Part shown: piece by piece, positions 1-33,878 of the stretch | How positions within the stretch are numbered: the first letter of the stretch is position 1 | Layout: each line of letters starts with the position of its first letter | Source of the DNA: Gallionella sp. | GTDB lineage: Bacteria; Pseudomonadota; Gammaproteobacteria; Burkholderiales; Gallionellaceae | DNA length: 33,878 nt | Assembly (NCBI GenBank): GCA_013043965.1 | Contig: JABEVF010000045.1 | Span: 1-33,878, forward strand | Direction: 5' to 3' | Program-made: the position numbers and the translations under genes | Notes under the pieces: model-generated | Database searches by the model: none | What the model was told of the DNA's origin: nothing | Seen by the model: only the letters and a program-made list of their open reading frames with translations

Positions 1-114
1 CGCCCGTGGGGGTTGGGGGACTGTCGCCGGAATATCAAAAAATATTCCATGGCGGCGATGAAAATGCACAGCAGGAAATTTATGCAACATTCAGGTTAGC
101 AGCACACCCATTCT

Positions 115-861
115 ATGCGAACACACTTAACCCTCATCGTCGTTGCTGCACTGGCTTTAACCGGATGCGCGACCGGCACGAATCCCGCCGACCCTTATGA
201 ATCCTTCAATCGCGGCGTGTATAAATTCAACGATGTCCTGGACAAGGCGGTGGCCAAACCGGTGGCGCAAGGTTATGAAAAGGTCATGCCGGCGCTAGGG
301 AAGGTCATGGTCAACAACTTCTTTTCCAATATCGATGATGTGGTGACCACCCTCAATGATTTGCTGCAACTCAAAATCAGACAGGCTTGCTCGGACGGCG
401 TACGGGTCATTTTCAACTCGACTCTGGGCATAGCAGGCTTGATCAACGTCACTTCCCGGCTGGAAAAACACCATGAGGACTTCGGTCAAACCCTGGGCTA
501 TTGGGGCGCGGGGCCGGGGCCTTATCTGATGTTGCCGATACTGGGCCCGAGCGACTTGCGCGACGGTGCCGGATTGGCGGTGGATACCGTCGAGGGTCCG
601 ATAGGCTTTATCACCCCGGTCGCCACACGCAACGGGCTCTATGTCGCGGAAGAAATAAATATACGCGCGCAGTTGCTAGACTCGGAAAAAGTGATGGATG
701 AGGCCACGCTGGATCGGTACGACTTCATACGCAACGCCTATCTGCTGCATCGCCAGAGCATGGTCTATGACGGCAATCCGCCGCGTCAGAAATACGATGA
801 TGAAGGCGACGATCCGGCCGACTCGCCGATGCCGACCCAATCCGGTCAACCTGCAAAATGA
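115..861 (+). CDS. mlaA: MlaA/VacJ outer-membrane phospholipid-transport lipoprotein
   Basis: A 248-residue protein of the MlaA (VacJ) family, which removes misplaced phospholipids from the outer leaflet of the outer membrane and passes them to the periplasmic MlaC/MlaFEDB machinery. A lipoprotein signal is visible: a charged start, a hydrophobic stretch and the lipobox LTGC with the lipidated Cys at residue 18. The family signature follows directly (DPYESFNRGVYKFND near residues 26-40), then NNFFSNIDDV and the conserved GPYLMLPILGPSDLRDG block near residues 135-151. The C-terminal tail is acidic and proline-rich, as often in this family. No strong ribosome site precedes the ATG, but the signal peptide begins exactly there. 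The other mla genes are not in the window; only about 100 bp upstream are visible. Length is normal for the family. Confidence 0.95.
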   Translation: MRTHLTLIVVAALALTGCATGTNPADPYESFNRGVYKFNDVLDKAVAKPVAQGYEKVMPALGKVMVNNFFSNIDDVVTTLNDLLQLKIRQACSDGVRVIFNSTLGIAGLINVTSRLEKHHEDFGQTLGYWGAGPGPYLMLPILGPSDLRDGAGLAVDTVEGPIGFITPVATRNGLYVAEEINIRAQLLDSEKVMDEATLDRYDFIRNAYLLHRQSMVYDGNPPRQKYDDEGDDPADSPMPTQSGQPAK

Positions 862-909
862 ACCGGCACTGAGAGGCCGGGCCTGGGCTCTCATCGATCC
901 TTCTAATGG

Positions 910-930
910 CGTGGCCGATCTGGGGCCACG
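910..930. terminator. Possible terminator hairpin between convergent genes
   Basis: A perfect 7-bp inverted repeat, CGTGGCC and GGCCACG with a 7-nt loop, lies between the convergent mlaA and the minus-strand lysine-rich gene. A short T-run (ATTTTAAG) appears about 13 bp downstream on the plus strand, so it is not a textbook intrinsic terminator. Position is the main argument. Confidence 0.3.
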
Positions 931-990
931 GGGCACCGGCAGGATTTTAAGTTGGCGTTTCCGTTTAATCTAGCTGAGAACACAAGCCTG

Positions 991-1305
991 CTATGTGGCT
1001 GTCTTTGCGGTGCGCTTGGCCGCGACTTTCGGCTTGGGTGCGGTCTTGGCTTTTGCTCCGGCATCGTGCTTGGACGGGGTCTTAGCCTCGTCCCTTTTCT
1101 TCAGCTCAAGCATCATCTTGCGCCATTCTTTGAGCTGCTCGTCTTCCAGCTCCAGCTGGATAGCTAACGCCTCTTCTTTGCTCAACTTGTCCTTCTCTAA
1201 GCGGCGAGGCAGCTTGCCCGACATTCTGGATAACAGTCTTTCAGTTTCATCCTTGGTCAACAACTTGACTTTGGCCAGATACGCTGGCGAACTTACTTTC
1301 GTCAT
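991..1305 (-). CDS. Small lysine/alanine-rich protein of unknown function
   Basis: A 104-residue hypothetical protein that I do not recognise. The first ~75 residues are highly charged and predicted to be mostly helical, with alternating K/E runs (for example DKLSKEEALAIQLELEDEQL), suggesting an amphipathic or coiled-coil region. The last ~25 residues are a Lys/Ala/Pro-rich tail (repeated K-A-K/P-K-x-A) like the nucleic-acid-binding tails of small basic proteins. The ATG at 1305 is preferred over an upstream TTG at 1338 because GGAG lies 10 nt before it. It is cytoplasmic by lack of a signal peptide. It stands alone, convergent with mlaA. Nucleic-acid binding is only an inference from composition. 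Confidence 0.6.
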   Translation of the reverse strand: MTKVSSPAYLAKVKLLTKDETERLLSRMSGKLPRRLEKDKLSKEEALAIQLELEDEQLKEWRKMMLELKKRDEAKTPSKHDAGAKAKTAPKPKVAAKRTAKTAT

Positions 1306-1423
1306 GTTTAATTTTCTCCCATAATCTGCGCGAGCCAACTGTGTGCGGTTTCTAAATAAAATGGACTGCCACAGCGCCTGGTACTTCCCTACCGCATTCC
1401 GCCGCGCAGGCTAACTTTTTTGA

Positions 1424-1463
1424 ATTTCACATGCAAGTGAAATAAAGCCGTCACATCGGCTTT
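1424..1463. repeat. Two adjacent perfect hairpins in an intergenic gap
   Basis: The roughly 330-bp non-coding stretch 1306-1633 contains two back-to-back perfect inverted repeats, each with a 7-bp stem and 6-nt loop: ATTTCAC-atgcaa-GTGAAAT (1424-1443), directly followed by AAAGCCG-tcacat-CGGCTTT (1444-1463). They share no sequence with each other. They lie upstream of both flanking genes, which diverge from the gap, so a role as paired operators or an RNA structure is possible. I see nothing else recognisable in this gap. Confidence 0.5.
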
Positions 1464-1633
1464 ACGGTTGCAGCGCACCGGCACTGGTCTTCTAGCCTCA
1501 CGGGCTCAGAATGAGACATTCGGCAGCGTGAAAACTGATAGCATGAAACTCGCTTCTTGAAAAAACGGCGGCACGGACGGGAATATGCGCATAACTAAAA
1601 TCCTTTCAACTCAAGGTACAGACTCGAACAGCC

Positions 1634-2644
1634 ATGTCCACACTGCCTGAGCTAAGAGATATAGAGCAGATTATGGAGCTTGGGCGGGGCCATCTTGAGG
1701 CGCGCGTCGCGTGTGAAGTGAGCGCGGATGGCAAGCGCTTCCCTGTATATCAACTGGCCCTGGGCAATCCCGACCCCAGCCTGCCCGCGATCGGATTCTT
1801 TGGCGGCGTGCATGGTTTGGAACGCATCGGCACGCACGTATTGCTGTATTTTTTGCGCAGTCTGCTCACCCGTTTAGCGTGGGACAAAAGCCTGCATCTT
1901 CTGCTGGAAGACGTGCGGCTGGTATTCATGCCGTTGATCAACCCCGGCGGGATGTGGCAATCGACACGCAGCAACCCACAGGGGGTGGATCTGATGCGCA
2001 ATGCCCCGATAGAGGCTACGGGCAAAGTTCCCTTCCTGCTGGGTGGACACCGGATCAGCCCCCGCCTACCCTGGTATCGCGGGGTGGAGGGGGCTGAGAT
2101 GGAAATCGAAAATCAGGCGCTGTGCCGTATTGTGCAAGAGGAGTTGCTGGCGCGCCCTTTCAGCATCGCCGTGGATTGCCATTCCGGCTTCGGCTCGCGT
2201 GATCGCATCTGGTTCCCGCACGCGCATAGCGTGCATCCCATCGACCACCTGGCCGACATCCTCAGGCTGGAAGAATTATTCGAGCAGACCTACCCCAATA
2301 ACCGGTACCTGTTCGAGCCGCAAAGCATGCACTACCGCACCCATGGTGACATGTGGGACTACCTTTATCTTCAAGCACAACAAGACCAGGGCAAAGTGTT
2401 CCTACCGCTGACGCTGGAAATGGGCTCCTGGTTGTGGGTGAAAAAAAACCCGCTCCAGTTCTTTTCCCGGCTAGGCTTGTTCAACCCCTCTGTCGAGCAT
2501 CGTCTGCATCGGGTTTTGCGCAGGCATGCTGTCTGGTTGGATTTTCTGATGCGCGCCGCGTCCGGCCACGACAAATGGCTGGTAAAAGGCCCTCTGCGCC
2601 TGCGTATGCAGGAACGCGCCGTGACGCGCTGGTACAGGCCATGA
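1634..2644 (+). CDS. M14-family zinc carboxypeptidase-like protein
   Basis: A 336-residue protein with the metallocarboxypeptidase (M14, DUF2817-like) fold signature. The zinc ligands are visible as HxxE in GGVHGLERIG (H60, E63) and a later His in AVDCHSGFG (H183). A substrate-binding Arg/Asn set is seen in NPGGMWQSTRSN (R112) and the following MRN, and the likely catalytic Glu is E262 in TLEMGSW. There is no signal peptide, so it probably acts in the cytoplasm on peptide or amide bonds; the substrate is unknown. Its TGA overlaps the ATG of the next gene (ATGA), so it is translationally coupled to an alpha/beta hydrolase, which suggests a shared substrate or pathway. Some M14-like proteins are deacylases such as aspartoacylase, which is an alternative. 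Confidence 0.8.
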   Translation: MSTLPELRDIEQIMELGRGHLEARVACEVSADGKRFPVYQLALGNPDPSLPAIGFFGGVHGLERIGTHVLLYFLRSLLTRLAWDKSLHLLLEDVRLVFMPLINPGGMWQSTRSNPQGVDLMRNAPIEATGKVPFLLGGHRISPRLPWYRGVEGAEMEIENQALCRIVQEELLARPFSIAVDCHSGFGSRDRIWFPHAHSVHPIDHLADILRLEELFEQTYPNNRYLFEPQSMHYRTHGDMWDYLYLQAQQDQGKVFLPLTLEMGSWLWVKKNPLQFFSRLGLFNPSVEHRLHRVLRRHAVWLDFLMRAASGHDKWLVKGPLRLRMQERAVTRWYRP

Positions 2645-3468
2645 CCACTTGGGTGCTGTTGCGCGGCTTGATGCGCGAGGCGCGCCACTGGGGGGAGTTT
2701 CCGCTGCTGCTTCAACAGGCCACAGGCGCGCAGGCTATAGTGACCCCGGATTTCCCAGGCAATGGGCAGTTGCATGCACAACCCAGTGCCATCAGCGTGG
2801 CGGAGATGGCGGAGAATTGTCGGGCGCAACTCGAGCGACTGGGCTACGCGCCGCCTTACCGCGTGCTCGCTTTGTCTTTGGGTGCGATGGTGGCAGTGGA
2901 ATGGGGTAAACGCTATCCGGCCGAACTCGACAGCATGGTCCTGATCAACACCAGCTTGGCTCCGCATAACCCTTACTACCATAGGCTGCGCCCCGCCAAT
3001 TATGCCGCCCTGATCGGCGTCCTGGTCCGGGGCTCGATCGCCCGGCGCGAGCAACTGATACTGCGCCTCACCAGCACACGAAATCGGACGCAACACCAGC
3101 AGGCGGCATTGCTGGAACAGTGGGTAGCCTATGCCAGCTCTTGTCCTGTCACGCGCGCCAATATCTTGCGCCAACTGCTGGCTGCCGGTACTTATCATGC
3201 CGCGGCGGCCACACCAGCCGTACCCGTGCTATTGCTTGCGGGGCGGCAGGACCGGTTGGTCGATGTAAAATGCTCGATCACGCTGGCACGACATTGGCAT
3301 TGCGCCATCCGATTGCATCCCACTGCGGGACATGATCTACCCCTGGATGACGGGGCCTGGGTGACGCAACAAATTCGGGACTGGCTCGTTGGTGGCCTTG
3401 ATGCGTGTCGCAGCAGGGATGACAGCGGCAGGCTGGTGCCCATAAATGGAGGTAATGATGCAAATTGA
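2641..3468 (+). CDS. Alpha/beta-hydrolase fold protein
   Basis: A 275-residue alpha/beta hydrolase. The nucleophile elbow is ALSLGAM with Ser79, and the acid and base are probably Asp204 (LLLAGRQDRLVD) and His231 (PTAGHDLPL), in the right order and spacing for the family. The early segment (WVLLRGLMREARHWGEF, then PDFPGNG) is the usual strand and oxyanion-hole region. The start at 2641 is chosen because it forms an ATGA overlap with the upstream peptidase; a longer reading frame exists but would run through that gene. The 3' end overlaps the next gene by 11 bp. It is probably cytoplasmic. The substrate is not predictable; esterase or lipase-like activity is the family default. Confidence 0.82.
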   Translation: MTTWVLLRGLMREARHWGEFPLLLQQATGAQAIVTPDFPGNGQLHAQPSAISVAEMAENCRAQLERLGYAPPYRVLALSLGAMVAVEWGKRYPAELDSMVLINTSLAPHNPYYHRLRPANYAALIGVLVRGSIARREQLILRLTSTRNRTQHQQAALLEQWVAYASSCPVTRANILRQLLAAGTYHAAAATPAVPVLLLAGRQDRLVDVKCSITLARHWHCAIRLHPTAGHDLPLDDGAWVTQQIRDWLVGGLDACRSRDDSGRLVPINGGNDAN

Positions 3469-4081
3469 AATCTGGTCGGACGTGATCTGCCCCTGGTGCT
3501 ACATCGGCAAACGACGATTCGAGCAAGCCCTCGCGCAATCTGGAGCGCGCGAAAACACAAACATTATTTGGCGCAGCTTCGAACTCGACCCCAAAGCCCC
3601 GCCGTTGCATCCCGGCAAAATGGGCGAACGGCTGGCGCACAAGTACGGTATCAGCCCGCACCAGGCAACCGAGATGATTGCCCGCGTATCCGGGGTCGCA
3701 CGCGAGGTCGGGCTGGAATATCGTCTGGTCGATGCGCTTCCCGGCAATACCCTGGCCGCGCACCGCCTGCTGCACTTCGCCGCCACGCGACAAAAAAGCG
3801 GGCCAGCCGTCGAGCGCATCATGCACGCGTACTTTCGCGAGTCGTTGCCCATAGGCGACCATGCCGCGCTGGCCATGCTGGCACCCCAATTCGGAATCGC
3901 CGCAGACGAGGTGCTGGCCATGCTGGCGAGCGACGATTTTTCCGCCGAGGTGCGGGCCGATGAGGCGCGCGCGGCAGAGTTGGGCATCACCGGCGTACCA
4001 TACTTTCTGTTCGATGGAAAAACCGGAATCTCCGGCGCGCAGCCGGTCGAGGTGTTTATCAAGATGCTAGAACAACCGTGA
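3458..4081 (+). CDS. DsbA-family (FrnE-like) thiol oxidoreductase
   Basis: A 207-residue member of the cytoplasmic FrnE/DsbA-like thioredoxin-fold family, related to 2-hydroxychromene-2-carboxylate isomerase. The N-terminus reads WSDVICPWCYIGKRRFE with a CPWC active site (C11, C14). The cis-proline loop is GVPYF with P181, and the helical insertion lies between them. Three in-frame ATGs occur at the 5' end; the one at 3458 is preferred because GGAGG sits 5 nt upstream, whereas the first ATG overlaps that ribosome site. It overlaps the preceding hydrolase by 11 bp, completing a three-gene unit. FrnE-type proteins are linked to disulfide handling under oxidative stress; that role here is inferred from family only. 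Confidence 0.9.
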   Translation: MQIEIWSDVICPWCYIGKRRFEQALAQSGARENTNIIWRSFELDPKAPPLHPGKMGERLAHKYGISPHQATEMIARVSGVAREVGLEYRLVDALPGNTLAAHRLLHFAATRQKSGPAVERIMHAYFRESLPIGDHAALAMLAPQFGIAADEVLAMLASDDFSAEVRADEARAAELGITGVPYFLFDGKTGISGAQPVEVFIKMLEQP

Positions 4082-4141
4082 TTGGAAAACCTCTCCCGAC
4101 CATACAGTCCCTGCTCTGATGACCTGCCGAACAATGAATCA

Positions 4142-4972
4142 ATGACCATGGATACGGATCAAGTTCAAGCCTATAAAAAACAGATCGCCGATCTCTATTC
4201 GAGACGCAGCCAAACTTATGACAGCAGTGAGTGGCATGATCGGATCGCCCGTAAACTTGTTGGCTATGCGCATATCACTGCCGGCTCTCAAGTGCTGGAC
4301 ATTGCAACAGGAACAGGCACGGTGGCGTTTCACGCCGCATCACAAGCGGGCGCGCAGGGAACGGTGACGGGAATAGATATTTCGGCCGGCATGATAGGAA
4401 AAGCCAGGACGAAATTGGCCGCTGCCGGGCTATCCAACATCAGGTTTGAGCTTGGGGACGGAGAGTCGCTGGGATTTGCTCCAAACAGCTTCGATTACAT
4501 TTTTTGTGGGTCCGCATTCATCTGGATGACTGAGCTGCACGCGGCATTAGTTCATTGGAGAACGCGACTGAAGAGTAATGGCAAAGTAGGGTTTCACGCG
4601 TTCCCGGAAAATGCTTTTGTAACCGGTGTCGTCGCCCAATCGGTACTCTCCAAGTACGGAGTCTCTTACCTGATGAGCAAACCGACCGGATCGGTCGAGA
4701 AATGCCAAAAATTATTGGAACAAGCGGGTTTCAGCAATGTTTGTGTGCATGTAAACCGGGATGGAAGTTATATCAGCCTGGAGGAGGCGAAGAACGCCTG
4801 GGTGAGTGCGGACCACCCCGCGCCCGGCCAGTTTCCCCATCCGCTCGCGAGCATGAGCACCGAACAATTATCCGGTGCGCAAGCAGACTTCGAGCACGCA
4901 ATCGAAGAATTGAACACGCAACAAGGCATATGGAACGACATGACCACTTTTTATGTATTCGGGGAGAAGTGA
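4142..4972 (+). CDS. Class I SAM-dependent methyltransferase (UbiE-like)
   Basis: A 276-residue methyltransferase. Motif I is VLDIATGTGTVAFHA and the acidic ribose-binding residue lies in VTGIDISAGMI, followed by ELGDGESLGF (motif II region) and the post-motif segment LKSNGKVGFHAF. This layout is typical of the UbiE/COQ5 and small-molecule methyltransferase group; the substrate is unknown. The frame extends upstream to a TTG just after the previous gene, but the ATG at 4142 (or 4148) matches where family similarity begins, so that start is used; no clear ribosome site decides it. It lies about 60 bp after the oxidoreductase and could be its operon partner. Confidence 0.8.
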   Translation: MTMDTDQVQAYKKQIADLYSRRSQTYDSSEWHDRIARKLVGYAHITAGSQVLDIATGTGTVAFHAASQAGAQGTVTGIDISAGMIGKARTKLAAAGLSNIRFELGDGESLGFAPNSFDYIFCGSAFIWMTELHAALVHWRTRLKSNGKVGFHAFPENAFVTGVVAQSVLSKYGVSYLMSKPTGSVEKCQKLLEQAGFSNVCVHVNRDGSYISLEEAKNAWVSADHPAPGQFPHPLASMSTEQLSGAQADFEHAIEELNTQQGIWNDMTTFYVFGEK

Positions 4973-5069
4973 CGGAGTGCCCGCGTTCCGCGACACGGCC
5001 ATTTCCAAGATGTATCCGTCCCGGAATTTTAAATAAACCACCTCGCAATGCCAGTGCAAAGGAGAGAAC

Positions 5070-5348
5070 ATGAGCACGAACCTGAGCCGCCGAAGATTCT
5101 TGCAGACCGCCAGCGTCGCGCTGGCTCTGATACCACTCGTCGTGATCCGGCCGGCCCGTGCGAATACGAATGCGTCGGTGCGCGCTCGATTGAAGTACCA
5201 GAACGCGCCGAACAACGATATGAGCTGCGCGTCTTGCCTCGAATTCATCCCCGGTAAAACGGATAAAGACTTGGGCGGATGCAGGGTGATCCCGGGAGAC
5301 GACGAGATCGCGCCGAACGCTTATTGCACGAGCTGGAACACGATGTAA
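5070..5348 (+). CDS. Tat-exported high-potential iron-sulfur protein (HiPIP)
   Basis: A 92-residue precursor of a HiPIP, a small periplasmic electron carrier with one [4Fe-4S] cluster. A twin-arginine signal is clear: SRRRFLQ at residues 6-12, a hydrophobic core, and a probable cleavage after PARA near residue 31. The four cluster cysteines are C53, C56, C71 and C86, a CxxC-x14-C-x14-C spacing that matches the family. The C-terminal CTSWN motif is typical. GGAG lies a few bases upstream of the ATG (AAAGGAGAGAACATG). HiPIPs often carry electrons between cytochrome complexes and oxidases or photosynthetic centres, and some are linked to iron or sulfur oxidation. It appears to be a single-gene unit. 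Confidence 0.95.
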   Translation: MSTNLSRRRFLQTASVALALIPLVVIRPARANTNASVRARLKYQNAPNNDMSCASCLEFIPGKTDKDLGGCRVIPGDDEIAPNAYCTSWNTM

Positions 5349-5378
5349 ACACCCGTAGGCCGTTCAACCCGACCCGCG

Positions 5379-6263
5379 TTAGCGGCCCGCGCGCAGTGCG
5401 GCGATACGTTCTTCCAACGGCGGGTGCGTCATGAACAACCGGCTGAAGCCCCCCTCGTCCGAGATGCCGAAAGCCGCCATCTCCTTGGGTAAAGCGGCTT
5501 GCTCGTGATTCATCTTCAGACGTTCCAGAGCGGCGATCATCTTTTCCCGGCCGGCCAACGATGCGCCGCCCGCATCGGCACGGAACTCGCGATGGCGCGA
5601 GAACCACATCACGATGATGCTGGCCAATACCCCCAACACCAGTTGCGCGACGATCTCGGCGATGAACGATCCGATGCCGGGGCCGCGACTCTGCTCGTCT
5701 TTGCCGCGCAACAGCGCATCGATAAACAGGCCGAACAGCTTGGCGAAGAACACCACGAAGGTATTGACCACGCCTTGTATCAACGCCAGTGTCACCATGT
5801 CGCCATTCGCCACGTGGCTGATCTCGTGCCCCAGCACCGCTTCGGCCTCGTCTTTGGTCATGCTGTCGAGCAGCCCCCGGCTCACCGCGACCAAGGCGCT
5901 ATTGCGGTTCCATCCGGTGGCAAAGGAATTCACATCCGGCGCGTCGTAGATCGCCACTTCCGGCATGCCGATACCCGCCGACAGGGACAATCGTTTCACC
6001 GTGTCGACCAACCAGCGCTCGGTCGGATCGTAAGGATCCACGATCACTTGCGCACCCACCATGCGTTTTGCCGACCACTTCGACATCAGCAAAGAAATGA
6101 TGGAGCCGGCGAAGCCGATGACCGCCGACATGGCTAACAGGCTGGCGAAATTGATGCCGCCGCCCTGATTCAGTATCCTGTCTACCCCCAACAAGCGCAG
6201 CGTGATGTTGATGACGAACAACACCGCAAGGTTGGTCAGAATAAATAAAGCAATGCGTTTCAT
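5379..6263 (-). CDS. htpX: Membrane zinc protease HtpX
   Basis: A 294-residue M48-family membrane metalloprotease that degrades damaged inner-membrane proteins, usually under heat or envelope stress. Two N-terminal membrane segments (about residues 5-24 and 38-60), then [11 protein letters not shown] with zinc ligands H146 and H150 and catalytic E147, two more membrane segments (about 158-184 and 200-222), and the third ligand in SRHREFRAD (E226). The C-terminus ([14 protein letters not shown]) is the conserved HtpX end. The start at 6263 is supported by GAGG about 9 nt upstream and by family alignment; an 18-residue upstream extension is unlikely. It is convergent with the HiPIP gene, 30 bp away. 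Confidence 0.96.
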
Positions 6264-6448
6264 CGGTGTGCTCCTCTGCTTATAAGTTCGTGCCTGGTGG
6301 GTGAACATCACTACCACGCAGCACCGGTCAAGTGGGGATTGCCCGAATAGATTTCAAGCACCGGTTGCGATGGGACGCAGACACGGCCAGTTTTATAGCG
6401 TTCCCAAGCTCGTTGAGCTGCGGCGGATAGTCGGCTATAGTGCGCGCC

Positions 6449-6751
6449 ATGTTGCGTTCCCTGCTGCCCAGATTCCTGCTGATCCTCGCCCTGCTGTTCA
6501 CCCAGTTGGGCGGCCTGACGCATGGCATCTCGCACATACTGGAGGGGCAAGGCCCCGATCACTCGCTATCGCACGAAAAACATTGCGACTTGTGCGCGGC
6601 ATACGCCCAACTGGGTGGCGCATTAAGCTCCCCGGCAATACAGTTCGGCGCGGTCGAGCACCTCGCCAGCTCTTTCCTTGAGTCACCCGTCAGCTTCCGC
6701 TCCACCACCTTCAATGCCTACACGGCGCGCGCGCCGCCCTACTCCGCATAA
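6449..6751 (+). CDS. Small His/Cys-rich exported protein (DUF2946-like)
   Basis: A 100-residue protein with an N-terminal hydrophobic segment (about residues 4-22), most likely a signal peptide or anchor. It is followed by a short region packed with possible metal ligands: H25, H29, H38, H42, H45, C46 and C49 (SHEKHCDLC). This arrangement resembles the DUF2946 group of small proteins often found before TonB-dependent receptors for metals. The ATG at 6449 is chosen over a GTG at 6440. It lies 113 bp upstream of the receptor gene on the same strand, so a role in metal binding for the uptake system is plausible but inferred. The C-terminal half shows no motif. Confidence 0.6.
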   Translation: MLRSLLPRFLLILALLFTQLGGLTHGISHILEGQGPDHSLSHEKHCDLCAAYAQLGGALSSPAIQFGAVEHLASSFLESPVSFRSTTFNAYTARAPPYSA

Positions 6752-6864
6752 GTTTTAACTGTTTTCTTCGTGCAAGGCAACGTTGCGCTTTCCCTCCGGG
6801 GACAAGGCGCAACATGCGCCGACCCTGGATTCGAGGATTCTTGTATGCTTTTGTGGAGTAAGCA

Positions 6865-9270
6865 ATGTTCAAAAGGACTTATCTGAGCGCGGTCATGGCC
6901 GCGCTGCTGGCACCTGCCCTCAGCGCATCCGCCGCAGACGGTGCAGCCCCCGCCGCCAATCCCCAGCAAGATAAACGGGCAAGCGAGTCGGACCGACAGC
7001 ATGTCGTTACGGGCCTGGTCAGAGACACTATGGGCCAGCCTCTCGCCGGCGCAAATGTCACGCTGCAATCCGCCAGCGGGGAAATAAGCGGGCAGACCAC
7101 CAGCGACCAGTCGGGGCACTTCAGCTTTGCCGCCACACCAGGCACCTATGCCGTGCTGTCGGACAAAGCCGGTTATCAGCCTGGATCGTCGATCATCACG
7201 CTCTCGGCAGGTGAAGCAAGTACCGTCATCACGCTGGCGGACTCCCAAACACAGGAAATCAACATCACGGCGACACGGTTGGAGAACGCCCGCAACGGAT
7301 TGTCGCCGGAAACCGGCGGCAGCGTATATCGCTTCACGGCAAAAGACATCGAGAACTTACCGCAAGGGGAAAGCACCCCTTTGAATCAGGTGTTGCTCCA
7401 GGCGCCCGGTGTCGTCAATGATTCCAACGGCCAATTTCACATACGCGGCGAACACGCCAACACCCAATATCGCATCAACGGCGTGACCCTTCCGGAAGGC
7501 ATCAGCGGTTTCGGCCAGGCCCTGGATGCCCGCTTCGCGCAGGGAATCAACCTGTTGACCGGTGCATTGCCGGCCCAGTATGGCTACCGCACTGCGGGCA
7601 TCATTGAAATCAACACCAAAACCAACTTTGATGCCGGCGGACACATCGATATGTACGGCGGCAGCAACCAGACCTACAACCCCAGCGTTGAATACGGTAA
7701 CACCAATGGCAAACTTTCCTATTTCGTCGACGGATCCTACCTGACAGACAATGTCGGCATCGCCAACCCCACTTCCAGCGTCAATCCGATACACGACGCC
7801 ACCCAGCAGACCAAGGGGTTCGCCTACATGTCCTACCTGCTCGATCCGGACACCAAGCTGAGCTTCATGTTCGGCAGTTATGACGGCAATTTCCAGATCC
7901 CCAACCGTCCCGGCCAACCACCGGATCCGAATCATCTGGGGATACTGCCGCAACTAGGCTTGAGCGGGTACAACTCGGCCACGCTGAACGACAATCAGCG
8001 GGAAATAAACCGTTACGCGATAAGCTCCCTGCAAAGCTCGCTGAACGACAACTTTGATTACCAAATCTCCCTGTTTACGCGCTACTCCAGCCTGCATTAC
8101 ATGCCGGGCGTCACCGGCGACCTGGCTTTCTACGGTGTCGCCTCGGATGTTTTCCGCAGCAGCACCAGCAACGGCATCCAGGCCGACGGCAGCGAACACC
8201 TGAATGACCAGCATACGCTGCGCATGGGTATGTCCGGCAGCGTCGAGAATATCGTCAGCAACAACAACTCCACGGTCTTCCCGGTGAATGGCACAGGCCA
8301 GGTTTCCGGACCGGCCACCAACATTTCCGATAATGTCGCCAAGAACGGCAACACCCTGTTCGGGGTTTATCTTCAGGACGAATGGAAGGCTACCGACAAG
8401 CTGACCGTGAACTATGGCGAACGCTTTGACCAGGTCAACGCCTACGTCAACGAACACCAGTTCAGCCCGAGGCTGGGGCTGGTTTACAGGAGCAACGAGC
8501 TGACCACCTGGCACACCGGCTATGCCAGATACTTCACGCCGCCGCCGACCGAACTGGTTTCGACCGCCGACCAGGCACTGTTCGCGGGCACCACCAACGC
8601 GGCGCCGGGGCAGAATTCGATGGTCAAGTCGGAACGGGCGAACTATCTGGATGCCGGCGTCACCCATCAGCTGACGCCGGCCGTCAATCTGGGGGTAGAC
8701 ACCTTCTACAAGCAGACCCAAAACACTCTGGACGAGGGACAGTTCGGGCCGGCGATGATCATGACCCCGTTCAATTACGCGCAGGGCAAGATCTACGGGG
8801 TTGAATTGACCGGCAACTACAAATCCGACAACTTGTCCGGCTATGCCAACCTGGCCAGAACCGTCAGCATGGCCAAGGGCATCATCTCCAGCCAGTATCT
8901 GTTCGACCAGGCCACCCTCAATTATGCGGCGAACAACTGGGTGAACGTCGATCATCAGCAAGCGCTGACCATCTCGACCGGCACTTCCTATCTCTGGTCG
9001 GGCACCCGGTTGAGCAGCGACCTGATATTCGAGAGCGGATTGCGCAACGGCTTCGCCAACACCACCAGCCTGCCTTCCTACACTGTCATCAATCTCGGTG
9101 CGAGCCGCAAGGTGAATTTCGCCGGTGCCGGCCCTATGGAAGTGCGACTGGTGATCAATAACCTGTTCGACAAGGTTTACGCAATACGGGACGGCTCGGG
9201 GATAGGCGTGTTTGCCCCGCAATACGGACTACGGCTCGGCATGTTCATCGGCCTGTCCAAACCGCTCTGA
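6865..9270 (+). CDS. TonB-dependent outer-membrane receptor with carboxypeptidase-regulatory-like domain
   Basis: An 801-residue outer-membrane receptor. A Sec signal peptide ends near ASAADG (residue ~23). Next comes a ~75-residue beta-sandwich of the CarboxypepD_reg type (VTGLVRDTMGQPLAGANVTL... through STVITL), then a TonB-box-like QEINITATRLE near residue 130, and the plug domain (LNQVLLQAPGVV, FHIRGEHANTQYRINGV, TAGIIEINTK). The rest is a 22-strand barrel ending in the usual aromatic C-terminal strand region (YGLRLGMFIGLSKPL). GGAG precedes the ATG by 7 nt. exbB follows after 36 bp, so receptor and energising complex are one transcription unit. The substrate is unknown; the His/Cys-rich protein upstream hints at a metal or metal chelate. 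Confidence 0.93.
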   Translation: MFKRTYLSAVMAALLAPALSASAADGAAPAANPQQDKRASESDRQHVVTGLVRDTMGQPLAGANVTLQSASGEISGQTTSDQSGHFSFAATPGTYAVLSDKAGYQPGSSIITLSAGEASTVITLADSQTQEINITATRLENARNGLSPETGGSVYRFTAKDIENLPQGESTPLNQVLLQAPGVVNDSNGQFHIRGEHANTQYRINGVTLPEGISGFGQALDARFAQGINLLTGALPAQYGYRTAGIIEINTKTNFDAGGHIDMYGGSNQTYNPSVEYGNTNGKLSYFVDGSYLTDNVGIANPTSSVNPIHDATQQTKGFAYMSYLLDPDTKLSFMFGSYDGNFQIPNRPGQPPDPNHLGILPQLGLSGYNSATLNDNQREINRYAISSLQSSLNDNFDYQISLFTRYSSLHYMPGVTGDLAFYGVASDVFRSSTSNGIQADGSEHLNDQHTLRMGMSGSVENIVSNNNSTVFPVNGTGQVSGPATNISDNVAKNGNTLFGVYLQDEWKATDKLTVNYGERFDQVNAYVNEHQFSPRLGLVYRSNELTTWHTGYARYFTPPPTELVSTADQALFAGTTNAAPGQNSMVKSERANYLDAGVTHQLTPAVNLGVDTFYKQTQNTLDEGQFGPAMIMTPFNYAQGKIYGVELTGNYKSDNLSGYANLARTVSMAKGIISSQYLFDQATLNYAANNWVNVDHQQALTISTGTSYLWSGTRLSSDLIFESGLRNGFANTTSLPSYTVINLGASRKVNFAGAGPMEVRLVINNLFDKVYAIRDGSGIGVFAPQYGLRLGMFIGLSKPL

Positions 9271-9306
9271 CCTCACCATCATCAACCTGTTAGAAGGAAA
9301 TCAAAC

Positions 9307-9951
9307 ATGCAAGAAATTTCAGCAGCACTACTCGCCATGAAATTCGGCGGGGTCACAATCTACCCCCTGGTAGCCTTGGCCGTCCTGGCGCTGGTGATCC
9401 TCATCGACAAGCTTTATGTCTACTGGCGTTACATCCGGTTTCCGGGCGCGTTGTTCGGCCTGGTCGAGACCTACAGTTTTGCCTGGCAAGATTTGGCACA
9501 GGAACTGTCCAGACTGCCGACGGACAACTACTACGCGAGATTTTCCCGCGTCATTCTGGACAACCACGACAAACCTGTCTGGTGGCTGGAATCGCGCGCC
9601 GGCGATGAGGCGCAACTCATCGAAAAAGACATGGGGCGAGGCCTGTGGGTACTGGAAACCATCGTCACCGGCGCGCCGCTGCTGGGCCTGCTGGGCACCA
9701 TCACCGGCATGATGCACGCCTTCAACCTGATCGGTGGCACGGGTCTGGTCGACCCCAGCGGCGTGACCGGCGGCGTGGCGCAAGCCTTGATCGCGACGGC
9801 ATTCGGCATCTTCATCGCCATCTTCGCGCTGTTCGGATTCAACTACTTCTCGCGCCGCCAAGCGCATGTTCTGGAAGAAATGGAACGACTCGGCACGCGC
9901 ATGATAGACAACATCCGACTGATCCAGCACAACAGCGCGGAGGCGAAATGA
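9307..9951 (+). CDS. exbB: ExbB/MotA/TolQ-type proton-channel subunit
   Basis: A 214-residue inner-membrane protein of the ExbB/TolQ family, which with ExbD harvests the proton gradient to drive TonB. Three membrane segments are visible: about residues 17-36, 113-134 (VTGAPLLGLLGTITGMMHAF, the family hallmark) and 153-177 (GVAQALIATAFGIFIAIFALF). The cytoplasmic loop lies between the first two. A good ribosome site (AGAAGGAAA) precedes the ATG. The stop overlaps the exbD start by ATGA, typical for stoichiometric subunits. The dedicated location between a receptor and exbD/tonB indicates a substrate-specific energising complex rather than a Tol system. Confidence 0.95.
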   Translation: MQEISAALLAMKFGGVTIYPLVALAVLALVILIDKLYVYWRYIRFPGALFGLVETYSFAWQDLAQELSRLPTDNYYARFSRVILDNHDKPVWWLESRAGDEAQLIEKDMGRGLWVLETIVTGAPLLGLLGTITGMMHAFNLIGGTGLVDPSGVTGGVAQALIATAFGIFIAIFALFGFNYFSRRQAHVLEEMERLGTRMIDNIRLIQHNSAEAK

Positions 9952-10352
9952 AGCTGCGCAAATCCCGCGAATATAAACGCGGTCGCATCGAGATCATCCC
10001 GATGATAGACGTGATGTTCTTCCTGCTCGCGACGTTCATGCTGGCCTCGCTGTCGATGCAGAACCTGCATTCGCTGCCGGTCGATCTGCCGCAAGGACAC
10101 GCCGCGCCCATTCAGGCCAAGACGCCCGTGACGCTGACCATCACCCGGGACAGCCGCATCTATCTCGACAAGACGCCGGTGAGCCTGAACGGTCTGGTGT
10201 CCACCCTGAAAACCATGCTGCCCAATGCCGATGCCAGCGTCATCGTCGCCGCCGACAGCAACGCGCCCAACGGCATCACCGTGCAAGCCATGCTCAAAGC
10301 GCGCGAGGCCGGTGCGCAACACTTTCTCATCGCGGTCAAACATGTCGACTGA
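9948..10352 (+). CDS. exbD: ExbD/TolR-type biopolymer transport subunit
   Basis: A 134-residue ExbD-family protein with one N-terminal membrane helix and a periplasmic domain. The conserved IIPMIDVMFFLLATFML helix carries the proton-handling Asp (D21, in PMIDVMF). The start at 9948 is fixed by the ATGA overlap with exbB and by GGAGG 5 nt upstream; a longer open frame runs back through exbB and is not real. The C-terminus overlaps tonB by 11 bp. It forms the proton channel with ExbB. Confidence 0.95.
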   Translation: MKLRKSREYKRGRIEIIPMIDVMFFLLATFMLASLSMQNLHSLPVDLPQGHAAPIQAKTPVTLTITRDSRIYLDKTPVSLNGLVSTLKTMLPNADASVIVAADSNAPNGITVQAMLKAREAGAQHFLIAVKHVD

Positions 10353-10989
10353 AATCTTGTTCTGGTCGGCACAAGCCCGGATCGATTCGCCCTGGCGACG
10401 ACTGTGCTGGACATTACCTTTGGCATTGCTGATCTGCGTCATCGCCTTCGTCTGGTTCGCCTACTCGATGCAACAACCGTCCGTGCATACGTCCGAGGCC
10501 ACTCCGATCAATGCCGAGCTCATCGAGCTGCCCGCCCCGGCGCAGCCGGTGTCTCCGCAGCCAGCGGTCACCCGAACCGTGGCCAGACCGATCAAACAAC
10601 CCGACATCGCCCCGCCCGTGCGTGCTGAACCACCCGATACTACGACCGCTACACCTACCGCCAGTCCGCCGCCAGCCGCACCGCTTGCCGCCGCCCAAGC
10701 GGCTCCTGCCGTACAGGCGGAGACACGCGGCGTAAAGTCGATCTTCCAGCCGCTGCCCGTCATCCCGGATGAATTGCGGCAGGATGCGATGAACGAATCC
10801 GCTGTCGCCCGTTTTCAAATCGCCGCAGATGGCACGACCACGGTGGAGCTCATCAGACCCACGCAGAATCCCCGCCTTAACCGGCTGTTGCTGGACACGC
10901 TGCGCAACTGGCGTTTCGCGCCTGCGATGCAGGACGGCAAGCCCGTTGCCTCGACCAAGGACCAGGTCATACGCGTCAATGTCAGATAG
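10342..10989 (+). CDS. tonB: TonB energy-transducing protein
   Basis: A 215-residue TonB-type protein linking the ExbBD motor to the outer-membrane receptor. One membrane helix (about residues 22-42) follows a short cytoplasmic head. A Pro/Ala-rich periplasm-spanning region covers residues ~55-125, with many Pro residues but no long Pro-Lys repeat. The C-terminal domain (AVARFQIAADGTTTVELI... LNRLLLDTLRNWRFAP) has the conserved TonB C-terminal layout, including the NWRF(A)P motif. The ATG at 10342 overlaps the end of exbD by 11 bp. It ends the uptake operon; the mobile-element-like block follows about 30 bp later. Confidence 0.9.
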   Translation: MSTEILFWSAQARIDSPWRRLCWTLPLALLICVIAFVWFAYSMQQPSVHTSEATPINAELIELPAPAQPVSPQPAVTRTVARPIKQPDIAPPVRAEPPDTTTATPTASPPPAAPLAAAQAAPAVQAETRGVKSIFQPLPVIPDELRQDAMNESAVARFQIAADGTTTVELIRPTQNPRLNRLLLDTLRNWRFAPAMQDGKPVASTKDQVIRVNVR

Positions 10990-11022
10990 CGCGGCAGTGT
11001 ACTAAAATGCCCCCCAAACTTA

Positions 11023-11279
11023 GGGTGTCTCAAAAAATCCAAGTTTCTAATGAAACAACTAGCCATTCCACTAGGCCACCAAAATACGGTGACCAAGTGG
11101 CTGGTTATAAGCTAGGCAAGACCGCAAGGGTCTTCCCCAAAAAACATAGTCGCTGCGCTCGTTGTTTCTTGTGAAGGCGCGAACTCAAAATTGCGACGAC
11201 ACATATGATTGATATGTTAGGAGTAATTTTTTGTGAGCAACGCAGCATCGCGACGAAAGTTGGAGTTTTAGAGATGCCC
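11023..11279. mobile_element. 257-bp MITE-like element with imperfect terminal inverted repeats
   Basis: The tonB-aroE gap is bounded by inverted ends: GGGTGTCTCAAAAAATCCAA at 11023-11042 and its partner at 11260-11279 (reverse complement GGGCATCTCTAAAACTCCAA) match at 16 of 20 positions. The interior is more AT-rich than the neighbours and contains a smaller hairpin, AAGACC-gcaag-GGTCTT (11118-11134). No transposase is encoded and no clear target duplication is seen. It looks like a non-autonomous insertion element, family unassigned. The right end lies 21 bp before the aroE ATG, so it may supply or disturb the aroE promoter. Confidence 0.5.
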
Positions 11280-11300
11280 TCAAGATATAATCCGCGCACT

Positions 11301-12176
11301 ATGACAGACCAATACGCCGTCATCGGCCATCCCATCGCGCACAGCAAATCCCCGTTGATCCACCAGATGTTCGCCGAACAGACCGGACAAGACATCCGCT
11401 ACACAGCCATCGACTCTCCTCTGGACGGTTTCGCCGCGACCATAGAACGCTTGCACGAGGCGGGGTACCAAGGTTGCAACGTCACCGTGCCGTTCAAATT
11501 CGAGGCGTTCCAGCTCGCGACACGCCTGAGCGAACGCGCACAGGCGGCGCAGGCGGTCAACACGCTCAAGTTCGACGGTGACACGATACTCGGCGACAAC
11601 ACGGATGGCGCGGGTCTGGTGCGCGACATTCAGCACAACCTGGGTACCTTGCTCAAGGACAAACGCGTGTTACTCATAGGTGCGGGCGGAGCGGCTTACG
11701 GTGTGGCCTTGCCGCTGGTTCATGCCCAGGTGTTTCTGAAAATCTTTAATCGCACCGAACAAAAAGCAAAAGCCTTAAAAAAATCGCTGCTCCAAGCCCT
11801 AGAACGATCACGCTCGCCCGCGATCTTTGACGCAATAAACCAACCCTCATCCAAGGTCGATGTGTATTCGCTGATGAACGAAGGTCAGCCTTTTGACGTT
11901 GTCATCAACGCCACCTCCGCAGGCTTAACGGATAGCGAGATTCCCTTGCCGCCCGGTATTTTCGCGCCGCACGCGCTGGCCTACGACATGATGTACGGAC
12001 GCGACACCCCGTTCATGAAGTTCTCCCGCGCGCAGGGTGCGCAGGTGGCCGACGGACTGGGGATGCTGGTCGAACAGGCGGCGGAAGCTTTTTACCTCTG
12101 GCGCGGCGTGCGCCCCGACACCGCGCCCGTCGTCGCGGCGTTGCGTCAGTTATGTCAGGTTCCACCTTCGTGTTAG
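11301..12176 (+). CDS. aroE: Shikimate 5-dehydrogenase
   Basis: A 291-residue NADP-dependent shikimate dehydrogenase, reducing 3-dehydroshikimate to shikimate in aromatic amino acid synthesis. Visible motifs: the shikimate-binding SKSP in GHPIAHSKSP, the catalytic Lys in NVTVPFKFEAF, the Asp of LGDNTDGAG, the nucleotide-binding GAGGAAYGV and NRT for NADP, then VINATSAGL and ADGLGMLVEQAAEAF. The start at 11301 matches the family; upstream in-frame sequence lies in the MITE-like block. The protein is about 20 residues longer than the E. coli enzyme (about 272), the extra lying between NRT and VINATS (about residues 155-195), where the DNA is also more AT-rich. In many betaproteobacteria mtgA follows aroE directly; here the restriction block intervenes. 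Confidence 0.95.
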   Translation: MTDQYAVIGHPIAHSKSPLIHQMFAEQTGQDIRYTAIDSPLDGFAATIERLHEAGYQGCNVTVPFKFEAFQLATRLSERAQAAQAVNTLKFDGDTILGDNTDGAGLVRDIQHNLGTLLKDKRVLLIGAGGAAYGVALPLVHAQVFLKIFNRTEQKAKALKKSLLQALERSRSPAIFDAINQPSSKVDVYSLMNEGQPFDVVINATSAGLTDSEIPLPPGIFAPHALAYDMMYGRDTPFMKFSRAQGAQVADGLGMLVEQAAEAFYLWRGVRPDTAPVVAALRQLCQVPPSC

Positions 12177-12215
12177 CATCCAGCGATAACTAAAACATGC
12201 TGACAGGTAACACGA

Positions 12216-13943
12216 ATGCTTTGGATTGCCCCTTCTGAAAAGGACCTCGCAAGTGATGACCTTGAAAAACGCCTGTGGAATACCGCCGACCAGTTCCGCG
12301 CCAATTCCGGGCTGACTGCGGCGCAGTATTCCGCGCCGGTGCTCGGACTGATCTTCCTGCTGTTTGCCGAAACTCGTTTTGCGCAGCGCCGCGCTGTTTT
12401 GCTCCCCTCCCCCGCAGGCGGGGGAGGGGCTGGGGGAGAGGGACGTCGAGCGAGTAACCGCGCCGATGAACCTGCCGCCTACCATGCCGAAGGCGTGATC
12501 TTCCTGCCGCAAGCGGCTCGCTTTGAGCATCTATTGAACCTGCCGGAAGGCGCGAACGTCGGACAGGCCATCAATGACGCGATGGCCGAAATCGAAAAGC
12601 ACAATCCGCAGTTGGCGGGCGTGCTGCCGCGCACCTACCAGATTTTCACCAGCACCCTGCTCAAGGAGTTGTTGAAAAAAGTCTCCGAGATTCCCGTCAG
12701 CCTCGACTACGATGCCTTCGGCCGAATCTACGAATACTTCCTCGGCGAATTCGCCCGCACTGAAGGGCAAAAAGGCGGCGAGTTCTACACGCCCAGCTCC
12801 ATCGTGCGCCTGCTGGTCGAGGTGATCGAACCGTTTCACGGGCGCATCCTCGACCCCGCCTGTGGCTCCGGCGGCATGTTCGTGCAGAGCGCGCGTTTCG
12901 TTGCCGAGCACCAGCGCAAACTCCCCTCGCCCTCAGGGAGAGGGGCTGGGGGTGAGGGAGAGATGCCTAATCCGGCTGATGAGTTATTTATTTGTGGCGT
13001 GGAAAAGACCGACGACACCGGACGCCTGGCGCGCATGAACCTCGCCATCCACGGTTTAGAGGGCGACATCCGCCACGGCGGCCACATCAACAGCTACTAC
13101 GACGATCCGCACGAAGCCGTCGGCAAATTCCATTTCGTCCTCGCCAATCCGCCGTTCAACGTCAACGCCGTGGACAAGGACAGGCTGGCATCGGACGTAG
13201 GCGCAGGCCGCCGTTTCCCCTTCGGCCTGCCGCGCACCGACAACGCCAACATGCTGTGGATACAGTTGTTCCATTCCAGCCTGAATAACAAAGGCCGCGC
13301 CGGATTCGTCATGGCGAACTCCGCCTCGGACGCGCGCAGCAGCGAACAGGACATCCGCAAGCAGTTGATCGAAGCGCGCGCCGTGGACGTGATGGTCGCC
13401 GTCGGGCCCAACATGTTCTACACCGTCACACTGCCCTGCACGCTGTGGTTTCTCGACAAGGGTAAGCAGGGCACGCTGCGCGCCGACACCATCCTCTTCA
13501 TCGACGCCCGCCACATCTACCGCCAGATAGACCGCGCGCATCGCGATTGGGCGGATGCGCAGATCGGCTTCATCGCCAACATCGTGCGCCTGTATCGAGG
13601 CGAAGCGCCGGACTACACCTTGGGCGGGGAGGAAGCCAAGGCCAAGCTCGCCGAACTCTTCAGTTCGCCCCCTTTGCAAAAGGGGGCCGCCGCAGGCGGG
13701 GGGATTTGCTATGCCGACATCCCCGGCCTGTGCAAAGCCGCCACCCTCACCGAGATCGAAGCGCAAGGCTGGAGCCTCAACCCCGGCCGCTATGTGGGTG
13801 TGGCGGTGGGTGAAGAAGTCAGCGACGAAGACTTCAAGGAAAAGCTGGAAACGCTGAATGAGGAACTGGAAGTGCTGAATGCCCAAGCACGCGAACTGGA
13901 GCAGACCATTGCGATGAATGTGGCGGAGATTCTGGAAGCATGA
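12216..13943 (+). CDS. hsdM: Type I restriction-modification methyltransferase subunit HsdM
   Basis: A 575-residue N6-adenine methyltransferase subunit of a type I system; with HsdS it methylates the host recognition sites. It has the helical N-terminal domain ([14 protein letters not shown] region), the SAM motif [11 protein letters not shown] (residues 212-222) and the catalytic NPPF (311-314), plus the conserved [15 protein letters not shown] and NPGRYVGV blocks. The C-terminus is a coiled coil ([24 protein letters not shown]). Three GC-rich palindromic repeats are inserted in frame, adding peptides at residues 63-76, 236-248 and 484-496. All lie in poorly conserved loops and leave the motifs untouched, so the enzyme is probably functional. 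The stop overlaps hsdS by ATGA. It begins 39 bp after aroE. Confidence 0.95.
12402..12443 (+). repeat. Palindromic GC-rich repeat, copy 1, in frame inside hsdM
   Basis: The core is a perfect 10-bp inverted repeat, CCCCTCCCCC (12404-12413) and GGGGGAGGGG (12420-12429), with a 6-nt loop, followed by CTGGGGGAGAGGG. Translated in the hsdM frame it gives [14 protein letters not shown]. It shares layout and tail with copy 2, so both belong to one repeat family. Confidence 0.85.
12921..12962 (+). repeat. Palindromic GC-rich repeat, copy 2, in frame inside hsdM
   Basis: The stem is CCCCTC (12923-12928) and GAGGGG (12940-12945) with one internal mismatch and an inner CCC/GGG pairing, followed by CTGGGGGTGAGGGAGAG. 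In the hsdM frame it encodes [14 protein letters not shown], the same reading frame of the repeat as copy 1. The insertion lies just after the SAM-binding region, between AEHQRK and the NPADEL segment. Confidence 0.85.
13665..13703 (+). repeat. Second type of palindromic repeat in frame inside hsdM
   Basis: Two hairpins in tandem: CCCCCTTT-gca-AAAGGGGG (13668-13686) and CCGCC-gca-GGCGG (13687-13699). It differs from the two other copies in hsdM and represents a different repeat family. It is translated as [13 protein letters not shown] near residues 485-496, between the AKLAELF helix and [10 protein letters not shown]. Confidence 0.8.
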
Positions 13944-15187
13944 GTATGGCAACGCCTACATGGAAACCCGCCAAGCTCGACGAACTCGGATTCGTTGGAC
14001 GAGGCAAATCGCGCCATCGTCCTCGCAACGCGGCGATTCTCTATGGCGGGAGCTATCCGTTTTTCCAAACAGGCGACATTAAGGCTGCAAATTTCTATCT
14101 CACCGAGTTTACGCAGACCTACAGCGAAGAAGGGCTGGCGCAAAGTAAACTTTGGAAGCCTGGAACTCTCTGCATTACCATTGCCGCAAATATCGCCGAA
14201 AGTGCAATTCTCGGCATTGAGGGATGTTTTCCTGACAGTGTCGTCGGTTTCGTAGCTGACCCCGACAAAGCCGATGTTCGCTTTATCAAATACTACATGG
14301 AGATTCTTAAGCTCCAAATGCAGAGTGTGTCACGCGGAACGACACAAGATAACTTGAGCGTGGATAAACTGCTGTCCTTCGATTTCTTTGTCCCTCCGCT
14401 CCCTGTTCAACGTCGCATCGCGGGCATCCTCTCCGCCTACGACGAGCTGATCGAAAACAACCAGCGGCGCATCCGCATACTGGAAGACATGGCGCGCAGC
14501 CTCTACCGCGAATGGTTTGTCCACTTCCGCTACCCCGGCCACGAATCCGTGCCGCTCGTCGATTCATCGCTTGGGCAGATTCCGCAGGGGTGGGAAGCCA
14601 CAACATTCGGCGAACTTTACGACACCAGTTCTGGCGGGACACCCAGTCGAAAACGCCCAGATTATTTTGAGGGTGGAACAATTAGCTGGGTTAAAAGCCA
14701 AGAACTCCTTGATGGATTCATTCTTGCAACAGACGAGTACATTACGGACTTGGGTCTTAAAGAGTCATCGGCAAAACTCTTCCCCGTGAATACGGTTTTG
14801 GTCGCGCTATATGGGGCGACTATTGGGATGCTTGGTATCCTTGCTTGTGCTGCAACGACCAACCAGGCCTGTTGCGCAGTGCTTCCGAAGCGTGATCCAT
14901 TTGGTCGGGAGTTTGCATTTCTGACACTACTGGCAAATCGTGAACGAATAATTGGCCTCCGGCTCGGCGCTGCTCAGCAGAATATCAGCCAAGTATTGTT
15001 ACGTGGGTTTGAGTGCATTAAACCGACCGACCAACTTGTTCAAACATTTTCCGAGAAGACTGCGCCGCTGTTTGAAAGAATTTTGAATTTGCAACGCCAA
15101 ACCGCCAACCTCCGCCGCACCCGCGACCTGCTGCTGCCGCGCCTGCTGTCGGGTCAGGTGCAACTTGAAGATGTGACGCTACCATGA
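13940..15187 (+). CDS. hsdS: Type I restriction-modification specificity subunit HsdS
   Basis: A 415-residue specificity subunit with the usual two target-recognition domains and two helical conserved regions. TRD1 spans about residues 1-155; the first conserved region ([38 protein letters not shown], described here by its ends) covers ~155-195. TRD2 runs from [25 protein letters not shown] to about residue 370, followed by the second helical region ending [19 protein letters not shown]. The start overlaps hsdM by ATGA; an ATG six bases later is possible. The 3' end overlaps darT by ATGA. The DNA target cannot be read from sequence. Lower GC in both TRDs than in the conserved regions is normal for diversifying domains. 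Confidence 0.95.
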
Positions 15188-15813
15188 CCATGGACTTGAC
15201 CAAGATTCGGATTTATCACATCACGGATGTGAGCAATTTACCGAATATTCTTGCGGCAGGTGGTTTACATTCCGAATCGACTTTGCAAATAGCTGGGGCA
15301 CATCCGACCGTTATCGGACACAGTAATATCAAGCAGCGGCGCTTGCAGGAAATTACCGTGCCGTGCTGCAGCAATCGTTTTGTGGGTGAGTTTGTGCCGT
15401 TCTACTTTTGTCCGCGTTCGCCCATGCTGCTCACCATCAACCGTGGCAATACCGGGCGCGAGCCGGGTTGCCAGAAGCAGATTGTGCATCTGGTGAGTAC
15501 GATGCAAATTGCGACAGGGCTGGGTCGTGAATGGGCTTTCAGCAACGGGAATGCGGGTGCTTTTCTGACCGATTTTTTTGCGGATGTGGAAAGCTTGACC
15601 GAACTGGACTGGGCGATCATCAACTCCACCGACTGGGGCGGTGAGCGACGGCATCGCAAGCAAGCGGAATTCCTGCTGGCGGATTTCTTTCCGTGGGCGG
15701 CAGTCCGTGCGATTGGTTGTTATAATTCCAGCACCAAACAGGAAGTTGAGACACTGCTGCAAGGTCAGGGAAATCCGCCCAATGTTGTTGTTCGATCCGA
15801 TTGGTATTACTGA
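15184..15813 (+). CDS. darT: DarT-type DNA ADP-ribosyltransferase toxin
   Basis: A 209-residue DarT family (formerly DUF4433) protein, which uses NAD+ to ADP-ribosylate single-stranded DNA and blocks replication. Visible family features: YHITDVSNLPNIL at the start (H12 in the NAD pocket), the NIKQRR segment, FVPFYFCPRSPML, and HRKQAEFL with the presumed catalytic Glu162. Its size fits the short DarT subgroup. The start overlaps the hsdS stop by ATGA; an ATG two codons later is possible. darG follows after 7 bp. DarTG pairs are known toxin-antitoxins and anti-phage abortive systems. All expected motifs are present, so it is probably active and requires the antitoxin. Confidence 0.92.
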   Translation: MTMDLTKIRIYHITDVSNLPNILAAGGLHSESTLQIAGAHPTVIGHSNIKQRRLQEITVPCCSNRFVGEFVPFYFCPRSPMLLTINRGNTGREPGCQKQIVHLVSTMQIATGLGREWAFSNGNAGAFLTDFFADVESLTELDWAIINSTDWGGERRHRKQAEFLLADFFPWAAVRAIGCYNSSTKQEVETLLQGQGNPPNVVVRSDWYY

Positions 15814-15820
15814 GGCTGAC

Positions 15821-16891
15821 ATGATTGAAATTTCCAAAGGTAATTTGCTGGAGGCTCCCGTCGAGGCGCTTATCAACACCGTCAACACCGAAGGTGTGAT
15901 GGGCAAGGGGATTGCGCTTCAGTTCAAACAGGCTTATCCGGCCATGTTCAAAGCCTATGAGAAAGCTTGCGCTGCGGGTGAAGTGCACCTGGGCAAGATG
16001 CATGTGTTTGACTTGGGTGGCCTGGTGGGCGGTCCGCGCTGGATTATCAATTTTCCGACCAAGGGGCATTGGCGCTCACGCAGCCGCTTGGCTGATATTG
16101 ATGCGGGTCTTGCGGATTTGGTCGAGCAGATTCGGCGCTTGGGTATACGCTCGATTGCCGTACCGCCTTTGGGCTGCGGCCATGGCGGTTTGAGTTGGAG
16201 CGAAGTGTCCCCCCGGATTGAGGCGGCACTGGTAGCATTGCCCGATGTCAAGGTCGCGTTATACCCCCCACTAGGTGCGCCCTTGGCTGAAGATATGCCG
16301 ATACGCACGGAAAAGCCTGCCATGACGGAAGGCCGTGCAGCGCTGCTGGCCTTGATGGATCGTTACCTGCAAGGCTTGCTTGATCCATTTGTGAGCTTGC
16401 TGGAGATACATAAGCTGATGTACTTCATGCAAGAGGCAGGGCAGAACCTGAAGTTGAAGTTTGAGCCGCATCATTTCGGCCCTTATGCGGTCAATTTGCG
16501 CCAGGTTCTGATTAAGCTCGAAGGGCATTATCTTCATGGATATGGCGACGGCGAAGATACGCCAACAAAGCCTATTGAAATAAATACTGATGCGGTGGTT
16601 GCTGCGACTAATTTCTTGCGTCCACATGAAGATGTTTTATCCAGAATGGATCGCGTGGCCACATTGATTGAGGGCTTTGAAGACCCATATGGAATGGAGC
16701 TGTTAAGCACTATGCATTGGGTTATGTGCCACGATGTTGAGGCGCGCAACTCGCCTGAAAGCGCGATTGCCGCTGTTCATCGTTGGAATACTCGTAAGCA
16801 GGAAACACTGAAAGCGGAACATCTCCACAAGGCATGGGATCGACTCAAGTCCTTGCACTGGGACACCGAGTCCCGTACCGCCATCCACTAA
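15821..16891 (+). CDS. darG: DarG-type macrodomain antitoxin
   Basis: A 356-residue antitoxin with two parts. Residues 1-155 form a macrodomain that removes ADP-ribose from DNA: NTVNTEGVMGKGIALQFK, NFPTKGHWR (K81 matches by motif the catalytic Lys described for Thermus DarG) and PPLGCGHGGL. Residues ~165-356 form the DarG C-terminal domain, which binds and blocks the toxin (LLEIHKLMYFMQEAG, HHFGPYAVNLRQVL). The start at 15821 is chosen because the macrodomain begins there; the open frame extends upstream into darT. A weak GAGG precedes it. It gives both enzymatic reversal and direct neutralisation of DarT. Full length for the family. Confidence 0.92.
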   Translation: MIEISKGNLLEAPVEALINTVNTEGVMGKGIALQFKQAYPAMFKAYEKACAAGEVHLGKMHVFDLGGLVGGPRWIINFPTKGHWRSRSRLADIDAGLADLVEQIRRLGIRSIAVPPLGCGHGGLSWSEVSPRIEAALVALPDVKVALYPPLGAPLAEDMPIRTEKPAMTEGRAALLALMDRYLQGLLDPFVSLLEIHKLMYFMQEAGQNLKLKFEPHHFGPYAVNLRQVLIKLEGHYLHGYGDGEDTPTKPIEINTDAVVAATNFLRPHEDVLSRMDRVATLIEGFEDPYGMELLSTMHWVMCHDVEARNSPESAIAAVHRWNTRKQETLKAEHLHKAWDRLKSLHWDTESRTAIH

Positions 16892-16963
16892 TTTGTGAAC
16901 TCCTTCGCTTACATCGAAGGTCTGTTCGTCGAATATCCCGTCATCAAGCGCTTCCCTTTTTGC

Positions 16964-16991
16964 GATGGGAAAAGTAGCATGTTTTCCCATC
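16964..16991. promoter_or_regulatory. Perfect 10-bp inverted repeat after darG
   Basis: GATGGGAAAA (16964-16973) and TTTTCCCATC (16982-16991) pair perfectly around an 8-nt loop. A smaller repeat, TTGCT-tg-AGCAA (16996-17007), follows at once. Neither strand shows a terminator T-run beyond the stem. The site lies 72 bp after darG and about 20 bp before the small ORF that leads the AlbA_2 gene, so it may be an operator for the downstream genes or a processing/attenuation hairpin. Confidence 0.5.
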
Positions 16992-17012
16992 AAAATTGCT
17001 TGAGCAATACTT

Positions 17013-17183
17013 ATGCAATCACCTAATAAAAAAGCAATTTCACGAATACACCTGCTTGGCAGGGGTAGGGCGTTCTCGCCGAATAATTCCGTCGAGGGGT
17101 TTAGCCGCGATCAGATTGAATACGCGCTGGTGGGATTGCGTCGCGAGCAGAAGATATGCCGTATCTGCGGGGAGCGCGGCTGA
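17013..17183 (+). CDS. Possible 56-aa protein coupled to the AlbA_2/ATPase gene
   Basis: A short open frame of 56 residues that starts with ATG and ends in a TGATG overlap with the next gene. The N-terminal half is basic (SPNKKAISRIHLLGRGR); the C-terminal half reads like a real helix followed by a CxxC pair (IEYALVGLRREQKICRICGE), a possible half zinc site. No convincing ribosome site precedes it. Evidence for translation is the overlap and protein-like composition only; it could instead be a leader peptide or the decayed end of an older gene. I do not recognise the family. Confidence 0.35.
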   Translation: MQSPNKKAISRIHLLGRGRAFSPNNSVEGFSRDQIEYALVGLRREQKICRICGERG

Positions 17184-18562
17184 TGGATATTTTGCGGCTT
17201 CTATCGCTCGCTGAAAGCAAGACGCTTGAGTTCAAGCGTAAGTTGTCGTCGCCGAAGCCGGTGTTGCGCACGCTGGTGGCTTTTGCCAATACGGCTGGCG
17301 GGACGCTAATTATTGGCAAGTCGGATGATGGGGAAATTGTCGGGGTAGATGATGTCCTGGCTGAAGAGGAGCGGCTGGCCAGTCTGATTGCCGACAGTAT
17401 CGCGCCTGTGATGATGCCCGAGATCGAGGCGATCACCGTGGAAGATAAAACGCTGTTGCTGGTGCGCGTGGCTCATTGGCCGGGGCCGTTTTACCTGAAG
17501 GAGATGGGGCTGGTAGATGGGGTGTATGTGCGGCTGGGTTCCACCAACCGCAAGGCGGATGCTGCGATGCTGGCAGAGATGGAGCGCTTTCGCAGCAACC
17601 ACTCGTTCGATCAGTTGCCTTGCGCTGAGGCCGGAGAAGAGGCGCTGGATGATGCCTTGATCCGCCGCTGGTTTGAGACCATCGGCAAAGAGATGCGAAC
17701 ATCCGACCTGGAATCAATGGAGATACTGGTGCCGCATGGCTCGCGCAAAGTGGTTTCCAATGGCGGCATGATCCTCTTCGGCCGCGAGGAAGTACGAAAC
17801 CGCTATTTCCCGGATGCCAATGTCTCTTGTGCCCTGTTTCACGGCGCGACAAAAAGCCGCTTTCTTGATCGAAAGAATTTCGGGGGTGGCATCTTTGGTG
17901 CGCTGGAAGAGGTGCCGAAATTCATTGCCCGCAATACGCGCCTGGCGGCGAAGATCGAGAATATTCGTCGGCAGGACATCCCTGAGTATTCGGTAGTGGC
18001 TGTGCGTGAAGTGCTCATCAATGCCTTGGCGCACGCCGATTATGGCGTTACCGGTATGCGCCTGTTCGTATCCATCTTTTCCGACCGACTGGAGATACAG
18101 AACCCCGGCATGTTGCCTTTTGGCATGACACTGGAGGATTTTAAATCGGGCATCAGCCGGGTGCGCAATCGCGTGATCGCGCAGGTGCTGCACCGGCTGG
18201 AGATCATGGAGCGCTGGGGCAGCGGCTATGAGCGGATTCGCGAAGCCTGCCGCGAAGGCGGTTACCCGGAGCCGGAATGGCAGGAGATGGGCATGTGTAC
18301 GCGCGTCATCTTCCGCCCGCATCCTGATGTCGCAGCAAATGAGCCTGCAAATGAGCCTGTAAATGAACGGCAACGCTGGTTCATGGAGCAGCTCCAGCGC
18401 GGTGGGCAGGTAAAAGCCGAGGACATCGTGAGTCAATGGCAGGTCAGTCTGGCGACGGCTAAACGAGACATTGCATCGCTACGAGAAAAAGAACTAATCG
18501 AGTTCATTTGGGCTGCCAAGACGGGTAGCTATCGGCTGAAAAAGTCAGGAAAGAATCGCTAA
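17183..18562 (+). CDS. AlbA_2 (Schlafen-like) and histidine-kinase-type ATP-binding protein
   Basis: A 459-residue protein of the group often labelled 'RecG-like ATP-binding' or 'putative transcriptional regulator'. Residues ~1-130 are the AlbA_2 domain (ESKTLEFKRKLSS, then LVAFANTAGGTLIIGKSDDGEIVGV). Residues ~265-375 are a GHKL-type ATPase region (VVAVREVLINALAHADY, EIQNPGMLPFGM, MERWGSGYERI). A short ANEPANEPVNER repeat (three near-identical 12-bp units) joins a C-terminal winged-helix-like domain (~395-450). The ATG at 17183 follows GGGGAG by 8 nt; an ATG at 17156 is less likely. It lies 2 bp before hsdR and co-occurs with type I systems in other genomes as far as I recall; its exact job in defence is unknown. 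Confidence 0.85.
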   Translation: MDILRLLSLAESKTLEFKRKLSSPKPVLRTLVAFANTAGGTLIIGKSDDGEIVGVDDVLAEEERLASLIADSIAPVMMPEIEAITVEDKTLLLVRVAHWPGPFYLKEMGLVDGVYVRLGSTNRKADAAMLAEMERFRSNHSFDQLPCAEAGEEALDDALIRRWFETIGKEMRTSDLESMEILVPHGSRKVVSNGGMILFGREEVRNRYFPDANVSCALFHGATKSRFLDRKNFGGGIFGALEEVPKFIARNTRLAAKIENIRRQDIPEYSVVAVREVLINALAHADYGVTGMRLFVSIFSDRLEIQNPGMLPFGMTLEDFKSGISRVRNRVIAQVLHRLEIMERWGSGYERIREACREGGYPEPEWQEMGMCTRVIFRPHPDVAANEPANEPVNERQRWFMEQLQRGGQVKAEDIVSQWQVSLATAKRDIASLREKELIEFIWAAKTGSYRLKKSGKNR

Positions 18563-18564
18563 CG

Positions 18565-21500
18565 ATGTCGCCCGGTAACTACTCCGAAGACAGCCTCGTC
18601 GAACAACCAGCCATCCAGCTCTTCGCAGAGCTGGGCTGGGAGACGCTATCTGCTTCGGATGAGGTGATGGGCGCGAGTGGCACACTTGGGCGCGAGACGA
18701 AATCCGAGGTGGTGCTGGCCGTGCGTTTGCGTAGTACGCTGGTACGGCTGAACCAATCGTTGCCATCCGAAGCAATCAACGCCGCCGTTAATGAGCTGTC
18801 GCGTAACCGCTCCGCGATGTTGCCTACCGCTGCGAACCGCGAGCTTTGGGCGTTGATGCGCGACGGTGTGAAGGTGTCCGTGCCTGACTTGGTAAGGGGC
18901 GGGCAGAAAAATGAGCAGGTACGGGTGGTGGATTGGGACGATCCCACCGCCAACGATTTCTTGCTGGTGAGCCAGATGACTATCGTCGGCCAGCTTTACA
19001 CCTGCCGCCCGGATTTGATCGGTTTCGTGAATGGTCTGCCGTGGGTGGTGATTGAGCTGAAGAAGCCGGGCGTGCCTGCCAAGCAAGCCTTTGATGGCAA
19101 CCTCACCAGTTACAAGCACGCGCAGAACGGTGTCCCTGCGCTGTTCTGGTCGAATGCCTTGCTCATCGCTTCCAACGGTTCGGATAGTCGCGTCGGTTCG
19201 CTGACTGCCGACTGGGAGCGTTTCTTTGAGTGGAAGCGCATCGAGCGCGAAGACGAGCCGCGCCGCGTGTCGCTGGAGGTGATGCTGCGCGGTCTGTGCG
19301 AACCCTCGCGCTTGCTCGATCTCGCAGAGAACTACACGCTGTTCTCCGAACACAAGAGCGGGCTATCCAAGATCATCGGGCAGAACCACCAGTTCATCGG
19401 AGTGAACAACGCGATCCGCGGGATGCTTAAGGCGCGCGAGGAAGGTCACGGGCGAGGCGGTGTGTTTTGGCAGACGCAGGGTTCCGGCAAGAGCTTTTCG
19501 ATGGTGTTCTTCGCGCAGAAGGTGCTGCGCAAGATTCCGGGCAACTGGACGTTTGTGGTCATCACCGATCGGGTTGAACTGGATGAGCAGATCGCCAAGA
19601 CCTTTGCAGCTTGCGGCGCAGTGAGTGATGCGACCGTCTGCCATGCGCAAACTGGTGCGCAGTTGCGCGAGCTGCTTTCAGGCAACAATCGCTATGTGTT
19701 CACGCTGATCCACAAGTTCCAGACTTCCGAGGTGCTGTGCGACCGGCGCGACGTGATCGTGCTGACCGACGAGGCGCACCGCAGCCAGTACGACACGCTG
19801 GCGTTGAACATGCGCGCTGCGCTGCCGAATGCGATGTTCGTCGCGTTCACTGGCACACCACTGATCGCAGGCGAGGAGCGCACCCGCGAGGTGTTCGGCG
19901 ATTACGTTTCCATTTACGACTTCCAGCAATCCGTCGAGGATGGCGCGACCGTGCCGTTGTTCTACGAGAACCGCACGCCGGAACTGCATCTCGATAATCC
20001 AGACCTGAACGATGACATCTACGAACTGATCGAGAACGCAGATCTCTCCGATGAGGCCGAGAAAAAGCTGGAGCGCGAGTTGGGGCGGCAGTATCACCTC
20101 ATCACCCGCGACGACCGGCTGGATACGGTGGCGCAGGACATCGTGCGGCATTTCCTCGGACGCGGCTTTCAGGGCAAGGCGATGGTAGTGTCCATCGATA
20201 AGGCCACGGCGTTGCGCATGTATGACAAGGTGCGCAAATACTGGCCGAAAGACGACCACACCGACATGGCGGTGGTAGTGTCCCCAGGTCAGAACGAGAT
20301 CGAGCAGATGGCGACGCTGGGCATCGACATCGTGCCGCATCGCAAGCGTATGAACGAAGAAAAGTTGGATGAGAAGTTCAAGGACACCAGTGATCCGCTG
20401 CGCTTGGTATTCGTCTGCGCGATGTGGCTGACCGGCTTCGACGCGCCGAGCTGTTCGACCATCTATCTCGACAAGCCGATGCGCAACCACACGCTGATGC
20501 AGACCATCGCCCGCGCTAACCGTGTGTACCCCGGAAAACACAGCGGCCTGATCGTGGACTATGCCAACGTGTTCGCGTCACTGGAAAAGGCACTGGCGAT
20601 CTATGGGCAGGGTGGCGGTGGCGAAATGCCGGTGCGCGACAAGAAAGCATTGGCGGATGAATTGCGCTATGCGGTGAATGACGCGAATGTGTTTTGCTTG
20701 GAGCATGGCGTTGTTCTGGCGGAGATCGAGAACATGCCAACCGCCAACTTCGCCCAAGTGGGTGCGATTCAAATTGCAGCCGACCGTTTGATGGCGCCGG
20801 AAGCGATCAAGCGTGATTTCCTCGCGCTGGAGGCATTGGTGAGCAGTTTGTATCGCGCAGTGAAGCCCGATCCTGTCGCGGTCGAGTTTGTGCAGCGTTG
20901 TGGATGTCTTGCCGCAATCGCGCAGTGCATACGCACCGTGACTGAGCCGCCCGATATTTCACACATCATGCAGGGCATACAGAGCTTGCTGGATGAGTCT
21001 ATCGCCGCAGAGCCATTCACCATCCAGCAGCGCACGGCCAACTACGGACAGATTGATTTATCGAAGATCAACTTCGAGGCGTTGCGCAAACGCTTCGAGA
21101 ACAAGAAGCCGAGCAATACCGATGTTGAACGTCTGAAGGCCGCAGTGCGCGCGCAACTGGAACGCATGGTGCGCCTCAACCCGACACGTGCCGACTATCT
21201 GGTGAAGTTTCAGGAGCTGATCGAAGGCTACAACTCGGGCAGTCGTAACATCGAGGAAATCTTCAAGGAGCTGCTGGCACTTTCTACTGTGCTGACGGAA
21301 GAGCAAACACGGCATGTGCGCGAGAATCTGAGCGAAGAAGAATTGACCATCCTGGATATTTTGACCCGGCCTGCTCCCCAGCTCACTACGGAAGAGCGCA
21401 ATGAGGTAAAGAAGGTTGCGCACCACTTGCTAGAGAAACTGCACAAGCTGTTGGTACTGGGTTGGCGGCAAAAGATTTCCACTCGTGCTCGTGTGAAGAT

Positions 21501-21636
21501 TGAGATCGAAAATGCGTTAGATGAAGGCTTGCCGCGCGCTTATTCCAAGGACATTTACGAAGCCAAATGCTCTGCTATTTTTGAGCATGTGTATCAGAGC
21601 TATCAGGGTGAGGGACATAGCGTTTACGCAGCGTGA
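18565..21636 (+). CDS. hsdR: Type I restriction endonuclease/translocase subunit HsdR
   Basis: A 1023-residue motor and nuclease subunit. The N-terminal nuclease has RPD-x13-ELK (D150, E164, K166), the PD-(D/E)xK site. The translocase follows: Walker A QTQGSGKS with K309, DEAH at 402-405, the motif III FTGTPL, and helicase-lobe-2 motifs (LTGFDAPSCSTIYLDKPM, QTIARANRVYPGK). The C-terminal helical region that docks on HsdM/HsdS occupies roughly residues 860-1023. With hsdM and hsdS this makes a complete system that cleaves DNA lacking the host methylation. It is separated from hsdS by about 3.4 kb holding darTG and the AlbA_2 gene. No frameshift or stop is seen. Confidence 0.95.
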   Translation: MSPGNYSEDSLVEQPAIQLFAELGWETLSASDEVMGASGTLGRETKSEVVLAVRLRSTLVRLNQSLPSEAINAAVNELSRNRSAMLPTAANRELWALMRDGVKVSVPDLVRGGQKNEQVRVVDWDDPTANDFLLVSQMTIVGQLYTCRPDLIGFVNGLPWVVIELKKPGVPAKQAFDGNLTSYKHAQNGVPALFWSNALLIASNGSDSRVGSLTADWERFFEWKRIEREDEPRRVSLEVMLRGLCEPSRLLDLAENYTLFSEHKSGLSKIIGQNHQFIGVNNAIRGMLKAREEGHGRGGVFWQTQGSGKSFSMVFFAQKVLRKIPGNWTFVVITDRVELDEQIAKTFAACGAVSDATVCHAQTGAQLRELLSGNNRYVFTLIHKFQTSEVLCDRRDVIVLTDEAHRSQYDTLALNMRAALPNAMFVAFTGTPLIAGEERTREVFGDYVSIYDFQQSVEDGATVPLFYENRTPELHLDNPDLNDDIYELIENADLSDEAEKKLERELGRQYHLITRDDRLDTVAQDIVRHFLGRGFQGKAMVVSIDKATALRMYDKVRKYWPKDDHTDMAVVVSPGQNEIEQMATLGIDIVPHRKRMNEEKLDEKFKDTSDPLRLVFVCAMWLTGFDAPSCSTIYLDKPMRNHTLMQTIARANRVYPGKHSGLIVDYANVFASLEKALAIYGQGGGGEMPVRDKKALADELRYAVNDANVFCLEHGVVLAEIENMPTANFAQVGAIQIAADRLMAPEAIKRDFLALEALVSSLYRAVKPDPVAVEFVQRCGCLAAIAQCIRTVTEPPDISHIMQGIQSLLDESIAAEPFTIQQRTANYGQIDLSKINFEALRKRFENKKPSNTDVERLKAAVRAQLERMVRLNPTRADYLVKFQELIEGYNSGSRNIEEIFKELLALSTVLTEEQTRHVRENLSEEELTILDILTRPAPQLTTEERNEVKKVAHHLLEKLHKLLVLGWRQKISTRARVKIEIENALDEGLPRAYSKDIYEAKCSAIFEHVYQSYQGEGHSVYAA

Positions 21637-21729
21637 CTGTGACGATTCTTTGCACCAGTCAAGATTGAAATGCAAGGAGGGTAGAAATTTGCGCTTGCGT
21701 AATTACCAGATTCAAACCTTAAAAACTTT

Positions 21730-21799
21730 GTCCACGAAAGACACAAACTCATCCACACCCGAACCGGCACTTGCCTTTTCTTTCGTGCCTTGCGTGGAC
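21730..21799. repeat. Diverged inverted repeat between hsdR and mtgA
   Basis: The 195-bp gap after hsdR holds GTCCACGAAAGACAC (21730-21744) and, inverted, GTGCCTTGCGTGGAC (21785-21799), which match at 13 of 15 positions, with T-rich runs around them. This resembles dispersed intergenic repeats of the type seen in many betaproteobacteria, and it marks the right edge of the restriction block. A weak bidirectional terminator role is possible. Confidence 0.5.
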
Positions 21800-21831
21800 T
21801 CCTTTTGTTTTACTTTGAGCCGATTTAAGCA

Positions 21832-22527
21832 ATGAAAAAACTGTGGAGTTGGTTGTGGCGCGGTACGCTGTACGGCCTCGCGCTGATCCTGTTGTACCAG
21901 GTGTGGCTGTTCGCGCATGTGTGCTGGTGGATCAAGTTCAATCCGACCAGCAGCGCGTTCATGGCAACGCGCCTGGAGATCATGCAGGATGCCGACCCGG
22001 ATGCCACGCTGCAATACCAATGGGTGGACTATCCGAAAATCTCGGACAATCTGAAGCGCGCGCTGGTAGCCGCCGAAGACGCGAAATTCGTCGACCACGA
22101 GGGATTTGATTGGGAAGGCATGCAGAAGGCTTATGAGAAGAACATGAAAAAAGGCCGGGTCGTCGCTGGCGGTTCCACCATCAGCCAGCAGTTGGCCAAG
22201 AATCTGTTTCTGTCCACCAAGCGCACGCCCTGGCGCAAACTGGAGGAAGCCGCCATCACCGTGATGCTGGAAGCGGTGATGGACAAACAACGCATCTTCG
22301 AAATTTATTTGAACGTGATCGAATGGGGCAACGGCGTGTTCGGCGCGGAAGCGGCGGCACGCCATTATTATCACATCCATGCCGCGCAGCTGTCCGCAGC
22401 GCAAGCCGCCAAACTCGCCGCCATGGTGCCCAATCCCCGCTATTACGACAAGCACCGCGAGGCATCCGGCTTGCAACGCAAGACCGCCATCATCCTGGGA
22501 CGCATGGACGATGCGGCTATTCCGTAA
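21832..22527 (+). CDS. mtgA: Monofunctional peptidoglycan glycosyltransferase
   Basis: A 231-residue membrane-anchored GT51 enzyme that polymerises lipid II into glycan strands without a transpeptidase domain. One N-terminal membrane helix (about residues 10-32). Conserved motifs in order: AAEDAKFVDHEGFD with catalytic E82, GGSTISQQLAKNLFL, RKLEEAAITVMLE and the IYLNVIEWGNGVFGAEAAARHYY block. Length fits MtgA. In many betaproteobacteria this gene lies next to aroE; here 9.6 kb of restriction and toxin genes separate them. Confidence 0.96.
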   Translation: MKKLWSWLWRGTLYGLALILLYQVWLFAHVCWWIKFNPTSSAFMATRLEIMQDADPDATLQYQWVDYPKISDNLKRALVAAEDAKFVDHEGFDWEGMQKAYEKNMKKGRVVAGGSTISQQLAKNLFLSTKRTPWRKLEEAAITVMLEAVMDKQRIFEIYLNVIEWGNGVFGAEAAARHYYHIHAAQLSAAQAAKLAAMVPNPRYYDKHREASGLQRKTAIILGRMDDAAIP

Positions 22528-22539
22528 TAACCGCCGGAT

Positions 22540-22675
22540 AACGGCTGGCTCGCAATCTCAGGCAAGAATACCCAGGCTATTTTTTAAGCCAGCCCGAGTC
22601 TGATACATTTGTTAACATGTCGGTATCAGGGGAAGCTAAATTCAAGTTAAAGTCATCGCACCCAAGCCAGCCGTT
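22540..22675 (+). promoter_or_regulatory. Structured leader with competing repeats before the GGDEF-EAL gene
   Basis: AACGGCTGGCT (22540-22550) is perfectly complementary to AGCCAGCCGTT (22665-22675), which touches the ATG of the next gene. Its core GGCTGGCT can also pair with AGCCAGCC at 22587-22594. Between them lies the nested dyad CTGATAC...GTATCAG (22600-22629) centred on TGTTAACA. The layout would allow alternative RNA folds that hide or expose the start codon, and the dyad could be a protein operator. It does not match a c-di-GMP riboswitch consensus that I can see. Confidence 0.4.
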
Positions 22676-24367
22676 ATGACAATCCAGAAATACAGCAGTG
22701 CCGAATTAGCGCAAATGCCGTTGCGTTTCGCGCCCGATGTCGTGTTCATAGCCAATCCGGATGGACGCATCATCTTTGCGAATGACAACGCGCAACGGGT
22801 GCTCGGCTATAGTTTGCAAGAATTGCAGGCCATGACAATGCTGGATATCGCACCCGAAGACCGGCTGAAGGCCTATTGGCTGCAACAGGCACCAAACATC
22901 GCCGATGGCCAACAACATCTCGTCGAGATTCGCCTGATCACCAAAGCACGGCAACAACTCCCGATGGAATTGAGTATCGTGAAGATGCCCAACGGCCAGT
23001 TATACGGCGCGTGCCGCGACATCACGGAGCGCAAGCAAGCCGAGCGGCATATACACGAGCTGGCATTTTACGACCTGCTCACCAAGCTGCCCAACCGGCG
23101 TCTGCTGTTGGACAGACTGCGCCACGCATTGGCGGCAAGTGCGCACAGCAAACAGCACGGGGCGGTGTTGTTTTTGAATCTCGATCATTTCAAGGCGTTC
23201 AATAGCGACACCGGCGATTTGCTGTTGCACAAAATCGCCCGGCGTTTAACCGCCTCGATACAGGAAGGCGATACCGTTGCCTGTCTCGGTGGCGACGTGT
23301 TCGTGATCGTCATGGAGTCGCTGAGCGTCAATCTGAAGGAAGCGGCGGAACAGGCGAAACTGCTGGCGGAAAAAATGCGCTCCGCCGTGAACTATCCGCA
23401 TGTGCTCGACGGACAAACGCTACAGACCACCGCCAGCATCGGGATCGCCATGTTTCTCGGGCATAGAGAAACATCTGAAACCATATTGAAGCAAGCCAAA
23501 GCCGCGATGGAACAGGCCAAATCTGCGGGGCGCGATACCATAAACTTTTACAACCACGATATCCAGGACACGCTCAACAGGCGCAACAAACTCGTGCAAG
23601 AGTTGCGTCTGGCTATCGCGAGCCAGCAGTTCCAACTGCATTATCAGGTGCAAGTGGACAGCCGATACCGTGCCCTGGGGGCGGAAGTCTTATTGCGCTG
23701 GCAACATCCCGAACGGGGCCTGCTGGCTCCCGGAGAATATATTGCCCTGTGTGAAGATACCGGACTCATCATCTCGCTGGGGCTTTGGGTGCTTGAACAG
23801 GCTTGCCGGCAACTCGGCACCTGGCAGAACCATGCGCAGTTCCGCGATTTGACGCTGGCGGTCAATGTCAGCGCCAAACAGTTCCATCAGGCGGATTTCG
23901 TCACGCAGATACAGCGCGTATTGTTCGAAAGCGCGGTCAATCCGTCACAAATAAAACTCGAACTGACCGAAAGCAGCATGCTGGAAAATGTCGAAGACAC
24001 GATAGCCAAAATGCGCGAACTCAAGTTATTGGGCATACGTTTTTCCATGGATGATTTCGGCACAGGACATTCGTCCTTACAATATTTGAAACGTCTGCCA
24101 CTCGATCAAATTAAGATCGACCAATCGTTTGTGCACGACATCGCCAGCGATCCGAACGACGCGGTGATCGTAAAAGCCATCATTTCGATGTCGGAGGCAC
24201 TGGGCCTGCATGTGATCGCCGAAGGCGTGGAAACCGAGGAACAATTCAACTTTTTGAATGCGCATGGTTGCCATATGTTCCAGGGATATTTGTTCGGCGA
24301 ACCGCTGCCACTGGCCGAATTTGAAAAATCCCTGCATCGCCCCACCCCTGGAAGCACAAACCCATAG
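22676..24367 (+). CDS. PAS-GGDEF-EAL cyclic-di-GMP protein, probable phosphodiesterase
   Basis: A 563-residue cytoplasmic protein with no membrane segment. Residues ~10-125 are a PAS sensor ending ACRDITERKQAE. Residues ~128-295 are a GGDEF domain whose active-site loop reads GGDVF (205-209), so the catalytic Glu is replaced by Val, and diguanylate cyclase activity is unlikely. Residues ~310-555 are an EAL domain with metal and catalytic residues kept: E337 (EVL in place of EAL), NVSAKQF, ELTES, DD459-460 in DDFGTG, K480 and E516/E519 in EGVETEEQ. It is therefore probably a c-di-GMP phosphodiesterase with a regulatory GGDEF. It stands alone, converging on the CorA gene. Confidence 0.92.
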   Translation: MTIQKYSSAELAQMPLRFAPDVVFIANPDGRIIFANDNAQRVLGYSLQELQAMTMLDIAPEDRLKAYWLQQAPNIADGQQHLVEIRLITKARQQLPMELSIVKMPNGQLYGACRDITERKQAERHIHELAFYDLLTKLPNRRLLLDRLRHALAASAHSKQHGAVLFLNLDHFKAFNSDTGDLLLHKIARRLTASIQEGDTVACLGGDVFVIVMESLSVNLKEAAEQAKLLAEKMRSAVNYPHVLDGQTLQTTASIGIAMFLGHRETSETILKQAKAAMEQAKSAGRDTINFYNHDIQDTLNRRNKLVQELRLAIASQQFQLHYQVQVDSRYRALGAEVLLRWQHPERGLLAPGEYIALCEDTGLIISLGLWVLEQACRQLGTWQNHAQFRDLTLAVNVSAKQFHQADFVTQIQRVLFESAVNPSQIKLELTESSMLENVEDTIAKMRELKLLGIRFSMDDFGTGHSSLQYLKRLPLDQIKIDQSFVHDIASDPNDAVIVKAIISMSEALGLHVIAEGVETEEQFNFLNAHGCHMFQGYLFGEPLPLAEFEKSLHRPTPGSTNP

Positions 24368-24419
24368 CACTTCTCCCAATCGCCCGACACGGCTAGCGGC
24401 GATAACAGGTCAGACGTAT

Positions 24420-24440
24420 CACGGGCAACCTGCGCCCGTG
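24420..24440. terminator. Hairpin between convergent genes
   Basis: CACGGGC (24420-24426) and GCCCGTG (24434-24440) form a perfect 7-bp stem with a 7-nt loop in the 83-bp space between the GGDEF-EAL gene and the convergent CorA gene. There is no U-tract on either side, so function as a shared terminator is inferred from position. Confidence 0.35.
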
Positions 24441-24450
24441 GCGTTGTCGC

Positions 24451-25770
24451 TCACTTGGACTTCTCGCGCCGTTCAAAAAAGCGCAACAACAAGAATGTCA
24501 GCCAGCCAACGATGCCCAGCGCGACCGTAAACAGCCCGTAGGAAACGGGCCAAGCCACACCCTGTGTCATCATCGAGAACTCCGACATCCCCCCGATACC
24601 GGCCAGGACATTGAGCGGCATAAAAACGACACTCAAGACGGTCAAACGCTTGACGTTTTTGTTCTGATTATTGTTGATGAAACCGACCGTGGCATCCATC
24701 AGGAAGTTGATCTTATCGAAGATAAATGAAGTATGCCCATCCAGGGAGTCAATATCACGCAAGATCTGCTGCGCATCCTCCGACTGCTGCTTGGTCAGGA
24801 ACTTGCTGCGCATCAGGAACGAAACCGCCCGGCGGGTATCCAGCACATTCCTGCGTATCAAACCGTTCAGATCTTCCTCATGGGCGATGGCCGTCAGGGT
24901 ATCGTCGGCTTGCTCGCCGATCTTGTTGTTGCTGAGCACTTGTTTGCTCACCACCCTCAGCCCCTGGTAAACATCCTCCAGCGCATCGGCCGAGTATTCG
25001 GCATCGGCGGCATAAAGATCCAGCAACACATCCCGCGAATCGAGCACGTAGTTCGGCTGCATCAGCGCACGCAGGCGCTGCAGACGAAACACCGGCAAAT
25101 CGACCTTGCGTAGCGAGAACAGGGTCTCCTGATACAACACGAATGCGACCGGGACGCTGCGCGACACATCCTCTTTGTCGAGCAAGAAGTCGGAGCGCAA
25201 ATGCACTGCGCCACTGTCCTCGACGTAGAACCTCGCGCTCGACTCAAGGTCGTTCAGCTTATCCGGATCGGGCATCTCCACCCCGAAGACCGAGCCTACC
25301 CAGATACGTTCCTCGAACGTCGGGTTGACCATATCTATCCAAACTGGCTTGACCTTGATCAAGTCCTCTCTGGTACCGACCACGACCTCGCGCAAACGCC
25401 CCTCATGCAGCTCAAAAGCCTTGATGCTGGTTCTCTCATTCTTGTATTCGCGCTTTCCCAAAGCCTGAAGAACCGTGATCGGGACATCGCGCAGAATCAG
25501 CTCCTTTCTCTGATCATTGATCTGATCCCATACGAACAACTGATCTTCCGGCAACAACTCTTCCAGTATTTTCGCGACCTCCCCCGGTGGAATCTCGTTA
25601 AGCATCTGTTGCAATTTCGCGAGATTCTGCTTGCGCACCAATGACTCCACCAGATCATGGCGGGGCATATCCTGCTTATGGACAAAATCCTCGACGAGCC
25701 TGTGCTTTTTTATCAGATTCAGCACCGCCTGCCGACTGGTCTGGTGCTCGGCAATCGTATCGTTGGTCAT
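24451..25770 (-). CDS. CorA-family divalent cation transporter with MgtE_N-like N-terminus
   Basis: A 439-residue inner-membrane channel of the CorA superfamily. Residues ~38-105 (LVESLVRKQNLAKLQQMLNEI..., PPGEVAKILEELLPEDQ) resemble the MgtE N-terminal superhelical domain. A CorA-type cytoplasmic funnel follows (~110-370), with the long stalk helix ending NNNQNKNVKRLTVLSVVFMP. Two C-terminal membrane segments (~374-392 and ~407-430) flank a GGMSEFS loop in place of the classical GMN; this variant is usual for a CorA subgroup. It should conduct Mg2+ or another divalent metal. It is transcribed divergently from mgtE across 122 bp, which is unusual pairing of two unrelated transporter folds for the same kind of ion. 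Confidence 0.85.
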   Translation of the reverse strand: MTNDTIAEHQTSRQAVLNLIKKHRLVEDFVHKQDMPRHDLVESLVRKQNLAKLQQMLNEIPPGEVAKILEELLPEDQLFVWDQINDQRKELILRDVPITVLQALGKREYKNERTSIKAFELHEGRLREVVVGTREDLIKVKPVWIDMVNPTFEERIWVGSVFGVEMPDPDKLNDLESSARFYVEDSGAVHLRSDFLLDKEDVSRSVPVAFVLYQETLFSLRKVDLPVFRLQRLRALMQPNYVLDSRDVLLDLYAADAEYSADALEDVYQGLRVVSKQVLSNNKIGEQADDTLTAIAHEEDLNGLIRRNVLDTRRAVSFLMRSKFLTKQQSEDAQQILRDIDSLDGHTSFIFDKINFLMDATVGFINNNQNKNVKRLTVLSVVFMPLNVLAGIGGMSEFSMMTQGVAWPVSYGLFTVALGIVGWLTFLLLRFFERREKSK

Positions 25771-25805
25771 GGCGAAAGTACCTCGCAGTCAGAAGTGAAA
25801 TTATC

Positions 25806-25830
25806 GGCGGATTATAAGTTACCATCCGCC
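25806..25830. promoter_or_regulatory. Dyad and -10 boxes between divergent Mg transporters
   Basis: GGCGGAT (25806-25812) and ATCCGCC (25824-25830) form a perfect 7-bp inverted repeat spaced by 11 bp. A minus-strand -10 box TATAAT (25811-25816 read in reverse) overlaps the left arm, with a GCGACA-like -35 about 18 bp upstream, directed to the CorA gene. A plus-strand TATAAT at 25853-25858, 35 bp before mgtE, has no clear -35. A regulator binding the dyad could control the CorA gene directly. Confidence 0.4.
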
Positions 25831-25892
25831 AACTTGTCGCTCTGTTAGCCACTATAATCCTGGTTGCCGAAAAACCAGCAAGGCCGCACGCC

Positions 25893-27263
25893 ATGAAAGA
25901 ATCCGATCATAGACCTCGCCACACAAGGAACATGCAGGCATCGTTGCCGCTGATTGACGGTTTGTTGCACCCACAACACCCGTCCACGCTACGCGCCATG
26001 CTGGATGACATGCATCCCGCCGACATCGCCGGCATCCTCGGAGACTTGCCGCTAGATCAGCGGCTACAGGTTTGGGCGCTGGTCAGGCCCGAGCATGAGG
26101 GCGAGATTCTGCTCGCCGTGCCGGATGCGGTGCGCGATTCGCTGATCGCGGGGATGGAGCGTCAAGCGTTAGGCGCGGCAGTGCGGCGGCTCGACATCGA
26201 CAAGCTCGCCGGCCTGGCCCCTAACTTGCCGCAGGGCGTGATTCGCGATGTGTTCAAATCGCTCTCCATCGAAGACCGTGAACGGTTGCGCTCGGCCATG
26301 TCGTACAGCAAGGGATCGGTCGGCGCGCTGATGGATTTCAACATGATCCCGATCCGCGACAATGTCTCGCTGGGCGTGGTGTCGCGCTATCTGCGCCGCT
26401 TCGATGAGCTACCGGACCATACCGATCAGATTTTCGTCGTGGACAGAGATGACCGATTGATAGGCGTGCTGCCACTCAATCGCATCGTCATCAACGGGCC
26501 GGAAGCCATGGTCGGCACACTCATGCTGACCGATACGATCCGGCTGCATCCAGAAGAAAAAGCCGATCAGACGGCACAGACGTTCGGGCGTTACGATCTG
26601 GTGTCGGCTCCGGTCGTGGATGAAGACGGCAAACTAGTCGGGCGCGTAACGATGAACGCGGTGCTGGACTATATGCGCACCGAATCGGAAAACGATTTGC
26701 TGACACAGGCGGGTCTGCTGAAAGGGGAAGACATCTTCGCGTCGGCATGGGAAAGCGCGAAAAACCGCTGGGTGTGGCTGGCACTGAATCTATGCGCCGC
26801 ATTCTTTGCCTCGCGCGTCATCGGCACCTTTGAGGCCAGCATCGAAAAATTCGTCGCGCTCGCGACCCTGATGCCCATCGTCGCTGGCATCGCCGGCAAC
26901 TCCGCCAGTCAAACCACCGCCATCATCCGGTCGCTGGCGCTCGACCGGATCACTCGGGCGAGCGCCACCCGTGTGCTGATCAAAGAACTGTCCATCAGCG
27001 GCTTGAACGGCTTGGCGTGGGGCGGGGTGGCGGGCTTGTTCGCCTACTACCTGTATCACAGCTTCACGCTGGGCTTGGTGATGGTGAGTGCGATGTCGCT
27101 CAATCTGATGGTAGGCGCGCTGGCCGGGTTGCTCATCCCGGTGACCATGCACAAACTCGGACGCGATCCCGGCATCGGCTCCAACGTGCTGCTCACCGCC
27201 ATCACCAACAGCGGCGGTTTCTTTATTTTTCTGGGATTGGCGACAGTCTTTCTAAGTCCTTAG
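25893..27263 (+). CDS. mgtE: MgtE-family magnesium transporter
   Basis: A 456-residue Mg2+ channel with the standard architecture: an N-terminal superhelical domain (~30-135; repeats of HPADIAGILGDLP type), two CBS domains (~140-265; seen as IFVVDRDDRLIGVLPLNRI and APVVDEDGKLVGRVT), a plug helix and five membrane segments (~295-455). The pore signature LMPIVAGIAGNSASQTTAIIR is intact, as is the final NVLLTAITNSGGFFIFLGLA. The CBS region senses cytoplasmic Mg2+ and closes the channel when it is high. It is single-gene on the plus strand and divergent from the CorA-like gene. Confidence 0.94.
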   Translation: MKESDHRPRHTRNMQASLPLIDGLLHPQHPSTLRAMLDDMHPADIAGILGDLPLDQRLQVWALVRPEHEGEILLAVPDAVRDSLIAGMERQALGAAVRRLDIDKLAGLAPNLPQGVIRDVFKSLSIEDRERLRSAMSYSKGSVGALMDFNMIPIRDNVSLGVVSRYLRRFDELPDHTDQIFVVDRDDRLIGVLPLNRIVINGPEAMVGTLMLTDTIRLHPEEKADQTAQTFGRYDLVSAPVVDEDGKLVGRVTMNAVLDYMRTESENDLLTQAGLLKGEDIFASAWESAKNRWVWLALNLCAAFFASRVIGTFEASIEKFVALATLMPIVAGIAGNSASQTTAIIRSLALDRITRASATRVLIKELSISGLNGLAWGGVAGLFAYYLYHSFTLGLVMVSAMSLNLMVGALAGLLIPVTMHKLGRDPGIGSNVLLTAITNSGGFFIFLGLATVFLSP

Positions 27264-27407
27264 GTCTGGCTTGGAAGGCGCCCCGCCTGCACCCGGGCGC
27301 TCTCTGACCCCGAGCGTCCCAGCTTTTAAGGTGGCAGGTAGCGGAATCCATGAATGCGCGGCCCGAGGCCGCAATAAACCCTTGCTCCCGCCGCCACTGT
27401 CGCTGCT

Positions 27408-27438
27408 GGTACAATCCGGTCGCGGCCCGGATTGTACC
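27408..27438. promoter_or_regulatory. Perfect 12-bp inverted repeat upstream of the sensor-kinase operon
   Basis: In the 308-bp gap 27264-27571, GGTACAATCCGG (27408-27419) and CCGGATTGTACC (27427-27438) pair perfectly around a 7-nt loop. It lies about 145 bp after mgtE and 134 bp before the kinase ATG, without a T-run. It could be a regulator site, a transcribed hairpin or a small repeat. Apart from this I see only GC-rich sequence with no gene in the gap. Confidence 0.45.
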
Positions 27439-27571
27439 GGCCGAGGGCGCAGTCTTCGTGCTAACCCGGCGACTCGTGATACCGGCTTTTACACGCCTTT
27501 GATGACCCGTCACCGCGCAGGATGCGGACCGATTTATCGGGCAAATATCCGCGGCGAGAAACAGGAATGAA

Positions 27572-29077
27572 ATGAGCACACGCACAGAGCCCACAAAATT
27601 GAACGACGAGCCTGGCCACACTATCCCAAGACTGTTGCGGCACTACCCGAAGTCATTTCTGAAGCTGATTCTTGTCGGTTTTCTGCTTGCCGCCTTACCG
27701 CTGATTTTCGCGCTCATCTACAGTGCGGTGTCGATAGATCGGCTGGCAAATCAAAGCCGGGAAACCGTATACCAGGCCGAGCAGATCGCGCACGGGAGCC
27801 GTGTCCTAGTAAATGAAGTCTCGGCGATGGAGCGCAGCGTCCGATTGTCACTGATCCTTGGTGACGCATCCTTGCTCAAGGGTTATTTTCAGGCACACAC
27901 AAAATTCGAAAGTACGGCAGAGAACCTTGCGACCTTGTCTTTGAGTGCCGACCAGAAGCTGTTGCTGAACAGCCTGAGCGCATCGGAGCGCACGATCTTT
28001 CAGCAGGTGGAAAGCGCGCGTCAATCGCCCAAAGAGCTGAACAAATGGGTGGGCGACTTCATCCCCTTGCTGGATGCGGCGCGGAACTTCCTGGCCCAGG
28101 GTTTTGTGCCGATCGAGCGTGAGGTGAACGCGATGCAGGAAATGGCTGGGCGGGCGCGCCAGATCGTCATTTGGCAGCTGCTCGCGCTGATACCGTTCGC
28201 CGTTCTGTTGGCATTGGGTTTTTCCGTGCTGATAGCCCGTCCCATCCGCCAAATAGACGAAGCCATCCGGCACATGGGGCAAGGCGAGCTATCGCAGACT
28301 GTGACCGTAGAAGGCCCCCAAGATTTAAGGCGGCTCGGGGGCCGGCTGGACTGGATGCGCCGCCGCTTGCTGGAGCTGGAAGAACAAAAAATCAGATTCC
28401 TGCGGCATATTTCGCACGAACTCAAAACCCCTCTCACCTCGATTCGGGAAGGCGCAGACCTGCTGGTGGAAGGCGTGATCGGCGAACTGAACCCGGAGCA
28501 GAAGCACGTGGCGAAGATACTCCTCGGCAACAGTGTACAATTGCAGGTGCACATCGAAGACCTACTGAACTACAGTGCGCTTCAAACCGAAAAATCCATA
28601 CTGGTCGGGCATAAAGTGGAACTCCGGCCGATTCTGGACAAAGTCTTGCAGGATCAACATCTCGCCATCAGGAACAAGGGGCTGCGAGTCGACTTGGCTT
28701 GCGCGGACTTGACGATTGAGTGCGACGAACAAAAAATCAGGATCATCGTGGACAATATCTTATCCAATGCAGTGAAATTTTCCCCCCTCAATGGCCACAT
28801 CAATATCCGCGCCAGCCAAGTAAACGAGCATATCCAGCTGGATATGCTCGATGCAGGGCCAGGCGTGGCCCCGAGCGACCGGGATAAAATATTCGACGCG
28901 TTCTACCAGGGCCACAGAACGCCTCAGGGCCACATCAAGGGAACCGGGCTAGGCTTGTCCATCGCGCGCGAGTACGCGCTCGAACATGGGGGAATACTCG
29001 AGCTTGTCGAGCACGCGGGCACGGGCGCACACTTTCGATTGACATTGCCCGCCAACCATACATCGAGTGCCGCATGA
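27572..29077 (+). CDS. Sensor histidine kinase, QseE/GlrK-like
   Basis: A 501-residue membrane histidine kinase. One membrane segment at ~29-52, a ~145-residue helical periplasmic sensor, a second segment at ~198-222, a HAMP linker, then the phosphoacceptor HISHELKTPL with H282, the N box NILSNAVKF, DAGPGV and GTGLGLS of the ATPase domain. AGGA lies shortly before the ATG. The next gene encodes a lipoprotein overlapping by ATGA and the third a sigma-54-dependent regulator; this order (kinase, lipoprotein, regulator) is that of qseE-qseG-glrR in enterobacteria. It is presumed to phosphorylate that regulator. The signal is unknown. Confidence 0.9.
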   Translation: MSTRTEPTKLNDEPGHTIPRLLRHYPKSFLKLILVGFLLAALPLIFALIYSAVSIDRLANQSRETVYQAEQIAHGSRVLVNEVSAMERSVRLSLILGDASLLKGYFQAHTKFESTAENLATLSLSADQKLLLNSLSASERTIFQQVESARQSPKELNKWVGDFIPLLDAARNFLAQGFVPIEREVNAMQEMAGRARQIVIWQLLALIPFAVLLALGFSVLIARPIRQIDEAIRHMGQGELSQTVTVEGPQDLRRLGGRLDWMRRRLLELEEQKIRFLRHISHELKTPLTSIREGADLLVEGVIGELNPEQKHVAKILLGNSVQLQVHIEDLLNYSALQTEKSILVGHKVELRPILDKVLQDQHLAIRNKGLRVDLACADLTIECDEQKIRIIVDNILSNAVKFSPLNGHINIRASQVNEHIQLDMLDAGPGVAPSDRDKIFDAFYQGHRTPQGHIKGTGLGLSIAREYALEHGGILELVEHAGTGAHFRLTLPANHTSSAA

Positions 29078-29616
29078 GTGCTCTCCCCCGGCACTTCCTG
29101 GTTCTGCCAGCCATGATGGTGGCCGTGTTGCTCAGCGCATGTTCGAGCATCGCGGATCGGCCGCACCAGGCCTGCGTGGACATGCCGGTGCTGACTGGCA
29201 CCAGCCGGACGGCGGAGATCATGCGGAATTACGATATCCTGGGCAAACAGCCCCCGACGGAGATTGCCAAGGAATATGCAGCGGCCTTGCAGGACTTCTC
29301 GACGACCAGGAGCGACTCGAACCGGCTCAGAGTCGCGATGTTGCTTGCGCTGCCCGACACCCCTTTTCACGACACTGCAACCGCGCTCAACCTACTCAAC
29401 GACTGGCCACAAGACGAGGCCGCCCCCCCTTCGGCCCTGCGTGGTTTTGCCCGCCTGTTAAGTGTGCTGCTGCAGCAGCAGCAACAATCGAACAACGCGT
29501 TGAATGAGATGGAGCAGAAAATCAAAGAAGAGCAAAAACGTGCCGATGCCCTTCAAGAAAAAATAGATGCCGTCAAAAATATGGAAAAAAACCTGATGGA
29601 CCGGAATAAGCAATGA
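29074..29616 (+). CDS. QseG-like outer-membrane lipoprotein
   Basis: A 180-residue lipoprotein with a clear lipobox, LLSAC, lipidated at C23. The body is helical, with a Gln-rich stretch from CAG/CAA codons (near residues 133-138), followed by a coiled coil (NALNEMEQKIKEEQKRADAL onward) to the end. The ATG overlaps the kinase stop by ATGA, so the two are co-translated. Its location between kinase and response regulator matches QseG, which in enterobacteria modulates the QseE/GlrK kinase. Sequence similarity to QseG is not obvious by eye; the call rests on position and lipoprotein/coiled-coil form. Confidence 0.7.
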   Translation: MSALPRHFLVLPAMMVAVLLSACSSIADRPHQACVDMPVLTGTSRTAEIMRNYDILGKQPPTEIAKEYAAALQDFSTTRSDSNRLRVAMLLALPDTPFHDTATALNLLNDWPQDEAAPPSALRGFARLLSVLLQQQQQSNNALNEMEQKIKEEQKRADALQEKIDAVKNMEKNLMDRNKQ

Positions 29617-29631
29617 GCGTGCGATAAGAAA

Positions 29632-30993
29632 ATGAGCGAACCCCGCCACAATATTCTGATCGTGGATGATGACACGGATCTGTTGCAGCTTCTCTCTATC
29701 CGCCTCACCGCTGCAGGCTTCTACGTTGAAACTGCCGAGTGCGCCGAGGCCGCGCTCAACCGTTTGGACGTGACGCACCCACATCTGGTGATCACGGATA
29801 TGCAGATGAGCGGTATGGACGGCATGGCCCTGTTCGAACGCATCCATCAGACCACACCGACCCTGCCGGTCATTATCCTGACAGCTCACGGCACGATCCC
29901 GGATGCGGTTGCCGCGACGCAGCGGGGGGTATTCGGGTACTTGACCAAGCCCTTCGACAGCAAGGCCCTGATGGATCAGATCGCCCGCGCGCTCAGGCTG
30001 CATGTGGGCATCGCACCTCAAAACGAAGCGCTGCGATCTGCCTGGCGCAAGGGTATCGTCACTCAAAGTGCCACGATGGAAAACCTCCTCACAAAAGCCA
30101 AACTCGTCGCGGAGAGTGATGCCAGCGTGCTTATCCACGGCGCAAGCGGTGCGGGGAAAGAGCTGTTCGCCCGCGCCATCCACAACGCAAGCCGGCGCAA
30201 ACACCATCTTTTTGTGGACATCAATTGCGCGGCCATCCCGGAACAATTGCTTGAGTCCGAACTCTTCGGGCACACCAAGGGCGCGTTCACCGGCGCGGTC
30301 AGGGATCACAAAGGCCTGTTTCAGATAGCGGAAGGAGGAACGATCTTCCTCGATGAGGTCGGCGATATGCCGCTTCCGCTCCAAGCCAAGCTATTGCGTG
30401 TCCTCCAGGAAAGACAGGTGCGACCTATCGGTTCCAGCCAGGCGATCCGCTTGGATGTGCGCGTTATCTCTGCGACCCACCGCGACCTGAAAGCGGAAAT
30501 TGCCGCCGGCAACTTCCGCGAGGATATCTACTACCGCCTCAACGTGGTGGAACTGGCAATCCCGTCCTTGTCCCAGCGGCGCGAGGACATCCCCTTGTTG
30601 GCCAACCATTTTCTAGCATCGCTGGTCGAAAAATATCACAAGAACATTAACGGGTTTTCCACAGATGCGATGGAAATGCTAGTCAGCGCGTCCTGGCCGG
30701 GCAACGTGCGCCAGCTGTTGAACGTGGTCGAACAAAGTGTCGCCCTGTGCACGACACCGCTGATTTCGTCAGCACTGGTGCAAGGTGCGATACACAAAGA
30801 GGAAGAGCACCTGGTTTCGTTCGAAGAAGCCAGAAGACGCTTCGAAAGGGATTATCTGGTTCGTATCCTGAAAATCACGGCTGGGAACGTGACTCAGGCC
30901 GCACAATTGTCCAAGCGAAACCGCACCGAATTTTACAAGCTGCTCCAGAGACACCAACTCACCCCGGCCGCATTCAAACTGCCACCAAACTGA
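29632..30993 (+). CDS. Sigma-54-dependent response regulator, GlrR-like
   Basis: A 453-residue NtrC-family activator. The receiver domain (1-120) has the phosphoacceptor D56 in LVITDMQM, with T84 and K106 conserved. The AAA+ domain (~145-375) has Walker A GASGAGKE (170-177), the sigma-54 contact loop GAFTGA (217-222) and Walker B IFLDEVGD. The C-terminal domain (~405-450) is a Fis-type helix-turn-helix (AGNVTQAAQLSKRNRTEFYKLL). It should open sigma-54 promoters when phosphorylated by the upstream kinase. It follows the lipoprotein by 15 bp and ends the operon. GlrR/QseF is the nearest named type; its targets here are unknown. Confidence 0.92.
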   Translation: MSEPRHNILIVDDDTDLLQLLSIRLTAAGFYVETAECAEAALNRLDVTHPHLVITDMQMSGMDGMALFERIHQTTPTLPVIILTAHGTIPDAVAATQRGVFGYLTKPFDSKALMDQIARALRLHVGIAPQNEALRSAWRKGIVTQSATMENLLTKAKLVAESDASVLIHGASGAGKELFARAIHNASRRKHHLFVDINCAAIPEQLLESELFGHTKGAFTGAVRDHKGLFQIAEGGTIFLDEVGDMPLPLQAKLLRVLQERQVRPIGSSQAIRLDVRVISATHRDLKAEIAAGNFREDIYYRLNVVELAIPSLSQRREDIPLLANHFLASLVEKYHKNINGFSTDAMEMLVSASWPGNVRQLLNVVEQSVALCTTPLISSALVQGAIHKEEEHLVSFEEARRRFERDYLVRILKITAGNVTQAAQLSKRNRTEFYKLLQRHQLTPAAFKLPPN

Positions 30994-31026
30994 CAGCACG
31001 TCATCCGTCTTCCCGGTGGACGGCTC

Positions 31027-32076
31027 TCAAGTGGAAGTCTTGCCGTTAACGCCTGTGCGGCCTTGTGAGTACCAACGCTGCGATTGGTTGGCGATCCGCA
31101 CTACCAACAACATCACCGGCACTTCGATCAACACGCCCACCACCGTGGCCAATGCCGCCCCCGATTCAAAGCCGAACAGGCTGATGGCCGTCGCGACCGC
31201 GAGCTCGAAGAAATTACTCGCGCCTATCAGCGCCGAGGGCGCGGCCACGCAATGCGCCACGCCCAAACGTCTGTTCAGCCAGTAGGCCAGCCCGGAATTA
31301 AACAGCACTTGTATCAGAATGGGCACCGCCAGCATCGCGATCACCAGCGGTTGTTTGACGATGGCATCGCCCTGCAAAGCGAACAACAACACCAGGGTCA
31401 GTAACAGCGCACCCATCGAATAGGGTGCGATTGCCGACATGGCTTTATTGAACAGCGGCTCGCCTTGCGACAACAGCCTGTGACGCAACCACTGCGCGAC
31501 GATGACCGGAATCACGATGTAGAAGGTCACCGAGAAGAACAACGTCGCCCAGGGCACGGCGATACTGGCAATACCCAGCAACAGGGCAACCAGGGGCGCG
31601 AAGGCAAAGATCATGATCGCGTCGTTAAGCGCTACTTGCGACAAGGTAAAGTAAGGGTCGCCCTTCACCAGATTGCTCCACACGAACACCATCGCGGTAC
31701 ACGGCGCGGCAGCGAGCAGTATCAGTCCCGCCACATAACTGTCGAGTTGCTGATGCGGCAAAGAGTCCGCGAACACATGGCGTATGAATAGCCAGGCCAG
31801 GAAGGCCATCGAAAAAGGCTTGACCGCCCAATTGACGAACAACGTGACGCCGATGCCGCGCACATGGGCTTTGACTTGATGCAACGCGCCGAAATCGATG
31901 CGCAACAGCATCGGAATAATCATCACCCACACCAGCACACCGACCGGGATGTTGACCTTGGCAACCTCCAAAGCCGCGACGGCATGAAACACATCCGGCA
32001 GCCATAGCCCCAGCAACACGCCGACGATGATGCACAGAAAAACCCAAACCGTGAGATAGCGTTCAAACAGATTCAT
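31027..32076 (-). CDS. acr3: Acr3-type arsenite efflux permease
   Basis: A 349-residue inner-membrane carrier with about ten hydrophobic segments, of the Acr3 (BASS-related) family that exports arsenite. The key Cys is C126 in LAAAPCTAMVFVWS, and the second signature, ALIGASNFFELAVA, lies near residue 285. The start is the ATG at 32076 followed by a short cytoplasmic N-terminus (MNLFERYLTV). It is the last gene of the minus-strand arsenic operon, 100 bp after arsC, and convergent with the glrR-like gene 33 bp away. It receives the arsenite produced by ArsC. Confidence 0.94.
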   Translation of the reverse strand: MNLFERYLTVWVFLCIIVGVLLGLWLPDVFHAVAALEVAKVNIPVGVLVWVMIIPMLLRIDFGALHQVKAHVRGIGVTLFVNWAVKPFSMAFLAWLFIRHVFADSLPHQQLDSYVAGLILLAAAPCTAMVFVWSNLVKGDPYFTLSQVALNDAIMIFAFAPLVALLLGIASIAVPWATLFFSVTFYIVIPVIVAQWLRHRLLSQGEPLFNKAMSAIAPYSMGALLLTLVLLFALQGDAIVKQPLVIAMLAVPILIQVLFNSGLAYWLNRRLGVAHCVAAPSALIGASNFFELAVATAISLFGFESGAALATVVGVLIEVPVMLLVVRIANQSQRWYSQGRTGVNGKTST

Positions 32077-32096
32077 CGTTAAATTCCATAGTTTTA

Positions 32097-32164
32097 GTAG
32101 GGGTGCGAGTTATCGCGCCCTGATTTATTTACCAGAAGACGGGTGCGATAAATCGCGCCCCTAC
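32097..32164. repeat. Tandem-hairpin repeat between arsC and acr3
   Basis: The gap is bordered by GTAGGGG and CCCCTAC in inverted orientation. Inside are two near-identical hairpins of the form GGGTGCGA-N4-TCGCGCCC (32101-32120 and 32141-32160), each with one T/G wobble. This has the look of a dispersed palindromic intergenic repeat. In the operon transcript it could act as an mRNA processing or stability element between arsC and acr3. Confidence 0.65.
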
Positions 32165-32176
32165 GAATTGCTACAT

Positions 32177-32677
32177 TTAATCCTGGATGCGTCCGATTTC
32201 CGCGAGTTTTTCTTTCAACACCAGCTTGTCCAGTTTGTCGATCGGCAAGTTCATGAACAACTGGATGCGCCGCGCCAACTGGGCGTAGGCGGTTTTAAAG
32301 GCGGCGCGTTTAGCTTCGTCTCCCTCGACATGCGCGGGGTCGGGTATGCCCCAGTGCGCGGTGGCGGGCTTGCCCGGCCAGATCGGGCAGACTTCGCCCG
32401 CCGCGTTGTCGCACACGGTGAAAATAAAATCGATCTCCGGCGCGCCGGGTGCGGCGAACTCGTCCCAGCTTTTGCTGCGCAGCCCTTCGATGTCGTGCCC
32501 CTGCTGTTGCAACAGCTCCAATGCCACCGGGTTGACGCGGCCGACGGGCTTGCTGCCGGCACTGTGCGCGATGAACTTTCCCTTGCCCAACACGTTGAAC
32601 AACACCTCGCCCAGGATGCTGCGTGCAGAATTTCCCGTGCATAACACCAGCACACTGTAGCTCTTTCCTTGTTGCAT
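32177..32677 (-). CDS. arsC: Arsenate reductase, thioredoxin/glutaredoxin-dependent LMW-phosphatase type
   Basis: A 166-residue enzyme of the low-molecular-weight phosphatase fold that reduces arsenate to arsenite. The P-loop VLCTGNSARS carries the attacking Cys13. Two more cysteines, in FTVCDNAAGEVCPIWPG (about residues 89 and 97), are placed for the redox relay. GGAG precedes the ATG (AAAAGGAGAATCGAATG). It lies 20 bp after the cation transporter gene and 100 bp before acr3. Its arsenite product is exported by Acr3. Confidence 0.94.
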   Translation of the reverse strand: MQQGKSYSVLVLCTGNSARSILGEVLFNVLGKGKFIAHSAGSKPVGRVNPVALELLQQQGHDIEGLRSKSWDEFAAPGAPEIDFIFTVCDNAAGEVCPIWPGKPATAHWGIPDPAHVEGDEAKRAAFKTAYAQLARRIQLFMNLPIDKLDKLVLKEKLAEIGRIQD

Positions 32678-32697
32678 TCGATTCTCCTTTTATAAAT

Positions 32698-33582
32698 TTA
32701 CGTATGGTTGGATAAAGCACAAAGTTGCACACCCGTTTCGATCTGGATGGTCGTGTGTTCAATCGCGTAGTCGCGGTGTAGCTGGTCGGTTACGCGGCTG
32801 AGAAAATCATCTCCGGGATGCCCGTCGCGCACGACCAGGTGTACGGTCAGCGCAATCTCGGAGGTGCTCATCGCCCACACATGCAGATCGTGTACCGCGC
32901 TGACTGCCGGGAGCGAGGACAAGTAATTCCTCACTGCATCCAATTCGACCGATGCCGGTACCCCGTCAAGCGAAAGATGCAGAGACTGGCGCAACAACCC
33001 CCATGTGCCCAGCAACACCACCAGCGCGATGACCAGACTGATCGCGGGATCCACCCATGCCCAGCCGGTCCAGACAAAAACCGCACCGGCGATGACGACC
33101 CCGAATGACACCAGCGCATCTGCCGCCATGTGCAAAAATGCGCCACGCAGATTCAGATCATTCTGGTTGCCGGACTTGAACAACCATGCGGTGATGCCAT
33201 TGATGACCACGCCGACGCTGGCGACCAACATGAGGATGCCACCTTGAACAGGCACGGGATGAGAGAATCGGGTGATCGCTTCCCACACGATACCGCCCAC
33301 TGCGATGAGCAAAATCAGCGCGTTAAACATGGCCGCCAAAATCGTCGCGCGCCCCAAGCCGTAAGTGTGTTTGCGGTTCGGGCGCAGCTTGCCGAGATAA
33401 AATCCACCCCATGCAACCACCAGCCCCAGCACGTCGCTCAGGTTGTGTCCTGCGTCGGACAGCAGCGCGAGCGAATCGGCGCGCCACCCGTAATACATCT
33501 CAACCAGCACGAACAAAACATTCAGCGCGATGCCGACGGCAAATGCGCGGCCGTAGTCCGCGGCATGGCTATGCCGACTCAT
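32698..33582 (-). CDS. Cation diffusion facilitator (CzcD/ZitB-like)
   Basis: A 294-residue CDF-family proton/metal antiporter with six membrane segments in the first ~200 residues and a cytoplasmic dimerisation domain (LSSLPAVSAVHDLHVWAMS onward). Metal-site motifs are visible: LLSDAGHNLSDV (D43, H46 or D50 as candidates) in the second segment and HMAADALVSFGV in the fifth. The family exports Zn2+, Co2+, Cd2+ or similar. It sits between arsR and arsC in the same direction (46 bp and 20 bp gaps), so it is co-expressed with arsenic resistance; whether it handles a metal or widens resistance is not shown by sequence. Confidence 0.9.
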   Translation of the reverse strand: MSRHSHAADYGRAFAVGIALNVLFVLVEMYYGWRADSLALLSDAGHNLSDVLGLVVAWGGFYLGKLRPNRKHTYGLGRATILAAMFNALILLIAVGGIVWEAITRFSHPVPVQGGILMLVASVGVVINGITAWLFKSGNQNDLNLRGAFLHMAADALVSFGVVIAGAVFVWTGWAWVDPAISLVIALVVLLGTWGLLRQSLHLSLDGVPASVELDAVRNYLSSLPAVSAVHDLHVWAMSTSEIALTVHLVVRDGHPGDDFLSRVTDQLHRDYAIEHTTIQIETGVQLCALSNHT

Positions 33583-33628
33583 ATCAGACGCCCAGTCGCA
33601 CGGCTATCGCCTTGAACCCCGATGTCCT

Positions 33629-33878
33629 TCATTTTGTTTCCTCGGAGAGGATCCGGGTTTGGTGTCTTGTGGGCTTGCAAATTTCGTAATTCCCGCCGCA
33701 GCAGTTCTCGGTCAGATAGGCCAGCATGTTGTTCATCACCACAAAATTCGCGGCATAATAAATGAAGCGTCCTTCCTGTCTGCTCTCTATCAGCCCGGCG
33801 TGGCTGAGGGTCTTGAAATGGAACGACAGCGTGGCGGGAGAGATTTTCAGCTTCTCCGCCACCTGGCCCGCCGCCACC
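33629..33878 (-). CDS. arsR: ArsR-family repressor, 5' end beyond the window
   Basis: The C-terminal 82 residues of an ArsR/SmtB winged-helix repressor; the start lies beyond base 33878. The recognition helix reads ISPATLSFHFKTLSHAGLIE and the wing SRQEGRFIYYA. The classical arsenic site CVC of the E. coli protein would align with the visible AAG, so it is absent. Instead a C-terminal cluster NCCGGNYEIC offers three cysteines, much like the C-terminal site of Acidithiobacillus ArsR. It heads the operon arsR-CDF-arsC-acr3 and presumably represses it until arsenite binds. Confidence 0.9.
   Translation of the reverse strand, partial: VAAGQVAEKLKISPATLSFHFKTLSHAGLIESRQEGRFIYYAANFVVMNNMLAYLTENCCGGNYEICKPTRHQTRILSEETK

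Follow-up and report, generated by a model that had tools for sequence, protein, structure and literature searches.

Palindromic elements in frame in loops of a Gallionella HsdM protein and their probable relation to a DUF559 nuclease-bearing form

Introduction

Selfish inserts inside host genes are known from Vsr-like (EDxHD) homing endonucleases and inteins, in which the insert is a small Vsr-fold nuclease. Rickettsia palindromic elements (RPEs) are palindromic repeats present in frame in many unrelated proteins; the first ones described are about 150 bp long, according to two reports (PMC10969869, PMC3733652), the second of which also includes shorter RPE families. REPtrons, formed by GTAG/CGTC REP sequences and a RAYT, comprise short high-copy hairpins, some of them intragenic, as well as dimers and a cognate enzyme (PMC3733652, PMC8266576). 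Recognition of REP by TnpAREP is covered in PMC8266576, and the presence of different REPs at about one site in Xanthomonas recB in PMC3733652. The domain DUF559 is described as a Vsr-like nuclease, and one DUF559 protein of Caulobacter has been tied to DNA damage (PMC12907096).

In-frame palindromes of Rickettsia and intragenic REPs are already published, and the new part of this work is the DUF559 form of the element, which is probably autonomous. A link between DUF559 and palindromic repeats was not found in the literature searched, most subscription journals being outside its scope. We know of no enzyme shown to spread in-frame palindromes.

Here we describe a 33,878-nt stretch of Gallionella sp. 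DNA (the window), whose hsdM gene carries three short palindromic inserts. Loci, genomes and contigs are given by our own handles (L, G and C numbers). Similar to RPEs, the inserts lie in frame in a protein-coding gene and bring no stop, and the likeness to the Rickettsia elements proposed in an earlier note on this DNA holds as an analogy; in comparison with the first RPEs, the present elements measure about 40 nt and have a G-rich tail and a nuclease link. They resemble REPtrons in the features listed above, but the present family-A inserts lack the GTAG/CGTC border tag and the candidate enzyme is the Vsr-like DUF559, not a HuH transposase. As in homing endonucleases and inteins, a Vsr-fold nuclease is carried inside host genes; in contrast to them, Pfam detected no intein domain in the 14 DUF559-bearing host frames, and nuclease and repeats stay in an open frame. 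Similar to MITEs, short non-autonomous palindromic copies occur alongside a longer, coding form whose ends are inverted. No classical transposase was seen in the element, and no target-site duplication could be established by eye in the present insert alignments. Our preferred reading, with a probability of roughly two in three, is that the inserts are solo derivatives of a mobile element with a DUF559 form, placed in frame in HsdM loops, and that the window gene was acquired by transfer.

The hsdM gene and its three inserts

The gene belongs to an island composed of hsdM, hsdS, a DarT-like gene, a macro-domain gene, a Schlafen-type gene and hsdR, bordered by a shikimate dehydrogenase gene on one side and a transglycosylase gene on the other.

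12216..13943, + strand: hsdM, type I restriction-modification methyltransferase subunit of 575 aa, with HsdM_N and N6_Mtase domains (Pfam); host of the inserts
12402..12442, + strand: S1, solo family-A palindromic element of 41 nt, hairpin and then a GGGGCTGGGGGAGAGGG tail; 14-residue peptide, net gain of 7 codons
12921..12958, + strand: S2, solo family-A palindromic element of 38 nt; 13-residue peptide, net gain of 17 codons
13668..13707, + strand: S3, solo family-B palindromic element of about 40 nt with two hairpins; peptide of about 14 residues, net gain of 11 codons
13940..15187, + strand: hsdS, specificity subunit, without family-A or family-B match
18565..21636, + strand: hsdR, restriction subunit, without family-A or family-B match

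Between hsdS and hsdR, at 15184-16891, a macro-domain ORF overlaps a DarT-like ADP-ribosyltransferase ORF, the two resembling a DarTG pair; a Schlafen/AlbA-type gene comes next, at 17156-18562.

The hsdM frame is open throughout, with zero internal stops, and the motifs DPACGSGG and NPPF are intact in its translation, which bears out the earlier note in its reading of three in-frame palindromic inserts that introduce no stop and spare the SAM and NPPF motifs. Family A consists of a hairpin followed by a GGGGCTGGGGGWGAGGG tail. As the note had proposed, the copies at 12402 and 12921 belong to one family and share a reading frame (24 nt at 92% identity), and the third copy, whose start is at 13668, belongs to another family with two hairpins. 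The claim that each copy adds 13-14 codons was wrong. Filled and empty segments, compared with the closest empty homologues, measure 45 and 38 for S1, 37 and 20 for S2, and 43 and 32 for S3; the net gains differ from the insert lengths because the inserts took the place of neighbouring native codons or brought additional ones with them.

Folding energies on the + strand gave z values of -2.0, -2.7 and -1.3 for S1, S2 and S3, which are unremarkable alone; the case rests on the recurrence of the families. Rfam reported nothing above the gathering score over 12100-14100, and a text search of the literature with the encoded peptide gave no match. The predicted HsdM fold matches solved HsdM structures, 3khk among them. 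In the model (mean pLDDT 71, 23 sequences) all three inserts are predicted to fall between secondary-structure elements, in agreement with the loops named in the earlier note. Segments 68-80, 236-249 and 486-495, which correspond to S1, S2 and S3, have a pLDDT below 50; they are three of ten such HsdM segments, and the inserts have no aligned relatives in the model, so that these low values are weak support for a loop position.

Acceptor loops in HsdM relatives

The first genome scan gave 43 loci, and further genome searches added more. The alignment comprised 58 loci and the window protein; the loci were matches with an identity of roughly 50% or higher, with L070, L081 and L083 added. Two further acceptor loops, absent from the earlier note and empty in the window gene, were found:

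13464..13481, + strand: S4 acceptor loop, residues 417-422 (KQGTLR), filled in relatives
13116..13124, + strand: S5 acceptor loop, about residues 301-303, filled in L048 and L055

S4 lies between the predicted strands 408-414 and 425-430, and is filled in L014, L015, L028/L225 (with DUF559), L043-L048, L050, L060, L070, L081, L091, L218 and L232. S1 is filled in L043, L044, L046, L071 and L074, and empty in L045, L047, L048, L056, L059 and L072; S2 is filled in L043, L044, L045, L048 (in another reading frame) and L074. Relatives with S1 or S2 filled are 84-94% identical. At S3, family B is present in the window gene and L044, family A in L043, a C-type repeat in L046 and L048, family E in L070, and mixed repeats in L045 and L067, while L218 carries a full DUF559 element. 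The convergence of two families on one gene, pointed out in the earlier note, was an understatement, since patterns of five families (A-E) and mixtures are present at the same HsdM loops. A further repeat family (VRPEPVEG or VRPELVEG, CTGAGC.TGTCGAAGG) occupies S3 or S4 of hsdM in L044, L067 and L232, with no DUF559 link here.

A set of 90 HsdM-type coding sequences was assembled after removal of duplicates, of loci containing long stretches of N and of matches shorter than 500 nt. Twenty-five out of the 90 carry at least one family match, with 52 matches to six patterns at 51 places, the symmetric family-B place in L037 being counted on both strands. All 52 matches have a border no more than 2 residues away from one of the five loops, which together span 87 of 575 codons, and none lies elsewhere; since the matches themselves served to define the loop windows, this count is descriptive. 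Carriers make up 18/49 of the sequences with at least 60% identity and 7/41 below it, and three of the 25 (L124, L218, L232) were fetched for already carrying a repeat or DUF559. Orientation is + in 46 matches and - in six, the latter belonging to double inserts (L046, L060), ends of DUF559 elements (L028, L218), L081 and the symmetric family B of L037. A reversed-sequence control gave 14 matches, all inside the loops, and is a poor control because the nearly symmetric elements lie in those loops. The hsdM of Sulfuricella sp. T08 possesses four family-A copies.

Even close relatives differ in which repeat family is present, in its frame and in whether a site is occupied; the sister rows L071/L072 (99/94), for example, differ at S1. 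On an insert-free HsdM tree, parsimony required at least 3 changes for S1, 4 for S2, 4 for S3 (8 counting family) and 8 for S4 (10 counting family), numbers that are rough because 14/31 inner branches are starred. Among the 34 rows, 32 were used for S1, 33 for S2, 31 or 29 for S3 and 31 for S4, rows without sequence at the site being dropped. Unrelated extra codons of L050 and L091 were not counted as S3 fills, nor was the truncated L056 as an S4 fill; L070, whose first part is frame-disrupted, has a long branch.

That the segments are ancestral parts of HsdM, lost many times, is very improbable. The residues flanking S2 (EKFSG) and S4 (A or S, then N or S) are common to close relatives and suggest old gains in the clade, and the shared codons beside these repeats fit fewer gains with family exchange as well as repeated insertion. 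Against ancestry, different families and frames are present at one site, a nuclease gene occupies the same site, the same families are found elsewhere in the relatives' genomes, and the sites are empty in distant HsdMs. Alignment with HsdM homologues, with empty sites in many relatives, agrees with the earlier note in treating the segments as inserts.

Copies in the host genome and origin of the gene

The host assembly has 2,478,987 bases in 157 contigs and is 95.7% complete. S3 is the sole occurrence of the family-B core (CCCCCTTTGCAAAAGGGGG, up to 3 mismatches) in these 2.48 Mb, and the strict family-A pattern (GGGGCTGGGGGWGAGGG, up to 1 mismatch) matched S1 and S2 only in the whole assembly. 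A looser family-A pattern, also searched in the whole assembly, revealed one extra copy on contig C23, at the S4 loop of a second hsdM (34% identical), which also has a VRPEPVEG-type repeat at S3. The genome search proposed in the earlier note thereby added one family-A copy and nothing for family B, and all three family-A copies found genome-wide are in hsdM genes.

The nearest hsdM is L074 of Sulfuricella, with 90% DNA identity over 705 columns, and the best hsdM in the sampled genomes of the same genus (G1015/L090) is 77% identical and insert-free. The lone further family-A match of the genome lies in a homologous loop of the second hsdM, which makes acquisition of the window gene by transfer probable.

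Repeats in other genes

In Sulfuricella T08 (G274), 24 matches were counted, ten of them of the tandem type. The other fourteen were followed up: five are in two hsdM genes, one in an MmeI-type gene, one in an HsdR gene (antisense), one in an HsdR-like gene (antisense, near the frame start), one in a UvrD-type gene (antisense), one at the end of a glycosyltransferase gene, and four have no overlapping frame over about 130 aa. Tandem 7-nt units (GAGGGGT), like the family-A tail, are present on contigs C62 and C70 of G274 and C110 and C170 of G289, both Sulfuricella. Genome G275 has 24 family-A copies by count; among the 21 copies listed, two are in hsdM and the other 19 were fetched.

Other genomes have copies in long open frames of MutS, MetRS, another class I tRNA synthetase, a CbiA/GATase protein, HypD, homocysteine S-methyltransferase and others. 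Thirty copy-overlapping frames were scanned, and the four without a family (L144, L146, L154, L155) may be spurious. In the MetRS of three genomes (L131, L158, L159) a palindrome is located in the linker that joins the anticodon domain to the tRNA-binding domain, twice with DUF559 and once without; this linker is a second same-gene hot spot.

These distributions bear on a reading with no dedicated mobiliser, in which replication slippage, template switching or recombination between G-rich tracts would produce the palindromes and hsdM loops would tolerate them. Gene conversion could account for the exchange of families at one site, the placement of every site between secondary-structure elements fits mere tolerance, and L081 resembles a recombination that joined the S4 and S3 repeats. 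This reading is nonetheless improbable, given that many unrelated genes contain the repeats, which also form inverted flanks of DUF559, and that S4 is filled in HsdMs 41-64% identical to the window gene. Locus L081 (1079-2864) is an hsdM with the S4 and S3 repeats fused and the intervening part lost, recombination-like or an assembly fault.

The DUF559 form of the element

DUF559 (PF04480) was detected in 11/17 chosen genomes, 61/274 genomes of the class and 1/14 control genomes; the window genome (G000) and G274 gave no DUF559 match. The proteins match above the curated cut-off with a conserved acidic core, and have a solved relative, 3hrl. In the E-x-D-G-x-x-H core, E, D, G and H are identical in 60/60 sequences and a stop is present in 4/60; judged by this conservation, the DUF559 nuclease is under constraint.

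The domain lies inside the host frame beside family-A copies in two MetRS genes (L131/L166, L159/L165) and in a radical-SAM gene (L150/L163), which we take to be YgiQ-type. Fourteen loci, picked for long frames and not at random, carry DUF559 in long host frames with Pfam support. The hosts are two HsdM, three HsdS-type, one HsdR, three DNA-methylase-type (N6_N4 twice, DUF1156 once), two MetRS, one radical SAM, one aminotransferase and one AIR synthase-like protein (at its C-terminal end), so that 9/14 are of restriction-modification or DNA-methylase type.

Inverted repeats flank many of the DUF559 genes. At 44/57 loci the flanking inverted-repeat score exceeds the 99th percentile of 1135 off-centre controls, and 13/57 fail this test; under a stricter control, which paired flanks of different loci, these having families in common, 28/57 exceed the 95th and 19/57 the 99th percentile. 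From the 60 loci, L167, L171 and L176 were dropped because their flanks were short or masked; L177 was not entered, nor were the fragments L175 and L178-L185, and L216/L217 were omitted as duplicates of L202/L212. Passing flanks include A-, B- and C-type repeats known solo in hsdM (L161, L228 and L164). On one side only and by eye, E-type (L173, L176), second B-type (L174) and second C-type (L172) repeats were seen; L172-L174 fail the flank score and L176 is unscored.

Two HsdM genes contain the domain in frame. In L225 (the gene of L028), the window HsdM is matched up to residue 417 and again from residue 422, with DUF559 in between, so that this locus holds a full element at S4. In L218 the match to the window HsdM reaches residue 465 and picks up again in the S3 region after DUF559, and S4 holds a solo family-A repeat. 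The presence of DUF559 at S4 in L225 and at S3 in L218 indicates that solo and nuclease-bearing forms share acceptor loops. Even with similar hairpins in both, the solo hsdM copies could still have no connection with DUF559.

Association across genomes

Among genomes with DUF559, 42/61 contain the repeat pattern, vs 33/213 among those without (OR 12, p=5e-15, relatedness and G+C uncontrolled); at least five copies are present in 28/61 vs 12/213. G+C content and relatedness may explain part of the repeat counts. Nineteen of the 61 DUF559 genomes have no repeat pattern, and 12 genomes have at least five copies and no DUF559. One of these, G047, has 47 repeat-pattern copies and no DUF559 match at E 1e-10, and is a candidate for another mobiliser or a lost DUF559.

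Alternatively, the palindromes would be REP elements moved by RAYT (HuH) tyrosine transposases, with DUF559 a passenger caught between two copies, which we consider unlikely. The Y1_Tnp domain (PF01797) is common (162/274 genomes) and weakly associated with the repeat, present in 54/162 genomes with the domain vs 21/112 without (OR 2.2, p=0.009; OR 4.7 at ten or more copies), and intragenic REPs are known in repair genes (PMC3733652). Across the 274 genomes, however, the repeat tracks DUF559 better than the Y1 transposase, and at five or more copies the DUF559 association persists with and without Y1_Tnp (OR 13 in both). Several different inverted repeat types flank DUF559, which also argues against a passenger. 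The GTAG/CGTC tag was found at the border of 2/33 family-A inserts, vs about 21% by chance; membership in the GTAG/CGTC REPs was rejected on this basis, and the link to REP-associated transposases raised in the earlier note found no support beyond the weak genome-level association with PF01797.

Proposed mechanism

Under the preferred reading, that of solo derivatives of a DUF559-form element, the three inserts would be solo, non-autonomous, MITE-like palindromic elements made of a hairpin and a G-rich tail. The larger form would be organised as hairpin-tail-[DUF559 nuclease gene]-tail-hairpin with inverted ends, and is likely autonomous. Both forms may enter protein-coding DNA and be kept where the frame is open and the peptide falls in a loop, by which the host protein would be lengthened and not cut short. 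HsdM has no fewer than five loops of this kind, which would have been hit many times, one family taking the place of another at a given site. DUF559 would cut at the element or the target and drive its movement, and host repair or strand exchange would perhaps copy the element into the break. Selection would retain in-frame loop copies, and the lengthened proteins presumably work. The inserts of the window hsdM would have been acquired in a Sulfuricella-like lineage of related betaproteobacteria, from which horizontal transfer would then have brought the gene to the Gallionellaceae genome.

More tentatively, at somewhat less than even odds, these elements may form a new class, in which a Vsr-like DUF559 nuclease between inverted palindromes lies in frame in loops of host enzymes without splicing and prefers restriction-modification genes. 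Loss of such a gene would be punished and the element thereby protected, and solo palindromes would be its footprints.

Implications

The repeat group can now be connected with one particular nuclease that is open to testing, and its full and solo forms occupy common loops within a single gene family. If the preferred reading is true, DUF559, a Pfam domain of unknown function, would gain a candidate role, and odd 13-residue repeat-encoded segments in proteins would be explained. The filled loops would then also provide a natural-experiment map of insertion-tolerant positions in HsdM.
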